Origin: Promethearchaeota archaeon
Lineage (GTDB): Archaea; Asgardarchaeota; Lokiarchaeia; Sigyniarchaeales; SOKP01
NCBI GenBank assembly: GCA_018238625.1
Contig: JABCSY010000009.1
Coordinates: 1 to 64,000, forward strand
DNA length: 64,000 bases
Direction of reading: 5' to 3'
Shown: one piece after another, positions 1 to 64,000 of the stretch
Layout of the letters: the number at the start of each line of letters is the position of its first letter
Numbering within the stretch: position 1 is the stretch's first letter
Notes under the pieces: model-generated
Told to the model about the DNA's origin: nothing
The model's input: only the letters and a program-made list of their open reading frames with translations
Database searches by the model: none
Position numbers and translations under genes: made by a program

Positions 1-597
1 TTCTATAACTTTTTCTTCAAGACTTCTTCCTGGAGCCTCAACATTGATGTCTTGTAATGCAAATGTAATTTTTTCGCTCGACGCTAACAACTCCTTTCTT
101 TCGTTTTTCCACAAATCTTTCACGCGATTTATTAAATCGATTAAGCCAATTCTTCCAAAACGGTTTTCTTTGGGAAAATATGTGCCGGCAAAGAAAGGTT
201 TTTTATCTGGGGTCATTAGAATCGTTAGTGGCCAACCACCGGAGTTGGTCATAATTTGGCAGACCGTCATATATATTTTATCGATGTCAGGGCGTTCTTC
301 CCGGTCGACTTTAATAGATACAAAAACATCGTTCATAAATTTAGCAACAGTAGGGTCTTCAAAAGATTCGTGTGCCATTACATGGCACCAATGGCAAGTA
401 GAGTAGCCAACTGAAAGAAATATCGGTTTATCTTCCATCTTTGCTTTTTCAAAAGCCTCTTCTCCCCAAGGATACCAATCTACTGGATTTTCAGCGTGTT
501 GCAGTAAGTAAGGGCTTTTTTCAGTTATTAATTTATTGAATTTTTTCTTATGTTGACGCTCATCTTTTTGTTTTTTGTTTTCTTCTATAGTTTTCAC
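1..597 (-). CDS. DUF255 thioredoxin-like protein (YyaL/SSP411 family), C-terminus off the window
   Basis: The first 199 residues of a protein that runs off the left edge. They read as the N-terminal thioredoxin-fold domain of the DUF255/YyaL/spermatogenesis-associated-20 family. The segments [16 protein letters not shown], the redox-like CHWCH motif, ESFEDP and [10 protein letters not shown] are family hallmarks. Full-length members are about 600-700 residues, with an (alpha/alpha)6 barrel after this domain, so most of the gene is missing here. The start is a GTG at 597; no ATG fits upstream of the conserved region. The biochemical function of the family is not established. It lies 6 bp downstream of the nitroreductase gene on the same strand and is probably co-transcribed. 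Confidence 0.88.
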
Positions 598-603
598 CTA
601 TTA

Positions 604-1173
604 TTACTTGTTAAACGGTTTAGTAAATTCATCTATGAAAACGAATTCTTTAAATACCTTTCTTTCTGGTCTTGGATCCTCTTTAGATTTTTGAATATCG
701 GTTAACTCTTCTTTGAATTCTTTAGAACGTTTACCGATTACTATTAAGGAAATTAATCGCATGTGTTCCGGAATACCAAGCACTCTTTTCGCAGCATCTT
801 CATTAAAACCTGCGATAGGGTGCGCAACAAGACCTAATTCTGTAGCGCGGAGCATTATAAAAGCGCTCGCTAAACCCGTATCGAAAAGATAATATTGCCT
901 CTCTTTGATAACGCAATCGTTTTTTACTTCGCTAAACACTGCGATAATTAACGAACCTAATTCTACCCACTTGTTAGTTAATGATAACGACTTGTGAAGT
1001 TTTTCGAGTTGCTCTTTATCGCGAACAAATACATAGCTCCATGGTTGTTTATTAAAGCAAGATGGCGCTAATCGCGCTGATCCGGCTAAATCTTCTATTA
1101 ATTCGTCGGAAACCTCAACTGATTCAAGAGATCTATATGCTCTTCTTTTTTCAATCGCAATTTTTACATCCAT
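604..1173 (-). CDS. nitroreductase family protein
   Basis: A 189-residue FMN-dependent nitroreductase-fold protein of usual length for the short subfamily. The N-terminal IEKRRAYRSLE segment is the typical phosphate/FMN-binding start ('RRSxR'). The block around residues 35-45 (ARLAPSCFNKQPWSYVF) and the later DTGLASAFIMLRATELGL and GIPEHMRLISLIVIGKR segments match the family core. Substrate cannot be read from sequence; members reduce nitro compounds, quinones, enones or flavins with NAD(P)H. It is followed 6 bp later by the DUF255 gene. No transmembrane or extra domains are visible. Confidence 0.88.
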   Translation of the reverse strand: MDVKIAIEKRRAYRSLESVEVSDELIEDLAGSARLAPSCFNKQPWSYVFVRDKEQLEKLHKSLSLTNKWVELGSLIIAVFSEVKNDCVIKERQYYLFDTGLASAFIMLRATELGLVAHPIAGFNEDAAKRVLGIPEHMRLISLIVIGKRSKEFKEELTDIQKSKEDPRPERKVFKEFVFIDEFTKPFNK

Positions 1174-1392
1174 ATTTTAACACCTTTAAAAAAATGTTTT
1201 GGAATCTTAAATTTGAAGATTTCATTTATGATTGAAACCTAATTAACTAAAAAATATTTAAAGAATATCAATATGCGCCTTATTAGATATTAACTTTCTA
1301 AATTAATTCTTTTGAGATATAGCTCTTTGATTTGGAATTTTTGCGAAAAAAGATAAATAATACATAAAGAAATAATTAGAAAAAAATAAAAA

Positions 1393-1836
1393 TTACTTTG
1401 CTTTTAGGGCTATAACTGCGGAACCTTGCGTCGTAATTCTTTCGTCTTGAGTTTCGCTTAGAACGCTAATTTCGACCAGATTTTCGCCGTTTTCAGAGTA
1501 CTTTTTCAATACTTTTCCTTTTAACATTAAAGTATCGTTTTCACTCGTCATACCAGCAAACCTTATCTTGAAGTCTTTTAACACGCCTCCTTTTGCCCAA
1601 TCAGTAATGTAGGAACCGACTGTTGACATAACAAGCATTCCATGGGCGATACATCCAGGAAGTTTAGCTATTTTCGCAAACCCCTCGTCGTAATGAATTT
1701 TATTATAATCTCCAGATGCTGATGCGTAATCTATTAGCTGCTGTCGAACAATTGGTCCCTTTTTTGATGTAGGTAATTCCATTCCCGTTGAAATATCTTC
1801 AAAAAACAAATCTTTTTTAGAATCTTCTTTAGACAA
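1393..1836 (-). CDS. MaoC-like (R)-specific enoyl/hydroxyacyl hydratase subunit
   Basis: A 147-residue single hot-dog domain. The hydratase-2 motif is present as SGDYNKIHYDEGFA, with the expected catalytic Asp43 and His48, followed by the GCIAHGMLVMS segment that forms the substrate tunnel. Such proteins hydrate or dehydrate (R)-3-hydroxyacyl thioesters. The gene starts 21 bp after the stop of the hot-dog gene at 1858-2298. The two together look like an active MaoC subunit plus a non-catalytic partner, as in the mycobacterial HadAB dehydratase. Whether the acyl carrier is CoA or ACP cannot be told from sequence. Confidence 0.85.
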   Translation of the reverse strand: MSKEDSKKDLFFEDISTGMELPTSKKGPIVRQQLIDYASASGDYNKIHYDEGFAKIAKLPGCIAHGMLVMSTVGSYITDWAKGGVLKDFKIRFAGMTSENDTLMLKGKVLKKYSENGENLVEISVLSETQDERITTQGSAVIALKAK

Positions 1837-1857
1837 TTTTCAAATCACCTTTTAAAT

Positions 1858-2298
1858 TTAATGGAACACGATTAACGAAATGATTAGATCAAAAACCTTT
1901 TCTCCAGTATCCTTGTTTTTTCCACTTGTGACCGCCGTGATTAAATCCATCTTACCTCTTTTGCCTTCCTTTTCAACAATATTTTTGACTTTGGTTTGAT
2001 ATGTAATGGTATCTCCGGCACAACATTGAGAGTAATACTTAATTTCTCTTCCACCATCTAATAGTTTTCTAAAATCTATCCCCAAAGTTGAAAAGAAGTT
2101 ATTATCTGAGAAGGTCATTCTCGTGTAAAAAGTAGTAGGAACAGGTATGTCTTTAAAACCTTGATTTTTGGCTTCATCGATGTCGTAATAAACTGGGTTC
2201 GAATCTCTTATCGCGTTAGCAAAATGAGAGACGCGCCAACGAGTAATAACCATTTCTTTTGGTGTAAATTCGTATCCAATGAATTTTCTATCAATCAT
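1858..2298 (-). CDS. FAS1-like/MaoC N-terminal dehydratase domain protein, partner subunit
   Basis: A 146-residue hot-dog protein of the 'MaoC dehydratase N-terminal / FAS1-like dehydratase' type. The N-terminal IGYEF...VTRWRVSHFANAIRDSNPVYYD segment is characteristic. The hydratase motif is degenerate here: no SGDxN followed by His. In two-gene systems this partner is structural and binds the acyl chain, while the MaoC subunit just downstream (1393-1836) supplies the catalytic Asp/His. It is first in the minus-strand pair and diverges from the secreted protein at 2553. Role in a particular pathway is inferred only. Confidence 0.8.
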   Translation of the reverse strand: MIDRKFIGYEFTPKEMVITRWRVSHFANAIRDSNPVYYDIDEAKNQGFKDIPVPTTFYTRMTFSDNNFFSTLGIDFRKLLDGGREIKYYSQCCAGDTITYQTKVKNIVEKEGKRGKMDLITAVTSGKNKDTGEKVFDLIISLIVFH

Positions 2299-2552
2299 GT
2301 AACTTCTCTTTTAATTTTAATTAATTTTAATATGTTTAGATGTTTTAAAGGTTTTATTTACAAGCAGTATTTCCAACCTTTAATTCTACTTTTTTCTCGT
2401 TCATAACGATTTACTTCTTGAAGATTTTGGGTTTTATTTTTTTTTTATTTTCTTTTGTAAAAAATCCTCCCTTATTGTTTTAAATAGATAGTTCAATGAA
2501 ATCTATTATATCAAAATACTTATTAAATATTTATAATAATGGTGTAAAAATA

Positions 2553-3254
2553 ATGAATAAGCGAAAATTAGGATTTTTATTACTTGTATTGCTTATAATC
2601 TCTCTAAATTTGGCAACTGGTATAACTCAAGTAAAAGCTACTACGAAAATAGAAGAGATTAAGGCAACAGGTGATGCAAGAATTATGGAAGATTACCCAA
2701 ATACGAACTATGGCGCCGATCAGGCTATTAAGCTCTGGTATTCACCTAAGGAAGAGGGATACCTATTTTTTGATCTATACTCTCTTATAGAAAAAAATTA
2801 TACAAGTGTGATGTTAAGGATTCACATAGGCATGTCAACTTCCACAACAATTCAAGTTTTTCCTGTAATCGATTTATGGGATGAAGATATTATAGAATGG
2901 AGTAATGCCCCAGATGTTAACATGAGTATCATGTGCAGTCAATATATCCCCGTTACTACAAGAATTGGTTATATCAATGTTACCTCTATCGTATCAAATT
3001 TTACTTCTGGATTCACACGTTATTTTGGTTTCTATCTTAAACCTGTGATTAACGGATTGGATTTTTATAGTAAAGAATCTCCTGATGAAGAAAAACATCC
3101 TACTCTAGAAATTACTGTGCCTTCACAACCTGCTGGACCTTCACAACCTAGTATCGCAGGATTTGAGGTAACTATAGCAATTTTTGGAATGTTAGGCGTA
3201 ATATTTATACTGGTAATTAACAAAAGAAAAATAACAAAAAAAAATCCAAGATGA
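2553..3254 (+). CDS. secreted DNRLRE-domain surface protein with C-terminal membrane anchor
   Basis: A Sec signal peptide (LGFLLLVLLIISLNLATG) follows a Lys/Arg-rich start. I chose the ATG at 2553 over an in-frame ATG at 2496 because it puts the signal peptide at the N-terminus and follows GGTGTAAAAATA. The body has the DNRLRE beta-sandwich signature (GDARIMEDYPNTNYGAD, then EEGYLFFDL), found in extracellular and cell-wall proteins. A Pro/Ser linker leads to IAGFEVTIAIFGMLGVIFILV and a basic tail, an architecture like archaeal CTERM sorting signals. It is probably a surface-anchored adhesive or structural protein; the ligand is unknown. Confidence 0.75.
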   Translation: MNKRKLGFLLLVLLIISLNLATGITQVKATTKIEEIKATGDARIMEDYPNTNYGADQAIKLWYSPKEEGYLFFDLYSLIEKNYTSVMLRIHIGMSTSTTIQVFPVIDLWDEDIIEWSNAPDVNMSIMCSQYIPVTTRIGYINVTSIVSNFTSGFTRYFGFYLKPVINGLDFYSKESPDEEKHPTLEITVPSQPAGPSQPSIAGFEVTIAIFGMLGVIFILVINKRKITKKNPR

Positions 3255-3306
3255 AAAAAAATTTATGAGATATAAAGAGAGTAAATTTACATTCAAACTT
3301 TAAAAC

Positions 3307-3316
3307 TTTTTTTTTT
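3307..3316 (+). terminator. oligo-T run downstream of the DNRLRE gene
   Basis: A run of ten T, with further T-rich sequence after it, lies about 50 bp past the stop at 3254. Archaeal RNA polymerase terminates intrinsically at such tracts. No stem-loop is needed or seen. Confidence 0.35.
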
Positions 3317-3472
3317 CATTTTTATTTCTTTCAAAGAAAGATATCTAGAGCTATCTGATGAAAATATTCAGATTATCAATTATAAAAGTTTTAAATACAT
3401 TCTTTTAATTAATAGTATTACAAGATTCGAAAATTAATAAAATATAAATTTAATATCATCGTGAGTTAAGAT

Positions 3473-4093
3473 ATGGAAAAAAAAAGTTTGGGACTATTCT
3501 TAGTTGTTCTGGGATTTATCTTTCTTGGCATTGCTGTGGTTACGATTTGGAGTATGTTTTTCGGCTTTGATGCGACTAAAGGGTTATACATCGTTTTAGC
3601 AATTCCTTTAATGGTCTTTAGTGTTACTACTATATTTTTCGGGTTTTATTTAATTACAAGAGTAAGTTTAGGTTTAAAGACTAAAGGATTAATCTTATTA
3701 GTAGACGGGCTAATACCAATAATTGCTTCCGCGTATGCTATGTTAGATCCCCGACTTAGCGTGATTAATGACATACGAATTCTGGTATTATTACCATTAA
3801 CGCTCGTGGGCATTTTTATTATAGTTTATAGCATTTTTCTATTAACTGCTGAGGCATATATAGATGGAATTAAAACCAGAAAAAGAGCAAACAAAATATT
3901 AGGAATAATTTCTATTGCAATAGGACTTGTTAATATAGCTGCGTTTATTGTATTAACATCTATCTCTGGGGAACAGCCAGTTATTTTATCGGTATTTTGG
4001 TTATTAATTGGGGCTATTTCAATTTATTTTGGCGTTCATTTATTTATCAAGAAAGTCGAAGAGAAAAAAAAGTATACAAAAAGGAAAAGATAA
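3473..4093 (+). CDS. polytopic membrane protein, unknown function
   Basis: A 206-residue protein with about six hydrophobic segments: roughly residues 6-30, 40-63, 70-90, 103-124, 143-163 and 170-192. A short basic cytoplasmic tail (KKVEEKKKYTKRKR) closes it. No enzyme motif or family signature is recognisable. It stands alone between the DNRLRE gene and the convergent aldolase-Fae gene. The positive-inside rule puts the C-terminus in the cytoplasm. Confidence 0.7.
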   Translation: MEKKSLGLFLVVLGFIFLGIAVVTIWSMFFGFDATKGLYIVLAIPLMVFSVTTIFFGFYLITRVSLGLKTKGLILLVDGLIPIIASAYAMLDPRLSVINDIRILVLLPLTLVGIFIIVYSIFLLTAEAYIDGIKTRKRANKILGIISIAIGLVNIAAFIVLTSISGEQPVILSVFWLLIGAISIYFGVHLFIKKVEEKKKYTKRKR

Positions 4094-4134
4094 AAGAAAA
4101 ATAAAAAAATAAATTATTTATTTTAGCATTCTAT

Positions 4135-5625
4135 TTACGGATCGTTCCTGAAAGGATGACGCGCATTATCTGCGTTTTGGATACCGTCATCTACCGTTGG
4201 TAACCCTTCCATAGCCTTTCGAATGGCGTTTCTTGTAGCTTTATAGTTATTAATAAATACGCGTTTTCGAGCGCTCGCGCTAGGATGTACAAATACATTT
4301 ACAATTATTAGGATATCTTCTGCGGCTTCTTTAGGAAGAATTCCATCCTCTACGCATTTCATTACCGCTTTTGCTACTGCTGCTTGAGCAGGCCCATAAG
4401 TTAAACTTGCGTGGCGCATGGAAGTGATTTTAACTGTAGGGATCATAACAGTTGCAGGTTTAACTTGCATGTTTGGTTCGAGAATTACTTGTAATCCTTC
4501 ACGCCCTTTCGCTGGATGAGTTAAAGCGCGAGCGAAAGCGTCACCTACGGGTCCTTTTTTATTTCCTATTAAAAGATCTATATGTGCTAACTCTGCTCTA
4601 CTACCAACTAGCGACTCTCCGACTTTTAGGCTGAAACCAGAAATCTTTTCAGGCGTTACACCCACTGCGTAAAAACGACTCGTTAGTTCTTTATCGTCGA
4701 TCTTGAACTTAATTTCTTTCTTTTCGATATATCCTAACTTTTCAAGTTCGACTCTAAATTCGTCTTGGAGTTCGTAGGAAAGAGCGTCTCCTAAAATGAT
4801 CGGGCTTCTAGTTGTGCCTACTGGAATGCCCATCAAATTCAAGCACTCTTTGGCGCCTAGGGCTCCAGAATTGATTAGCATTCGAGCTAACTTTTGCACT
4901 TTCTTTTGTAGAGTTTGTGCTTCAATTAACCGATTGTTTTTTACATGGTCGTACATTTCGAGCCATACCTTAGGAATGACATTAGCAGAGCCAAGTATGC
5001 AACCCGCAGCGCCACCAGCTAAAGCACCTAGTACATTTTCGTCCCACCCTATTAGAACGGAAATTTTATCGCTTACTTTCTCTAATAACGCAGAGAAGTA
5101 TTTGTAGTCACCGCTAGAATCCTTTATCGCAACGAAATTATCAATATCAACCAGATCTTCTACAACAGTCCAAGGCAATTCTACTCCAGTACAGACGGGA
5201 ATATTGTACAACACCAAGGGTATATCGGTTTTTTCTGCTATCCTAAAATAATGGTCGTACAACCCTTTTGCCTTAGGTTTGAGATAATAAGGCGTTACAA
5301 TTATAGCCGCGTCTGCACCGATGTCTGTTGCAGCTTTAGTAGCATCTATTACCAATTTTGTTCCAGTCTCTCCAGTCCCAGCAATTACAGGAACTCTACC
5401 GTTCGTTTCGTCGACGACTATTTCTATGACTCTCAAACGTTCTTCAAAAGTCATGTTAACGAATTCTCCAGTCGTCCCTACCGGAACAAGTCCCGTAACT
5501 CCTTGGTCTATGAGATGGTTGACTAAATTTCTAAGGTTTTCTTCGTTAATTGATTCATCTTCTTTGTTAAAAGGAGTTACTAATGCCGGCATAACTCCTG
5601 TTGGTCTAAAATCAAATTTACCCAT
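4135..5625 (-). CDS. fusion of a DapA-family class I aldolase with a formaldehyde-activating enzyme (Fae) domain
   Basis: Two complete enzymes in one 496-residue chain. Residues 1-300 are a DHDPS/NAL-superfamily TIM barrel with GTTGE (50-54), the conserved Tyr140 in YNIP and Schiff-base Lys168 in IKDSSG. The Arg that follows the Tyr in true dihydrodipicolinate synthases (YNxPxRTG) is Cys here (YNIPVCTG), so DHDPS activity is unlikely. Residues about 331-485 are Fae, with VGESLVG, AHIDLLIG (catalytic-type His348), GPVGDAFARAL, LEPNMQVKPATVM and GPAQAAVAKAV. Fae condenses formaldehyde with tetrahydromethanopterin. A short linker (301-330) joins them. The gene starts 18 bp after the stop of the 428-aa gene, so the two form an operon. 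The aldolase substrate is unknown; a formaldehyde-yielding cleavage would fit. Confidence 0.92.
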   Translation of the reverse strand: MGKFDFRPTGVMPALVTPFNKEDESINEENLRNLVNHLIDQGVTGLVPVGTTGEFVNMTFEERLRVIEIVVDETNGRVPVIAGTGETGTKLVIDATKAATDIGADAAIIVTPYYLKPKAKGLYDHYFRIAEKTDIPLVLYNIPVCTGVELPWTVVEDLVDIDNFVAIKDSSGDYKYFSALLEKVSDKISVLIGWDENVLGALAGGAAGCILGSANVIPKVWLEMYDHVKNNRLIEAQTLQKKVQKLARMLINSGALGAKECLNLMGIPVGTTRSPIILGDALSYELQDEFRVELEKLGYIEKKEIKFKIDDKELTSRFYAVGVTPEKISGFSLKVGESLVGSRAELAHIDLLIGNKKGPVGDAFARALTHPAKGREGLQVILEPNMQVKPATVMIPTVKITSMRHASLTYGPAQAAVAKAVMKCVEDGILPKEAAEDILIIVNVFVHPSASARKRVFINNYKATRNAIRKAMEGLPTVDDGIQNADNARHPFRNDP

Positions 5626-5643
5626 TTAAATTTACCTCTATTT

Positions 5644-6930
5644 TTATTTTCTATGATGTAAATTTTTAGCAGCTATAAATGTTAGTCCCCTTTTAGTTAG
5701 GGCTTCAGCTGTAGTATTAATAGCTTCGTATCGGTCGAGAAGATTTATGCGTAATGCTTCCCAAATTCCCGCTTCTTCAATAGCTTCCTTAGTCATGAAA
5801 TATTCGAGAATATCCGTAGGATGTTCCCGTTTTTCGTCAACTTCCACATTTGCTCCTTCATGTTTGGCACTTACATTCTTCACTTTCGTGGCCAATTCCA
5901 TTAGTTCATCTCGACGGTCGTAAGGTTGTCTTACAATACTTTTATAGGTCTCAGTTATATGGTGTTCTATTCGTACTACATCCTCAAAGCCAAATTCTTT
6001 TCTTATATAGGCAGTTACTTCAATAGTTTCGTTATTAACTGAATTGGCAAGGTTAAAGCCAATCAAGGGGCTAGTTCCATCTTCACGAGCAAACAATTTG
6101 GCAGTCATTAAAGTCCAAAGACAAGCGTAAGGATTATCGTTTCCTAAATAGACTGAAATTTTAAACTCGTTATTAATACCAAGTTTATGGATGATATAAC
6201 CTAATAAAACGGTACCAAGATTCACGTTAAGAACTTGTTGGATTCCATAGTTAGTATAATAATAAAGATATTCATCAAACCATTTTAATGGAAAGTTGTT
6301 TGGCATTCCAACGCCTCCAAAATAGCCCGTAATAGTTTCAGGTCCACCAAGATGTACATTGACAGGCATACCATCTGGACCTGGGGCAGTTCCCTTAGTG
6401 TCAAGAGTTTCGACCCATGTCGCCCCAATAATTTGCATCGCCGCTGCCATAGCTAGTAAATCCCCGTCCTCTTCTTGTTCTTTCATGTATCTTACGCGAA
6501 TAATTCTACCAGGTACTAACTTTTGATTTTCAACGGCGTCTCTTACCATATCCATTAAGAAAGGAAAGTAATTACACGCAGAAAGTTCTAATGTTACAGC
6601 AAAGTCTTCGTCGAAAGTCAATTCAGATGTTTTATCGCCTAAAATCTTTTTTCTATAATCTGCTATGCTAATAAATGAATTTTTGTCGCGTTGAGAAATC
6701 AACCACTCAATATCCTTAACATATTCTGGCTTTTTCTTTTTTAACTTTTCGAGTAAGTTTTCTACTTTACTGGCTTCTTCTGCCTTTCTATTAATCTCTT
6801 CTATTCCGCCATATTTGTCTACTATAGCTAAAAGATCGTTTATAAGTGGATTTTTTTCGTCCAATAAGAAATCGTTTATTACTTTTAATGCGTCATCTGG
6901 AATTTTCAATTTTTTTCTTAAATCGTTCAT
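5644..6930 (-). CDS. uncharacterised protein operonic with the aldolase-Fae fusion
   Basis: A 428-residue soluble protein that I do not recognise. The first 90 residues are charged and helical (EKLKKKKPEYVKDIEWL). From about residue 105 the sequence looks like an alpha/beta enzyme. Conspicuous segments are LELSACNYFPFLMDMVRDAV, RVRYMKEQEEDGDLLAMAAAMQIIGATWVET, GYFGGVGMPNNFPLKWFDEYLYYY and VVRIEHHITETYKSIVRQPYDRRDEL, with many acidic residues and a His-His pair that could be catalytic or metal-binding. No signal peptide or membrane segment is seen. It lies directly upstream of the aldolase-Fae gene on the same strand, so a joint pathway is likely, but no function can be assigned. Confidence 0.75.
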   Translation of the reverse strand: MNDLRKKLKIPDDALKVINDFLLDEKNPLINDLLAIVDKYGGIEEINRKAEEASKVENLLEKLKKKKPEYVKDIEWLISQRDKNSFISIADYRKKILGDKTSELTFDEDFAVTLELSACNYFPFLMDMVRDAVENQKLVPGRIIRVRYMKEQEEDGDLLAMAAAMQIIGATWVETLDTKGTAPGPDGMPVNVHLGGPETITGYFGGVGMPNNFPLKWFDEYLYYYTNYGIQQVLNVNLGTVLLGYIIHKLGINNEFKISVYLGNDNPYACLWTLMTAKLFAREDGTSPLIGFNLANSVNNETIEVTAYIRKEFGFEDVVRIEHHITETYKSIVRQPYDRRDELMELATKVKNVSAKHEGANVEVDEKREHPTDILEYFMTKEAIEEAGIWEALRINLLDRYEAINTTAEALTKRGLTFIAAKNLHHRK

Positions 6931-7139
6931 TTTATCATTTACCTTATTTTTTTGTTAATATTTTATACATGAATTTTGAATTCTACCCAAAGAATTCCCA
7001 TACTTCCAACTTTCATTGGAAGAGATCACAAATTTAATACATTTCATTATATTATAAATTTATTTGTACAATTGCAAAAAGTTTTAACAATATCCAAAAT
7101 TGATAACTAAAAGAATTTAATTTAATAAGAGTAACGAAA

Positions 7140-8498
7140 ATGTATAAACATAAAGTTTCGATTTTAGGGACTGGATTTATCGGTTTATGTAGTGCTGCGT
7201 GTTTCGCTGGGAAAGACATACAAGTCTTAGCGTCCACTCATAATGAAAAGAAAGCTAAAATGATTAACGAAGGAAAAGCACCATTTTACGAAGCGGATTT
7301 ACAAGAAATAATGGACGATATTAAAGCTAACAAGCCAGAACTGTTACAGTGTTTGCTGGATCCCGTAAAAGCGGTACTCGAAACGGATATTTCTATGATT
7401 ACTCAAGGTACTCCCATGCGAGAAGATAAAAGCATAGACTTAGGCTACATTGAGAGTACAGCTAGGGAAATAGGAGAAGCTCTAAAGCAAAAGGATAAGT
7501 ATCATTTAGTTGTTGTAAGATCTACTGTAGTTCCCGGTACTACGAGGAATCTGGTAGGAAAAACAATTACTGAAGTATCTGGAAAGGTTCCAGGAAAAGA
7601 TTTTGGCTTATGTATGCAACCGGAATTTTTAGCGGAGGGTCGTTCGATTGAAGATACGCTTCGCCCAGATAGGATTGTAATAGGTGAGATTGACAAGAAG
7701 AGTGGCGTTATGCTCCAAGAGTTTTACGAATATTTCTATGGTGACCACTTACAAAATTGCCCTGTGTTAAGGATGAATCTAGAAAGCGCTGAATTAGTTA
7801 AATATGGCAATAATTGCCTTTTATCTACTAAAATCAGCTATGCTAACGAATTCGCGAATTTTGCCGAGTTAGTACCAAATGTAGATGTAGCCCAAGTTAT
7901 GAAAGGAGTTGGGCTCGATTACAGATTAAATTCTCGATTTTTAAATGCTGGAGTTGGTTTTGGAGGTTCTTGCTTTCATAAAGACGTGAACGCAATAAAA
8001 GCATGGTCTAAATCAAAAGGATATACTTCAAGGTTATTGGAAGCAGTTTTAGGCATTAATGACGATCAAGCAATCCACATCGTCGATATGGCTGAACAAT
8101 TGGCAGGAAAATTAGCTGGTAAAAAAGTAACCTTATTGGGTCTTGCTTTTAAGCCAGGTACGGACGACATGCGAGAAGCTGCTAGTATTAGGGTCGTTAA
8201 CGAATTAAGAAAAAGAGGTATAACTAATATCATCGGATACGATCCTAAAGCAAATAAAACTGCCGAAGTGGAAATGGGAGATAAAATTAAATATGCCAAA
8301 TCAATTGAAGAAGCTTTAAAAGATTCTGAGTGTGCAATTTTAATTACAGAGTGGGATGATTTTGCAGCACTTACCCCAGATGACTTCAAAAAACATATGA
8401 GAGTTCCTAATTTAGTAGATGGAAGAAGGATTTATGATTATGAAATATTCAATAAAGCCTTACCATTTAGAGCAATTGGTCGCATAAATTTATCATAA
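7140..8498 (+). CDS. UDP-glucose 6-dehydrogenase family protein
   Basis: A 452-residue nucleotide-sugar dehydrogenase. The N-terminal Rossmann fold has GTGFIGL (residues 10-16). The middle carries RSTVVPGTT and QPEFLAEGRSIEDTLRPDRIVIG. The catalytic motif GFGGSCFHKD contains Cys278, and the C-terminal UDP-binding domain has LLGLAFKPGTDDMREAAS. These features fit NAD-dependent oxidation of a UDP-hexose to the uronate for surface glycans; UDP-glucose is the most likely substrate, but GDP-mannose or UDP-N-acetyl sugars cannot be excluded. It stands alone, with no glycosyltransferases next to it. Confidence 0.88.
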   Translation: MYKHKVSILGTGFIGLCSAACFAGKDIQVLASTHNEKKAKMINEGKAPFYEADLQEIMDDIKANKPELLQCLLDPVKAVLETDISMITQGTPMREDKSIDLGYIESTAREIGEALKQKDKYHLVVVRSTVVPGTTRNLVGKTITEVSGKVPGKDFGLCMQPEFLAEGRSIEDTLRPDRIVIGEIDKKSGVMLQEFYEYFYGDHLQNCPVLRMNLESAELVKYGNNCLLSTKISYANEFANFAELVPNVDVAQVMKGVGLDYRLNSRFLNAGVGFGGSCFHKDVNAIKAWSKSKGYTSRLLEAVLGINDDQAIHIVDMAEQLAGKLAGKKVTLLGLAFKPGTDDMREAASIRVVNELRKRGITNIIGYDPKANKTAEVEMGDKIKYAKSIEEALKDSECAILITEWDDFAALTPDDFKKHMRVPNLVDGRRIYDYEIFNKALPFRAIGRINLS

Positions 8499-8564
8499 GC
8501 TAATTCTTTTTTATAAAATATTTAAAAATATATCTATAGAATCGAAAAATCCTAAATTATTCCA

Positions 8565-8630
8565 AAGGTAGATTTATATTTTTACATAATAATAATTAGA
8601 TCAATCCATTAACGATAGAGTAAAAAATCA
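8565..8630 (+). repeat. upstream copy A of a duplicated promoter region
   Basis: About 66 bp just before the substrate-binding protein at 8643 that match 10358-10424 upstream of its paralogue. Shared blocks include AGGTAGATTTATATTTTTACA, then TCAATCCATT and GATAGAGT. The likeness suggests the promoter was duplicated with the gene. Confidence 0.8.
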
Positions 8631-8642
8631 ATTAGCTAAAAT

Positions 8643-10319
8643 ATGCTAAAAATGGAAAGGAAAAATATCGTAACATCAATTCTGCTGATTGCTCTAATTA
8701 CATCGGGAATAGGTAATATTGTTTTAATCATTGAAATGTCTTCTCTACCTATAGTAGAACCTCCAGATTTCATCATTGGTACATCAAGTGGACACCACAC
8801 ACTCGAACTCGTTGATTCATGGGATAAAGCATCAAACGATGTACTTTACCAAGTCGTTGAAACGCTTTTCTCTTACGATTTAACTGATTTGGACTTACCT
8901 CGTATTAACCTTCTTGCTCACTCTTATTGGTGGAAAAATAGTACGATACTTCAAATACAATTGAGGAAAGGAATTCTTTTCCATGATGGTACTTCCTTTA
9001 ATGCAGATGCAGCAAAATGGAATCTGGATAGATTACAATACCTCATAAATGCTACAGGAACAAATTATGGGGTAGTGGCTCATACTCAGTCCTTATGGAT
9101 GTTTCCCGATGGAGAGACCCCCATCATGGATACTATAACAGCTATAAGTGATAATAATATCACTATCACTCTCAATGGTGCGTATGGACCTTTTTTGAAT
9201 ACGCTAGCTTACATAAACGCAGGAATGATTTCTCCAACTGCTCATGCTAGTCATGCGACTAGCTTTATCCCTCTCACAACTGGTGATGTCATAGGAACTG
9301 GCCCATTTATGTACGATTATTTCACACCAAATGAAGGTGTGTATCTTTCCCGATGGGAAGGATATTGGAAAAATCTAGCAAATTTTAAAAGAATAAAATT
9401 TGCTATCATTCCGGACTCAGCAGACCGAAATAATGCGATGTTAGATAAATCTGTAGATCTTTTAATTGGAATTGATCCTTCGTTCCTTCCGTCTTTTGAA
9501 AGTGATTCTTCTATAACAGTAAAGCGCTTTACTGACGATACAGAAATTCCTGGATTAACATATCAATATCTCATTTTAAACAGAAATAATCTAAATGAGA
9601 CCTGGAGAAAAGTGTTGAGTTATGGGATAAATTATACTTATATCATTAATGAGATGAAGAATGGGCTGGTAGTGAGAGCTAATTCACCTATATCTCCTGC
9701 TTTTGGTGTCGGGTTTAATGATTCTGTGAAAGCTGCAGACTATAATATTACAAAAGCGCGAGAAATTATAGTGTCTATGAGGCTTGGTAACTTGAGTTGG
9801 ACAGACATCCAATGGGAAAATATAGCAGAAAACTCTCCATTTCTTTCCATTGAGTTTTTTCATTATATAAACCCATTTCTAAACGAGATCTATAGTGTTT
9901 TTTTTACATGGATGAGATCTCTAGGAATAGATATAGTTGGACACGCATGGTTTCCAGAACACCCTCCGTACTGGGGGAGAGATTATCCAGCCTATGACTG
10001 CACTTGGTTAAGGTGCGATCCAGATTATTTCGAGCCCTACAACATGCTTTACCAACTATTTCATCACCTATCGGAAAAAAATTATTACCAATATAATGAC
10101 ACATGGCTCAAGACAAAAATGGAATTAGCTCTTCAAACCACCAATGATGATGCTAGAACTCATATTTACAAAGACATTCAATGGTATTTATCAGAAAAAT
10201 TGTATCCTCATGCTTTTGGATTCCATCCAAAAGTATTTTCCGTACATTCGGCAAATCTCTATGGTGTTCCTTATAACGCATTGGAGAGGTTTGAAGCGTA
10301 TGGGATACGGCGTGCTTAG
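8643..10319 (+). CDS. ABC transporter family-5 substrate-binding protein
   Basis: A 558-residue solute-binding protein of the oligopeptide/nickel (SBP_bac_5) family. An N-terminal hydrophobic stretch (IVTSILLIALITSGIGNIVLII) acts as signal or anchor. The fold signatures YQVVETLFSYD, LRKGILFHDGTSFNADAAKWNLDR and GTGPFMYDYFTP...LSRWEGYW are clear. It should sit outside the membrane and present peptides or similar solutes to an ABC permease. No permease or ATPase gene is in the window. It is the first of two tandem paralogues, sharing both coding and upstream sequence with the next gene. Confidence 0.88.
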   Translation: MLKMERKNIVTSILLIALITSGIGNIVLIIEMSSLPIVEPPDFIIGTSSGHHTLELVDSWDKASNDVLYQVVETLFSYDLTDLDLPRINLLAHSYWWKNSTILQIQLRKGILFHDGTSFNADAAKWNLDRLQYLINATGTNYGVVAHTQSLWMFPDGETPIMDTITAISDNNITITLNGAYGPFLNTLAYINAGMISPTAHASHATSFIPLTTGDVIGTGPFMYDYFTPNEGVYLSRWEGYWKNLANFKRIKFAIIPDSADRNNAMLDKSVDLLIGIDPSFLPSFESDSSITVKRFTDDTEIPGLTYQYLILNRNNLNETWRKVLSYGINYTYIINEMKNGLVVRANSPISPAFGVGFNDSVKAADYNITKAREIIVSMRLGNLSWTDIQWENIAENSPFLSIEFFHYINPFLNEIYSVFFTWMRSLGIDIVGHAWFPEHPPYWGRDYPAYDCTWLRCDPDYFEPYNMLYQLFHHLSEKNYYQYNDTWLKTKMELALQTTNDDARTHIYKDIQWYLSEKLYPHAFGFHPKVFSVHSANLYGVPYNALERFEAYGIRRA

Positions 10320-10357
10320 AGATAGATATTAATTAAAAATTTTCTCCAGAAAACTGT

Positions 10358-10424
10358 AAGGTAGATTTATATTTTTACAAGATAATATAAAGTTCAATCC
10401 ATTGATGATAGAGTTAAAAATTAT
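10358..10424 (+). repeat. upstream copy B of the duplicated promoter region
   Basis: The second copy of the sequence at 8565-8630, here about 50 bp before the paralogous gene. The first 22 bases of the block are identical, then a few substitutions and short gaps appear. The T-rich ATTTATATTTTTA within it could be the TATA element. Confidence 0.75.
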
Positions 10425-10475
10425 TTTTTTTTAACAGGTCAAGTACGAATTATTCTCTAAAAGGTAAAACATCGA

Positions 10476-12710
10476 ATGTTTTTAAGCGGAATTATAGGTT
10501 TGGTTTTCTGGATTAGATTTAAGAACTGGTTATCGAATTACAAATATCGTTATCGTCTCTTACTAAAGATTAGCGTTCAGTTAACCATCGTAGGACTAAT
10601 CTCCATTGCTTCAACATTGGCTCTTCTTCCGCAGGTTCCGGTTCCTAAGACATATGGAGACAGCGCGATGTTCATACCACTCTCTTTTCCGTTGTTTTTG
10701 AAATGGAGCATTTCAGGAGATTTTTTAATCCCAGTATATCATCATTATTCAATTAGTGTATTTAATTCTGATATTCTTGTAGAAAGTAGTTTCGAATTTG
10801 CTTCTGAAGCTACCATAAGAACACAAATATTTCAAAATTGCATTCCAATTTTTTTAGGGTTTAATGTAATATTCCTATTTATTTTAATTCTGGTTTATGA
10901 ATCATGGATGATCCGAAAAAAAAAACATGGATATATTACCTATAGGTATTATTTATTGACAAACCATCCAATAATGCTTAAGCTAAACAATAGCTTAGCT
11001 TCGATAATTCGAAGACTTCCCTCTATAAAAATAAAAAATAAATTTAAATCAGTATCATTTTTTCTCTTAATTGCTGTAATTGTATCTGTAATAAGCAATA
11101 TTGTTTTGTTTATTAATAGTACTCAAATAGAGGAGTCTCCAACAGAATTCTCAATGTTTCGAAGGCTTATAGGGGTTGGTCCTAATACGATAGAGCCATT
11201 AGACTCAATGGATTTTATGTCTAGAGATGTTATTCATCAGGTTTGTGAGGGACTCTTTGCGTATGATCTAAGGGATATTTCATTACCACGAATTAATCAT
11301 CTTGCTGAAGATTATTTCTGGATAAACCAAAGCATACTGCAGATAAAAGTAAGGGAAGGAGTTCTCTTTCATGATGGATATCCGTTCAATGCTTCAGCAG
11401 TCAAATGGAACTTGGAACGGATTAATTATTTGATTAATGCCACAGGAACCTTACCTTCGAATTCAACACGAGCCAAATCAGCTTCACTCTTTTTCTTTCC
11501 AGACGGTATTACTCCTATAATCAATAGAACTATTTTGGAAACTGAGTTTAATGTTACGATTTACCTAAATTCTCCATATAGTCCATTTCTAAATTTATTA
11601 TGCCATCAAGCATGCAGCATACTTTCACCTTATTCTAACCCCGCAACGAGTTTAATTCAGCTAGATGAGGATTTAATAGGAACTGGACCGTTTATTTTTG
11701 ATTCTTGCACCCAGCATGTAGAAGTACATTTTTCTAGATGGGAGGGATATTGGAGAAATTTAGCACATTTTGAAAAAATGATCTTTGGAACTTATGAATA
11801 TTTCGAGTGCAGCTACGCTAAAGGTTGTGAAATGGATTGGTATAATTCCGAATATTTCTCTCCTTGGCGGGAGTTGGGACCACCAGATGATACTATTAAG
11901 ATTATAAATTTTACAGATGATACAGGGTTTCCAAGTCTTACATACCAATATCTAGGATTTAATAATCAAGTTTACAATGCAACTTGGAGAAAGGTGATGT
12001 GCTTAGCACTTAACTATAGTTATGTATTAGAAAATTTCAGAACTGGAAATGGTATTAGAGCTAATTCACCTATTTCGTCATGTTTTGGTGCAGCATATAA
12101 TCTATCGGCTCAAACTTCCTATAATATCACACAAGCCAGAAATATTATGCAATCAATGGGATTTGGTCTCGGTTTTGTTAATGATTCACAGTGGAGAGCT
12201 GTAGCCGAAGGAGTCAGTCCTTTCTTAACAGTCAACTTTACTTTTAACAATGGAAATACCTTTAGAGAAGATTTGTTTTTTGTTGTACAAGAATGGTATA
12301 AAGATATTGGTGTCAAAGTAGAGGAAAACGGTGTTACCTGGTCTCAATATCTTAGCTATTTAAACGATACTCCTGAATATTTAAGCTTATATTCTCATTA
12401 TTCAACATTAGAACATTTTGATCCATACAATATGCTTAACCAATTGTTTAATCCTAACTCCGACTCAAACATCGCACAAGTCGACGATCCCTGGGTTAAT
12501 AATAAATTATCGCTTGCTTTAAACACCTCAGATGAGACGACCAGAAATAATATTTATAAGGATATCCAGTGGTACTTGACAGAGATTGGTTATTTCCATG
12601 CCCCTTTATATCACCCCAAAACATGGTTCACCCATTCAACAAATATTTATAATGCTCCTTATAATGCTTTAGATCTCTTTGAAGCCTATTATATTTACCG
12701 GGTAGATTAA
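10476..12710 (+). CDS. family-5 substrate-binding protein with extra N-terminal membrane domain
   Basis: A 744-residue protein. Residues from about 225 on are paralogous to the preceding protein: GLFAYDLRDISLPRINHLAE, VREGVLFHDGYPFNASAVKWNLER, GTGPFIFDS and FSRWEGYWRNLAHFEK. The first 220 residues are extra and hold membrane segments near 28-50, 128-150 and 205-225, separated by an outer loop and a basic loop (MIRKKKHGYITYRYYLLTNHP). The last segment corresponds to the N-terminal anchor of the sister protein. The extension could be the remnant of a permease-like gene fused to the binding protein; I do not recognise its family. No transporter ATPase is nearby. Confidence 0.82.
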   Translation: MFLSGIIGLVFWIRFKNWLSNYKYRYRLLLKISVQLTIVGLISIASTLALLPQVPVPKTYGDSAMFIPLSFPLFLKWSISGDFLIPVYHHYSISVFNSDILVESSFEFASEATIRTQIFQNCIPIFLGFNVIFLFILILVYESWMIRKKKHGYITYRYYLLTNHPIMLKLNNSLASIIRRLPSIKIKNKFKSVSFFLLIAVIVSVISNIVLFINSTQIEESPTEFSMFRRLIGVGPNTIEPLDSMDFMSRDVIHQVCEGLFAYDLRDISLPRINHLAEDYFWINQSILQIKVREGVLFHDGYPFNASAVKWNLERINYLINATGTLPSNSTRAKSASLFFFPDGITPIINRTILETEFNVTIYLNSPYSPFLNLLCHQACSILSPYSNPATSLIQLDEDLIGTGPFIFDSCTQHVEVHFSRWEGYWRNLAHFEKMIFGTYEYFECSYAKGCEMDWYNSEYFSPWRELGPPDDTIKIINFTDDTGFPSLTYQYLGFNNQVYNATWRKVMCLALNYSYVLENFRTGNGIRANSPISSCFGAAYNLSAQTSYNITQARNIMQSMGFGLGFVNDSQWRAVAEGVSPFLTVNFTFNNGNTFREDLFFVVQEWYKDIGVKVEENGVTWSQYLSYLNDTPEYLSLYSHYSTLEHFDPYNMLNQLFNPNSDSNIAQVDDPWVNNKLSLALNTSDETTRNNIYKDIQWYLTEIGYFHAPLYHPKTWFTHSTNIYNAPYNALDLFEAYYIYRVD

Positions 12711-13080
12711 TCGTTACTAATAATTTTAAGCTTTAAAACTTAAATAAAACTCAACTCTCTTAATGCTAGCATAACACTCGCCAACATGAGAATTTTACTC
12801 TATAAATGTCGAACTACTTTAAAACAAAGATTTTAGTCATGTGAATGCTTTATACCATTGAATATTTAGAAATTTTTACGCCCTACTTTTTTTAACACGC
12901 AATATAGCGAGGGTGATTTCTTCCTTTTTTCTTTCGAGAGAGAAAGTGCTGAAAAGATACACAAGATTTTTATTTTCACTGATTATATTATTATATGTAA
13001 AAAACTTGAATTTTTAATAAACTCTTAAAGCTGAAGGAATTCAATGAATAAACAAATTATCATAGTTATATGTGATATTA
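12711..13080. other. intergenic region, no gene seen
   Basis: About 370 bp of AT-rich DNA between the second binding protein and the beta-helix gene. Only a small palindrome (CTTTCGAGAGAGAAAG, near 12940) stands out. No coding pattern on either strand. Confidence 0.6.
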
Positions 13081-14433
13081 ATGGAAGCTATAAACAGAAA
13101 AATTAAAAAAAGAATATTTGAAATCATTATTCTTTTCAGTATTATCTTTTTCACATCTACATTAATTTATATTTATTTTACACAATTAATAGAACCTGTT
13201 CAAGATTTCACAATAGAAATAAGGTCAGACGAAGATTTTGAAAAATATGGCTTTCCAGGTTCTGGTACGGAGCAGGATCCTTATAGAATCGAAAATTATA
13301 CGATCCAAACATCAAATTTATGGGCAATTAGTATCTGTGATGTATCCAAACACTTTAGAATATGGAATAATGTCTTAGAGGTTGAGCGTATAGGAATATA
13401 TATTTCTAATGTTGAACCCAATATCACTCAAATATTGAGCAATATTATCTTTGGTGGCGACAATGGTGGAATAATAATTAGTAATGTAGATGGAGGTATT
13501 ATTGATGATAACACTTGTTATGATAATTTTCAAGGAATTAATCTTGAAAATTCAGCTAATTGGCAATTAAGAAACAACACTTTAGAAAATAATAGACTTT
13601 ATGGTGTATATATAATAGACAGTTTACAAATTATTATTGAAAATAATACTCTGTCTCATAATGCATATAGTGGTGGAAGTTATTATAACATAGGAGTTCT
13701 TATAGAGAGATCTCCAAATGTTACTATTCAATTTAATAGCTTTAAAAACCATGGATTAACATTTTCTCTTTCTGATCTTAACCAGTATTCGTCTATTATT
13801 GTAGAAAATAATACTGTAAATGACTTAGAATTAGGGTATTTTTTTAACTATAACGATAAAACAATTAATAATCCTAAGTATGGCCAAATCCTGTTGATTA
13901 ATTGCTCAAACGTCAACATAACTAACCAATTCATTAACCATACAGGTATTGGATTGGATATAGACTTTTGCAATAATTGTTCAATTTATGAAAATAATTT
14001 TTGTTATAATAGACTACGAGGTATTAGTTTGTACAAAACTTATGATATAACACTCTGCAATAATACATTTTATAAAAACATGTACGGAATCGGTATTTGG
14101 CATTCAAATAATACAATGATTAAGAATTGTTTTTTCGAGAGCAATAATAGAGGTTGCTATTCAGGAGGTTCAGAATGTTCAGTATTTAATTGTGAATTTT
14201 ACAATAATAATCTGGGGTATCTTGCTAACAATTTCTATACAATATTAGAGGATATTATTAATAGCAGTATATTTGATGGGAATTTTATTGGAATTGAATT
14301 ATATGGTGCTAATGGTAAAATCAAGCATAATGAATTTTATAACAATGATTATGGATGTTATATAGTAGATTCAGATTACGAGTTATTTTCTAATATATTT
14401 GCATATAATACTGAAGATATAGTTATTGAGTAA
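13081..14433 (+). CDS. secreted parallel beta-helix (NosD/pectate-lyase-like) repeat protein
   Basis: About 450 residues. An N-terminal membrane segment (IFEIIILFSIIFFTSTLIYIYF) is followed by the entry motif GSGTEQDPYRIENYTI, typical of archaeal NosD-like right-handed beta-helix proteins. Repeats rich in N-N-T, such as ENNTLSHN, FQFNSF, CNNTFYKNMYGIGI and FYNNDYGCYIV, then run to the stop. I chose the ATG at 13081; a GTG at 13072 is possible. It lacks the usual C-terminal anchor, which appears instead in a short reading frame 50 bp downstream in another frame (14483-14668). It is therefore probably truncated by a frameshift or stop. Likely role is surface glycan binding or structure. Confidence 0.75.
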   Translation: MEAINRKIKKRIFEIIILFSIIFFTSTLIYIYFTQLIEPVQDFTIEIRSDEDFEKYGFPGSGTEQDPYRIENYTIQTSNLWAISICDVSKHFRIWNNVLEVERIGIYISNVEPNITQILSNIIFGGDNGGIIISNVDGGIIDDNTCYDNFQGINLENSANWQLRNNTLENNRLYGVYIIDSLQIIIENNTLSHNAYSGGSYYNIGVLIERSPNVTIQFNSFKNHGLTFSLSDLNQYSSIIVENNTVNDLELGYFFNYNDKTINNPKYGQILLINCSNVNITNQFINHTGIGLDIDFCNNCSIYENNFCYNRLRGISLYKTYDITLCNNTFYKNMYGIGIWHSNNTMIKNCFFESNNRGCYSGGSECSVFNCEFYNNNLGYLANNFYTILEDIINSSIFDGNFIGIELYGANGKIKHNEFYNNDYGCYIVDSDYELFSNIFAYNTEDIVIE

Positions 14434-14482
14434 AGTAAATAATTCTCTCCGATCCTGTTAATTATATTCAATAAGCTTAAAA

Positions 14483-14668
14483 ATGGATAAAGAGTCTTTA
14501 AACTTCTTTTCTTTTATTGAGAATTTGCCCCAATTTCCAATAATATTCAAAGTTTGTAATTCGGTTTCTTCTCGGATTTTTGGTTACAATTTGATTCTTG
14601 TTCTTGGAGTGATATTTATAGCTTCTGCAATCCTTATCAAAAAAAAAGTTTTAAAGCTTCTTAAATAA
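14483..14668 (+). pseudogene. detached C-terminal membrane anchor of the beta-helix protein
   Basis: A 61-residue frame ending in IFGYNLILVLGVIFIASAILIKKK plus a basic tail. This matches the plan of archaeal CTERM-type anchors: small-residue/GY motif, one membrane span, Lys/Arg end. It has no signal peptide of its own, so alone it makes little sense. It lies 50 bp after the beta-helix gene in a different frame (+2 against +1), with stops between. The simplest reading is that one surface protein was split by mutation. A separate small membrane protein is the alternative. Confidence 0.5.
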
Positions 14669-14887
14669 CTATTTTTTCTTCAAAAAAAATATCCAACAGA
14701 GGAGACTCTTAAAACTGATTGCATTCCTCGAAAATGAAATTAGTGAGGAAGTCATGAATACCACTAGAATAAGCTTTGATACTACCAGCAAAAAATTCTA
14801 TGTGCTAATCCCTCTCCGAAACCTTTTCCTCCAAAAAAAAAGAATCTTATTAGATATAACAAATTATAATGATAATAAAACTTACTT

Positions 14888-15727
14888 TCATTTAGATTCA
14901 AGAACTTTGTGGATTTTATTTAGTCGAGTATCCCTCGACAGGCTCTTAGTAATAGGGTTATGATCTCCATATAAACCTTTATGATACACAGGCTTTTGAG
15001 CTCTGTAAAATAAGCCTAAAGTGAATTTATGCTTATTTTTTACAGCTTTCATTGCTTCTTCATAAGTCTCAGGTTCATTTTCAAGAAATTCTATTTTTTC
15101 TCTATATTCGCCCCAAGAATGATATGGTACGGCAGGTTGTAATACTTCAATAAAAGAAAATCCTTCGTGTTGAATCGCTTGAACCAATATTTCTGTAAGG
15201 TGATTGATTTCACCAGCAAACGCTCTGGCTATAAATGTAGCTCCGACTTCAAGCATTAACGATAGCGGGTTGAAGGGGGTTTCAAAGCTTCCTTTTGGAG
15301 TGGATGGTCCCTTCCAACCCTTTTCAGTTAAAGGCGAGTATTGTCCGGTAGTTAAGGCATAAACGCTGTTATTATGCAAAATCATAGTCATTTCTTGATT
15401 CCTTTTAGCCGCAAAAATCGTGTGAGCCAAACCTTCACCTAATCCGTTTCCGTCTCCAGAAAAAGTAATCACTTTCAAATCAGGATTTGCGATTTTCATT
15501 CCTTCAGAATTCGAGCTATTTCGACCGTGTAGCCCATAAAGACCGCTTAGGTTTAAATAGTCGAAGATTTTTGCGTGACAACCTATACCCGCCGTCATTA
15601 CAACATCCTCCCTTTTAATTCCTTTTTCTTCGAGTTTTGGAATGGCGTTTCTTAAAGCTGAAAAGATTCCAAAATTTCCACACCCTTTGCACCATGTAAT
15701 TTCGGCGTAAGTTTTAAGATTATCCAC
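14888..15727 (-). CDS. korB: 2-oxoacid:ferredoxin oxidoreductase, beta (TPP-binding) subunit
   Basis: About 279 residues from a GTG at 15727. An upstream in-frame ATG at 15805 would overlap the alpha-subunit gene by 77 bp, while the GTG has AAGGAGGTG ten bases before it. The domain opens with TWCKGCGNFGI and continues with TAGIGCHAKIFDYL, the TPP/Mg motif GDGNGLGEGL(A)H and NNSVYALTTGQYSPLT, all hallmarks of the beta subunit. With the gamma-alpha subunit it decarboxylates a 2-oxoacid to acyl-CoA and CO2 while reducing ferredoxin, or runs in reverse. No ferredoxin (delta) subunit gene is present. Substrate is undetermined; Kor-like is my best guess. Confidence 0.85.
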   Translation of the reverse strand: MDNLKTYAEITWCKGCGNFGIFSALRNAIPKLEEKGIKREDVVMTAGIGCHAKIFDYLNLSGLYGLHGRNSSNSEGMKIANPDLKVITFSGDGNGLGEGLAHTIFAAKRNQEMTMILHNNSVYALTTGQYSPLTEKGWKGPSTPKGSFETPFNPLSLMLEVGATFIARAFAGEINHLTEILVQAIQHEGFSFIEVLQPAVPYHSWGEYREKIEFLENEPETYEEAMKAVKNKHKFTLGLFYRAQKPVYHKGLYGDHNPITKSLSRDTRLNKIHKVLESK

Positions 15728-15728
15728 C

Positions 15729-17390
15729 TTAAAGCAGCACCTCCTTAATCTCTTTTGATAATTCAATTGGATCAAATGGGCGTCCATCATACTTTTTAAT
15801 CGCACTTCTTATTTTTAACCCTGCTTTTTCTTTTAAAAGAGCTGCAAATTGTCCTGTAGAGCTTTGTTCAATTACCACATTGTCTTGATTTTTGAATTCC
15901 TCTAATTCCCATATTGGTAAAGGGTTCAAATATATTGGTTGAACGATTGTAGGGTTTAATCTCCCATACCTAAGAGCCTCTAAAACGCTCATGTAAGTCG
16001 AACCATACGCAAAAAGATTAGTGGTCATATCTCCTCGAATAATATTAACAGTATATTGACTCTTTAAATATTCTACAAGTGCTTTATGTTTCTTATTTCT
16101 CTTGTCATGCATTTTTGCAATCATCTTGGCATTCTCAGTCGTTACGCCAAATTCATCGTGTTCGTAGCTATTCCACTTAATTACTTCTTTGGACGGTGGA
16201 AATAGCATTGGAGAAATTCCATCTTCAGCGTCACGATATCTTTTATAATTCTCCCCTTTATGCATTTTAGGTTTTGCCCATTTTGCTTTATCTACATCGA
16301 TATCAATTGTCATACTACATTCTGATAAGTGTTTTTCCGTGAGTAGTATTCCTGGCGTTTGAAACTTCCAGACAAGATCTAGCATTTCCGCAGTTAAATA
16401 ATAAGCTTCTTCTATCGTTCCAGGAGATGCTACTATACGCAAAAAGTCACCGTGACCAGCAGAAAGAGCAAAACTTAGATCAGCTTGTTCGGTATAAGTA
16501 GGTACTCCTGTAGCAGGTCCGGGTCTTTGTGATAAAACTATGAGAATAGGTGTTTCAGTAATCCCTGCTAAGGATATACCTTCGGTCATAAGCGCGAAAC
16601 CTCCGCCACTGGTTCCAACCATTGATCTTGCCCCAGTAAATGTAGACCCAATTGCCATGTTAATTACAGCAAGTTCGCTTTCAGCATGAACGACTGCTAA
16701 CCCAAAATTATCTGCTTGCTTTGCTAAAAAGTGCAATATTGAGGATGCTGGCGTCATAGGATAGCCAAAATATGTATCTAACCCTCCAGCTATAGCTCCC
16801 AGACTTATCGCTTCGTTACCTGTAATAATTGGTCTTTCTTTTTCTCCTCTACTTAATAAAAATTTATCTTGACACCCGCCTTTTACCATATCGTAGACGG
16901 TATTTGCAAATTTAATGTTTTCTTCGATACCTCTTGGATATTGATTCTTTATACTTTGATTCATTTGCTCTTTTTTGAATCCTATCGCTGATGCTAAAAT
17001 TGCTACAGCCCCCACACCATACATTAAGTTTTTCATGGGATATTTTTCAGCTTCTGAACTGAATGGAATTCCAACACCATCAACATCTTCTTGTTCGTCT
17101 GAGTTATAGATAATAATTCCACCGTCAGCAACATCATTAATATGAGTTTCACAACTTCGCTTATCAAAATTGACCACAAGGTTCGCTTTCATATATTGAC
17201 TTGTAATCCAACGAGAAGAAGTGCTTACCACAGAAAAATTGTGTCCCCCTCTAATTAGGCTCATATAATCGTCCATTTGAAATACACGCTGTCCCATACT
17301 AGAAAAAATATGAGCTGCCACTGAACCTGCTTTTTTAATACCTTCTCCTGCCTTACCACCAACAAGAAAGGTGAATACATCGTTAATCAT
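15729..17390 (-). CDS. korA: 2-oxoacid:ferredoxin oxidoreductase, fused gamma-alpha subunit
   Basis: A 553-residue fusion. Residues 1-175 are the gamma domain (FLVGGKAGEGIKKAG, MDDYMSLIRGGHNFSVV). From about 190 the alpha domain begins with GNEAISLGAIAGGLDTYFGYPMTPASSIL, then GARSMVGTSGGGFALM and RPGPATGVPTYTEQADL. The C-terminal third holds the transketolase-C-like part ending in RPFDPIELSKEI. Such gamma-alpha fusions with a separate beta are the two-subunit type of archaeal 2-oxoacid:ferredoxin oxidoreductase. The stop is one base before the GTG of the beta gene, so translation is likely coupled. It diverges from the mvhD-fwd operon across 315 bp. Confidence 0.88.
   Translation of the reverse strand: MINDVFTFLVGGKAGEGIKKAGSVAAHIFSSMGQRVFQMDDYMSLIRGGHNFSVVSTSSRWITSQYMKANLVVNFDKRSCETHINDVADGGIIIYNSDEQEDVDGVGIPFSSEAEKYPMKNLMYGVGAVAILASAIGFKKEQMNQSIKNQYPRGIEENIKFANTVYDMVKGGCQDKFLLSRGEKERPIITGNEAISLGAIAGGLDTYFGYPMTPASSILHFLAKQADNFGLAVVHAESELAVINMAIGSTFTGARSMVGTSGGGFALMTEGISLAGITETPILIVLSQRPGPATGVPTYTEQADLSFALSAGHGDFLRIVASPGTIEEAYYLTAEMLDLVWKFQTPGILLTEKHLSECSMTIDIDVDKAKWAKPKMHKGENYKRYRDAEDGISPMLFPPSKEVIKWNSYEHDEFGVTTENAKMIAKMHDKRNKKHKALVEYLKSQYTVNIIRGDMTTNLFAYGSTYMSVLEALRYGRLNPTIVQPIYLNPLPIWELEEFKNQDNVVIEQSSTGQFAALLKEKAGLKIRSAIKKYDGRPFDPIELSKEIKEVLL
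15738..15746 (-). promoter_or_regulatory. Shine-Dalgarno site deciding the korB start
   Basis: AAGGAGGTG on the minus strand, inside the end of the alpha-subunit gene, with a 10-base spacer to the GTG at 15727. It favours that start over the upstream ATG. Confidence 0.75.
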
Positions 17391-17705
17391 AACAAAAATA
17401 CCTTAAATTATTTTTTCAAATAAATATTTTAAAATCTATATTATATTTACTCTTTTCGAGTAATATTTAAAAATATGCCTTATAAGTTCTAAAATAAGGG
17501 TTCTTTTTTTTTATATCTGAGAACGTTTTAAAGAAGAATTTGCAGTCTATCATATTGTTATAAATTCTTATTAAGCTGACTTGATAATTTATATCCTAAA
17601 TTTTTTAAAATAATCTACTTTCTAAAAATTAATTTTATATCATAATTTTTATTGACTATAAACTTATTAACTGATTTATCTCAAAAATTATATTACTGAA
17701 TAAAA
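17391..17705. promoter_or_regulatory. divergent intergenic region between korAB and mvhD-fwd
   Basis: 315 bp of very AT-rich DNA that must carry the promoters of both operons. Several TATA-like tracts are present but none can be singled out from sequence alone. No reading frame of interest was seen. Confidence 0.5.
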
Positions 17706-18128
17706 ATGACCGAAAGCGAATTTAATCCATTCATTTTAGGTATATGTTGTAATTGGTGTACATACGCTGGTGCCGACCAAGCTGGAACATCTCGCATGCA
17801 ACGACCCGCAAATTTAAGGATTATGCGCGTAATGTGTGGAGGAAGAGTAGAACCACATTTTGTCTTGGACGCACTTAGAAATGGAGCAGATGGCGTATTA
17901 GTGTCTCATTGTCATCCAGGCGACTGTCATTACGTTGAGGGAAACTTAAAAACAATGAGGAAAATTCCAATGCTTCATTTATATCTAAAACAGTTCGGCA
18001 TTAACCCTAAACGAGTTAAGTACACGTTCGTTTCGGCTTCTGAAGGTGCAGAGCTGACTGAAATTGTTGAAGAATTTGTCCAAGAATTAAAAGAATTAGG
18101 ACCTAATCCTATGAAAAAGGAGGCATAA
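17706..18128 (+). CDS. mvhD: MvhD-type [2Fe-2S] electron-transfer subunit
   Basis: A 140-residue protein of the methyl-viologen-reducing hydrogenase delta-subunit family. The cysteine blocks are all present: CCNWCTYAGADQAGTSR, then MCGGRVEPHFVLDAL, then VSHCHPGDCHYVEGN. In methanogens MvhD passes electrons between hydrogenase or formate dehydrogenase and HdrA. Here it is the first gene of the formylmethanofuran dehydrogenase operon, four bases before fwdG. That placement suggests that this Fwd complex is tied to a heterodisulfide-reductase-like bifurcating complex. It is cytoplasmic; no HdrA gene is in the window. Confidence 0.92.
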   Translation: MTESEFNPFILGICCNWCTYAGADQAGTSRMQRPANLRIMRVMCGGRVEPHFVLDALRNGADGVLVSHCHPGDCHYVEGNLKTMRKIPMLHLYLKQFGINPKRVKYTFVSASEGAELTEIVEEFVQELKELGPNPMKKEA

Positions 18129-18132
18129 AACA

Positions 18133-18390
18133 ATGCAAATTTACGAATTAAAAATTAATAGAAACACTTGCACTGGTTGCAACGCGTGCGTTGTAAGTTG
18201 TCCAATTAACTTTAACCAATTGAGGAAACAAAGTTATTTGAACGAGGAGAATGCTGTTATACTGGTTAAAAACGGTATTGCGGTACCTGTTTACAATAAA
18301 GAAAGAAATATTAATTGCGATGGTTGTGGGATATGCATTGAAAATTGTCCACAGCAATCAATTAGAATTGAAGTTATGGAGGGAGTTTGA
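18133..18390 (+). CDS. fwdG: 2x[4Fe-4S] ferredoxin subunit of formylmethanofuran dehydrogenase
   Basis: An 85-residue ferredoxin with two [4Fe-4S] motifs, CTGCNACVVSCP (residues 12-24) and CDGCGICIENCP (residues 63-74), separated by a longer insert than in simple ferredoxins. Size and position match FwdG of methanogens. It should carry electrons to the polyferredoxin FwdF and the tungstopterin subunit. It overlaps the SD region of fwdF. The assignment rests mainly on the operon. Confidence 0.8.
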   Translation: MQIYELKINRNTCTGCNACVVSCPINFNQLRKQSYLNEENAVILVKNGIAVPVYNKERNINCDGCGICIENCPQQSIRIEVMEGV

Positions 18391-18394
18391 AAAG

Positions 18395-19105
18395 ATGTCG
18401 TTTCCAAAAATTTCAAGAACAATTACAGAAGAAGAAGAACATGTAAAAGTTCAATTTTTAACAGAAAGCTTAGAACTTGTTTTAAATAGAACCAAATGCG
18501 TAGGGTGTGGAACTTGCGCCCGAGTATGTCCCAAAGAAGCTATTTCCAGAGGACCTATTGGAGCTTCACGTCGATTTCCAACAAGCGAAGATATAGTATC
18601 AGAGCTCTATGATCCCAAGGCTTGTGTTTTTTGCGGCACTTGCGTAGTTATGTGCCCATTTGGCGCATTGACGCTAAAAAAAGACGGAGAAATAATTAAT
18701 TTAGCGGATATCCCTATTGTTGCTCAAAAAGTAGTTCCTAAAATTGAATTTGAAGCGAAAAAACTAAAAAACGATAGAGTAGTAAAGCAATACGCTAAAG
18801 CAACTGTGAAGGTTATTGACGAAGAGTGTGCTAAGGGATGTGGGTCGTGCGCTGAAGTGTGCCCCTCAGGAACTATTGAAATAGCTAAAAGACCTGAGCA
18901 TGGTTGGGAAATGTCGAAAAATGTAGAAGTTGTCGACCCAGATGCTTGCGTGGCTTGCGGAGCGTGCGATAACGCTTGTCCAACGGGAGCGTTGCAGCTT
19001 GAAATTACCGAAGTGAAAACTTCTGGTGAATTTAGCAAGTTATTTTGGCCACCATTGTTAGAAAGATTGAAAACGTTAAGATGGAGTAAAAAGGAGGGTT
19101 CTTAA
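18395..19105 (+). CDS. fwdF: polyferredoxin subunit of formylmethanofuran dehydrogenase
   Basis: About 236 residues from the ATG at 18395 (MSFPKIS), which has GGAGGGA upstream. A longer in-frame start at 18251 would overlap fwdG by 140 bp and add a non-homologous stretch. Four [4Fe-4S] motifs are seen: CVGCGTCARVCP, CVFCGTCVVMCP, CAKGCGSCAEVCP and CVACGACDNACP. Methanogen FwdF usually has more clusters, about eight, so this is a shortened version. It acts as the electron wire of the Fwd complex. It ends two bases before fwdD. Confidence 0.88.
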   Translation: MSFPKISRTITEEEEHVKVQFLTESLELVLNRTKCVGCGTCARVCPKEAISRGPIGASRRFPTSEDIVSELYDPKACVFCGTCVVMCPFGALTLKKDGEIINLADIPIVAQKVVPKIEFEAKKLKNDRVVKQYAKATVKVIDEECAKGCGSCAEVCPSGTIEIAKRPEHGWEMSKNVEVVDPDACVACGACDNACPTGALQLEITEVKTSGEFSKLFWPPLLERLKTLRWSKKEGS

Positions 19106-19107
19106 AA

Positions 19108-19503
19108 ATGAGTTTAAAAAATTTTATTTTATTAACTGGTCGAACTATTAACCAAGGAGTAGCTCTTGAAGGTGGAAAAGTATCAAAGGAAAATGTTCGA
19201 GCTGCGGGAATCTGTGCCTTCGATAGAGACGACTTTAAAAAGCTAGATTGCCTTGTTGGAACTCCTGTTAAAATTACAACTGATTTTGGAGAAGTTATAG
19301 TCTATTCTACAATTTCAGAAGAGGGCCCTCATCCCGGGATATTATTTGTTCCGATGGGTCCATGGGCTAATCAACTTGTGAATCCAGACTCACAAGGGTG
19401 TGGCACTCCAACATATAAAGGGATGAAAGCAAAGGTTGAAGTTATTAAAAACGGAAAGGTATTAGATGCCTTGGAATTAATAGGACAATTGAAAGAAGCT
19501 TAA
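19108..19503 (+). CDS. fwdD: formylmethanofuran dehydrogenase subunit D
   Basis: A 131-residue molybdopterin-dinucleotide-binding beta-barrel domain protein. The segments LLTGRTINQGVALEGGK, GTPVKITTDFGEVIVYS, PGILFVPMGPWANQLV and TDSQGCGTPTYKG-type sequence (here PDSQGCGTPTYKG) are typical of FwdD/FmdD. It completes the cofactor site of the catalytic FwdB, being the C-terminal domain of related formate dehydrogenases made as a separate chain. It sits between fwdF and fwdB with very short gaps. Confidence 0.9.
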   Translation: MSLKNFILLTGRTINQGVALEGGKVSKENVRAAGICAFDRDDFKKLDCLVGTPVKITTDFGEVIVYSTISEEGPHPGILFVPMGPWANQLVNPDSQGCGTPTYKGMKAKVEVIKNGKVLDALELIGQLKEA

Positions 19504-19522
19504 AGGAAAAAGAGTGAAAATA

Positions 19523-20848
19523 ATGGTAGAAAGAAAGCTTAAAACGATATGCGACGTTCCGTGTCCATTTTGTGGCACATTTTGTGATGACCTTGAAATA
19601 GATCTGGACGTTAAAGAAAATAAAGTTGTTGAAGTGAGAAATGCTTGCCAAATCGGTAGTAAAAAATTCTTATCGTCAAATAGCGAGCATCGTTATATGA
19701 AGCCTTTAGTTAAAAAGAAAGGAGAATTTAAAGAGGTTTCGTGGGACGAAGCACTTGATAAAGCTGCCGAGATATTAGTTAACGCCAAAAGACCTCTATT
19801 GTACGGATTTTCCAGCACTGAATGTGAAGCTCAGAGTAAAGGCGTTGAGTTAGCAGAAACATTAAACGCTCTTTTAGATAATACAGCATCTGTTTGTCAC
19901 GGTCCTAGTTTATTAGCAGTACAAGATGTTGGTGCACCAATGGCCACTTTAGGAGCGTACAAAAATAGAGCCGATCTGGTAATATTCTGGGGCTCTAATC
20001 CAGTTCATGCCCATCCTAGACATTTGAGTCGATACAGCAATTTTGTGAGGGGTTATTTTAGAACTGATGGTAAAAACGATAGATTTATCGTAGTTGTAGA
20101 CCCGAGAAATACTCACACTGCCCAAATTGCAGATTTATACATCAAGATAAATCCTAACGAGGACTATCAACTATTAAATGCAATAAGAGCCATGGTAAGA
20201 GGTACAGAGCTAGACGTAAAAGAAGTTGCTGGCGTTCCAATGGAAAAAATGAAAGAACTAGTGAAAATATTGAAATCGTGTAAGTTTGGAGTAGTCTTCT
20301 TCGGCATGGGATTAACGCAAACATTAGCACATCATCGCAACGTTGACACGGCAATTTGTTTAGTTAGAGAACTGAACGACCATACTAAATTTCTTTTAAC
20401 GCCCATGCGAGGGCATTACAACGTCGCTGGAGCAAACCAAGTTTTTACTTGGAATACAGGCTATGCGTATTCTATTGACTTTTCAAGAGGATATCCTCGT
20501 TATAATCCTGGAGAATTCTCTTCTGTCGATCTTCTAATGAGAGACGAAGTAGACGCCACATTAGTTGTAGCCTCTGATCCAGGAAGTAATTTTCCCGCAG
20601 CGTCTGTAAGAAACTTATTTAAACACCCCCTAATCTCAATAGAGCCACATGAAACCCCGACATCTGCGTTTGCCGATGTAATTTTACCCGCAGCGTTTGC
20701 TGGTATTGAATGCGAAGGAACTGCTTACCGTATGGATAAAGTTCCTTTAAGGTTGAGGAAAGTAAAAGAACCACCGGGAGAATGTTTGTCTGACAAAGAA
20801 ATATTAGAAAGATTAATTGAAAAAGTGAAAGAAAAGATGGGTGAGTAA
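19523..20848 (+). CDS. fwdB: formylmethanofuran dehydrogenase catalytic subunit B (Mo/W bis-pterin)
   Basis: About 441 residues. The N-terminal [4Fe-4S] motif is CDVPCPFCGTFC with a distant Cys, followed by the molybdopterin oxidoreductase core (FWGSNPVHAHPRHLSRYS, VVVDPRNTHTAQIAD, PMRGHYNVAGANQVFTWNTGY). The metal ligand is cysteine, Cys128 counted from the GTG at 19514, in SVCHGPS; no selenocysteine. The start at ATG 19523 follows GAGTGA; GTG 19514 is an alternative. FwdB reduces CO2 to formate, which FwdA normally condenses with methanofuran. A FwdA gene is absent from this operon. Metal choice (W or Mo) cannot be read. Confidence 0.93.
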   Translation: MVERKLKTICDVPCPFCGTFCDDLEIDLDVKENKVVEVRNACQIGSKKFLSSNSEHRYMKPLVKKKGEFKEVSWDEALDKAAEILVNAKRPLLYGFSSTECEAQSKGVELAETLNALLDNTASVCHGPSLLAVQDVGAPMATLGAYKNRADLVIFWGSNPVHAHPRHLSRYSNFVRGYFRTDGKNDRFIVVVDPRNTHTAQIADLYIKINPNEDYQLLNAIRAMVRGTELDVKEVAGVPMEKMKELVKILKSCKFGVVFFGMGLTQTLAHHRNVDTAICLVRELNDHTKFLLTPMRGHYNVAGANQVFTWNTGYAYSIDFSRGYPRYNPGEFSSVDLLMRDEVDATLVVASDPGSNFPAASVRNLFKHPLISIEPHETPTSAFADVILPAAFAGIECEGTAYRMDKVPLRLRKVKEPPGECLSDKEILERLIEKVKEKMGE

Positions 20849-20851
20849 AGT

Positions 20852-21700
20852 TTGGCCGATATCAAGTTAAAAATAAAAAAGAAACTAGATTTTCCTTTAG
20901 AAGCAGATAGTATAACGCCAGAGAATTTCGCTGGGAAAACTCTGAACGAAATCAAGAAATTACCGTTATATTACGCTAAAGAACTAACGACTATTGGTGC
21001 TTTTTTTGATGTTTCTGGAAAATCAGTTGAAGTTGCTGACACTAAAATTATCATCGATGGCGACGTGTCTAACGTCAAGCGTATTGGCGAAAAAATGAAG
21101 GGAGGAGAAATCGTGATTAATAGCGATGTCGGTATGCACGTAGGAAATAATATGTCAGGGGGAAAGATCGTAGTTAATGGAAATGCGGACGATTGGGCTG
21201 GAGCTATGCTTAAAGGTGGTGAACTTGAGATCAATGGAGATTCTGGTCATTACACTGGCTCAGCATATAGAGGGTTCTGGCAGGGAATGAGAAATGGCGT
21301 GATTCGAGTTAAGGGCAAAGTAGGTAGCGAATCAATGATATGGGCAAACGGTTCTAGAATTGCTAAAAGGTTCCCTACTTTATATTGTGGCGGTGCAGCA
21401 GCATTTTTAGGGCTTCATTCGCATGGTGCGACCATCGTAGTTGAAGGCGATGCAGACCGCTGCGTTGGAGCAGATCAAATAAAAGGAACTATAGTGATTA
21501 AGGGAAAAACCCCCGTACTTCCATCATTTGTAAAGATTGGGGAAGTTAAAGAAATCGAACTATTCAATGGTGAAAAAATAACCGGGAAATTTATTGAGTA
21601 CAGTGGAGACCATTCAGTGAAAAAAAATCATTCTGCTATTAGCAAAAAGACAGGGGAACTTAATATAGGTGTCAATGGCAGGTTATTTGTAGCTGTATAA
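20852..21700 (+). CDS. fwdC: formylmethanofuran dehydrogenase subunit C
   Basis: A 282-residue beta-helix protein, TTG start at 20852, three bases after fwdB. The GXXGXXX-type repeats are clear (MKGGEIVINSDVGMHVGNNMSGGKIVVNGNADDWAGAMLKGGELEINGD, read as consecutive turns), similar to the glutamate synthase alpha C-terminal domain. The SESMIWANGSRIAKRFPT and CVGADQIKGTIVIKGK segments match FwdC. It is the scaffold joining FwdA and FwdB. Its presence suggests a true Fwd complex rather than a formate dehydrogenase, and that a FwdA gene lies elsewhere. Confidence 0.92.
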   Translation: MADIKLKIKKKLDFPLEADSITPENFAGKTLNEIKKLPLYYAKELTTIGAFFDVSGKSVEVADTKIIIDGDVSNVKRIGEKMKGGEIVINSDVGMHVGNNMSGGKIVVNGNADDWAGAMLKGGELEINGDSGHYTGSAYRGFWQGMRNGVIRVKGKVGSESMIWANGSRIAKRFPTLYCGGAAAFLGLHSHGATIVVEGDADRCVGADQIKGTIVIKGKTPVLPSFVKIGEVKEIELFNGEKITGKFIEYSGDHSVKKNHSAISKKTGELNIGVNGRLFVAV

Positions 21701-21828
21701 TTTTAATATAACACTTATCATTTCTTACTTTTTTTAAAAAAATTTTATAAATTAGAGTAATAAACTCTTTATTACTAAATTAAATTAATATTTCAGCAGT
21801 TTTAGTTAAATTAAATCCGGTTGTAAAA

Positions 21829-22638
21829 TTGTACAAAAGAAAGGTAAATATTACTAGAATTCGCAAGGATCAGAGAATCGAAGAGATAGATGTTGTTCTA
21901 ATAGAGAGCCCAATTGATATTATCGTAAATTCAGAACCTTTAGTGAATATAATATGTTTAAATAAAGACTTAATGGAATTGGCTACAGGGTTCTTGTATT
22001 CTATAGGAATTATAAATGGCATAGAAGATATTAAAACTATCAAGATCAATAATATAGAAGGACAGGTTTATGTAGATTTAGTGGAGACTATAAATTTCAG
22101 TTCAAAAATTTTAGATGTGAATCCCGTAAGTAGAGTGATCGATACTACGTGTGGAATTCCCTCGCCTTGGCGCAACTTAATTAAAGAAAAGTTGAAGGAG
22201 ACCAAAGCAACATTTGATCTTGAAAAACAAGAGACAATAAGCCAAGAAGTGATTTTTTCGACTATCGTTAAGATGCAACAAGAAACAAAACTATTTAGAG
22301 AGACAGGAGGGTGCCACGGAGCTGCGATCTTTGACATGAAGGGAAACTTAATAACGGTCAAAGAAGATATAGGAAGGCACAACGCGATAGATAAAGCAAT
22401 TGGGTATTTGTTATTGAAAGGAGAATCGCTCGATAATAAAATTTTAACCTCGACCGGGAGGTTAACTGGCGATTCAGTTCTAAAAGCCGTGAGGGCGCAA
22501 ATCCCTATTGTTGCCTCGCTATCTGCCGCTATTGAATCTGGCATAAGATTAGCTTTTTCCTATGGAATTACATTAATTGGTTTTGTCAGGGGTGGTACGA
22601 TGAATATTTATACTCATCCCAAAAGAATTAAAATTTAG
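21829..22638 (+). CDS. fdhD: FdhD-like sulfurtransferase for Mo/W-bis-pterin enzymes
   Basis: A 269-residue FdhD homologue, TTG start. The family core ETGGCHGAAIFD, KEDIGRHNAIDKAIGY, STGRLTGDSVLKAVRAQIPIVASLSAA and GFVRGGTMNIYTH is intact. The flexible-loop motif that carries two cysteines in Escherichia coli (CxxC) has one here (TTCGIPS). FdhD transfers sulfur from a cysteine desulfurase to the metal cofactor of formate dehydrogenases. It lies 128 bp after fwdC in the same direction, so its client is probably FwdB. It could also serve an unlinked formate dehydrogenase. Confidence 0.88.
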   Translation: MYKRKVNITRIRKDQRIEEIDVVLIESPIDIIVNSEPLVNIICLNKDLMELATGFLYSIGIINGIEDIKTIKINNIEGQVYVDLVETINFSSKILDVNPVSRVIDTTCGIPSPWRNLIKEKLKETKATFDLEKQETISQEVIFSTIVKMQQETKLFRETGGCHGAAIFDMKGNLITVKEDIGRHNAIDKAIGYLLLKGESLDNKILTSTGRLTGDSVLKAVRAQIPIVASLSAAIESGIRLAFSYGITLIGFVRGGTMNIYTHPKRIKI

Positions 22639-22721
22639 TATTATAAAAACTTAAACTTTAATTTTTATATTATTGATATTATTGATATCTTAAATAAAAA
22701 AAAATTAATAAAGTGGGATTA

Positions 22722-23324
22722 ATGAAAAATTTAACATCGATTTTTTTGTGTTTTCTTGGTGGAGCGTTAATGATTGTGGGTTCAGCCACTGGGAGCGCCG
22801 CGTTTTACTTCTATTTGACTAATCTTTTTTCTTCTTATATTAGTCCAGAATTTATGCCATTGGTTGCCTCAATACTAACTGTTTTAGAGTACATTGCTTT
22901 TTATGGGGGTTATTCTGTTATCGTAGGAGCTATCTTGATATTGATTAAACAAATTAGATTAGGCAAAATTATCATTATGGTTGCCACGGGTTTTGGAATG
23001 TTAGGGTTAGTCTTTTATGCGGGTACTTATATCTTGGGAATCTCGGGTATTGCTGTCAGTCCTGCTGTTCAAACAATTTTGATTCAAATATACAGCATGT
23101 TTACATACAACTCAGGGCTAGCATTTTCTGGAACCGCTATTGCTGTCGTTGGTCGATATGGAATAGAGAAACCTAAGAAAGATAAAAAAGAAGTTTCTAC
23201 AGAAAAAGCAAAAAGCGATGATTCTATTGCGGAAGACCTTGATAACAAATTCTGCCCAAACTGTGGGGAGAAATTACCAATTAAAGCCAATTTCTGCAAC
23301 CAATGTGGAGCGACTTTCAATTAA
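22722..23324 (+). CDS. four-TM membrane protein with C-terminal zinc ribbon
   Basis: About 200 residues with membrane segments near 7-30, 42-80 (two) and 85-140. A charged linker (KKDKKEVSTEKAKSDDS) leads to a zinc ribbon, FCPNCGEKLPIKANFCNQCGATF. The ribbon would be cytoplasmic. I chose ATG 22722; GTG 22713 is possible. This arrangement is common in archaeal proteins of unknown role. It is monocistronic and followed by a T-tract. Confidence 0.7.
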   Translation: MKNLTSIFLCFLGGALMIVGSATGSAAFYFYLTNLFSSYISPEFMPLVASILTVLEYIAFYGGYSVIVGAILILIKQIRLGKIIIMVATGFGMLGLVFYAGTYILGISGIAVSPAVQTILIQIYSMFTYNSGLAFSGTAIAVVGRYGIEKPKKDKKEVSTEKAKSDDSIAEDLDNKFCPNCGEKLPIKANFCNQCGATFN

Positions 23325-23335
23325 ACAATCCTTTC

Positions 23336-23345
23336 TTTTTTTTTT
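23336..23345 (+). terminator. oligo-T tract after the zinc-ribbon membrane protein
   Basis: Ten consecutive T within a T/C-rich stretch 12-45 bp past the stop codon at 23324. This fits an archaeal intrinsic terminator. Confidence 0.4.
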
Positions 23346-23454
23346 CTATTTCTATTTCTATTCTATTTTGTAAAGGTTTATATCTCAATTGTTTTATGAT
23401 TCTATTTAGGGTTATTATTTTTATATCTACAATTGATTTATCCATAATGTGAAA

Positions 23455-25038
23455 ATGAATATTGAAATTTTTGGTGGATTGAACGAAATTGGAGGAAATA
23501 AAATCTTCGTTAATATTGGAGATAAAAAGTTTCTATTTGATTTTGGTCTTTCTTTTAGCGAAAATCAGAAATATTTCTCAGAATTCCTAAATCCACGCAA
23601 ATTAAATGGAATTATTGATTATTTGTACTTAGGTCTTATACCCTCCATTAATAAATTATATCGGAACGATCTAATTACTCCATTTTCTGATATCTTAAAT
23701 TCTGAACCGTATAAAATTATTACTACTAATGAAAATATTGTTGACGCCTTTTTTCTTACGCACGCACATTTGGACCACTACAAATTTATTTGTTTTCTTA
23801 AACAAAACACACCAATCTACATGAACTGGATTTCAAATACGATAATCGAACATCTCGCTATCACTTCAAATGAACCTCTCTTAGACGAAGTTTTAAATTT
23901 TTATGAATTTTTTAAAATCGTACCAAAAAAAAGACAAAGTAAAGATAGTGAAATTGAATATAAGAGAGCGACCAAACCCGATTACAACCAATCAGAAATT
24001 AAAAGACCAATTAAGATTATAAAAGAAGGCAAACCTTTACTATTTAAATCAACTCAGGGCGAGGTCAATATTACTCAATTTCCAACGGACCATTCAATTC
24101 CAGGTGCTTGTTCTTACATAATTGAGTGCGATGGGAGAAGTATCATTTACACGGGTGATTTTAGACGGCATGGATTTCATAGCGTTTGGGTGGATGATTT
24201 TATTAAACGAGCGTCTAAATCCAATCCAATAGCGATTATCACTGAAGGTACAAGAGTTCCGAATATTGAGGCTTTTAAGAAAGGTATATACCATAGAGAT
24301 GAACAATCTGAAAGGGATGTAGAAAATCGCTCAAGAGAAATAATTAAGGATCATCCAGGGTTAATTCTTGTGAGATGTCCTTCTAGAAATCTCGATAGAA
24401 TTTTATTATATTATTCGCTTGCAAAAAAGTTCAATCGAAGATTCGCGATTACCCCCAAAATATTTCACTTAATCGATTGCTTTAGAATGAGACTTGACAA
24501 CATGGAGGAGAGTGCTATAAAACAATATTATAGCAATTATGATCTTCCTGATTTTAGCGATAAAAACTTCGTTTTATATCTACCGCGAAAAGGTTGGGGC
24601 AAATTCGAAGCCTCAGATTATAAAGGATTTCAAAAAGACATCCTTAAAATTGGCAACTATGTTACTTACAAGGATGTTAAAAAAGAACCTGAAAAATATT
24701 TACTCTATCTTGATTATTTTATGCTGAGTGAATTAATCGATTTAGATCAAAAACCTGGTAAAACATTATTTCTAAACTCTGTTACCGACCCATTTAATGA
24801 AGAGATGATTATAAAAGAAGAGAAGTTAGATATGTGGCTAAAAAGATTCGGAATATTAAAAACTGAAACAGTTCATTCGTCAGGGCATTCCAATGTAGAT
24901 GATTTAATAGATTTTCTTCAAAAAATTGATGCCGACAATATAATACCCATACATACGGAACATCCCGAAACATTTCAAGAATTTGGATTATCTGGAAAAG
25001 TAATTTTGCCTGAAAAAGGAAAAAAATATACATTTTAG
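23455..25038 (+). CDS. RNase J-like metallo-beta-lactamase-fold nuclease
   Basis: A protein of about 527 residues. It opens with IEIFGGLNEIGGNKIFV, the RNase J/beta-CASP start. The zinc motif is THAHLDH, followed by TDHSIPGACSYII and YTGDFRRHG, and the late HSSGHSNVDDLIDFLQKIDADNIIPIHTEHPE motif of beta-CASP nucleases. There is an insert of about 75 residues between the first and second motifs. It should process RNA as a hydrolase with two metal ions. Compared with archaeal aRNase J it is divergent and longer, so a specialised paralogue is possible. The start is ATG 23455 (GTG 23449 alternative). Confidence 0.8.
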   Translation: MNIEIFGGLNEIGGNKIFVNIGDKKFLFDFGLSFSENQKYFSEFLNPRKLNGIIDYLYLGLIPSINKLYRNDLITPFSDILNSEPYKIITTNENIVDAFFLTHAHLDHYKFICFLKQNTPIYMNWISNTIIEHLAITSNEPLLDEVLNFYEFFKIVPKKRQSKDSEIEYKRATKPDYNQSEIKRPIKIIKEGKPLLFKSTQGEVNITQFPTDHSIPGACSYIIECDGRSIIYTGDFRRHGFHSVWVDDFIKRASKSNPIAIITEGTRVPNIEAFKKGIYHRDEQSERDVENRSREIIKDHPGLILVRCPSRNLDRILLYYSLAKKFNRRFAITPKIFHLIDCFRMRLDNMEESAIKQYYSNYDLPDFSDKNFVLYLPRKGWGKFEASDYKGFQKDILKIGNYVTYKDVKKEPEKYLLYLDYFMLSELIDLDQKPGKTLFLNSVTDPFNEEMIIKEEKLDMWLKRFGILKTETVHSSGHSNVDDLIDFLQKIDADNIIPIHTEHPETFQEFGLSGKVILPEKGKKYTF

Positions 25039-25042
25039 TAAT

Positions 25043-25076
25043 AGTTGCACCAATAATACAATACAGTTGCACCAAT
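25043..25076. repeat. two direct copies of a 12-bp motif, 22 bp apart
   Basis: AGTTGCACCAAT occurs at 25043-25054 and 25065-25076. A related inverted half (AAGTGCAA) follows at about 25085. The repeat spacing is about two helical turns, upstream of the mvhG-like/hdrCB operon. It may be an operator. Confidence 0.5.
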
Positions 25077-25210
25077 GGCTAACCAAGTGCAATTTTGCAA
25101 TAACTGAAAAAAAACATATTTTGGATTTTCTTTTAATATATATGAAGTAAATAAACTAATATTTTATTTACCAAATTTTTTAATAAATTTTGCATTAAAC
25201 CAATATAATT

Positions 25211-25221
25211 ATTATATAAAA
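25211..25221 (+). promoter_or_regulatory. possible TATA box of the mvhG-like/hdrCB operon
   Basis: ATTATATAAAA lies about 35-45 bp before the start codon at 25256, and a GAGGAG SD site follows at 25241. The position allows a short leader. Inferred from composition only. Confidence 0.35.
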
Positions 25222-25255
25222 TAAGATATATGATTGTATTGAGGAGATTATAAGA

Positions 25256-26659
25256 ATGCCCGTTCCCGTTGCGTTTATGCAGTTAAGTTCGTGTTGGGGT
25301 TGTCATCAGAGTTTATTGAATGCCCATCTAGGATTACTCGATATTTTGCCTAATTTAGATATCGTTTATTGGCCGGCTGTAGTTGATTTCAAGCACGAAT
25401 CATTGAAAGCAAGGAAAGATGGAAGTATTGTTGTTGGATTCTTAGAAGGTGTAGCTAGAACTAAACAAGATACAGCTAATATTAAATTAATGAGAAAGAA
25501 ATGCAGTATAATAGTTGCTTTTGGGACTTGCGCTTGTTATGGAAGTGTAGCAGGTTTAGCAAATTTGTTTGATAAAGACGAATTAATAAAAAGAAAATTT
25601 ATGGAAACCGAATCTATTACTGATAAAGAACCTAAGGAACCAAGCCAACACGTACCTGGAATCGAGGAATTTATTGTTAACGTAAAAGATATAATTGACG
25701 TAGATGTATTTATCCCGGGGTGCCCACCAACGACGGATAACATAGTAGCTGCGATAACATATTTGTTTACATTAGTTGGCGAGGGACCAAACTCTCTTGA
25801 CAAGAATAAATGTGTATGCGATAATTGCGACCTATTAAAAGAAGGTTGCTTTCTAGATAAAGGTGAATTGTGTTATGGGCCAATTACAGCTGCGGGATGC
25901 GAATTAATGTGTCCCCATGAAGGAGATATATGTTTTGGTTGCTTTAAACCCACAAGTAAGCCAGGTGAGAAGTCTAAACAATTAAAACAGATAGTAGATA
26001 GTTTAGAAGAATTAAACGCTGAAACAGGAGCTAGTTTACAGCATTTTCTTAATCTGTACTTAGGCGCGTCAAATATTACCAACTTTTATTTTAGGGGAGA
26101 TTTATTGCAGCGCCTAGCTTACGAACCCGACAGTTTTAAAGTAAAGGAAATAGAAACTGAGAAAGGTTCAAAACTAATTTTAGATGTCAAACCAACTGGG
26201 ACTGATACTATTGATGAAATCGTAGGAACCTCACTGTTCCTATTAAAGAACGACCCTTATTTTAAGTTCAGTTCTAAAACGGTTTGTAGTCACTGCGATA
26301 GAGAAGTCGCTGATAAAGTTCCAACTGAATTGAAAAGAGACTACGAAGGATTACCCTCCATGGATACGTGTTTTTTAGAGCAAGGTTATATATGTTTGGG
26401 GCCTGTAACGCAAGCTGGTTGCGGAGCAATTTGTCCAAATAAAGCGAACGCACCTTGTTTAGGATGTTATGGTCCACCAGTTGGAGTAGAGGATCAAGGT
26501 CTGAAATTTATTAGTGCTTTAGGTTCTCTCTGTGCCGACCGCGATGTCGACGAGGTAACGAAAGCGATAAAAGATCCAGCAGGATTGTTTAATAGATTCA
26601 CTTTAGCAGATAGCGTTTTAGGCCATAAATATCACGATAAAATGGAGGAAGAAGAATAA
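25256..26659 (+). CDS. MvhG-like hydrogenase small-subunit homologue with duplicated C-terminal FeS region
   Basis: A 467-residue protein. Residues 1-180 are a [NiFe]-hydrogenase small-subunit (F420-non-reducing/Nqo6-like) domain with CWGC (13-16), FGTCACYGSV and PGCPPTTDNI. A cysteine-rich small-subunit C-terminal region follows at 186-230 (CYGPITAAGCELMCP...CFGCF). A second, similar copy lies at 344-405 (CLGPVTQAGCGAICP...CLGCYGP). About 110 residues separate the copies. No large-subunit gene is adjacent, so it cannot be a hydrogenase by itself here. With hdrC and hdrB directly downstream, it probably relays electrons within a Hdr-type complex. Confidence 0.85.
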   Translation: MPVPVAFMQLSSCWGCHQSLLNAHLGLLDILPNLDIVYWPAVVDFKHESLKARKDGSIVVGFLEGVARTKQDTANIKLMRKKCSIIVAFGTCACYGSVAGLANLFDKDELIKRKFMETESITDKEPKEPSQHVPGIEEFIVNVKDIIDVDVFIPGCPPTTDNIVAAITYLFTLVGEGPNSLDKNKCVCDNCDLLKEGCFLDKGELCYGPITAAGCELMCPHEGDICFGCFKPTSKPGEKSKQLKQIVDSLEELNAETGASLQHFLNLYLGASNITNFYFRGDLLQRLAYEPDSFKVKEIETEKGSKLILDVKPTGTDTIDEIVGTSLFLLKNDPYFKFSSKTVCSHCDREVADKVPTELKRDYEGLPSMDTCFLEQGYICLGPVTQAGCGAICPNKANAPCLGCYGPPVGVEDQGLKFISALGSLCADRDVDEVTKAIKDPAGLFNRFTLADSVLGHKYHDKMEEEE

Positions 26660-27156
26660 TGGTAATGATTGATTACGAATTAAAAAAGAAGGTAATGGAT
26701 GCTAACATTCACGACGCTTTAAAATATTGCTATCAATGCAATCGTTGCACAGATGTTTGTCCCGTTGCGGATCTCGCACCAAATAGATATAACCCTCGAG
26801 ATTTAATCTTAAATTCTTTTCTGGGATTGAGAGAAAACATATTTGGAGGGGACGATAGTTTTAATATATGGGGTTGTACTATGTGCGACACTTGCGACGA
26901 GATATGTCCTCAAAAAATCGAATTAACTGGCGTTTTTACCGTACTAAAAAATATATCTATTGCTTTGGGTGAAGCACCAGAATATTACACGATCCAAGCT
27001 TCAGCGATTTACGATAGTGGAAAAGCAATCCCACCCCAACCCGCAATTGAAAGAAGAAGAGAACAATTAGGACTTCCTAAAGTTGAAACTCCAAACCTTG
27101 AAGAAGTCAAAACAATATTAAATGAAACTAAATTAAATAAAATTATAAATAAATAA
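26659..27156 (+). CDS. hdrC: heterodisulfide reductase subunit C-like protein
   Basis: A 165-residue protein with two [4Fe-4S] motifs, CYQCNRCTDVCP (residues 24-35) and CTMCDTCDEICP (residues 73-84), and the PRDLI segment typical of HdrC. Its start overlaps the stop of the MvhG-like gene by one base (ATAATG). HdrC passes electrons from HdrA to the disulfide-reducing HdrB. Its neighbours support that role, but HdrA is not in the window. Confidence 0.88.
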   Translation: MVMIDYELKKKVMDANIHDALKYCYQCNRCTDVCPVADLAPNRYNPRDLILNSFLGLRENIFGGDDSFNIWGCTMCDTCDEICPQKIELTGVFTVLKNISIALGEAPEYYTIQASAIYDSGKAIPPQPAIERRREQLGLPKVETPNLEEVKTILNETKLNKIINK

Positions 27157-27172
27157 GAAAAGAGAATTTACT

Positions 27173-28060
27173 ATGGCAAAAGTTGAAGAATATAAACTGT
27201 TTCCTGGTTGCACCATTGGTAACAGAATCCCGTTCATAGAGGTTAGCGCCCGTAAAGTCTTAGATAAACTAGGAATAAAGACTTCCGACGCTGCTTTTGC
27301 GTGCTGTCCCGATCCAGTTGGTTTTAATTCAGTTGACCATACAAGTTGGTTGGCCATGGGGGCAATGAACCTAACGCTTGCCGAAGCTGAAGGAAAAGAC
27401 ATTCTTTCCTTATGTAATGGCTGCTTTCAGACTCTTAAGCTCGTGAATACAGAATTAAACCACAACGAACACGAGAAAGAAAAGATAAACAAAATTCTAA
27501 AAGTAATTGGAAAAGAATTCCAGGGTTCAATCAATGTAAAACATTTTGTGGAAGTCTTACACGATTACGGTCCCGATAAAATAAAAGAGTTTGTTACTCA
27601 CGATTTTTCAGGGTTAAAAGTTGCGTGCCACACAGGGTGCCATTATAATAGGCCTTCTGAGATCGTTCAAACGGACGACCCAATGGAGCCTGTGAAATTA
27701 AGAGAGCTAGTAGCTGCGACAGGGGCAACACCAATAGATTACGCAGAAGAGATGCTCTGTTGTGGTTCTGGCGTTGGTAACACTGAAGAAGCACCGTCGA
27801 TGCTATTATTAGCAAATAAATTTTCTAGCGCGGTAAAGGCTGGGGCCGATGTTTTTGTCGTTATTTGCCCTGCTTGTTTCCAACAAATGGATACAAACCA
27901 AAAGAAAGCGGGAACTCAATCTAATAACGAATTTAAGATACCAATCTTATATTTAACTGAGTTATTCGCTTTATCCTTTGGAATGAATCCGGACGAGCTT
28001 GGATTAAAGTTTCATCGTGCTAGATTAACGGATTTTCTGGAAAAAAACGGACTTAAATAA
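27173..28060 (+). CDS. hdrB: heterodisulfide reductase subunit B-like protein (CCG domains)
   Basis: A 295-residue HdrB homologue. The N-terminal CCG-type set is FPGCTIG, FACCPDPVGF and LCNGCFQTL. The C-terminal set is ACHTGCHYNRP, LCCGSGVG and CPACFQQMD. These bind the two non-cubane [4Fe-4S] clusters that cleave disulfides in methanogens. The substrate here need not be CoM-S-S-CoB, since no methyl-CoM reductase is seen. It ends the operon of MvhG-like, HdrC and HdrB. Confidence 0.9.
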   Translation: MAKVEEYKLFPGCTIGNRIPFIEVSARKVLDKLGIKTSDAAFACCPDPVGFNSVDHTSWLAMGAMNLTLAEAEGKDILSLCNGCFQTLKLVNTELNHNEHEKEKINKILKVIGKEFQGSINVKHFVEVLHDYGPDKIKEFVTHDFSGLKVACHTGCHYNRPSEIVQTDDPMEPVKLRELVAATGATPIDYAEEMLCCGSGVGNTEEAPSMLLLANKFSSAVKAGADVFVVICPACFQQMDTNQKKAGTQSNNEFKIPILYLTELFALSFGMNPDELGLKFHRARLTDFLEKNGLK

Positions 28061-28177
28061 ATTATATTAATAATTTTTTTATTAAAATAAGGTTTAAAAT
28101 AGCATTTATAAACCTTTTTTTAAACTCCTTTTAGTTAACATAAAGAATTTAATCAATTTAACACATATTTCTATCAC

Positions 28178-28993
28178 ATGAAGCAAGGTATTTATTCGAA
28201 TTTGAAAGGAAAAATTCCCGATTACGTGTTTGATTATAAAAGAAAATCAGATATATTACCGGAAAAGGGTTTTTTTCTTGATACTCACGCGCATACAACA
28301 GCCAGCGATGGTTGGATGACACCAGAACAATGTATTAAGTGGCACATAGCAAATGGATTTAACGCCTTTGTTCTAACTGATCACAATACAGGTAAAAACA
28401 ATAAACCCATTTTAGAACTTCAAGATAAATATCCTGAAATCGTTATTATTCCGGGATTTGAGTGGACTACCCTCCGTATCCATCTCAATTTCTTAGGTAT
28501 TGAGGACTTCCCGGGGAAAATTAAATTTAATTCAACTGACGAGCAAATTAAGTCTGCTATAAAGAAGGCAAAGGAAATGGGGGCACTTGTTCAAGTAAAT
28601 CACATTACGTGGACAATGGACCAACCTATGCTTCGAAAAGGAAAATATACGCATCCTACAAGGGACCAGCTTTTAGAATGGGGCGTGGATGGGTTTGAAA
28701 TCAACAACGAAATGCGGTGGTACGACCCCAAAACAGTTCATTGGTTAGAAAGACTTAAACAAAACAATCAATTACTAAGACCTATATTTTTATCGACGGG
28801 AACAGATGTTCACAATCCTCTTAAGGAATGGGTAACGTGTTGGACTGAACTTCTTCTTACTCCAGAAGAATTAAAGGATCCAAATTGGAGCGTTATTAAA
28901 AAAGCGTTATCTGAAGGTAGAACATTTAGATGGGTTGACCACGATTATTACGAACCTTTTGAGGCGAAACTACTCAAATTAAATAAAACATAA
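28178..28993 (+). CDS. PHP-domain phosphoesterase
   Basis: A 271-residue protein with the polymerase-and-histidinol-phosphatase fold. Metal-binding motifs are DTHAHTTASDG (near residue 35), LTDHNT (about 67), PGFEWT and later STGTDVHNP. The enzymes hydrolyse phosphoesters using two or three metal ions. It is of usual length for stand-alone PHP proteins such as RNase AM-like or histidinol-phosphatase-like ones. Substrate unknown. It is monocistronic. Confidence 0.85.
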   Translation: MKQGIYSNLKGKIPDYVFDYKRKSDILPEKGFFLDTHAHTTASDGWMTPEQCIKWHIANGFNAFVLTDHNTGKNNKPILELQDKYPEIVIIPGFEWTTLRIHLNFLGIEDFPGKIKFNSTDEQIKSAIKKAKEMGALVQVNHITWTMDQPMLRKGKYTHPTRDQLLEWGVDGFEINNEMRWYDPKTVHWLERLKQNNQLLRPIFLSTGTDVHNPLKEWVTCWTELLLTPEELKDPNWSVIKKALSEGRTFRWVDHDYYEPFEAKLLKLNKT

Positions 28994-29111
28994 GACATAT
29001 ATGTATATAAGTGCAGTTCTACCAACAAAAGAATATTTAGAATTATATAGGGAAAGTAAAGCTAAAAGAATAAAGAAAATTGGTTCTTATAATATAAGAA
29101 TTTTGTTTCTT

Positions 29112-30425
29112 TTAAATCAGTTCAGAGAAGAGGTTAAACCCATCTACTTCATACACTCGTGCTTTTACAAATGATCCATAATATCCATTAAAATTCTCAA
29201 TAAATATATTTTTATAAGCGATATTTCTACCAAAAGCTTGATTTGGTTTAAGTCCTGCATGTAATAACAAAATTTCTCCTTCCCAATCTTGCCATTTTTC
29301 GTTTATTGTAATCAAGGATTCCCTGAAAATTTTTGAAAGTCTAATTGTACGTTCTTTGATCACTCTACTATTGACTTGTTTCATATCCTTGGCTTTCGTT
29401 CCAGGTCGTGGAGTAAATTTTGAAATGTTGAGGATTTCTGGATTCAACCATTTTATTAACTCAATCGTTTTCGCAAAGTCATCTTCGGTCTCTCCGGGAA
29501 ACCCACATATTATATCTGTCGAGATGGTTAAGTAAGGAAATTCTTTCCTCAAAACCTTGAGTTTTTCTGCTATGTCTGAAATTAGATAAGGACGGTTCAT
29601 TTTTTTGAGAACAGCATCGCTTCCAGATTGAATGGGGATGTGCAAAAATTGGTACACTTTATCAAGTTTAAACATAGAAATTAATTGATCAAAATTATCA
29701 ACAATAAACCTTGGATTTAGCATTCCAATCCTTAAGAAGAACTTGTAATCCAAACTCACAATGTCTCGAATTAAATCGACTAATCTCGCGTTATTATACG
29801 TGTAAGTACTACAATCCTGAGAAGTTAAGTAAACTTGCTTAATTCCTTGTTTTAACTGATGTTTTACGTTCTCTACAATATTTGTTGGATTATAGCAATA
29901 TAATCGACCCCTGGCGTTTTTTACGCAGCAATAAGTACAAGCACCTAAACAACCTTCCGAAATCGGTAAAATTCCGGTAATCTTTTCTTTAGGGTGTTCG
30001 ATTAAAAATGTTGATTTATCTACCGAACTTTTGGGCTTAAAAACGAGATTAGTTTTTCCGGATTTGATATCTTGAAAAATTAAAGGAAGGTCGCTCAAAT
30101 TATCTAAGCTAATAATTGCAGAAAAGTTTGGGATTATATTTTTGACCACATCGATATAATTTGGTGCTATATGTGGCAAACAACCCGCGATGATGAAATA
30201 CTTATTTGTTTCTTTTTTGTAAGTGTTATACAATTCTTTCAGACGAGATTTTATTTTATTTTCGGTTTGCTGCTTTACGGCACAAGTATTAATGATTACG
30301 AATTCAGCGCCTTCAAGCGTTGTTTCAGTGTATCCCGATTTAAATAATACGTTAGATATAATGTTGGAATCTGCCTTATTTGACGTACATCCGTAAGTTT
30401 CTATGTAAAATAAATTCTTTTCCAT
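29112..30425 (-). CDS. archaeal MtaB-type tRNA t6A methylthiotransferase
   Basis: A radical-SAM methylthiotransferase of about 437 residues. The UPF0004 N-terminal domain has FYIETYGCTSNKAD and two more cysteines (TCAVK, GCLP). The radical-SAM cluster motif is EGCLGACTYCCVKNARG. A TRAM-like C-terminal domain ends the chain (GEILLLHAG...GSFVKARV). It should convert tRNA t6A37 to ms2t6A37, like MtaB/CDKAL1. I chose the ATG at 30425 over 30458 because the conserved N-terminus begins there. The gene is monocistronic. Confidence 0.9.
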   Translation of the reverse strand: MEKNLFYIETYGCTSNKADSNIISNVLFKSGYTETTLEGAEFVIINTCAVKQQTENKIKSRLKELYNTYKKETNKYFIIAGCLPHIAPNYIDVVKNIIPNFSAIISLDNLSDLPLIFQDIKSGKTNLVFKPKSSVDKSTFLIEHPKEKITGILPISEGCLGACTYCCVKNARGRLYCYNPTNIVENVKHQLKQGIKQVYLTSQDCSTYTYNNARLVDLIRDIVSLDYKFFLRIGMLNPRFIVDNFDQLISMFKLDKVYQFLHIPIQSGSDAVLKKMNRPYLISDIAEKLKVLRKEFPYLTISTDIICGFPGETEDDFAKTIELIKWLNPEILNISKFTPRPGTKAKDMKQVNSRVIKERTIRLSKIFRESLITINEKWQDWEGEILLLHAGLKPNQAFGRNIAYKNIFIENFNGYYGSFVKARVYEVDGFNLFSELI

Positions 30426-30586
30426 ATTTTCTAAAATCTGTAAGAGTATATAATACATACGGAATCCAACCAGAAGAGGATTTTTGGGTGTAGTGTTCTA
30501 ACTTGGATGCGTGGGCTGAACATCAATAAAATAATTCAATAGCTTAATTAATAACGTTTATATATTGAATTCTATAGTTGAAATAT

Positions 30587-31168
30587 ATGGATGATTTACC
30601 AAGAAACAAATATGAAATTCTAGATATAGTTTTTACATTCCTTAATACACTATGTATGATCCTGACTGCTATCTTCCTTTTACACAATCTGATAATTTCT
30701 ATGATATATGTCATTATAGTTGTTCTTTTTGCGTTTGTGATTTTGTTTTATTGGGTATCTCGGAACCCATTTAATCTCTATCTAATTAGAGCATTTGCTT
30801 TTAATAATCTTTTCTTTACATTTATAGCACTTATTTTGTTCTTTTCTAGGATTTCTATTGCGCTAACAGAATATCCAGTAATTTTTGTTTTTTTTCTTTT
30901 CCCTTCTGGTGTTTATCTTGTAATTACGTTTAAGTGGTCAAATATTTCTATCCCTAAAGATAAGAGCGTGGGTTCATTGCTAGCCTTTACAGGAAGAACT
31001 AAGGCGGCACAGCGACTTTTTTTTAATGATAATAACATGGAGGATAGAATAAAGCAAGAAGAATTAATTACCAAACAGAAGAAAGTATACAAATATAAAT
31101 TAATAATTGCTTCAACTATAGCATTAACTTTAAGTAGTTTTGCCGCCCTAATCTTCGGATTTTACTAG
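30587..31168 (+). CDS. small polytopic membrane protein
   Basis: About 193 residues, four hydrophobic segments (near 12-35, 37-58, 75-95, 101-120) and a fifth near the C-terminus (LIIASTIALTLSSFAALIFGFY). A basic loop of about 50 residues precedes the last span. No family recognised. The ATG at 30587 fits better than the TTG at 30578. Confidence 0.6.
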   Translation: MDDLPRNKYEILDIVFTFLNTLCMILTAIFLLHNLIISMIYVIIVVLFAFVILFYWVSRNPFNLYLIRAFAFNNLFFTFIALILFFSRISIALTEYPVIFVFFLFPSGVYLVITFKWSNISIPKDKSVGSLLAFTGRTKAAQRLFFNDNNMEDRIKQEELITKQKKVYKYKLIIASTIALTLSSFAALIFGFY

Positions 31169-31319
31169 TTTAATTGATTTCAAGACTTTTTTTTATTAAA
31201 GAGTAAAGCAATAATTTTTCAAATCAAGAAATAACGAACTTCTTAAAATAATGGAAATTTTTTTAATTAAACTAATCTATTATTAGAATTAATATAGTTT
31301 AATTAATAAGTGGAAAAAT

Positions 31320-31772
31320 ATGACAAAGTACATTTACTGTAAAGTTTGCGATAAAGAAATCGATCACGCCGTAAAAAAGCCAATGGAGACATTTCAGAAA
31401 ATAATATGGGTGATGGTAACGATTGCAACATTAGGGATCGCGGGTATTGTATTTGCCTTTATTTACATGAATAAGAAAAAGGTTTATTGTCCTACCTGTC
31501 GAGCAAAAGTAGTTTTTTCAAAAAAACCACATAAAAAACCTGAGGAAGAAACGGAGCCACTTACCACAAAAGAAAGAGTTCTCAAAAAAGCTGGAGAAAA
31601 AATAGAAGCTAAAAAGAGAGCTGAAGAGGAGGAGGAGGAAGAAGAAGCGCCGTTGGAAATAACCGATAAGAAAAAAAAAGATCAGACTTTTTGTCCCTAC
31701 TGCGGAGAAGATATAGAACCAGACGCTGTCAAATGTCCATATTGCCATTCTTCACTAAAAACACCTTATTAA
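31320..31772 (+). CDS. membrane protein with two zinc-ribbon motifs
   Basis: A 150-residue protein. A zinc-ribbon half (CKVCDKEIDH) is followed by one hydrophobic segment (IWVMVTIATLGIAGIVFAFIYM), then CPTCRAK. After an acidic, helical Glu-rich stretch comes a second ribbon, FCPYCGEDIEPDAVKCPYC. Both ribbons probably face the cytoplasm, the hydrophobic part being a hairpin or peripheral. No function assigned. Low-complexity (EEEEEEEA) DNA is seen at 31625-31650. Confidence 0.7.
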   Translation: MTKYIYCKVCDKEIDHAVKKPMETFQKIIWVMVTIATLGIAGIVFAFIYMNKKKVYCPTCRAKVVFSKKPHKKPEEETEPLTTKERVLKKAGEKIEAKKRAEEEEEEEEAPLEITDKKKKDQTFCPYCGEDIEPDAVKCPYCHSSLKTPY

Positions 31773-31904
31773 TTTTAATTTTTAGAATCTTATCAATCAC
31801 ATATGGTTTAATAATTAAATAGTAAAAATTCAAATAAACTAAAATACATATAATATAATAAAAATTTGAAAATCTAATTTAAAATATTTAATAGTGAAAA
31901 AATT

Positions 31905-32675
31905 ATGCCTAGAAAACCAAGAAAAGAACCAACAAGAAAAGCTAATCCCTTAGACGAGTATTCAACCTGGGATGTACGCATTGCTAAAGTGATTTACTAC
32001 TCAATTATAGTTTCTTCAGCAATCACAATTTTAGGTATTTGGTTAACGATTATTGGATGGTTAATAGAATCGGGTAGATGGGAAGTAGTAGCAGGTTGGG
32101 GTCCTGGCGCGGTCGCTTTAATTATCGTGGGAATTATAGTGTTACATATGTTTTTGCTCGTCCTATTTTATACTTTATTCCGAGGAGGTATACTTAGATT
32201 ATGCCAAAGACTCTTCAAGGATAGAGTATTAGCCAAGAAGTACGAAGACTACACAACTCTAAGACTTTTAATAGCAGTAACACTACTTAGTGTTTATATA
32301 TTTCTCATAACATTATTTGTCGTAATAGTTCCTTCATTTTTCTTAGAATTAGTTGCGGACATATGGTTATACATTCTAACTCATTTCAACCCTGGAGATT
32401 GGGTTTTGTTTGTTGGTCTAATGTTATTTACCATCGTAATGCTCGTATATTTGGGGTTTGCCATTTGGAACCATGGAGTCTTTATCGTCCTCAAACGCGT
32501 TAAAAGAATAGAAGAAGAAGACGAGATCGAAGAAGAGATTAAAAGAGAAGAGTTAAAAGGGGAAGACGACGAAAGCCTTCAAAAAATCTACGAGAAACAA
32601 ACTGGAAAAAAAGCAATTTATCGAGGAAAGGAAACTAAAGCGTACAAGTCTTGGAAACGCAAAATGTTGAAATAA
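31905..32675 (+). CDS. four-TM membrane protein with charged C-terminus
   Basis: 256 residues. Hydrophobic segments lie near 28-52, 66-95, 122-150 and 162-190. A Lys/Glu-rich tail (KRIEEEDEIEEEIKREEL, then QKIYEKQTGKKAIYRGKETK) follows, presumably cytoplasmic. No motif recognised. Probably an independent gene in the run of small membrane proteins 30.6-32.7 kb. Confidence 0.65.
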   Translation: MPRKPRKEPTRKANPLDEYSTWDVRIAKVIYYSIIVSSAITILGIWLTIIGWLIESGRWEVVAGWGPGAVALIIVGIIVLHMFLLVLFYTLFRGGILRLCQRLFKDRVLAKKYEDYTTLRLLIAVTLLSVYIFLITLFVVIVPSFFLELVADIWLYILTHFNPGDWVLFVGLMLFTIVMLVYLGFAIWNHGVFIVLKRVKRIEEEDEIEEEIKREELKGEDDESLQKIYEKQTGKKAIYRGKETKAYKSWKRKMLK

Positions 32676-32815
32676 AAAAAAATATAAATGATTCTTTCCA
32701 AATTTTTTTTCTTAATTTTTTATTATTAATTTAGTAAGTATTAAATTATAGATCTTCTTGTAAAAGTCTTTTTAAAAAAATTAGAAAAAATAAAAAAGTT
32801 TATTATATGTGAAAT

Positions 32816-33733
32816 TTACCTTCTCATCATTCTGGGGTTGCGGAAAAGGTCAAGTTCACTTTTGGGCATCTTGTAATCTGTAGTACCTGTTGATTTCATC
32901 TTTTTAAACAATCGTTTAACTATTTTTTTAGCATCGTCCATAAAGTTACAAGCTAACCCAAAAAGTATTATATAGCGAACAAATGTTCTGTCTTTTGCGT
33001 AATCTTCGTCGTAGATTTCAATAATAGATTCTTTCTGAATCGGGTGACCGTCTATACGAGCAATGATCTTTTTTCCGATCAAAAATTTATAGTTCCTTCC
33101 GGGACCGATAACTCCTTTTGCTAAAACCATTTGTAGTTTATCGCCTTTTTCTTCGGGAAGGAGGGGGAATGTCCAACGTGAACCGATGAATCGCCAGCCT
33201 CTTACGAATCGAATTAAATATCTTACTCCTGGGATTTGAGCGTAAAAAACTGGTGCGGCGTGCTTAATTTCATAACTCTGAACGAGAGAATGAGCTATGC
33301 TTAACTCAATACCACCTTTAAAATTTCCACCCTTAGCTCTTGAGTCCATAGTCTCTTCCATAATCGTAAAATAACGGCATATAAGTCTTTTCTCCTCTAA
33401 CGGGCTCTCTTCCCATTGCTCCTTATTAAACGCAATGATGTTTTTCTTTTGGCCGTCTATTGAAATTACGCCTTCGATATCGAAATTTTTAGAGAACCAG
33501 CGTGTTTTTGCCGTGTATTTAAGCTGTTGATGTATACCCAACTCCTCATCATGAAGACGAGTTCTCCAAAAATTAACTTTTATCTTTTTATAAACAATTT
33601 TTTTAGTGGATTTTTGAACTGGTTCACCTTTTTTTGGTGCTGGGGCTTTTTTTTTTTTCTTCTTCGTAGGAGCAGCCCTTGCCTTCGCTCTTTCCTTTAC
33701 AGTTTTTGTATCTTCTTCAGGATCATTTTCCAT
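32816..33733 (-). CDS. uncharacterised protein with Lys/Ala-rich N-terminus
   Basis: 305 residues. The first 45 residues are a basic, low-complexity stretch (KARAAPTKKKKKKAPAPKK). The remainder looks like a folded, beta-rich domain (FDIEGVISIDGQKKNIIAF, FYAQIPGVRYLIRFVRGWRF, RNYKFLIGKKIIARIDGHPI) and ends in an Arg-rich tail (PRMMRR). The last third recalls LURP1/scramblase-like beta-barrels, but too weakly to name. Basic tails suggest binding to nucleic acid or membranes. Confidence 0.55.
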   Translation of the reverse strand: MENDPEEDTKTVKERAKARAAPTKKKKKKAPAPKKGEPVQKSTKKIVYKKIKVNFWRTRLHDEELGIHQQLKYTAKTRWFSKNFDIEGVISIDGQKKNIIAFNKEQWEESPLEEKRLICRYFTIMEETMDSRAKGGNFKGGIELSIAHSLVQSYEIKHAAPVFYAQIPGVRYLIRFVRGWRFIGSRWTFPLLPEEKGDKLQMVLAKGVIGPGRNYKFLIGKKIIARIDGHPIQKESIIEIYDEDYAKDRTFVRYIILFGLACNFMDDAKKIVKRLFKKMKSTGTTDYKMPKSELDLFRNPRMMRR

Positions 33734-34138
33734 TTTTTTTTCACTCTTCCATTATTTTATTACTGTAATAAAATTAAATTTCTTAGATAGTTTTTAATTT
33801 TTTCTTAATAAGACTTTTTTCTAAAGAATTTTATTAGTTATACAAATATTGTTTGAAGTTAATAATTTTATCGTTTTAAGTTAACAATTTTTAAGCAAGA
33901 TATTGGTTAAGAAAAGAGAAAGGAAAGATATTGCAATTAACTAAATTTTAAAACAAGGTGCAATTAAGGTTTAAAAGTAATTATTATTACTGATTAACTA
34001 TGGCAAATAGGATTTTAAATGTTGATTATTATACAATTATTTTTTAACTATCTTTGGATCTCTTTATGAAGTTCTTCTATAAAGCTATTAAAATATGTTT
34101 ACATAAATTTAAAAATGTATACTTCGTTAATATATTAG
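33734..34138. other. intergenic region, no gene seen
   Basis: About 405 bp of very AT-rich DNA. A half-site like the repeat at 25043 (GGTGCAATT, near 33957) is present. No coding pattern on either strand. Confidence 0.5.
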
Positions 34139-34657
34139 ATGACCATTATTATTTGTGACTCTTCATTAATAGTATTACTATCAAAACTCGAGTTGTTAGA
34201 TCTGCTTATCGAAGTATTCGAGAGTATTGTAATACCTCAAAGCGTTTTTGTTGAATCTGTTGACCAAGGAAAAGAAGCAAAAAAAATGGATGCTTTCTTC
34301 ATAGAAAAAAGGATTATTGATCAAAAAATTATTGTGGAAAAAATAAAAGATTTAACGGAAAAGGAGAATCTTATGAAAAATTTTAATTTACATGATGGTG
34401 AATCAGAAGCTATAGTTTTATATTCAGAAAAAAAAGCTGATCTCTTAGGTACAGATGATTATAAAACATTAAAAGTGTGTAAAATTCTTAATATCACATA
34501 TTTTACAACACCATTGTTTATTTTTCTATGTTATTCAAAAAAAAAGCTTTCAAAAACTAGGTCAATATTAAAATTCAAAGAATTATACAAATTTGGATGG
34601 TATAAAAAAGGTTTAATTTCAGAGTTTATAGATAGAATAGAAAATTCAGAGGTCTAG
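34139..34657 (+). CDS. PIN-domain ribonuclease toxin
   Basis: A 172-residue PIN-domain protein like the DUF3368/VapC group. Acidic residues expected for metal binding are seen in CDSSLIVLLSK (Asp8), in LHDGESEAIVL (Glu near 98) and in GTDDYKTLKV. Members cut RNA. It is followed after 4 bp by a small ribbon-helix-helix/UPF0175 protein, which would be the antitoxin. The toxin-first order is typical of this group. The strong AT content suggests mobility. Confidence 0.82.
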   Translation: MTIIICDSSLIVLLSKLELLDLLIEVFESIVIPQSVFVESVDQGKEAKKMDAFFIEKRIIDQKIIVEKIKDLTEKENLMKNFNLHDGESEAIVLYSEKKADLLGTDDYKTLKVCKILNITYFTTPLFIFLCYSKKKLSKTRSILKFKELYKFGWYKKGLISEFIDRIENSEV

Positions 34658-34661
34658 AAAA

Positions 34662-34958
34662 ATGGGTAAAGTCATATCTGTAAGAATAAATGAAAATTTA
34701 GAAGAAAGTATTAAAAGATATTCTGAAGAAAAAAAAGAAGACCAATCAGATATAATACGGAATTTAATTAATAACGGTAGTGTATATTTAGCTATAAAAG
34801 GGTATGCAAAAGGAGAATATTCCATTGGAAAAGCAGCATATCTTGCAAATCTCTCATTATCGGAATTCATGGATTTGATAATGGATTTAGGAATTAGATC
34901 TAAGATAAGTAAAGAAGATTTATTAGAGGGTTATGAGAATTTAAAAGAATTTTTTTAA
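34662..34958 (+). CDS. RHH/UPF0175 antitoxin
   Basis: 98 residues in two parts. The N-terminal half (KVISVRINENLEESIKRYSEEKKEDQSDIIRNLI) reads as a ribbon-helix-helix DNA-binding domain. The C-terminal half (AIKGYAKGEYSIGKAAYLANLSLSEFMDLI) matches the UPF0175 family often paired with PIN toxins. It should neutralise the PIN toxin and repress the operon. It ends 18 bp before the stop of the convergent nrdJ. Confidence 0.8.
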   Translation: MGKVISVRINENLEESIKRYSEEKKEDQSDIIRNLINNGSVYLAIKGYAKGEYSIGKAAYLANLSLSEFMDLIMDLGIRSKISKEDLLEGYENLKEFF

Positions 34959-34976
34959 AGAACTAATAAAGTTCTT

Positions 34977-37900
34977 TTAAAGCTTAATTTCACAAGACTC
35001 CGAATCACAGAACTTACTTCCTATTGCTCTGTCTTTTGTTTTATCCAAATCTAAAGGTTTAAGTTTTGAAACCATTTCCTCGAATTTTTCTTTTGTGATC
35101 GATTCGTACGGAGCTTGTTTGTAGCCGTGCTCTTTAATCGGTAAAAAACTTACGCTTTTTAGCTTATCTTCAAAGCACTCCAGCACGTGTTTAATTTGGT
35201 TTGCCTCGTCTTGCTTAAACGTAATCGTAATTGATACTTGGTTGTCGGACCAATATTTTTGATAGTCTGCAGCATTTTCCGCTTGTTCCCATATAGAAAC
35301 GTCGTCCTTGGAACGTTCAAATAATTGTTCGTGGACGGGAAATTCGACTACAATAGTATTAGGAGAATATGAATCGTCCTCTATGTAATAACCGGCGTTT
35401 TTAATGGGGTCTATCAAATCAGAATTCTTCGAAATGCGAATTCTTCGGATATAATATTCGGAATGAGGATAGTGAATTCCTGGAGGGACTCCCGGAAGTA
35501 AGCTTACGGTTCCGCTCGGTTTAACCGTAGTAATTTTTATCGATTTTGGGATGCACAACCAATCGGAATAATCCTCGTCCAATTCCCGTATATATTTATA
35601 ACCTTTATCGCACCAGTCTAACATATTCCTTCTTCCATGTTTCACAAAAGCTTCAATTATTCCCGTTTGTGAAATTCCCATTCGCCTGTTCTTAAGCATT
35701 ACTGCGTTAGTTTCTTGCCAATGCGTATTTACGAGCGTTACAGATTTAGCGTACAAATAAGCAGACTTTAAAGTGTCTTGATACTCTTCGTATGACTCGT
35801 GCCTTGAAGGGAACGTCTCTACAAGGCAGCAAAGTTCGAATGATTCCAACGTCTGTTCTCCGCAATTTGCAGTAAATATCATTTCTAACTTAGGCCTTCC
35901 TGATTTAGTTTCTTTTTCAGTTAGAATAATTCCATAATTATGGAAATCATCGACTGTACCATTATAAACTGTATTTTTCCCAATATAATTGACTGATACA
36001 ACTTTATGGTTATAAGATAGACCACAGTCTTTTAGTTTTAGTGCCATTTGTTGCCTATACTGATGTTTACTTAATGAGCGAACAGAGATTGTTTGACAAA
36101 CATATTTCTCAGTGATCGTGTCCATTACATATTGATAGCCTTTATAAATTCCAGCAGTTCTAAAATCGTTGATTCCATTTTCTTTAATAAATTTTAAGAA
36201 ATCAGCTAATTGAGGAACCTCATTTTGTTCATAAATATATTGAGCAAATAATTGACATAATTTTCTTTTAGCTTCTTGTTGATTTCTTTTTCCTTTATTT
36301 TTCATCGCTGCGCCTGCCTTAATTGCAGCTATTTTATTAGCACATTTATGTGAACAATAAGCTTGCTCTCGTCTGCCATATTTTACTTTAAATTCCTTTC
36401 TACATAATGCACAATATTTTACAACAAACATACCATCTTCAAAAATTAACTCAAGATCGCTTTCTTTCAGTAAATTAATATATCTTTTATATTCTCTCAT
36501 TAGAGCTGGGTTATCTAAATGTTCAAATCCAGATTCAATATTCGCTCTTTTAATGAAATTCAATAATGAACCACGAAATTCAGTAAAGGAAGATATTAAT
36601 CCTATTTCTTTTGAATGTTCTTTCCAAGCGGGAATAGTTAATGGTTCATTTGTTCTTTTGATATAGGAAATCATCTCATTATAAATTTGCTCATTAGAGA
36701 TTCCAGAATATCTTGGGTTTTTGGTACCGGAAGTAGCTTTCGACATCCTTTGATGGTACTGTTGTTTTTCTTCAGGAGTAGCATGGGGATACCAAATACG
36801 CATAGGATTTTTATCACCTGATATATCATGTAAAGAATCATGATCATCCTTTAGCATAAGTTCTAAATTATCTTTTCTATTATTCAAACCATCCTTGTCT
36901 TTATGATGGAGAACATACCCACTGGGAATTTTACATTTATTAAGTTGTTCATAAATAAATGTATGTTCAAAAGTGTTTTTCTTTCCATTATTTAACATCC
37001 AATAAATTGATCTTTTCTTCTTTTCTTCTCCCATTATCTCTGCCCAAGTTGTTTGCCATTTTGGTGTTATCATTAGACTATCTCCACTTCTTAATTCTCT
37101 AGCTTCTAAAGATGTATTATTCCTTAAAATAAACTTATGATTTTCTGTGCATTTTATTATACTATCATCATCCAATTTTACTTCATATATTTTCTCATTA
37201 TAACCCGTAATTCTTGGATTTCTCATCATTCTTATTACTGTTAATCCTTTATCATTTTTACAGTACACGGGAATATCGTTTCCTTCTTCTGCCAATTGTT
37301 TTATTGCCACAGCATTCCTACCGTCAGCGACAGCAATAAGTGTATCACCTGTTATACAAGGATTTACGCCCGCAGCTTTCTTATCTTTATGGTCTGGTGG
37401 GTTTCCCATTCGAGAATACGCCTTTGCGTTTTCTATCCAAAGAATTCCAGGTTCCCCATTCACAGCAATCTGATCTGCTATGAAAGAATAGTCTAATCCT
37501 TTTTTTGCAAATATACTGTTATTGCTCGCCCATCTATGCGAATAAAGTTTTTCTTTGTCTTGTTTGCTCTGTATAAACTCTAGATCGGTGGCTTCTCCTA
37601 ATGCGATCTCAGCACTGCGGCGAACATTGCCGGCTACGACGCATTTTCCAATGAGATTCATAATATCCAAAATGTCAAGTGACCTTATTGGTAGACCTAT
37701 TCGAGCTTCTAAGATTTTTTGAATATTCATCAACATATCAATTAAAGGTTCTGGGCCGCTAGCTATTCCTCCAAAGCCTCTAATTGGCTGACCTGCGGGC
37801 CTAATTAAGCTAAAATCAAACTTTGGCATTCGCTTACCTAAAAAATACGCTTCTATAACAAGTTTAAGGGCTTCCACCCAACCTTCTCTGCTATCTGGTA

Positions 37901-38705
37901 ATTGAAAAGTAAAATGATCTTCTATAGGTTTTTGAATTGTAATTTTACCTGCTCCTTTTGTATCAAAACCTACTCCTACGCCCAACATTAGCGCATCCAT
38001 CACGAATTGGAACGCTTTCGAGTATTTTAGGTCGATATCGTCGGTAGAGGCAAAGCCGCAGTTATTAAGCGACATAGAACCGTGACGCGCGATAAACTCG
38101 GTTCCCATCATCCAAAGTCCCCTTCCTGGCGGTAAGAACTTAAAATTCCAGATTTTATTATACATTATTTGAGCAGATTTCTGAGCTTTAGCATCGGTCC
38201 AAGGTAAACTTAACTTGATACAGTGCTCTTTTTGGATTGAATAACAACCTTCGACAACTCTTCTGATCGTTTCCCAGAACTCTTCCTTTCTGTTCTCTCC
38301 TTCTACAACTCTGGCGTAGGTTCTTTTGTACGTGATGTAGCCTAAAGGGCCCCAATCAGGTTGGTTCCCTGTAAATTTAGCAAGAAAACTATTGTCTAAC
38401 GTGAAAGATATATTTTCCAAATTAATAGCTCGAGCGAATAGATTTCGGTATTTATTTAAACCTCGTTGGGTTAGCTCGACACATACTAATTCTCTAACGT
38501 GATTAGTAGTGATCTCATCAACTCCTAGACCAATAATTATTCGTAAAACATCTTCCGTAACTTTTTCCGCAATGTGTATATCAAGACCAGTTTCTTTGTT
38601 TAATACTTTTGCTATGCTAGTATCTTCGAACTTTTTTTTTTCACCTTTCGAGTTTATTACATATTTTGGATACAAATCTTTTAATGAAAACGAGTTGTCA
38701 GTCAT
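34977..38705 (-). CDS. nrdJ: adenosylcobalamin-dependent (class II) ribonucleotide reductase with intein
   Basis: A 1242-residue precursor: 744 residues of NrdJ interrupted by a 498-residue intein. An ATP-cone lies at the N-terminus (KYVINSKGEKKKFEDTSIAKVLNKET). The reductase core has LNNCGFASTDD, RSAEIALG, then after the intein CGEQTLESFELCC and KPSGTVSLLPGVPPGIHYPHSEYYIRRIRI. The C-terminal redox pair is FCDSESC. It reduces ribonucleotides using a B12 radical, so it works with or without oxygen. The intein splits NP|CGE just before the Cys948 thiyl-radical residue. It converges on the toxin-antitoxin pair. Confidence 0.95.
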   Translation of the reverse strand: MTDNSFSLKDLYPKYVINSKGEKKKFEDTSIAKVLNKETGLDIHIAEKVTEDVLRIIIGLGVDEITTNHVRELVCVELTQRGLNKYRNLFARAINLENISFTLDNSFLAKFTGNQPDWGPLGYITYKRTYARVVEGENRKEEFWETIRRVVEGCYSIQKEHCIKLSLPWTDAKAQKSAQIMYNKIWNFKFLPPGRGLWMMGTEFIARHGSMSLNNCGFASTDDIDLKYSKAFQFVMDALMLGVGVGFDTKGAGKITIQKPIEDHFTFQLPDSREGWVEALKLVIEAYFLGKRMPKFDFSLIRPAGQPIRGFGGIASGPEPLIDMLMNIQKILEARIGLPIRSLDILDIMNLIGKCVVAGNVRRSAEIALGEATDLEFIQSKQDKEKLYSHRWASNNSIFAKKGLDYSFIADQIAVNGEPGILWIENAKAYSRMGNPPDHKDKKAAGVNPCITGDTLIAVADGRNAVAIKQLAEEGNDIPVYCKNDKGLTVIRMMRNPRITGYNEKIYEVKLDDDSIIKCTENHKFILRNNTSLEARELRSGDSLMITPKWQTTWAEIMGEEKKKRSIYWMLNNGKKNTFEHTFIYEQLNKCKIPSGYVLHHKDKDGLNNRKDNLELMLKDDHDSLHDISGDKNPMRIWYPHATPEEKQQYHQRMSKATSGTKNPRYSGISNEQIYNEMISYIKRTNEPLTIPAWKEHSKEIGLISSFTEFRGSLLNFIKRANIESGFEHLDNPALMREYKRYINLLKESDLELIFEDGMFVVKYCALCRKEFKVKYGRREQAYCSHKCANKIAAIKAGAAMKNKGKRNQQEAKRKLCQLFAQYIYEQNEVPQLADFLKFIKENGINDFRTAGIYKGYQYVMDTITEKYVCQTISVRSLSKHQYRQQMALKLKDCGLSYNHKVVSVNYIGKNTVYNGTVDDFHNYGIILTEKETKSGRPKLEMIFTANCGEQTLESFELCCLVETFPSRHESYEEYQDTLKSAYLYAKSVTLVNTHWQETNAVMLKNRRMGISQTGIIEAFVKHGRRNMLDWCDKGYKYIRELDEDYSDWLCIPKSIKITTVKPSGTVSLLPGVPPGIHYPHSEYYIRRIRISKNSDLIDPIKNAGYYIEDDSYSPNTIVVEFPVHEQLFERSKDDVSIWEQAENAADYQKYWSDNQVSITITFKQDEANQIKHVLECFEDKLKSVSFLPIKEHGYKQAPYESITKEKFEEMVSKLKPLDLDKTKDRAIGSKFCDSESCEIKL
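35865..37358 (-). mobile_element. NrdJ intein with HNH homing endonuclease
   Basis: An in-frame insertion of 498 codons (residues 450-947). Splicing signs: first residue Cys in CITGDTLIA (block A), TENHKF (block B), late NTVYNGTVDDFHNYGI (block F) and last residue Asn before +1 Cys. The residue before the terminal Asn is Ala, not the usual His. The middle contains an HNH-type segment, GYVLHHKDKDGLNNRKDNLELM, plus a Cys-rich motif (CALCRKEF...CSHKC). It is probably a homing intein. Confidence 0.92.
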
Positions 38706-39152
38706 TATTATACTCCTTAATTGCGATAATGGTTAACACATTAATTTTATCGGCGTTTTTAAAAATGCCTAAATTTTAAGTGCCTTAACCTAATTTTTAA
38801 TTTAAGTTATAATATAATATAAAACTATTGATTCAATTTTATTAAGCGATTGATGAATCTGTTAAAACCTTGCTTATTTCTTTTAATCCTACATCTACTA
38901 TTCAATTATCTAATTAGTATAAATTTTTATCGATTAATCTATATTACATCTCTTATGGTTTTCTAATGTATTTACGTCGGTTTTAATAACTTATAGAACC
39001 CATCATTATCAATATCTTTTTATTAATTAACATATTTAAAAAAAAATTGAAATTGATTACAATATTATTAATGTTAATAGTTTTAAATTCGATTTAGAAA
39101 GTTCAAATACTAAAAATAATTGATTTTAACAATAATGTAGGTGTAAAAATAA
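38706..39152. promoter_or_regulatory. divergent intergenic region, no gene seen
   Basis: 447 bp between the divergent nrdJ and the first LbH gene. Very AT-rich, with TATA-like tracts such as TATAATATAATATAA near 38809. Promoters for both directions must lie here. No open frame with coding character. A GGTGTAAAAATAA leader precedes the ATG at 39153. Confidence 0.5.
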
Positions 39153-40139
39153 ATGTTAGACGAAATTGAACCGCCTGAAATGAGTGACTCTGATGGTGAT
39201 GGTGATGGTGAAGTTGCTAAAGAAAAAATTCAACTCCAATTCCATTGGTATTTAAGTATCTTTTTTGTAATTTACTATAGTTCGTATGTAATACCGGGAA
39301 TTGTTTTTATGGAGTATGTTATAATAGTTTTTATCCCTCTCTTTTTAAGGGTAGATAGCCTATTTGTTGTCTTTACGAACCTTGATTCTTTACTGGCTTT
39401 TCTAGCCTTACCGTTAGTTCTTATAGTAAGTTATTTAATCCACTTATTTTTAGTAGGTTTGCTCTCGCGAATTATCTGGAGATATACTGAAAAAATTTCG
39501 CCAAGCAAAGATGGCGTTATTCCAAGAAACATCCCTTCTAAGACTGCTAATCTATACCATATTAGATCCTTTATGATTAAATACGGGAAGAACGCTTTCA
39601 TGAAAGGGATATTTCCGTGGTTAGCTAATTGGTTTTTCAACTTTGTAGGGACCAGCGTAATTGCAAAGGGTTCTACGCTCGAAGAATCAGTAGTTACGGA
39701 TAGAAATGTAAACGTCGGAAAAAACTGCTATATTGGCGTTAATTCAGCACTCTCGAGCCATTTTGTGGAGGGTATTTTCGGAAATATTGTGTACTTTGAA
39801 ATTAAGCTAGGAGAAAATGTTACTTTAGGGGGTTTTAATAACATTGCCCCTGGATGCGACCTAAGAGATAATTCGTATCTTTTGCCAATGGCTGCAGCAA
39901 CTAAGCACAATTTGCTAAAAGGAGATAACTACTACTTTGGTATACCTTTACGTAGAATATTCAAGAAGAAAGTTATGAATTACTTAAAGATTAGCGAGAA
40001 TAATTTAGTTCAAGCCGAGGAATTAAGAGATAAGCAAGAGAACGCAAAGTTAGAGAGGATAAAAAAGGAAGCAGAAAAAAATGAAAAAAAAAAACGTAAA
40101 AATCATAAAAAAAATAAAGGCGTGAGAGAAAATGGATGA
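39153..40139 (+). CDS. membrane-anchored left-handed beta-helix protein, unit A
   Basis: 328 residues. An acidic N-terminus (DSDGDGDGE) precedes two long hydrophobic segments (about 32-60 and 77-105). A hexapeptide LbH domain follows (KGSTLEESV, VGKNCYIGVNSALSSH, GENVTLGGFNNIAPG, YYFGIP), and a Lys/Glu-rich tail. The fold and the RSFMIKYGKNAF/FPWLANWFFNF blocks recall the transmembrane-LbH modules of Pls/PosA-type synthetases. It overlaps the next gene by 8 bp, so the set is one operon. It is the paralogue of residues 1-310 of the fused protein at 44341. Confidence 0.8.
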   Translation: MLDEIEPPEMSDSDGDGDGEVAKEKIQLQFHWYLSIFFVIYYSSYVIPGIVFMEYVIIVFIPLFLRVDSLFVVFTNLDSLLAFLALPLVLIVSYLIHLFLVGLLSRIIWRYTEKISPSKDGVIPRNIPSKTANLYHIRSFMIKYGKNAFMKGIFPWLANWFFNFVGTSVIAKGSTLEESVVTDRNVNVGKNCYIGVNSALSSHFVEGIFGNIVYFEIKLGENVTLGGFNNIAPGCDLRDNSYLLPMAAATKHNLLKGDNYYFGIPLRRIFKKKVMNYLKISENNLVQAEELRDKQENAKLERIKKEAEKNEKKKRKNHKKNKGVRENG

Positions 40140-41043
40140 AACTATAGAAGAAGAAAATAAAGGATCTGAAAGCATAGATGATGCCTTTGACTTTAACATT
40201 GATTTTACTACGAGTTCTGCTATAAACAGAGTTAGTCTTAAGTTTTTAATAGTATATATACCAATTTTTTGGTTTTCAGGTATGATTGTAGCAACTTTTT
40301 GGTACGGCTACACTGTAGGTACTGAACCATGGATAATTAAATTGCTATTTTTACCAATTTTATTGTTAGCATTTATGTTTCTTTTCATTATTAGTTGCTT
40401 CCTTTTTAGTAAGCTTCTGTTAATTTTAATAAATTTAATGCACCTTCCCAAAGAGGGAATATTCCGAACTGAGAAGGGAGACACGGATTTTGAATTTTGG
40501 AGGTTAAGAACCGAAATAAAAAAGATTGTTTTGTGGCTAATAAGAAACTGGCCTCTACCTTGGATAGACGTGTTAGCATTTCGCTGGTTTGGGGTAAGTA
40601 TGGATTTCTCGAGCCACTTGAACGATGCCTGGTGCGACGCTGAATTTATTAAGTTTGGAAACAACGTAACAATCGGCCAAGGGGCCGTTTTAATGAGCTC
40701 AATGGTGGTAGGTAATTATCTAATCATTAAAAGAATAACATTCGAAGATTTCGCTCTTGTTGGAGGTCAGAGCACGATCGCCCCTGGAACTCACTTTGGA
40801 AAAGACACTGTTTTAGGTGCGGTATCAGTCACCACTCTTAATCAAAAACTAGAAGACGGGTGGATTTATTCAGGTATTCCTGCTAGAAAATTAAAGCCTA
40901 ATCAATACGCCGAAGCGAGAAGAGATATTATAAGCAAGGTAGATGTTGACGAAGAAGAAAAAGTTGATGTAGAGCACGAAGTTAATATCGACGAAGATAA
41001 AAAGCATTTAATTAAAGGAAATAAAGGAGGCGTTAAAAAGTGA
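40132..41043 (+). CDS. membrane-anchored left-handed beta-helix protein, unit B
   Basis: 303 residues. Two hydrophobic segments (near 42-65 and 72-100) precede WLIRNWPLPWIDVLAFRWFGVSMDFSSHLNDAWCDAEFIKFGNN and a LbH domain with VTIGQGAVLMSSMVVGN, LVGGQSTIAPGTHFGKDTVLGAVS and WIYSGIPARKLKP. The tail is acidic. It is the second unit of the A-B-C set and matches the C-terminal half of the fused 612-aa protein. It overlaps unit C by 4 bp. Acyl- or aminoacyl-transferase activity is suggested by the fold, but the catalytic residue is not evident. Confidence 0.82.
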   Translation: MDETIEEENKGSESIDDAFDFNIDFTTSSAINRVSLKFLIVYIPIFWFSGMIVATFWYGYTVGTEPWIIKLLFLPILLLAFMFLFIISCFLFSKLLLILINLMHLPKEGIFRTEKGDTDFEFWRLRTEIKKIVLWLIRNWPLPWIDVLAFRWFGVSMDFSSHLNDAWCDAEFIKFGNNVTIGQGAVLMSSMVVGNYLIIKRITFEDFALVGGQSTIAPGTHFGKDTVLGAVSVTTLNQKLEDGWIYSGIPARKLKPNQYAEARRDIISKVDVDEEEKVDVEHEVNIDEDKKHLIKGNKGGVKK

Positions 41044-41966
41044 GCGTTCCGAATTCGATGCGCGTTGGTCCTTTTTGTGCAACCGTACTGGTTAAGAAAA
41101 AGTATTTGCTTATGCATATTTTTTTAATATGGATTAGTCTACTTCCTGCGATATTAGAAATATGGTGGTATTGGCAGATGTTGTGGTACGATTTAAGACC
41201 ACTTCATTTCTACGTGTTTTTGCCTCTTTATTTTATTGTAATGTACATCACAACCGTGTTCGCTGCGATATTCTTTGCTAAAATTTTATTAATTATGGTT
41301 AATGTTTTTCACAAACCAAGAGAAGGCGTTTTTCTAAGGGATCCCGCAGACAGGGATTATAGATATTGGAGTCTTAGAAATACAATTAAAAAGTGGCCAA
41401 CCTGGCTCGCGCATAAATTTCCCTTTCCATTTTTAGACAATATTTGTTTCAAGGTGTTTGGAGTAAAAACAAAGTTTTCTAACTCTCTCTTTGAAGGTTG
41501 GGTGGATACTGAATATATAAAGTTCGGAAAGAATGTAGTTGTGGGTCAGGGAGCTATAATTCAATCTTCGGCTATTATAGGAAACTTTTTAATCATTAAA
41601 AAAACTATCATTGAAGAAAACGTTAGAATAGGCGCACACGTAATAATTATGCCAGGCACCCATATAGGAAAAAACTGCATTTTAAACACTTGGTCGTCTA
41701 CAATGGTAGGTCAAGAACTAGAAGAAGGCTGGGTGTACAATGGGAGCCCTGCGAAAAAATTCAAGAAAAATAGATTTTTCGAAGACATTCCAATCGAAAA
41801 ACTTACTAAAACCGTTGGAGACCTTGACGGATTATTAAAGAAATACGATGAACAATACACAAAGCGGCATGTAAAAAAGAAGGTACCTCTCAAAGAAAGA
41901 AGGATCCATATAAGAAAAGAAAAATCAGAAGAAAAACCCGAAGAAAAAACTGAAAAAAAGGATTAA
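41040..41966 (+). CDS. membrane-anchored left-handed beta-helix protein, unit C
   Basis: 308 residues, GTG start. Opens with VPNSMRVGPFCATVLVKKKYLL, then two hydrophobic segments (20-45, 58-85) and an LbH domain (FSNSLFEGWVDTEYIKFGKNVVVGQGAIIQSSAIIGN, VRIGAHVIIMPGTHIGKN, WVYNGSPAKKFKKN). It is highly similar to the protein at 46182-47078. A basic Lys/Arg/Glu tail follows. It is the third unit of the set and ends two bases before the nitrilase gene, so nitrilase is in the same operon. Confidence 0.83.
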   Translation: MSVPNSMRVGPFCATVLVKKKYLLMHIFLIWISLLPAILEIWWYWQMLWYDLRPLHFYVFLPLYFIVMYITTVFAAIFFAKILLIMVNVFHKPREGVFLRDPADRDYRYWSLRNTIKKWPTWLAHKFPFPFLDNICFKVFGVKTKFSNSLFEGWVDTEYIKFGKNVVVGQGAIIQSSAIIGNFLIIKKTIIEENVRIGAHVIIMPGTHIGKNCILNTWSSTMVGQELEEGWVYNGSPAKKFKKNRFFEDIPIEKLTKTVGDLDGLLKKYDEQYTKRHVKKKVPLKERRIHIRKEKSEEKPEEKTEKKD

Positions 41967-41968
41967 GC

Positions 41969-42754
41969 ATGAGAATTGGTTACGTTCAAACCTCTCCAAC
42001 CTTTGGTAAAAAAACTCAAAACTTTGAACAAGTAAAGAACTTATTAAGCGATACCAAAGCAGAATTAATTGTATTACCAGAACTTTTCGCAACCGGTTAT
42101 ACATTCATCTCTAAAAAAGAAGCTGAATCTTTATCGGAAGATATTAACGGGCAAACCGCTCAATTTCTAAAGAAATTATCAAAAGATACAGGAGGAGTTG
42201 TAATTGGAGGGTTTATTGAAAAAGATGGCGATGCAATATTCAATTCTGCGATGATAGTTTCAAAAAATGAAGTAATCGGAAGGTATAGGAAAATTCATCT
42301 ATATTATAAAGAACGCCTATGGTTTTCTCCTGGAAACAAGCCTTTACGAATTTACGAAGTAAACAACGTGAAAATCGGAATAATGATTTGTTTCGATTGG
42401 TTTTATCCGGAGACAATCCGTACGCTCGCGCTTCTTGGAGCTGATATCATTGCACATCCCGCTAACTTAGTGCTTCCGTATTGCCAAAAAGCTATGACTA
42501 CTCATTGTTTGGTAAATCACGTTTTTGGTGTAACTTCTAACAGAATAGGCAACGAAGTAAGGGGCGAAGACGATTTTAAGTTTACGGGGGGAAGTCAAAT
42601 CACGTCTTATAACGGAGATGTACTCTCGTCCGCACCAACGGATAAAGTTTACATTAAATTTATAGAAATTGACGTAAATCACGCAAGAGATAAAAAGCTT
42701 AATAGATATAACGATTTACTAAATGATAGAAGACCAGAGTTCTATCTTCTATAA
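41969..42754 (+). CDS. nitrilase-superfamily carbon-nitrogen hydrolase
   Basis: 261 residues. The catalytic triad is visible as Glu38 (LPELFATG), Lys108 (YRKIHLYY) and Cys141 (MICFDWFYPE). The ADIIAHPANLVLPYCQ segment is typical of the family. Members split amides such as omega-amides or carbamoyl groups. It follows unit C by 2 bp and precedes the dehydrogenase by 27 bp. Its role in this operon is unknown; trimming or release of an amide product of the LbH complex is conceivable. Confidence 0.88.
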   Translation: MRIGYVQTSPTFGKKTQNFEQVKNLLSDTKAELIVLPELFATGYTFISKKEAESLSEDINGQTAQFLKKLSKDTGGVVIGGFIEKDGDAIFNSAMIVSKNEVIGRYRKIHLYYKERLWFSPGNKPLRIYEVNNVKIGIMICFDWFYPETIRTLALLGADIIAHPANLVLPYCQKAMTTHCLVNHVFGVTSNRIGNEVRGEDDFKFTGGSQITSYNGDVLSSAPTDKVYIKFIEIDVNHARDKKLNRYNDLLNDRRPEFYLL

Positions 42755-42781
42755 TCATTTTATTATAAAAAGATATAAACC

Positions 42782-43789
42782 ATGAAAGCTGCTGTATTTG
42801 ATGGGCACAAAATTGCCATTAAAGAAGTGCCTAAACCTGAACCTGAAGATTCTCAAGTTTTAATTCAAGTAAAAGCTGCGGGAATTTGTGGCACGGATAT
42901 AGCAATAGTAAGAGGTTATCTTCCAACTCCCTCTCCACTCATATTAGGTCACGAATTTGCTGGTGAAATTGTAGAAGTAGGGAAAAAAGTGGAATCCACT
43001 TGGCTAGGTAAACGAGTGACTTCAGAAATTAATAGTAACATTGATTTTGAATGTTATTATTGTAAACGAGAGATGTTTACACAATGTATTTCCAGAAAAG
43101 CTTTAGGGATCGATATCAATGGAGCGTTCGCAGAGTTCATTGCCGTCGAGTCTTATTTGATACACGAATTACCAAAAAAGATTTCCTACGAAGAAGCTAC
43201 CTTTATCGAACCGTTAGCCGCGGCTTATCAAACGTTTGAAATGATGCCTATAGAAAAAGACGATAAAATTATAGCAATTTTTGGTCTTGGAAAGTTAGGC
43301 TTATTGCTAACTCAAGTTGCGTTATTAAAAAGATTGAAATTAATTGTAATTGACGGTTCAGATAAAAAACTTGCCTTAGCCAAAAAGTTTGGCGCACATT
43401 ATTCAATTAATCGTTTGAATGTAAATGATATACCAACTGAAATTAGAAAATTAACAAAAAACATTGGAGCTGATATCGTTGTTGATACCACAGGAAACCC
43501 AGATGCCCTAAAAGATGTTGTTTCTTCGTGTAAAACGCGTGGAAAAGTCCACATAAAAAGTACTCACGGGTTAGAAACTCCAATTAATTTTACCGATATT
43601 GTGGTCAGGGAAATTACTATTTACAGCAGTAGATGTGGTCCCTTTGACAAAGCTATTGAAGGATTAAGTTCAGGAAAAGTTAAGGTTAAAGAATTAATTT
43701 CCAAAGAGTATACCTTTAATGATATCCAAGAAGCTTTTATTTCTTACGAGAAAAACCGAGATTACATAAAAACACTTATCTTATTTTAG
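42782..43789 (+). CDS. zinc-dependent medium-chain dehydrogenase
   Basis: 335 residues, MDR family. Catalytic zinc ligands are Cys36 (GICGTDI), His57 and Glu58 (GHEFAG). The structural-zinc loop has three cysteines (CYYCKREMFTQC, 91-102) instead of four. A Rossmann NAD(P)-binding GLGKLGLLL follows. It is like threonine/sorbitol dehydrogenases; substrate unknown. It follows the nitrilase gene in the same direction and overlaps the tail of the convergent YkgJ gene by 14 bp. Confidence 0.87.
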   Translation: MKAAVFDGHKIAIKEVPKPEPEDSQVLIQVKAAGICGTDIAIVRGYLPTPSPLILGHEFAGEIVEVGKKVESTWLGKRVTSEINSNIDFECYYCKREMFTQCISRKALGIDINGAFAEFIAVESYLIHELPKKISYEEATFIEPLAAAYQTFEMMPIEKDDKIIAIFGLGKLGLLLTQVALLKRLKLIVIDGSDKKLALAKKFGAHYSINRLNVNDIPTEIRKLTKNIGADIVVDTTGNPDALKDVVSSCKTRGKVHIKSTHGLETPINFTDIVVREITIYSSRCGPFDKAIEGLSSGKVKVKELISKEYTFNDIQEAFISYEKNRDYIKTLILF

Positions 43790-44174
43790 AAAAAATTACT
43801 TGGTTCTCCAAAAAACTTACAATCTTTTTGCATGTTCTTCGAACTGTATTCTTATTTGGATAAAAAAGTTCTGGTCTTGGACATTCGCTATCAAAAACAC
43901 ACGAGTTCTTATCTAAATCGTAAATTAAAGGATAAAATCGGCATCCTTGGGGTCTTATCTCGTAAATATTACAGAGTTTTGTTTCGCTATCGAAAAAGAA
44001 GCAATGTCCGTTAATGTTTTTTAATTGATAAAAGTTATCTTCAGTTTTTTGTACAAAATCTGTTTTTCTCAAGATTGTTTTATGGCTACTAACGATAACT
44101 TCGATATCTTGGTCAGAGAGAATCATCTCTGTCTCGATACAGCAATTTCCACAATCTTCACATCTATTCTTCAT
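43776..44174 (-). CDS. YkgJ/UPF0153 cysteine-cluster protein
   Basis: 132 residues, small cysteine-rich protein with CEDCGNCC at the start, HCFFFDSETKLCNIYEIRPQGCRFYP in the middle and further Cys residues. This matches YkgJ-family proteins, thought to bind zinc or iron. The family occurs as accessory proteins near many enzymes. It converges on the dehydrogenase gene. Confidence 0.85.
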   Translation of the reverse strand: MKNRCEDCGNCCIETEMILSDQDIEVIVSSHKTILRKTDFVQKTEDNFYQLKNINGHCFFFDSETKLCNIYEIRPQGCRFYPLIYDLDKNSCVFDSECPRPELFYPNKNTVRRTCKKIVSFLENQVIFSKIR

Positions 44175-44340
44175 GTTATTTTTTCTATTAGTTTGTGTGA
44201 TTTCAAGGTAAGCTTTTAATCGTTTTGGTAGTTTTGTTCTTAATGTAACTTTAAAAAGTAAAAAACATTCCTATTTTACTAATATAAATAATAAAAGGAA
44301 TTTATCTATTATCTTCTCAAAGTTTTCCACATGCTAAAAA

Positions 44341-46179
44341 ATGGTTGAAGAAACAAAATCAGAATCATTGGATGGATCAAAGGATTCTCAAGAAGCCGTC
44401 ATTAAGGAACCCGTGAAAATACAATTTAAAATCTACATAATGACATTTGCTGTTATTTACTATTCCTCTTGGATAATCCCTGGTTTTATCTTAATAACAT
44501 ATTTCTTTTTTATATTTCGAAAATACTTTTTAGACACCAGCAATTTTGTTATGCTTTTTACAGAGCCGTATCCCCTCCTCTCATTGATTTTTATGCCACT
44601 TTTAATGATAGTTTCTTATCTTATACACCTATTATTAATTGGATTAGCAACAAAATTGTGTTGGAGTATTACTGAAAAAATGTCCCCTTCAAAAAATGGT
44701 ATAATCCCAAGAAACATACAAAGTAAGACGGCAAATTATTATCATATGAGAAGTTTCATGATAAAATATGGAAAAAATGCATTTACCAAAGGAATGTTCC
44801 CGTGGCTTTCCAATTGGTTTTTTAACTTTGTAGGAGCAAGCAAAATTGGAAAAGGGTCCACAATTGAAGAATCTGTTGGATCAGATAAATTTATTGATGT
44901 TGGTAAAAATTGTTATATCGGTGTAAACTCTACGTTAGCATCTCATTTAGTGCAGGGTATCTTCGGGAACATATCCTACTTCAAAGTAAAGCTGAAAGAC
45001 AATGTTACCCTCGCTGCGATGAATCAAATAGGTCCAGGGTCCGAAATTGGCAAGGATTCCTTTTTATTACCCTTAGCTACATGTTTGAAACATAGCATAT
45101 TAAAAGGGGGGAAATATTATGTAGGAATCCCACTAAAAAAAATTTTTAAAAAAGAAATTATGGATTACTTAGGTTTAACACCTGAAGATTTAGAGCGAAA
45201 CGATTCTCTTAGTGAATTTCTTACAAAATATAAAAAAGAAAAAACTAAAGAGAAAATTAAAGAAGAACTTGAAGAAGATTTTACTGTTAAGCAAGAAAAG
45301 GAAGAATTAGTTGATGTAGAGAGTATTACAAAAGAAGATCTAGCTTTGGACTTTACTACCAGTAGTGCTATCAGTAGAATAAATGTTAAATTTTTGGCAG
45401 TATATATTCCCATTTTCTGGTTAAGTGGTTTTTTAGTTTCGATTTATGTGTATGAATATACACGAGATCCTGGGCTAACAACGATTTTGTTTTTACCAAT
45501 CGCAATCTTTTCTATGTGGTACATATTCATCTTTGGAGTGTTATTTTTTAGTAAATTGCTTTTAGTTCTTGTAAATTTAATGCATAAACCCCGAGAAGGT
45601 ATTTTTATCGCTGAAATTGGAGATAAAGACTACGAGTTTTGGATGTTAAGAACAGAGCTAAAAAAGATCAGCCTCTGGCTAATTAGAAATTCTCCATTTT
45701 CCTGGGTAGATGTAATAGCGTTTAAAATGTTTGGAATAAATATGGATTTTTCGAGTCATTTAAACGATGCATGGTGCGATGCCGAATTTGTAAACTTTGG
45801 TCGAAATAATTTAATAGGACAAGGAGCCACAATAATGTCCTCAATGGTAGTAGGCAAATACTTAATAATTAAAAAGGTGATGTTTGACGATAATGTTATG
45901 GTTGGCGGCCACACCACTATCGCGCCTGGCACGATAATGGGACATGATTCGGTTATAGGTGCTATCAGTTCAACTACATATAATCAAATTCTAGAATCAA
46001 ATTGGATATATTTTGGAATTCCCGGAATTAAACTAAAAGAAAATAAGTATGCCCAAGAAAGAAGAGATATTATAATAAAACGCGATGTTGACGAGCAAGT
46101 GAAAGTTAAGATGACTCACGAAGTTAATATTGATGAGGATAAAAAGAATTTAATAAAAACAGAAAAAAATAAAGGGTAG
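44341..46179 (+). CDS. fused membrane-LbH protein (units A and B in one chain)
   Basis: 612 residues. Residues 1-310 match unit A (VKIQFKIYIMTFAVIYYSSWIIPG, MRSFMIKYGKNAFTKGMFPWLSNWFF, VGKNCYIGVNSTLASH). Residues 345-600 match unit B (DFTTSSAISRINVKFLAVYIPIFW, MDFSSHLNDAWCDAEFVNFGRNNLIGQGATIMSSMVVGK, and WIYFGIPGIKLKENK). A charged linker (KKEKTKEKIKEELEEDF) joins them. Four hydrophobic segments in two pairs are seen. It is followed by unit C after 2 bp. The same proteins are separate genes in the cassette at 39153-41966. Confidence 0.87.
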   Translation: MVEETKSESLDGSKDSQEAVIKEPVKIQFKIYIMTFAVIYYSSWIIPGFILITYFFFIFRKYFLDTSNFVMLFTEPYPLLSLIFMPLLMIVSYLIHLLLIGLATKLCWSITEKMSPSKNGIIPRNIQSKTANYYHMRSFMIKYGKNAFTKGMFPWLSNWFFNFVGASKIGKGSTIEESVGSDKFIDVGKNCYIGVNSTLASHLVQGIFGNISYFKVKLKDNVTLAAMNQIGPGSEIGKDSFLLPLATCLKHSILKGGKYYVGIPLKKIFKKEIMDYLGLTPEDLERNDSLSEFLTKYKKEKTKEKIKEELEEDFTVKQEKEELVDVESITKEDLALDFTTSSAISRINVKFLAVYIPIFWLSGFLVSIYVYEYTRDPGLTTILFLPIAIFSMWYIFIFGVLFFSKLLLVLVNLMHKPREGIFIAEIGDKDYEFWMLRTELKKISLWLIRNSPFSWVDVIAFKMFGINMDFSSHLNDAWCDAEFVNFGRNNLIGQGATIMSSMVVGKYLIIKKVMFDDNVMVGGHTTIAPGTIMGHDSVIGAISSTTYNQILESNWIYFGIPGIKLKENKYAQERRDIIIKRDVDEQVKVKMTHEVNIDEDKKNLIKTEKNKG

Positions 46180-46181
46180 AA

Positions 46182-47078
46182 ATGTCAATTCCTAATACTA
46201 TGCGCATAGGTCCATTTATACCAACAGTTTTAGTAAAGAAAAAATATTTACTTTTCTATCTAATTATCGTTTGGTTCAGTTTTATCCCTGTTTTTTTAGA
46301 ATTTTGGGTTTATTGGCAATTTTTATGGAATTATAGTAGACCGATTCACTTTTATACGTTCCTACCTCTTGTAATTCTACCAATGTATATTACCCTTGTA
46401 TTTAGTGCAATTTTTATTGCCAAAATCTTATTTATAGCCGTCAATGTCATTCACAAGCCACAAGTTGGCGTATTTTTAAGACATCCAAGCGATAAGGATT
46501 ATCGGTATTGGTGTATTAGGAATATAATAAAAAGATGGCCATTTTGGATAAGTCATCGATTTCCTTTTCCTTTCTTAGACAACATCTGCTTTAAAGTGTT
46601 CGGTGTAAAGACAAAATTTTCAAACTCTTTATTTGAGGGTTGGGTGGATACTGAATTTATATCGTTCGGAAAAAACGTTGTTGTTGGTCAAGGGGCAATT
46701 GTACAATCTAGTGTAATTATCGGTAATCTCCTCATAATTAAGAGAACTGTTATTGAAGACGATGTCAGAATTGGTTCTCATGCAATAGTCATGCCTGGCA
46801 CTTATATCGGAAGAAAAAGCGTTTTAGCTGCTAATTCAATAACAACGGTGGATCAAAAACTCGAGGATGGTTATATCTATGTAGGAATTCCCGCAAAAAA
46901 ATTTAAAAGAAATTATTTCTTTGAGGATGGTTTACAAGAGAAAATAGGACAAGTTGAAGATGTAGAAGCTTTAAGGGCAAAATACGAAAAAATTTATATT
47001 AAACGCTACGACAAAATATCTCATAAAGAGCGTAAAGAATTGAAAAAAGAACAAAAAGAAGAAGAAAAGAAAAGATGA
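46182..47078 (+). CDS. membrane-anchored left-handed beta-helix protein, unit C paralogue
   Basis: 298 residues, similar to the protein at 41040-41966 along its length. Same start block (PNTMRIGPFIPTVLVKKKYLL), two membrane segments and LbH domain (TKFSNSLFEGWVDTEFISFGKNVVVGQGAIVQSSVIIGN, YVGIPAKKFKRN). It follows the fused A-B protein by 2 bp, so the operon order is the same in both cassettes. It ends in a basic, Lys-rich tail. Confidence 0.83.
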   Translation: MSIPNTMRIGPFIPTVLVKKKYLLFYLIIVWFSFIPVFLEFWVYWQFLWNYSRPIHFYTFLPLVILPMYITLVFSAIFIAKILFIAVNVIHKPQVGVFLRHPSDKDYRYWCIRNIIKRWPFWISHRFPFPFLDNICFKVFGVKTKFSNSLFEGWVDTEFISFGKNVVVGQGAIVQSSVIIGNLLIIKRTVIEDDVRIGSHAIVMPGTYIGRKSVLAANSITTVDQKLEDGYIYVGIPAKKFKRNYFFEDGLQEKIGQVEDVEALRAKYEKIYIKRYDKISHKERKELKKEQKEEEKKR

Positions 47079-47118
47079 GAATTGGACTAAGAAAAATAAT
47101 TTTTTTCAATTTCCAAAG

Positions 47119-47177
47119 TAGTATTCCCAACCGGATTTCCAAGAGTTGGTTAAACTCCAATCTTCAGCAATCGCTTG
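47119..47177 (-). pseudogene. 3' end remnant of a histidine-phosphatase gene
   Basis: 59 bp on the minus strand match 59469-59527 at 55 of 59 positions. It would encode QAIAEDWSLTNSWKSGWEYY plus a few residues and a stop, the C-terminus of the phosphatase at 59456-60001. An upstream in-frame stop shows that the rest is gone. Confidence 0.85.
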
Positions 47178-47200
47178 TTGTTATAACATTTCCAGTTTAT

Positions 47201-48061
47201 TTATGATCTTATTAATTTAATTGAAGTTAAAATAGTCCAAGCTGATATATTAATTGTTAATATCCACTCAATTAAAGGGGTTAAGGTAAATAGTAATATT
47301 AACAATTCTAAAGCCGTTGTGAAACCAATAATGACATGATATTTTTTATATTCACCGCTCTTTAACATTAAATAACTATAAAGGCAAATGCATATAACAG
47401 TCCCTATAAAAGCATTAAAAGCAACAAATGCGTGAAACATTCGAAATATTTCTAAGTAATCGGGGTCAGGAAGAATTCCAACTAAAGCTATGCTTGCCGA
47501 GCCACTTATTGCGATAATGGTCGCTGATCTACGGATAAAATCATTAATATTAACAAGGCTTTTTTCCAGAAATAATATAAAAGGAATGCCCAAACTACCT
47601 CCTGTGACAAAGGCTATGCTAAATAACGTTTTTGCAATTCCATTTCCTAGCGAGCTTACGGTATTTACGAGAGGGTTGTAATTTGGAGTTAATAATGCAG
47701 CCATAACGATAAAAACTATGGTTATTAGAGTACCTAACAATCCAAAATAGCATTCTAATTTAGAAAGGTGAACATCGACAATGTGGATGAGTCTTTCTTG
47801 AGTAAGCTGCTCGCTCTTTAAATCTTTTAGAGTCGCTGATTTTTCTAATGTTACTGAGAGCTTATTAACAATCCCCTTTACACCATATACCGTTTTAGTT
47901 ATCGTTTCAGCGCGTGCTTTTTGCCATAACGCAGAAATAGTTCCTTCTAATATCACTCTGCCATTTACAACTGTCGTTTTAATATTGTATACTTTTAGAA
48001 ACTTGTCCTTAAAAAATTTTGAAACTACTCTTTTCTTAATTTCCTCATCAGAGCTTAGCAT
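47201..48061 (-). CDS. BON-domain protein with DUF998-like six-TM domain
   Basis: About 286 residues. The first 75 form a BON domain (DEEIKKRVVSKFFKDKFLKVYNIKTTVVNGRVILEGTI, VYGVKGIVNKLSV). About six hydrophobic segments follow, resembling DUF998 (GLLGTLITIVFIVMAALLTPNYNPLVNTVSSLGNG, LVGILPDPDYLEIFRMFHAFVAF). I chose the ATG at 48061, with GAGGGA before it; an in-frame ATG at 48109 would add 16 residues. BON domains bind phospholipid or partner proteins. Function unknown. Confidence 0.72.
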   Translation of the reverse strand: MLSSDEEIKKRVVSKFFKDKFLKVYNIKTTVVNGRVILEGTISALWQKARAETITKTVYGVKGIVNKLSVTLEKSATLKDLKSEQLTQERLIHIVDVHLSKLECYFGLLGTLITIVFIVMAALLTPNYNPLVNTVSSLGNGIAKTLFSIAFVTGGSLGIPFILFLEKSLVNINDFIRRSATIIAISGSASIALVGILPDPDYLEIFRMFHAFVAFNAFIGTVICICLYSYLMLKSGEYKKYHVIIGFTTALELLILLFTLTPLIEWILTINISAWTILTSIKLIRS

Positions 48062-48109
48062 AATTAATCCCTCATTTAGAATAATTTCTCCTAATTTAAA
48101 TCTATACAT

Positions 48110-48455
48110 TATTTAATAAAAATCTAATGGCTGAATTAAATACAATTTGAAATTGTTGTTCATAAAACGGTAATAAAGATGTTTTGTAAATCCATACAAA
48201 TATAAAACTCTTTAAAACCAGAATATATACCTAACATTGGAGTTCTTACATCTGACGCCCCAATAATTTCTGCATCGTCAACGACGAAGTTAATGTCTCT
48301 TGGAAAATTAATCTCCCCATAATAGGAATTACATCAATTAAAAATAATTAATAGTGATGTTTGATATCAAAATATAAAAATTACTTCCTTATATATTAAA
48401 CTAAAGCAGTGATTAGTAAAAACGTTATTATAAACAAAATATGGAAAAATAAAAT
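48110..48455. other. intergenic region containing a possible gene fragment
   Basis: 346 bp. The minus-strand fragment at 48160-48333 is the only coding-like part. The remainder is AT-rich; promoter elements for the C45 gene are presumably in the last 100 bp. Confidence 0.5.
48160..48333 (-). pseudogene. coding fragment without start codon
   Basis: An open frame of 57 codons and a stop whose amino acids look protein-like (INFPRDINFVVDDAEIIGA, then SDVRTPMLGIYSGFKEFY and ICMDLQN). It begins after an in-frame stop with no ATG/GTG/TTG in the early part. I do not recognise the family. A gene relic is more likely than a real small gene. Confidence 0.4.
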
Positions 48456-49574
48456 ATGGAAAAAATTGAAAATCTAGATGGGAGTTATGCTATTTGGCGT
48501 GAATCTAATGGTCAAAAATATTTAGAGGTTTACGCGTTTAATCATTACGATTTAGGTTTTCTTGAAGGTAAATTTCTCTCGAGAAAAATTCTTAATTTGA
48601 AAGAACTTATGGAAGTTCTTGCACTTAGATATATTCCTAAAAGGTATACTTATCAAAAATTTATTAGTATGGCTCAAGAATATGAAAAATTTATTCCAAG
48701 GTATTTACAACAGGAATTGCACGGGATGGCTGATGCTTTAGAAAATATTTCTTACGGAGATATTCTTTTACAAAATTGTTTTTTAGACATCCTTTATGGT
48801 CAATTAATTCCAATGGATAATTACGACTTAGCTCTTCATTCTTATGACTTTGGATGCACATCTTTTGGCGTAATAAATCAAAATTCAACATTAACAGGAC
48901 AAAACTTTGATTTAGCAGTGATTTTTAAGCCTACTTTAACATTTACATTGATTAAAATGCCTAAAAAACCTGATATCTTTTCATTAAGAATTGGAGCTCT
49001 ATTAAGTTTGCCAGTTGGAAGGAATAGTCATGGCGTAGCTTTATCTGTAACTGTTGTTAAAAACCATATGAAGGGAGCTATATCAATTCCATGTTCCATT
49101 AAAGCAAGAATGGCATTTGAAACGAGTAAAAATGCCGAGACATTGTATAATTTCATGATTAGTACACCTAGCCCAACTAGCGGCACTCTTCTCATAGCAG
49201 ATGAATCAAAAATTATAGCATTAGAAATTTTACCGTCTAAATATAAACGAGAAGATGTTACAAATACAATAGTAAAATCAAATACTTTTACTTCAAATTC
49301 TTTGCAAAAGTATCTTATTAAACCAAAATATTCAAAAAAAAGACAAAGATATGCAGAGGAGCAATTAAATAAAGTTTATAATAATAATAATAAAGGATTT
49401 ACGGATGATGGGTTATTAAATTTATTGGCTGATGATCCTATTATATGTCGTATGAAATACCGTAGATCCAAAACTATAGCTTTCAATACAAAATTATATT
49501 TTGGATTAGGAAATCCGAATCAAAACAAACCCGGGATAATTCCTTTTAATCAAATAAATGAACCATTAAAATAA
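48456..49574 (+). CDS. C45-type autoproteolytic acyltransferase/hydrolase
   Basis: 372 residues of the Ntn-hydrolase C45 family (acyl-CoA:6-APA acyltransferase-like / phospholipase B-like). The nucleophile Cys134 sits in YDFGCTSFG, at the self-cleavage site. GQNFDLAVI and LPVGRNSHGVALSVTVV follow as expected. Substrates are amides or acyl groups and cannot be specified. It has no signal peptide. It may act on N-acyl or peptide-like products. Confidence 0.8.
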   Translation: MEKIENLDGSYAIWRESNGQKYLEVYAFNHYDLGFLEGKFLSRKILNLKELMEVLALRYIPKRYTYQKFISMAQEYEKFIPRYLQQELHGMADALENISYGDILLQNCFLDILYGQLIPMDNYDLALHSYDFGCTSFGVINQNSTLTGQNFDLAVIFKPTLTFTLIKMPKKPDIFSLRIGALLSLPVGRNSHGVALSVTVVKNHMKGAISIPCSIKARMAFETSKNAETLYNFMISTPSPTSGTLLIADESKIIALEILPSKYKREDVTNTIVKSNTFTSNSLQKYLIKPKYSKKRQRYAEEQLNKVYNNNNKGFTDDGLLNLLADDPIICRMKYRRSKTIAFNTKLYFGLGNPNQNKPGIIPFNQINEPLK

Positions 49575-49600
49575 TTATAATAGTTTTCTTTCAAGAATTT

Positions 49601-50365
49601 TCATTTTCCTAATTCTTCTCTCTTAATTAGAACTTCTTTAATATAATAGCAGTTTTCTCGATAGGGGCAAATTTGACACCCCCAATCATATTCACAGTCA
49701 ATCCTTTTTTTCCAATCTTCGATTTTGGCTTTCCATTTCTTGGCAAATTGTGCCGTTATTTCGGAAGAGATTTCTCTGAAGTGTCCTATTGAATCTGTGT
49801 ATGTGTTGATAAAGAAAATTTCCATAGCTTTGATCAAATTGCCAAATTTTTGGTGATAAAGATGAAAGATTGCATTTCCTAAAAACTCAAATGAGAAATT
49901 GCGTTGTAATGCATCGGAACTTATTCTACACCAAAATCTCCGAGGAATTGTTCTTATTAGAAAACCCTCAATGCTATTGGATATAAAAGATAATTGCCTT
50001 AATTCATCGTTTTCTATTTCGCTTTTATCGACTCCAATTAAAATGAACAATCCAAAATCGATAGAGGATTCCTTTATTGTTTTAATTTCTTGACCTAATA
50101 GAGTTATATTTCCGTCATGAAGGGATTCTAATTCCTGAACCGGAAAAACCAGTAAAAAAGATTTTTTATTTACGCCCCCTAATTCTAATCCGGTTTCTTC
50201 TTGAAGAATAACTTCTTTAAAATGATCTAGCTTAACTCCAATATCAGATTTACCAAAGAAAATGTTATAGTCGGGAATTTTCTGATAAGTGATTAGATTT
50301 TTTCCAATTTCGTATTCTTTGTTGAAAAAGTCCCTAAGTCTTTGTATCAACCGTTGATTTTGCAT
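49601..50365 (-). CDS. acetyl-CoA synthase (CdhC)-like protein, short form
   Basis: About 254 residues. In numbering from TTG 50368, segments at 20-190 recall the start of archaeal CODH/ACS beta subunit CdhC: LELGGVNKKSFLLV, DGNITLLGQEIK, SNSIEGFLIRTIPRRFWCRIS and NAIFHLYHQKFGNLIKAMEIFFI. A Cys cluster, C225, C231, C234 and C240 (CQICPYRENC), occupies the place of the cluster-A cysteines of CdhC. Full CdhC is about 470 residues, so the nickel-binding half is absent. It could bind a FeS cluster. The resemblance is from memory of the family; a remote domain is the alternative. It is convergent with the C45 gene. Confidence 0.55.
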   Translation of the reverse strand: MQNQRLIQRLRDFFNKEYEIGKNLITYQKIPDYNIFFGKSDIGVKLDHFKEVILQEETGLELGGVNKKSFLLVFPVQELESLHDGNITLLGQEIKTIKESSIDFGLFILIGVDKSEIENDELRQLSFISNSIEGFLIRTIPRRFWCRISSDALQRNFSFEFLGNAIFHLYHQKFGNLIKAMEIFFINTYTDSIGHFREISSEITAQFAKKWKAKIEDWKKRIDCEYDWGCQICPYRENCYYIKEVLIKREELGK

Positions 50366-50400
50366 CAATAATTAATAACTCTTTTTGTTTATTAAATTGC

Positions 50401-50641
50401 TTATTGAAATATCTACTAGCTTGAAAATCATTGCAATTTTAAACATGAACAGCATAATTTATACTAAATTATTATTTTATGTAAATCCTAAGATTAATAA
50501 TTACAATTGAGAGACAGAATAATTACAAGAAGATGGAGTTAAGATTATACATGTTTTAGAGCAAATTAAGGAAGCAACTCGACTTACAAATCCTTGGATT
50601 AATAGCTGGAAAAATGAAAGAAAAAAAGTATTAGGATATTT
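50401..50641 (+). repeat. 241-bp direct repeat, copy 1 (truncated dehydratase start)
   Basis: Matches 51589-51829 over its whole 241 bp with scattered substitutions. It covers the upstream region and about the first 31 codons of the dehydratase subunit at 51735. Ends exactly at the inverted-repeat element. Confidence 0.92.
50547..50640 (+). pseudogene. truncated copy of the dehydratase subunit gene
   Basis: About 31 codons equivalent to the start of the gene at 51735 (LEQIKEATRLTNPWINSWKNE). The start ATG has become ATA. The frame then runs into the palindromic element. It is a relic. Confidence 0.85.
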
Positions 50642-50727
50642 GGGTAGTTACAAAATTCAGTGGCGACATAATAAATTGATTTTCAATTGCATCCAGATCT
50701 TTTTGATCAAGTTTGTAACTACCCAAA
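50639..50727. mobile_element. small inverted-repeat (MITE-like) element
   Basis: About 89 bp bounded by perfect 16-bp inverted repeats, TTTGGGTAGTTACAAA and TTTGTAACTACCCAAA. Sequence homology to the intact dehydratase start ends within 2 bp of its left end. No transposase is present. No clear target-site duplication. Confidence 0.6.
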
Positions 50728-50788
50728 AATTTAAATAAAAAAAATCGATTATTTTAATAACCTAAATTTAATTAAGAGAAACAGTCAA

Positions 50789-51505
50789 ATGTTATATCAA
50801 GAAATGTTTAAAGTGGTGTTTGATGGTGTATTATTTAGTATAGTTCTTTTAATCACAGTTTTTTTAGCAGCTTTATTTATCTATAAGGGTAAAAAAGGAA
50901 ACATATTTAAAATCTGTGTTTTGATGGCTATCTTCATGCTAACATTGGGTTCGCCATGGTGGCCGCATATAATTAATTTCTATAGTATTTTATTAGGTAA
51001 TCCTCCATTAACACCGTACTGGTTTGTATTTTTCATTTACTTATTCATTCCAATGGGAATTTGGTTATGGTTTTCGGTCTATTATACACAATTGCATAAA
51101 AATAAATGGTTCTTAGTTATCTTTTCCATTTTAGGATTAGTTTTTTACTTCATAATTTTTGCATCCCTTTGGAATAACGAACTCTTATTAGGTTATCTCC
51201 CAATGATTTTTAGTTCAATAGGTTTAGTTGGAAATTTGTATACAGGCAGTTATTCGTTTTATATGACTCAAAAAAGAGAAGATGTATCAAGAAGTAACAA
51301 AAAAATGCTTTGGGAAACACGATTTTTATCTGGAGCATTTTTATTGTATTCCTTGGCAGCAATTTATGGTGCTCTTACAACTGCTTTACCATTCGAAATT
51401 CCAGGATTTTACGTGATGATGGTAGTTCTGTACATTTCTTTATTCTTGTTCTATCTTGGATTTTTCATACCTGAACGAATAGCTAAATTATTAATCAAGG
51501 GATAA
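50789..51505 (+). CDS. seven-TM membrane protein, unknown function
   Basis: 238 residues with about seven hydrophobic segments (near 13-33, 40-62, 73-97, 107-128, 134-155, 178-200 and 208-228). No motif recognised. It lies between the two copies of the 241-bp repeat. A T-tract terminator follows. Confidence 0.65.
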   Translation: MLYQEMFKVVFDGVLFSIVLLITVFLAALFIYKGKKGNIFKICVLMAIFMLTLGSPWWPHIINFYSILLGNPPLTPYWFVFFIYLFIPMGIWLWFSVYYTQLHKNKWFLVIFSILGLVFYFIIFASLWNNELLLGYLPMIFSSIGLVGNLYTGSYSFYMTQKREDVSRSNKKMLWETRFLSGAFLLYSLAAIYGALTTALPFEIPGFYVMMVVLYISLFLFYLGFFIPERIAKLLIKG

Positions 51506-51520
51506 CTAGAAAACAAATAA

Positions 51521-51532
51521 TTTTTTTTTTTT
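51521..51532 (+). terminator. oligo-T tract after the seven-TM gene
   Basis: Twelve T, 16 bp past the stop at 51505. Confidence 0.45.
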
Positions 51533-51588
51533 AATCTATCTTTTAATTGTAATCAATAGAATAATCGTATTGAGAGTGAGTTTCTTTT

Positions 51589-51829
51589 TTATTGAAATAT
51601 CTACTAGCTTGAAAATCATTGCATTTTTAAACATGAACAGCATAAATTATACTAAATTATTATTTTATGTAAATCCTAAGAATAATAATTATAAAAGAGA
51701 GACAGATTAATTACAAGAAGATGGAATTAAGATTATGCCTATTTTAGAACAACTTAAGGAAGCAACTCAACTTACAAATCCTTGGATTAATAGCTGGAAA
51801 AATGAAGGAAAAAAAGTATTAGGATATTT
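51589..51829 (+). repeat. 241-bp direct repeat, copy 2 (intact dehydratase start)
   Basis: The intact counterpart of 50401-50641. It holds the promoter region, SD and first codons of the gene at 51735. Confidence 0.92.
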
Positions 51830-52856
51830 TTGTTCTTATATTCCCGAAGAGATTATCTACGCTGCAGATATTTTACCGATTAGGGTTAGAGCAAGATCGT
51901 GTACCGATACACCAATGGCGGATGCCTATTTAAGTTCTACCACATGTAGTTATACAAGATGTTGCCTTGAGCAAATCAATAGAAAAGAATTTGGATACCT
52001 TGATGGAATTGTTTCGTGTAATTGTTGCGACCAAGTTAGGAGACTTTACGATAATATAAGATATAAAACTCCGTTTCCTTACCATTATATCATGGGAGTT
52101 CCCGGTAGTGTCAATGAAACTACATTAGATTGGTTTAAATATGAACTCTCGAAATTCAAAGTAAGTATTGAGAAAAATTTCAATACTACTATTACTGATG
52201 AAAAGTTAGGTGATACAATTAGATTATACAATAATTCTCGTAAATTGCTAAGAGAGATATATGAGCTCAGAAAACAGGATTCTCCTCCTATTACAGGTAG
52301 TGATGTACTAAATATCATTTCAGCAGGAATCTCTATTCCAAGAAATGAGTTTAATGCTTTATTAACGCAGCAACTTGAGGAGATTAAGACTAAAGAGAGT
52401 ATTTCTGATTATAAATCGAGAATAATGATAATCGGTAGTATGCTTGACGAGCCAGAATATTTACAATTAATAGAAGAGCTCGGCGGATTAGTAGTCACTG
52501 ATTCTAATTGTATAGGAACTCGATATTTTTGGGATATGGTTGATGAAACTTCAAGTCCTCTTGATGCTCTTGGAGAGCGTTATTTGTCTAAAATCTCATG
52601 TCCTCGTATGACTGGTGTGCATTTAAAAAGAGCGCAATATATGATGGATATGATTAAAGAGTTTAATGTTGATGGAGTAATTTTTCAAAGAATGAAGTTT
52701 TGTGCGATATGGTGGGCTGAGATTTTCATGCTTCGGGACAAATTGAAGGAAGAAGGTATTCCATTTCTTGATTTAGAAAGAGAATATGTGTTAAGTGGCG
52801 CTGGAGCTGTGAAAACTCGCGTTCAAACCTTTATAGAAATTTTAGAAGCGAGGTGA
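51735..52856 (+). CDS. 2-hydroxyacyl-CoA dehydratase / benzoyl-CoA reductase-family subunit (HgdB/BcrC-like)
   Basis: 373 residues. Cysteine-containing blocks for the [4Fe-4S] cluster include the STTCSYTRCCLEQ and VSCNCCDQVRRLYDN segments, and the C-terminal FQRMKFCAIWWAEIFML and FLDLEREYV sections match the HgdB/FldC/BcrC family. It opens with TNPWINSWKNEGKKVLGYFCSYIPEEIIYAADILPIRV, typical of the group. The subunit joins the next gene (4-bp overlap) to form a radical-dehydrating or ring-reducing enzyme. The choice between these activities is not decided by sequence alone. Confidence 0.87.
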   Translation: MPILEQLKEATQLTNPWINSWKNEGKKVLGYFCSYIPEEIIYAADILPIRVRARSCTDTPMADAYLSSTTCSYTRCCLEQINRKEFGYLDGIVSCNCCDQVRRLYDNIRYKTPFPYHYIMGVPGSVNETTLDWFKYELSKFKVSIEKNFNTTITDEKLGDTIRLYNNSRKLLREIYELRKQDSPPITGSDVLNIISAGISIPRNEFNALLTQQLEEIKTKESISDYKSRIMIIGSMLDEPEYLQLIEELGGLVVTDSNCIGTRYFWDMVDETSSPLDALGERYLSKISCPRMTGVHLKRAQYMMDMIKEFNVDGVIFQRMKFCAIWWAEIFMLRDKLKEEGIPFLDLEREYVLSGAGAVKTRVQTFIEILEAR

Positions 52857-54181
52857 AAAAAATGGATATAGAATTATTTAAAAAATATAAGAAATTGGGT
52901 AGAGGAAATTGGGGAAAAGATCTTGCTTTGTGGAAAATGATGTACTTGGGATTTCTAAATAAAAATAAAGATGAAGAATTTAACCCAGTTTTCGAATTAT
53001 TATATAATATCTTCCTTGAGCTTCCTAAGGCAAGGAAAGAAGGGAAACCTGTTATAATGCATTCATTCAATTATGGTCCTGAATTATTTCACGCAATGAA
53101 CTTAGAACCTCTTATGCAGGAATTATTTTCCGTTGGATTAGCCCCGTTAAATCTTAATGAACCTTATATAGATTTTACCAATCAAATTGGATATGGAGAT
53201 AATCCAACAATCTGTAATGCTCAAAGACCATTGATTGGTTCTTTTATGCAAGGTGTTTCGCCAATTCCTGATTTACTATTCTTTCTTTCAACGCCTTGTA
53301 ACTCTCTTGCCATGACTTATCAAGTTTTTGAACATATAGCCAAAGTCCCTGCATATAGTATAGATGTTCCTTATTGGGCTTATGAACGACAAGATAACGA
53401 ATTTTATGATGAAAATACTGTTGAATATATGGTAAAGCAAGTAAAAGATTTAATATCATGGTTAGAAAAAGAAACAAAGCAGAAGTTAGATCCTGAAAAT
53501 CTCCAAAAAACAATGAAAAATGTTAATCAATCAAGGGAATATATATTAGAGTTTAACGAACTTTTAAAAACGGTTCCTTGCCCAGTGCCAAGCCAATCAG
53601 GTTTTGGGAACTTCCTTTCTATGGTGACTCGTGGTGGCACTGATGATGCTGTCAAAGCTACTAAATGGCTACGTGATTCTGCTTTAGAAAATATTAAAGA
53701 TGGGATAGCAGGTGTACCTGATGAGAAGATTAGAATTGCTTGGCCTTATACTCATGTCTTCTTTGATGCCGACCTTCTCATTTGGTTAGAAGAAACATTC
53801 AAAGCAGTGGTGATTATGGATATACTTGGATACTATCAAGTCCTTCCTCACGATATATCAACAGTAGAGAAATGTTATGAGAGTTTAGCTAAGGGAACGT
53901 TAGACTTTTCAATGGTGGGAACGTGTCGTGGTCCAATTGAGTTTTATATCGATTTTTTATTAAATTATGTAAAAGAATATAAAATAGATTGTGTGATTAT
54001 GCCAATGCAATTTGCGTGTAAACACGCATATGGGATAGCTCGAGTTGCTTCAGAAGTTGTGCGAGAACAAACAGGAATTCCATTTTTAATTTTTGGTTGT
54101 GATCCTTACGATTCGCGAGAAGTAACTTCAGACGCTATAAGAGAGAGGATTTCAGAGTTTATCACACAAGTAGTTTTATAA
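52853..54181 (+). CDS. 2-hydroxyacyl-CoA dehydratase / benzoyl-CoA reductase-family subunit (HgdA/BcrB-like)
   Basis: 442 residues, same superfamily as the preceding gene and overlapping it by 4 bp. The VGTCRGPIEFYIDFLLNYVKEYKIDCVIMPMQFACKHAYG block is typical. Starts with LGRGNWGKDLALWKMM and includes FFLSTPCNSLAMTYQVFEHIA. It is the second half of the heterodimer, probably sharing a FeS cluster. The activator gene follows after 18 bp with a strong SD. Confidence 0.86.
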   Translation: MKKMDIELFKKYKKLGRGNWGKDLALWKMMYLGFLNKNKDEEFNPVFELLYNIFLELPKARKEGKPVIMHSFNYGPELFHAMNLEPLMQELFSVGLAPLNLNEPYIDFTNQIGYGDNPTICNAQRPLIGSFMQGVSPIPDLLFFLSTPCNSLAMTYQVFEHIAKVPAYSIDVPYWAYERQDNEFYDENTVEYMVKQVKDLISWLEKETKQKLDPENLQKTMKNVNQSREYILEFNELLKTVPCPVPSQSGFGNFLSMVTRGGTDDAVKATKWLRDSALENIKDGIAGVPDEKIRIAWPYTHVFFDADLLIWLEETFKAVVIMDILGYYQVLPHDISTVEKCYESLAKGTLDFSMVGTCRGPIEFYIDFLLNYVKEYKIDCVIMPMQFACKHAYGIARVASEVVREQTGIPFLIFGCDPYDSREVTSDAIRERISEFITQVVL

Positions 54182-54188
54182 AGGAGGT
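54181..54188 (+). promoter_or_regulatory. Shine-Dalgarno site of the activator gene
   Basis: AAGGAGGT, 11 bases before the ATG at 54200 and overlapping the end of the previous gene. A strong SD in an operon of otherwise overlapping genes. Confidence 0.7.
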
Positions 54189-54199
54189 TTATTATAGAA

Positions 54200-54973
54200 A
54201 TGTTAGTAGCTGGATGTGATGTTGGTTCATTAACAGGAAAAGCAGTAATATTACAGGATGGTGAAATTTTATGTTATAGTATTGTTCCTACAACACCCAA
54301 GCCTGAAAGAACTGCTCAAAATGCAATGGATGCGGCACTTCAAAAAAAAAACTTATCTTTGAACGATATCGAATTCATTGTAGGGACGGGATATGGTAGG
54401 ATTAAAATTCCTTTTGCCACTTCTCAAATATCAGAATTATCATGTCATGGTAAAGGTGCCCACTCGGTTCTCCCATCAGTTAGAACTATAATTGATGTGG
54501 GAGGTCAGGATTGTAAAGTAATTAAAGTGGATAAGAATGGAAAGATACTAGATTTTGCCATGAATGATAAATGTGCCGCAGGAACGGGAAGATTTTTGGA
54601 AGTAATGGCTAGAACTCTGGAACTCAAGCTTGAAGAGCTCGGTCCAATATCTTTGGAATCAAAGAATCAGGCTAAAATAACTGCTCAATGTAGTGTCTTT
54701 GCTGAAACAGAGGTAGTTAGTCTTATGGCCGATGGTATAGAAGTAGCAGATATAGTTGCTGGGATTCACGATGCTGTAGCCTCTAGAATTATGTCTCTTG
54801 TGTATAGAGTTGGCCTTGAAGAAGATTTGACCATAACTGGAGGTGTAGCAAAGAATATAGGAGTTGTAACCTATCTAGAAAAAAGGCTGGGGGTCACCTC
54901 AAAAAAATTACCAGTTGATCCTCAAATAATAGGAGCGTTAGGAGCTGCTTTAACAGCAAAAGAGCAAAAATAA
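54200..54973 (+). CDS. 2-hydroxyacyl-CoA dehydratase activator ATPase (HgdC/BcrD-like)
   Basis: 257 residues of the BadF/HgdC ASKHA ATPase family. ATP motifs: GCDVGSLTGKAV, IDVGGQDCKVI and ITGGVAKNIGVV. The bridging [4Fe-4S] cysteines are in DKCAAGTGRF and QCSVFAETE. It drives electron transfer to the dehydratase or reductase using ATP. Only one activator gene is present, so a homodimer as in HgdC is likely; benzoyl-CoA reductases usually have two (BcrA, BcrD). That favours the dehydratase reading. Confidence 0.9.
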   Translation: MLVAGCDVGSLTGKAVILQDGEILCYSIVPTTPKPERTAQNAMDAALQKKNLSLNDIEFIVGTGYGRIKIPFATSQISELSCHGKGAHSVLPSVRTIIDVGGQDCKVIKVDKNGKILDFAMNDKCAAGTGRFLEVMARTLELKLEELGPISLESKNQAKITAQCSVFAETEVVSLMADGIEVADIVAGIHDAVASRIMSLVYRVGLEEDLTITGGVAKNIGVVTYLEKRLGVTSKKLPVDPQIIGALGAALTAKEQK

Positions 54974-55008
54974 AAAAAATATTTTAAGAAAAAATCTTTA
55001 ATTCTATT

Positions 55009-56250
55009 TCATTTAATCGTTTTCTCTATTAGCTGAGAAATATCATATGCCTTGATTTCGTCATTTTTAATATTAGATTTGAATTGATTTAGACAAAATG
55101 GGCAAGATGAGACTATTGCTGACGCATTGGTATCTTTAGCTTCTTCAATACGTTCGCGAGCAGCGAATTCTGACAAATCTTTAAATGCAGCTCTCACTCC
55201 ACCGCCAGAGCCACAACACCACGCGTTATGTTTATTTCGATTCATTTCAACGAGTTCAATCCCAGGAATTTCTTCTAAAACAGCTCTGGGTTCTTTATAC
55301 ATTCCCATGTGGCGCCCAATATGACAAGGATCATGATACGTAATTTTCATGTTAACTTCGTTCTTGAAATTCAAATCTCCACTTTTAATCATGTTTAATA
55401 AAAATTCTGGTAAATGCATCACCTTTATTCCATGCTTTAATCCGAATTTTTTAGGGTAAATGTCTTTTAACGCTCTATAACAGCCCGCACAGGAAGTTAT
55501 TATCTTTTCTATCCCCGAATCCTTAAACATCTTAACGTTATCTTCTGCTATTTTTCTTGCATAATCCACTTGGCCCGTCATATATACGGGAGAACCACAA
55601 CAACTTTCGTTTTCAAGAATCTTAAACTCAATACCAAGCGTATTCAATATTCTAACGGTAGAAATAGCAATTTCTTTTTCTCGATAACTCGATGTACAGC
55701 CAACAAAGTATGCTAATTTTGCGTTTGGAGATTGGAAAGCATCTGAAGGAAACCAATCTAATCGACTTTCATTTTTTTCTCCATAGGGGTTATGAAGCTC
55801 TTCTACATATTTCGTGTACTGTTTTTGTTCGGGCATTGGACCAAATCCAGCGCGAACGGCTTCTTCTCTCATCGCCATTAACCATTCACCAGCATAAGTG
55901 TGAAGCTCTGGTATTTGGCATTGCTGGGTACACGCTAAACATAAAGAACATTCGTAAAAAATTCGAGCTAGATTATCAGTCCATTTAAGTTTATTTGACA
56001 TTAAACCCCAGCTAAGAAGATTCTTCCCACCCAAATAATATGCTTCAAACTGCCCAAATTCACCTGAGGGACACACACGAGCCCAATTGACATCCTGAAA
56101 AACAGTTCTACAGGTTCCACATTTCCCACATTGGTATACTATATCTTTATAATGTTCAATCTCTTTGTGTCTATCTATCGTGTGTTCTTCTTGTTTCATA
56201 TCTATTTTTTCTATACCCGTACCTCTTATATATCTAACTTTTTTTGCCAT
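55009..56250 (-). CDS. HdrD/GlpC-like iron-sulfur protein (CCG domains)
   Basis: 413 residues. Two cysteine-rich N-terminal clusters (CGKCGTCRTVFQDVNWARVCP, CSLCLACTQQCQIP), then two CCG domains: YFVGCTSSYR, ESCCGSPVY, CAGCYRAL, and DPCHIGRH, WCCGSGGG and CPFCLNQF. These serve as electron acceptors for a flavin subunit, as in glycolate or lactate oxidase. The first cluster lacks the usual spacing. It begins 1 bp after the stop of the FAD gene (56252-57673), so they are co-translated. Electrons may go on to ferredoxin or a disulfide. Confidence 0.87.
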   Translation of the reverse strand: MAKKVRYIRGTGIEKIDMKQEEHTIDRHKEIEHYKDIVYQCGKCGTCRTVFQDVNWARVCPSGEFGQFEAYYLGGKNLLSWGLMSNKLKWTDNLARIFYECSLCLACTQQCQIPELHTYAGEWLMAMREEAVRAGFGPMPEQKQYTKYVEELHNPYGEKNESRLDWFPSDAFQSPNAKLAYFVGCTSSYREKEIAISTVRILNTLGIEFKILENESCCGSPVYMTGQVDYARKIAEDNVKMFKDSGIEKIITSCAGCYRALKDIYPKKFGLKHGIKVMHLPEFLLNMIKSGDLNFKNEVNMKITYHDPCHIGRHMGMYKEPRAVLEEIPGIELVEMNRNKHNAWCCGSGGGVRAAFKDLSEFAARERIEEAKDTNASAIVSSCPFCLNQFKSNIKNDEIKAYDISQLIEKTIK

Positions 56251-56251
56251 A

Positions 56252-57673
56252 CTAACTACCCCAACCGTGTCCTGGATTCATTATCATATTTGGATCCAAA
56301 AGCTTTTTTATTTTTCTAATCAACTCGTTAGTAGCGGGTAAGGTTTTTTCCTCATACACCTCATGAGCCCAAGGTGGAGCCTTATACATTACAACGCCAT
56401 CAATTGATTGAACTTCTTCATGGATTTCCTTTAATACTTGTCGAGCAGACTCAATTTCCTTGGGATCGTCTTTATTAAAATTTATGTTAGTTCGAGCCAC
56501 ACAATAATGACCACCAAATAAAATTCGGGAGTAAAATTGTGGGGTGTGCCCGTATTTTAGAGCTATTTCTCTCGCTAGAGCGTAAAAATTCGCGATGTCT
56601 CGAGTTGAACAATAACTTCCAATCCATTGACCCCCACCGCCCCTAGAGAAATTCCAGCAGCCAAATAATTGAATTGGCATTGCATCGAGAAGTTCTGTGT
56701 CAATTCCTTGGGGTTCAATAAGACCACCTTCTTTGAAGATGGCTTCAATTGCTTCGCATTGAGCTTCATGTTGTTTTTGGGTATATGCCTGTGTGGTAAT
56801 TATTCCTGCGAAATCGGGTAATCTTTTTTCTAAGGGATCTATAGGAATCTTTTTTGCATTTGCAGCTAATGTCGATTGAAGCCACCCATAGTTTTGAATT
56901 ACAAGATCACATATACCTAACCCTACTTTCGAAAGCTTAAGCATAACTGGGACGCCAACATCCATAGTCCTCCCAACCGTAATATAATTCCTTCGATATG
57001 GTAGTTTTGGCCAGAGTTTTATGGCTGCTTTAGTCACGATTCCTGTAGATCCTTCCCAACCAATGAACAGACCTGCTAAATCGGGTAACGGTTGTCTTCC
57101 GTACCAGTAATCAGAAAGACAACAAGAACCTATTTTCACTAATTCACCCGAGCCTAAGACTACTTCTAAGCCATTGATGAATTCTGCTCCAGTTCCACCA
57201 AGCATTCCCAAATCAAACATACCATAACATAAGCAAGAAGCTACTACTCCAGTTCCGGGTGGCGACCAAGTTACGCCCGCTCTTAAATCAGTATTGTGTT
57301 TTTGAAGGTAACCCTGTAAATCGGCCCATGTTGTTCCGCCTTCGACTAAAGCATACATATCATCTTCATTCACTTCAATTATTCGATTAAGCCTCCTCAA
57401 GTCAACGACGATTCCTCCCTTCATTGGTGTAGCAGTAGAACCAAAGTTGATCCCCGAAACCCAAGGTATAATTGGAGTTTTGTGCTTATTTGCAATTTTA
57501 ACGATTTCTTGGACTTCTTCCGCGGAATTTGGCATTATTACAATATCACATATTCCTTCTGGTTCAGCCGTGATGAAATCATAGTGGTAGAGAAACGTTA
57601 TTTCAGGTTGATCTGAGACGTATTTTTCTCCAACAACTTTTCCTAATTCATTAACTATTTCGCTATCAATCAT
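56252..57673 (-). CDS. GlcD-type FAD-linked 2-hydroxyacid dehydrogenase
   Basis: About 473 residues. The N-terminal PCMH-type FAD domain shows PNSAEEVQEIVKIANKHKTPIIPWVSGINFGSTATP and GTGVVASCLCYGM. The C-terminal half ends with PNMIMNPGHGWGS, like D-lactate or glycolate dehydrogenases. I chose the ATG at 57673, preceded by GGGTGA. It should oxidise a D-2-hydroxyacid (or alkyl ether glycerol-like substrate) and pass electrons to its FeS partner. The locus converges on the 2-hydroxyacyl-CoA dehydratase operon. Confidence 0.85.
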   Translation of the reverse strand: MIDSEIVNELGKVVGEKYVSDQPEITFLYHYDFITAEPEGICDIVIMPNSAEEVQEIVKIANKHKTPIIPWVSGINFGSTATPMKGGIVVDLRRLNRIIEVNEDDMYALVEGGTTWADLQGYLQKHNTDLRAGVTWSPPGTGVVASCLCYGMFDLGMLGGTGAEFINGLEVVLGSGELVKIGSCCLSDYWYGRQPLPDLAGLFIGWEGSTGIVTKAAIKLWPKLPYRRNYITVGRTMDVGVPVMLKLSKVGLGICDLVIQNYGWLQSTLAANAKKIPIDPLEKRLPDFAGIITTQAYTQKQHEAQCEAIEAIFKEGGLIEPQGIDTELLDAMPIQLFGCWNFSRGGGGQWIGSYCSTRDIANFYALAREIALKYGHTPQFYSRILFGGHYCVARTNINFNKDDPKEIESARQVLKEIHEEVQSIDGVVMYKAPPWAHEVYEEKTLPATNELIRKIKKLLDPNMIMNPGHGWGS

Positions 57674-57800
57674 AATTAATTCACCCATTAAATATTATTA
57701 ATTCATTACCATTAATTATACTAATTTTAGAGAATTTAATTTTTATTTAACCTAATTATTATTTAAATATATAGAAATATGTATAGAAATCTCGTCAGTA

Positions 57801-58907
57801 ATGAGAAAAAAGATTAAAGTATTTGGTGCTGCTGTTGATGCGAGCGACTTCCCTCTTAGCATTCAGATGAAGCTTACCTACTTAAATCAATTAGCTCAAA
57901 ATTTTGGGCAAAAAAATAAGTCAAATTTCATAGATCCATATGAAGCTTTTCTTATGCATTCTAGTATTTTAACAGAGCAAAAATTCCTAAAGATTGGTAA
58001 ATTTTCTATTGACTCTTGGCTAACACCTAAACCAAAACTGGAGGACTTCCATCTAATAAATCAATTTAATTTCTCAAATTTTACAAATGATGGCTTATTA
58101 AAACCAATTTCAGATAATCTTAAGAGATATATAAACATTAATGTATTACCAGACATCCCCTTAATGATTGGAGTCGATCATTCGTTAACGGGAGGGGTTT
58201 TAACTGCTCTTTCTAAGGAATATGGACCTGAAAATCTATTAGTCTTAATTTTTGACGCTCATTTTGATGGGTTACCAGCGAATATATCAGTCGATATCGC
58301 AAAATATACAAAAGATCATCCCAATGAAGTAAATCCTTTAGTACTTGAATATAATTATTCACAAATGGAAGGTATTGAGATTAAAAATACTTACACTTGT
58401 GCTTCGTTTTTAAATAATTTGATAAATGCTAAAATCATAAAACCTGAAAATTTGATAATTTTTGGATGTCAAGATTATCCAGATGAAAAATATCGAGCTT
58501 TAAATGATCCAAGAATCGTAGAATTTGTTGAGTTTTACGATAAAATGGAAAGAAATGGTGTTAAATTCATACCCAAAGCAGAAACCTCACAAATGCTTGG
58601 TAAATTAAATCAAATCCTAAAGGATACAGTGAAATCAAATTTTTATCTGTCCTTTGACGTAGATGTTGGTGCCTTAAAAGAAATTATTGCTTGCCGATTT
58701 AGAAATGCTATAGGACTTGATCAATCAACTATCATAAGTGCTGCTAAAATTGTTAACAACATAATAAAATCAGCAGATAATAAGCTAGTCGGTCTTGATG
58801 TGATGGAAATTGAAACTTTTTTACTAAATAAGGTTTTTCCTAAGTCAGGTAGGGAAGATCTAACAATTGAAGTGGTGGATAATTTTCTTAGAACTTTTTT
58901 TTACTAA
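57801..58907 (+). CDS. ureohydrolase (arginase/agmatinase)-superfamily protein
   Basis: 368 residues. The metal-binding motifs are GVDHSLTGG (instead of GGDHS), FDAHFDG and SFDVDVGAL, all with the expected His and Asp residues. It is longer than usual and divergent. The C-terminal KLVGLDVMEIE block is also typical. The substrate could be a guanidino compound; arginine or agmatine cannot be assumed. Monocistronic. Confidence 0.75.
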   Translation: MRKKIKVFGAAVDASDFPLSIQMKLTYLNQLAQNFGQKNKSNFIDPYEAFLMHSSILTEQKFLKIGKFSIDSWLTPKPKLEDFHLINQFNFSNFTNDGLLKPISDNLKRYININVLPDIPLMIGVDHSLTGGVLTALSKEYGPENLLVLIFDAHFDGLPANISVDIAKYTKDHPNEVNPLVLEYNYSQMEGIEIKNTYTCASFLNNLINAKIIKPENLIIFGCQDYPDEKYRALNDPRIVEFVEFYDKMERNGVKFIPKAETSQMLGKLNQILKDTVKSNFYLSFDVDVGALKEIIACRFRNAIGLDQSTIISAAKIVNNIIKSADNKLVGLDVMEIETFLLNKVFPKSGREDLTIEVVDNFLRTFFY

Positions 58908-58947
58908 ATCTTAGAAATTAAAAAAAAAATAAGAATTATTTTGATAA

Positions 58948-59346
58948 CTATTTCTTTTCTTCTCTTAGATAGAAAAAGGTATTGAAGACTACTAATACTA
59001 TCATTACGATGGTGTCTAACCAATGAAAGACGAGATTAGTTGCTGAGCGAGTTACATACATATTAGAGGTAAGATTGACAAGGGCCATTATAATAAGACC
59101 TATAATCGCATATAGGAAAAACAATTTGATATAATCCCAATCTCCCTTAATTATTCCAAGCAAAACTGGAATTCCCATAGCGATTAAGACTCCACCAAAA
59201 AGACGCCAAAAGTGAGGGTCAAAATAAGGTGCCTCATTAAGAGTATAAATAGCTTCTGGAAGAAACAAATACATTATTCCGTAGACAACTGCGACGATCA
59301 TGTTAATGATTAACACAATTTTCATTTCTTTTGAGAATTCTGCCAT
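58948..59346 (-). CDS. four-TM membrane protein
   Basis: 132 residues with four hydrophobic segments (near 10-30, 45-64, 72-95 and 106-125). No signature. It is like small DUF4345-type proteins but not clearly. Monocistronic. Confidence 0.6.
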   Translation of the reverse strand: MAEFSKEMKIVLIINMIVAVVYGIMYLFLPEAIYTLNEAPYFDPHFWRLFGGVLIAMGIPVLLGIIKGDWDYIKLFFLYAIIGLIIMALVNLTSNMYVTRSATNLVFHWLDTIVMIVLVVFNTFFYLREEKK

Positions 59347-59455
59347 GATTTATATACCTTGAATTTAGTTTTATAAAAAAATTATGAAAAATTATAATGA
59401 ATAATATGTTAAATGCATATAAAAGTTTTTACAAAAATGTAAATCAAATTCTTTT

Positions 59456-60001
59456 CTATTCCCGAATATAGTATTCCCAACCGGGTTTCCAAGAGTTTGT
59501 TAGCCTCCAATCTTCAGCAATCGCTTGCCTCCATGTTTTACTTTTTAAAATTACATCTAACGCTAATTGAGGAGCATGATGAGCAACGATAGCGACATGT
59601 TTTCCAGAATATTTTCTCCTTATGGAATTTAAAAACTTAGAAATCCTAGTTTCAACATCCTTATAACTTTCCCCATTAGGGAATGGTTTTTTAATGTATT
59701 CAATCAAATTGGATCGAAATTCAGAAATAGGTTTATTTGTGAAATCACCAAGATCAGCTTCTCTTAATCGTTTATCTTGAATTATTTGAAATTTACTGCC
59801 AAATGCGAGATTAGCTGTATCAACAGCTCTCTTTAAATCAGAAGTAAATATTGCATCGAATTTTTTATTTGATACTATGTTTCCTAGCTCAATTGATTGC
59901 TTTATTCCTAAATTTGATAATTCACCAGGTAACCAACCAGCAGCTATTCCCATCTCATTTTGTGTCGTTGTACCGTGAACAAAATAAGTTATTTTTATCA
60001 T
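59456..60001 (-). CDS. divergent histidine-phosphatase family protein
   Basis: 181 residues of the phosphoglycerate-mutase-like family. The catalytic RHG motif appears as VHGTT, so the first Arg is Val. TSDLKRAVDTA and LREADLGDF are typical, and the second His is in IVAHHAPQLAL. The chain is somewhat short. The Arg loss could change or abolish the activity. It is 4 bp after AlaX and probably in one operon. A relic of its C-terminus lies at 47119. Confidence 0.8.
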   Translation of the reverse strand: MIKITYFVHGTTTQNEMGIAAGWLPGELSNLGIKQSIELGNIVSNKKFDAIFTSDLKRAVDTANLAFGSKFQIIQDKRLREADLGDFTNKPISEFRSNLIEYIKKPFPNGESYKDVETRISKFLNSIRRKYSGKHVAIVAHHAPQLALDVILKSKTWRQAIAEDWRLTNSWKPGWEYYIRE

Positions 60002-60005
60002 TTTC

Positions 60006-60713
60006 TTACTTTAGAACAAAATACAATCTCCTGTTGTTCTTTCCTTTATTAACAGTTTTAAGGATTTCAATCTTACCTATTTCATTCAAATTTTTAACGT
60101 GCGTTCCACCATCTACTTGTTCGTCTATATCTCCAATTTTAATAATACGAAATTCCTTAATGTTTTTCGGTAATCCTATTGCTAATCTGGCCAGTTCTGG
60201 TTTTTGTAAAACTTCTTCTCGAGACATATAACCTATTGTAACAGGTAGATTTTTTTGGATAATACCATTTGCTTCATTAACATAAGTATGTAATTTCTCA
60301 GGAGAATAATCTTCCATTGAGAAATCCATTCTTGCTTTATCTAATTCAATCTGATTGCCCGTGATTTTAGCTTTCGCTCTTCGGAATAGTAAGTTTGAGA
60401 CGAGATGACAAGCAGTATGGTAACGCATATAGGTATATCGCCTCTCCCAATCGATTTCGCATGAAACTGTATCTCCTTCTTTTAATCCCGGTTTTTCTAC
60501 TTCGTGGCTAATTTCCCCAGAAAATTTGCCTACATAAACAACCTTGAATTTTTCACCGTCTTTAATTATAAAACCCTCGTCCCAAGGTTGACCGCCTCCT
60601 TTAGGGTAGAAGGCTGTTTTATCAAGGACAATATATTTATCATCTTTCACAGAAACAACTTTAGCGTTCCAATTCCTTAAATAGGAATCTTTCATGTATA
60701 ATGCTTCCGTCAT
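60006..60713 (-). CDS. alaX: AlaX-type alanyl-tRNA editing protein
   Basis: About 235 residues. GGGQPWDEG is the catalytic-domain signature, RYHTACHLVS and DGGTHVKNL give the zinc-binding His residues. It hydrolyses Ser-tRNA(Ala) or Gly-tRNA(Ala). I chose the ATG at 60713 (MTEALYMKDSYL), where AlaX-M proteins usually begin; an in-frame ATG at 60767 would add 18 residues. It shares the operon with the phosphatase gene. Confidence 0.88.
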   Translation of the reverse strand: MTEALYMKDSYLRNWNAKVVSVKDDKYIVLDKTAFYPKGGGQPWDEGFIIKDGEKFKVVYVGKFSGEISHEVEKPGLKEGDTVSCEIDWERRYTYMRYHTACHLVSNLLFRRAKAKITGNQIELDKARMDFSMEDYSPEKLHTYVNEANGIIQKNLPVTIGYMSREEVLQKPELARLAIGLPKNIKEFRIIKIGDIDEQVDGGTHVKNLNEIGKIEILKTVNKGKNNRRLYFVLK

Positions 60714-60839
60714 AGAGTATAAGAAAGTAGTTATGCTTATAATTTTATTCTTATGGTTTTCTGACAATATCCAAAATCTCTAAAATTCAAATAGTTCTTA
60801 AATATAACTAACAGAAATGTCAAATCGATGGAAATTTTA

Positions 60840-60992
60840 TTAATCTTTCTCATAAAGTTCTCCTGGTTTCGCACCACAGAAAGCTTCGAGTTTCATAAAT
60901 TTCATTTCTTTCGAGCAATTGGGGCAGAAATATTTGCCAGGTTCTTTATCAGAAAACGAGTAACCACATTCTTTACAAACTACTGTGTTCAT
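60840..60992 (-). CDS. 50-residue zinc-ribbon protein
   Basis: A short minus-strand gene: MNTVVCKECGYSF, then FCPNCSKEMKF, an additional Cys and an acidic end. The CxxC-x13-CxxC pattern is a rubredoxin-like zinc ribbon. It has a proper ATG and stop. Role unknown; zinc-ribbon proteins of this size often bind nucleic acids or partner proteins. Confidence 0.7.
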   Translation of the reverse strand: MNTVVCKECGYSFSDKEPGKYFCPNCSKEMKFMKLEAFCGAKPGELYEKD

Positions 60993-61230
60993 AGTATTTT
61001 CATCACGAATAAACTTTTAAAATGTTCTTATTATAAAATAGAAATCAGATAAGCCTTATTTAAACAAAAGAAAAGACTAATTTGTTTTATTTTAATATTT
61101 TAAAAAAAGATGAAGTATTATCATATTATCACTCAAATTTAATATCCCAATAAAAGAATTTATTATATGAAAGAGAAATACTTTTAGGAGATTTTAAAAG
61201 AATTATTATTTAAACTTAGTTGATGAACCT

Positions 61231-62202
61231 ATGCTTTATTTTTTATTTCTTTATCAAATAGAATCAGGAGAATTACTTTATGAGAAAGAGTTTCAAACAG
61301 ATATTGATTCTCATATGGACCTATTTGGCTCTTTTTTTTCTGCATTAAAATTATTTGTTTCTAAAATGGTAAATGATGGTGTAAAGGATTTACAAACAAT
61401 TGGATTAGGAAAATTAATGGCTTCTGTAATTAGGATACTAGAAGCCAACATTGACTTGGTGATAATCGCAGAAAAAGATGATAAAAAAGAAATTCAAAAG
61501 TTAAGTTCAAAACTTAAAAGTATCGTTTTAAATTATAAAGAGATATTCTTAGCGAGCGCCGTTAAAGCGGAAGATTTCGAAAAATTTGATAAGGAAATTA
61601 ATAATATCATACTTTCTCATCGAAAAATATTAGATCCTAATGTATTAATTGAAAAACAGAAAGATTTTTTAAAATCAATATGGGATCAGAGAGGAAAGAT
61701 ATCGGATCAACTAAGAGAAGAACGAAAAGACTTAGAAAACGAGAGAACAATTATCATTAATAAACTTCTAACAGAAAACAATGTTTTAGAAAAACTTACT
61801 TTATGCAAACTAATACTAGAGATCTCAGATAAGCTTGAGGACGAACAATTCTTTTTAGAGTACCAAAAAAAGGCTAAAATTATAGCTAAAGAAATTAATG
61901 ACCAGAAAATACGATTAAAATATTATCTAACCCGAGCCAAGGAATCGTTAAAAGTAGCCTTAGAAACATTCGGAGAAATGACGCTAAGAGAGGGTGATTT
62001 TAAAGAAGTTTACTCGAATCTGTACTCTTTTAGTTCAAAATTAAAGAATTTTGCTTCCGTAGAAGTCTACGAGAAATACTACCATTTAGCGAGCAAATTA
62101 ATTAACAGAAAAGAGATCTCTTCTGAAGAGTTTTCATTGGTAGTTTATGAGATAAACTATATGGACGAAAATATTGAATCTTATTTTGAACCGTTACCCT
62201 AA
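61231..62202 (+). CDS. possible longin-like-domain protein with coiled coil
   Basis: 323 residues. The first 100 (LYQIESGELLYEKEFQ, SFFSALKLFVSKM, then DLVIIAEKDDKKEIQKLSSKL) have the strand-helix pattern of longin/roadblock domains. The rest is helical and charged (REERKDLENERTIIINKLL). Asgard archaea have many longin and roadblock proteins linked to small GTPases. Without a profile search this stays an inference. No membrane segment. It is followed by a gene-poor stretch. Confidence 0.6.
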   Translation: MLYFLFLYQIESGELLYEKEFQTDIDSHMDLFGSFFSALKLFVSKMVNDGVKDLQTIGLGKLMASVIRILEANIDLVIIAEKDDKKEIQKLSSKLKSIVLNYKEIFLASAVKAEDFEKFDKEINNIILSHRKILDPNVLIEKQKDFLKSIWDQRGKISDQLREERKDLENERTIIINKLLTENNVLEKLTLCKLILEISDKLEDEQFFLEYQKKAKIIAKEINDQKIRLKYYLTRAKESLKVALETFGEMTLREGDFKEVYSNLYSFSSKLKNFASVEVYEKYYHLASKLINRKEISSEEFSLVVYEINYMDENIESYFEPLP

Positions 62203-62298
62203 GACCCTAGCGAGGGTTGGTCAACACACATCTAATATTTTTATGTATGTCTCATTCCTAAAAGGGTATATTATATACTTTTAAACGAAATCTATTTA

Positions 62299-62409
62299 TC
62301 ACTTAAATCTCAACGTAAAAAAGCGAGTAAACTTTTTGCATGCTTTACAATAGTAGTAGCCTTCTTCTGTACCATTTGTTGTAGTTTTACATTTCAGACA
62401 AAATATCAT
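62299..62409 (-). CDS. 36-residue zinc-ribbon micro-protein
   Basis: Minus-strand frame MIFCLKCKTTTNGTEEG, then YYYCKACKKFTRFF and a basic end. The four cysteines form two CxxC knuckles 13 residues apart. It has ATG and TGA. It resembles tiny archaeal ribbon proteins similar to DUF5679 in layout. Too short for a firm call, but the pattern is unlikely by chance. Confidence 0.6.
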   Translation of the reverse strand: MIFCLKCKTTTNGTEEGYYYCKACKKFTRFFTLRFK

Positions 62410-62600
62410 TCTAAATCAAGTGTTAAAGGTTAGGATTTATTTTAAAGTTTGAAATTATAAGAAAAAAGTACGTTTAAATTTTAATTGATATTCTGAAAAA
62501 GTAAGTGTTTAAAGATAAACTATAAATTTTAAATAATTTAATATAAATCTCAGAGATATCAATTTGAAAAATAACCTAATTTTTTATTCAAGTGAAGCGC

Positions 62601-63632
62601 ATGAAATTTGTTGAATATAAGAACGAAAAGTTTGAAATTAAGGATGGTTTTCTAGATCTTGGTTTATTAGAAATTAAAGATATCTCTGAAATTGAAGGTT
62701 TAGACAAAGTTGATATAACTCATCTAGAACTTAGTTCAAATGAGATTACTGAAATAAAAGGATTGGAAACGCTTCAGAACCTTGAAATCTTAAATTTCGG
62801 AAGCAATAATCTTACCGAAATTTCGGGATTAGACGAATTAGCAAACCTAAAAATCTTGCATTTAGCATCAAATCAGATTACAGATATAAATGGGTTAGAT
62901 AGCCTTACTGAATTAAAGGAATTATATTTAAGAGGGAATCAAATTAAAAAGTTGAGCGGGTTTAACTCTTTAACTTCGCTTCAAAAATTAGATTTGTCTT
63001 GGAACGTAATTAGTAAAGTAGAAGGGCTTGAATTAGAAAATTTAGAAGTGATGTGGCTTGCTGGAAATCAGCTAACAAAAATCGAGGGACTTGAAGGTTT
63101 AAAAAATCTGAAAGTTTTGAATGCGGCAGGTAATCAAATAACTGACATTAAGGGGCTTAAAAACCTGAATAATTTAAAGGAATTATATCTTAATGATAAC
63201 CAGATACAAGAATTAAACGGTTTAGATTCTCTTACTCAGTTAGAAACGTTGTGGATTACGGCAAATCAAATTGAACTGATTAAAGGGTTAGATAATTGTA
63301 AAAATTTACAAGTTTTAAATTTAAAAGATAATCAAATTCGCGAGATTAACGGATTGTATTCGCTAACGAAACTAAATAAGTTATTTCTTTCGGGGAACGA
63401 GATTACTTTGATAAAAGGACTTGAGACTCTTCAAAATTTAGAAACTTTAGATTTAGGAAATAATCAAATTGATCATATAAAAGGGCTAGAATCTTTAATG
63501 AATTTAAAGGATTTATGGCTTAACGGGAATGAAATTCTCCAAGATTTGCTTGACCAACTCGGGGGGCTTGATTCAAGCGGATGTGCCCTAGATGCAATAA
63601 AGTTTGTGGAATATTGTCTAATTAATTTATAA
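62601..63632 (+). CDS. SDS22-like leucine-rich-repeat protein
   Basis: About 343 residues, consisting of about 13 leucine-rich repeats of 21-22 residues (LEILNFGSNNLTEISGLDEL, LKILHLASNQITDINGLDSL). A short N-terminal cap precedes them. No signal peptide, so it is cytoplasmic, unlike internalins. Such repeats bind proteins. I chose the ATG at 62601, GTG 62592 being possible. LRR proteins with this repeat are found in Asgard and eukaryotes, but also bacteria. Confidence 0.88.
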   Translation: MKFVEYKNEKFEIKDGFLDLGLLEIKDISEIEGLDKVDITHLELSSNEITEIKGLETLQNLEILNFGSNNLTEISGLDELANLKILHLASNQITDINGLDSLTELKELYLRGNQIKKLSGFNSLTSLQKLDLSWNVISKVEGLELENLEVMWLAGNQLTKIEGLEGLKNLKVLNAAGNQITDIKGLKNLNNLKELYLNDNQIQELNGLDSLTQLETLWITANQIELIKGLDNCKNLQVLNLKDNQIREINGLYSLTKLNKLFLSGNEITLIKGLETLQNLETLDLGNNQIDHIKGLESLMNLKDLWLNGNEILQDLLDQLGGLDSSGCALDAIKFVEYCLINL

Positions 63633-63853
63633 TTTCCTACTTTAACAATGAAATATTATTCGTATCGTTTGTTATTGTATTAAAAGTTAAACTGAATTTT
63701 TTTCTTTTATTTTGAAATATCTTAAAATTGAAGGATTTAAACCACAGAAATCTTAAATAATTCCTTTTAAAACTTCTGACATGTTTGCATTTAAATATTT
63801 CTTTCTAGATTATATACCTAATAATTATAAATTTAAAAAAAAAGTTGATAGAA

Positions 63854-64000
63854 TTGATAAACACAAAAAACTATAAACAATTACTTATACTTTCGATTTT
63901 CGTAATATCTAGCGTCTATATAAATCCAGCATTGTTCTCATCGAATCAATCCCAAGATCCTTCGCTCCCTAACTATTTTAACGACACTGAAATTGGTTAC
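63854..64000 (+). CDS. start of a secreted protein, cut by the window end
   Basis: An open frame with a TTG start (63854 or 63845): INTKNYKQLLILSIFVISS, then VYINPALFSSNQSQD. A Lys-containing N-terminus, a hydrophobic core and a small-residue region form a signal peptide. It then reads to the right edge. Family unknown. Confidence 0.6.
   Translation, partial: MINTKNYKQLLILSIFVISSVYINPALFSSNQSQDPSLPNYFNDTEIGY

Follow-up and report, generated by a model that had tools for sequence, protein, structure and literature searches.

What is the function of an enzyme that joins a DapA-family class I aldolase to a complete formaldehyde-activating enzyme (Fae) in one chain? The question is raised by the gene P0001, located at positions 4135..5625 on the minus strand of a 64,000-nucleotide stretch of archaeal DNA, the whole of which is referred to here as the window. 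We propose, with a probability of about one half, that the fusion is a bifunctional enzyme interconverting 2-oxo-4-hydroxybutanoate (HOB) with pyruvate and methylene-tetrahydromethanopterin (methylene-H4MPT), that net cleavage is favoured, and that a partner protein, P0002 or its replacement c12, makes or consumes HOB. This two-part enzyme, found in Lokiarchaea and many other uncultured archaea, is previously undescribed: a search of open-licence papers, outside which many subscription journals lie, retrieved no description of a DapA-Fae fusion, and the novelty assumed in an earlier interpretation of the window (the sequence-only reading) therefore stands within that literature.

The reading frame of P0001 begins with ATG, contains no internal stops and encodes a single chain of 496 aa matching PF00701 and PF08714. 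The aldolase domain (residues 8-277; 4795..5604, minus strand) is delimited by the Pfam match (PF00701 DHDPS, E 1.7e-74), column counts, alignment with E. coli DapA and a phylogenetic tree. It is followed by the C-terminal aldolase helix (to about residue 296) and a linker (4624..4794, minus strand), of which residues 307-331 are predicted to be disordered from their AF2 per-residue confidence (below 50). The Fae domain with its conserved His348 (residues 335-492; 4150..4623, minus strand) covers positions 1-158 of the 159 in PF08714 (E 8.1e-59, 198.6 bits, cut-off 27), scores 195.8 bits with the Fae model TIGR03126 (cut-off 118) and can be aligned over its whole length with the solved Methylobacterium Fae 1y5y (E 6e-30), whose His pairs with His348. 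An AlphaFold model of the whole chain (mean pLDDT 85.6) predicts two confidently folded domains separated by the disordered linker. The aldolase domain superimposes on the solved DHDPS 3pud with a TM score of 0.95 in Foldseek (38% identity in the structural alignment), and DHDPS is its nearest relative in both sequence and fold. The sequence-only reading had given exactly these coordinates and had recognized one chain with an aldolase and a full Fae domain; both Pfam matches lie far above their cut-offs.

The catalytic residues of the aldolase are Lys168, which forms the Schiff base, Tyr140, Thr51/Thr52 and Tyr114, and the motifs of a pyruvate-type site (GTTGEF, YNIP and K168) are kept. Column counts over 37 diverse fusions show Lys168, Tyr140, Thr52 and His348 to be invariant (37/37), which together with the alignments bears out the Tyr140, Lys168 and His348 named earlier. 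In true DHDPS, the Arg equivalent to E. coli DapA Arg138 binds the carboxylate of aspartate semialdehyde. The alignment places Cys145 of P0001 at this position, again as first read, and the 37 fusions carry Cys (24), Ala (5), Val (4), Leu (3) or Thr (1) and never Arg; both copies of the tandem fusions described below are non-Arg as well. Since the site is unaltered on its pyruvate side and the Arg is gone, the change sits on the aldehyde side. An altered aldehyde side next to a Fae domain suggests formaldehyde as the aldehyde, and pyruvate plus formaldehyde equals HOB.

The fusion was found in 105 of 228 Asgard genomes and 25 of 62 genera (match at E <= 1e-60), a few of these matches being fragments and several lying at contig ends. 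Nearly all genomes of the window's genus hold full-length, stop-free fusions at 85-98% identity. A wider scan of 84,980 species genomes gave at least 80 fusion loci, and the matches listed in that scan include at least about 45 Bathyarchaeota-titled contigs, Lokiarchaeota, Njordarchaeum, Hermodarchaeota and one Theionarchaeon, these names being record titles that may be wrong for some bins. The named organisms most closely related to the window are Lokiarchaeia. The genome search that the sequence-only reading had called for thus reveals a widespread and conserved fusion. As the MAGs are incomplete, gene absences reported here are soft. In the tree, the aldolase domain of every sampled fusion falls into a single clade (96/94), distinct from that of DHDPS (100/99), and the joining of the two domains therefore probably happened once. 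Two fusions on Bathyarchaeota-titled contigs (L109, L129) branch with the Lokiarchaeal ones, possibly through misbinning or transfer.

Half of the system is a partner that was absent from the sequence-only reading. P0002 (5644..6930, minus strand) encodes a TIM-barrel protein of 428 aa and lies 18 bp upstream of the fusion on the same strand. Searched as a single sequence it had no Pfam or NCBIfam match, and neither the single sequence nor a profile had a significant sequence match in the PDB. AlphaFold (pLDDT 84.7) models it as a TIM barrel carrying helices at its N-terminus, for which Foldseek returned loose TIM-barrel matches, the best being a Giardia class II FBP aldolase (E 1.3e-3, TM 0.34-0.46). 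No function was read from the fold, as the matches resemble class II aldolases and other barrels only loosely. Of 101 neighbourhoods from Loki- and Bathyarchaeia, 61 have a member of the P0002 family close to the fusion, and the family is present in 126 of 228 Asgard genomes. Where it is absent its place is often taken by c12, a protein of about 312 aa, and the two never occur together in any of the 228 Asgard genomes. One or the other is present in 94/105 fusion-bearing versus 44/123 fusion-less Asgard genomes, co-occurrence statistics that ignore phylogeny. Among the fusion-bearing genomes of Bathyarchaeia and relatives, 29 of 48 have P0002, and c12 is present in a few of the others.

Profile comparisons suggest that P0002 and c12 are distant homologues: hhalign aligns them colinearly over the barrel (probability 39%, P 3e-4), and a c12 profile run against a set of 1,750 proteins finds the P0002 family next-best (E 7.5e-4), the best other family reaching 0.08. 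Relatives of c12 match Peptidase U32 (PF01136) weakly, whereas P0002 itself has no Pfam match and differs from U32-like proteins in length, N-terminal helices and conserved residues. Bacterial plasmid relatives of the partners (Polaromonas, Thermomicrobium, Enterobacter) stand in mixed catabolic or biosynthetic contexts that indicate no clear substrate. On the Polaromonas plasmid CP087967.1 a P0002 homologue with 52% identity (L142:11986-13257), followed by an SDR-like frame, is divergent from a cluster for a TRAP transporter, DapA, FAD-oxidase and aldehyde dehydrogenase. The complete MAG chromosomes G242, G260 and G261 (L078, L096, L097) match P0002 in two pieces tens to hundreds of kb apart, reflecting either a scaffolding error or a split gene. 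A TrmI-like methyltransferase and a membrane protein that neighbour the bathyarchaeial genes were judged incidental.

The genes beside P0002 give the system a homoserine context. In most Asgard genomes that have P0002 and lack the fusion, it adjoins a class I/II aminotransferase, homoserine dehydrogenase (HSD; PF00742 E 9e-61; NF004912 437 bits, cut-off 373) and aldehyde:ferredoxin oxidoreductase (AOR). Examples of this P0002-aminotransferase-HSD-AOR operon are found at L150-L159 in fusion-less Asgard genomes (e.g. L156:8580-13926), and where such genomes hold both P0002 and HSD the genes lie within 10 kb in 24 of 32 cases, 12 of them within 2 kb. In family f8, P0002 is often about 1-3 kb from threonine synthase (ThrC; NF006050, 318.6 bits, cut-off 303), and in some Bathyarchaeia AOR also stands beside P0002 and the fusion. 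An aminotransferase and HSD are the exact gene set that joins HOB, homoserine and aspartate semialdehyde, which provides independent support for HOB. The sequence-only reading had named HOB as a possible source of formaldehyde; the HOB half of that idea gains from the linkage of P0002 to HSD, aminotransferase and threonine synthase genes, whereas the formaldehyde half is still what we infer. Beside the fusion in four bathyarchaeial loci with HSD and without P0002 (L083, L086, L093, L110) lie genes for a ferredoxin and a methanogenesis-marker-16-like protein, relatives of which make homocysteine from aspartate semialdehyde.

The substrate, the transfer or channelling of formaldehyde, the direction and the reaction of P0002 that we infer are as follows. 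In the N-terminal class I aldolase, Lys168 would bind pyruvate or HOB as a Schiff base and the C3-C4 bond would be made or broken, and the C-terminal Fae would condense the resulting formaldehyde with tetrahydromethanopterin to methylene-H4MPT. Formaldehyde would be handed directly to Fae, keeping free toxic formaldehyde low. P0002, or its putative distant homologue c12, would produce or use HOB. In net cleavage, an as yet unnamed precursor would be converted by P0002 to HOB, which would yield pyruvate and methylene-H4MPT, and in fusion-less lineages HOB would instead be disposed of by transamination to homoserine, HSD and AOR. Given HOB as the substrate, we consider cleavage somewhat the better bet on three grounds: Fae acts as a sink for formaldehyde; AOR, a usual aldehyde oxidiser, belongs to the alternative gene set; and the HSD-less genomes of the window's own family mostly lack ThrC (kept in 5/27) and so have apparently no use of HOB for threonine. 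The loss of ThrC from these genomes suggests threonine auxotrophy. Several points count against the proposal: position 145 is not strictly Cys, HSD is kept in some fusion-bearing genomes, P0002 is absent from some fusion-bearing Bathyarchaeia, and the chemistry of P0002 leaves a gap in the route to or from HOB; a further one, the metal dependence of most HOB aldolases named in the cited papers, is taken up with the known systems.

The same enzyme and substrate might run biosynthetically, with methylene-H4MPT supplying formaldehyde that is added to pyruvate, giving HOB and then homoserine in replacement of the aspartate/HSD route. We regard this as unlikely, with several observations in its favour. 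HSD occurs in 20/105 fusion-bearing versus 81/123 fusion-less Asgard genomes (Fisher 6e-13, shared ancestry not removed), an anti-correlation that supports HOB as the substrate in either direction and is inflated by shared ancestry, and also in only 12 of the 48 fusion-bearing genomes of Bathyarchaeia and relatives, where it is present in 4/29 with P0002 and 8/19 without (p 0.04). The position of P0002 beside threonine synthase in f8 would fit, and many fusion-bearing, HSD-less Bathyarchaeia, and often f8 too, keep threonine synthase above the cut-off. Against this, Fae is normally a formaldehyde sink, and release of formaldehyde from methylene-H4MPT is the unfavourable direction; the window's family mostly loses ThrC along with HSD; and a function would still have to be found for P0002 whether HSD is present or not. 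Other genes of the pathway are of little help: ThrC retention among HSD-less genomes is 43/85 with the fusion and 22/42 without, a GHMP homoserine kinase (thrB) was found in only 18 of 228 genomes and is of no use for telling the direction, and archaeal asd, present in the window's genome and many others, is not discriminating.

Two readings that dispense with HOB seem improbable to a similar degree. Formaldehyde may be added to or released from another 2-oxo acid, e.g. hydroxymethyl-branched ketopantoate, Fae acting as trap or donor; the Fae domain argues for a C1 aldehyde and the lost Arg for one free of a carboxylate, but the pyruvate-type site is intact and, in the neighbourhoods examined, the partner is linked to homoserine genes and not to pantothenate genes. 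Alternatively, the substrate of the aldolase may be a longer 2-oxo-3-deoxy sugar acid, as for E. coli YagE, and Fae may serve to sense or detoxify formaldehyde with no direct transfer. Hydrophobic residues, Leu among them, also occupy the Arg138 position in YagE and NanA, a c12 homologue sits in a bacterial sugar-acid-like locus, and Fae-like proteins are known that stand alone and have other roles. The Fae domain of P0001, however, is complete and retains its His, its covalent linkage is kept in the sampled Asgard, Bathyarchaeia and Theionarchaea lineages, and YagE falls outside the fusion group in the tree, the nearest sequence and fold being DHDPS.

There is very little chance that P0001 is a DHDPS of the lysine pathway with a functionally meaningless Fae domain. 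The NCBI dapA equivalog model scores it at 235.5 bits, above its cut-off of 206.15, and automatic annotation therefore mislabels it. We nevertheless rejected this identity: every sampled fusion has lost the Arg, the fusions form a separate clade, the fusion is strongly associated with P0002/c12, and the window's genome (G000) holds a stand-alone DapA (L187) that keeps the Arg in the motif YNVPSRTG. The earlier view that the substrate differs from that of DHDPS is strengthened accordingly. As for an assembly artefact, a chance that we regard as negligible and in favour of which nothing was found, the identical junction in many independent MAGs and in complete chromosomes across phyla rules it out, and 105 of 228 Asgard genomes together with Bathyarchaeota-titled contigs contradict the single-genome origin that the sequence-only reading had kept in view.

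In family f8 and in G059 (L048, L052-L060) the fusion occurs as a tandem pair whose Fae domains have decayed in complementary ways. In copy 1 the central part of Fae (EPNLxVKP, R404, P412) is retained, but His348 and the C-terminal Asn-Asn/His490 region are gone (in G059 only in part); copy 2 has kept His348 and the C-terminal region and lost the EPN segment. The aldolase Lys and Tyr are kept almost always in both copies, with the exception of G192, where copy 2 has Ser for Lys and copy 1 keeps Lys. A Bathyarchaeota-titled contig (L134) carries what by eye is a similar pair, in which the C-terminal region is missing from copy 1 and the EPN segment from copy 2. Fae forms homopentamers whose active sites lie at subunit interfaces. 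With sites of this kind, the simplest reading of the pair, drawn from the sequence patterns, is complementary degeneration into what the residue losses suggest is an obligate hetero-oligomer. All of this might be combined into a natural and widespread archaeal 'homoserine-C1 node', in which DapA-Fae links pyruvate, HOB and methylene-H4MPT together with a new TIM-barrel family, and in which one Asgard family has a half-degenerate two-protein complex sharing Fae sites; we hold this broader picture tentatively, at slightly less than even odds.

Elsewhere in the window (17706-21700, plus strand), MvhD-like, ferredoxin and formylmethanofuran dehydrogenase D, B and C-like genes were recognized by eye, which places the methanofuran/H4MPT branch in the vicinity of the fusion. 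A 1242-aa frame at 34977-38705 (minus strand) appears by eye to be a ribonucleotide reductase with an intein-like insert bearing an HNH-type motif, and a 2-hydroxyacyl-CoA dehydratase-like set with its activator was likewise seen at 51735-54973 (plus strand). Lokiarchaea and Bathyarchaeia are abundant and mostly uncultured, and their C1 and amino-acid metabolism is inferred from genomes by homology; standard annotation of P0001 as DapA or as Fae would misplace it. If the proposal is true, the fusion would connect the methyl branch of the Wood-Ljungdahl pathway with C3/C4 metabolism through a new entry or exit, would offer a natural enzyme for a reaction sought in formaldehyde and formate biotechnology, and would be a natural counterpart of the HOB/homoserine step hitherto used in synthetic formate pathways. 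P0002 would be a new enzyme family with a role at homoserine, and the tandem pairs a clear Asgard example of a shared active site degenerating complementarily.

Among known systems, DHDPS/DapA (TIGR00674, PF00701) shares with P0001 the fold and the Lys/Tyr/Thr catalytic set (E. coli Lys161, Tyr133, Thr44/Thr45) and differs in keeping the Arg and in forming a separate clade. E. coli YagE (2-dehydro-3-deoxygluconate aldolase) and NanA are likewise DapA-family class I enzymes, and they have a hydrophobic residue at the Arg138 position; they differ in acting on longer sugar-acid substrates, in being without Fae and in occupying separate branches of the tree. The interconversion of pyruvate plus formaldehyde with HOB and of HOB with homoserine is known with other aldolases and is used in synthetic pathways (PMC8224422; PMC10992282). 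The HOB aldolases named in these papers are mostly metal-dependent class II enzymes, e.g. of the YfaU type, including the 'HAL' of the synthetic homoserine cycle (PMC10992282), and not DapA-type, which counts against the HOB reading; P0001 would have the reaction in common with them, but belongs to the class I Schiff-base enzymes and carries Fae within its own chain. Of the known systems, Fae-HPS (NF009833; tetrahydromethanopterin hydro-lyase / 3-hexulose-6-phosphate synthase) comes nearest; there, formaldehyde is released by HPS, and Fae is suggested to trap it as methylene-H4MPT (PMC5241800). The window's genome appears to hold such a protein itself, as its second Fae gene (L001) is a 426-aa frame that by eye consists of Fae and then HPS, and the Fae domains of the two proteins are only 43% identical. 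NF009833 scores P0001 at 161.1 bits, below its cut-off of 274, and matches the Fae part only, the HPS domain being absent. Judged by its sequence, P0001 is thus not a member and resembles Fae-HPS in design: in both, a formaldehyde-releasing aldolase, putatively so in P0001, is covalently joined to Fae, whereas HPS belongs to another superfamily with another active site and lies C-terminal to Fae, and P0001 has a Schiff-base DapA-family aldolase N-terminal to it.
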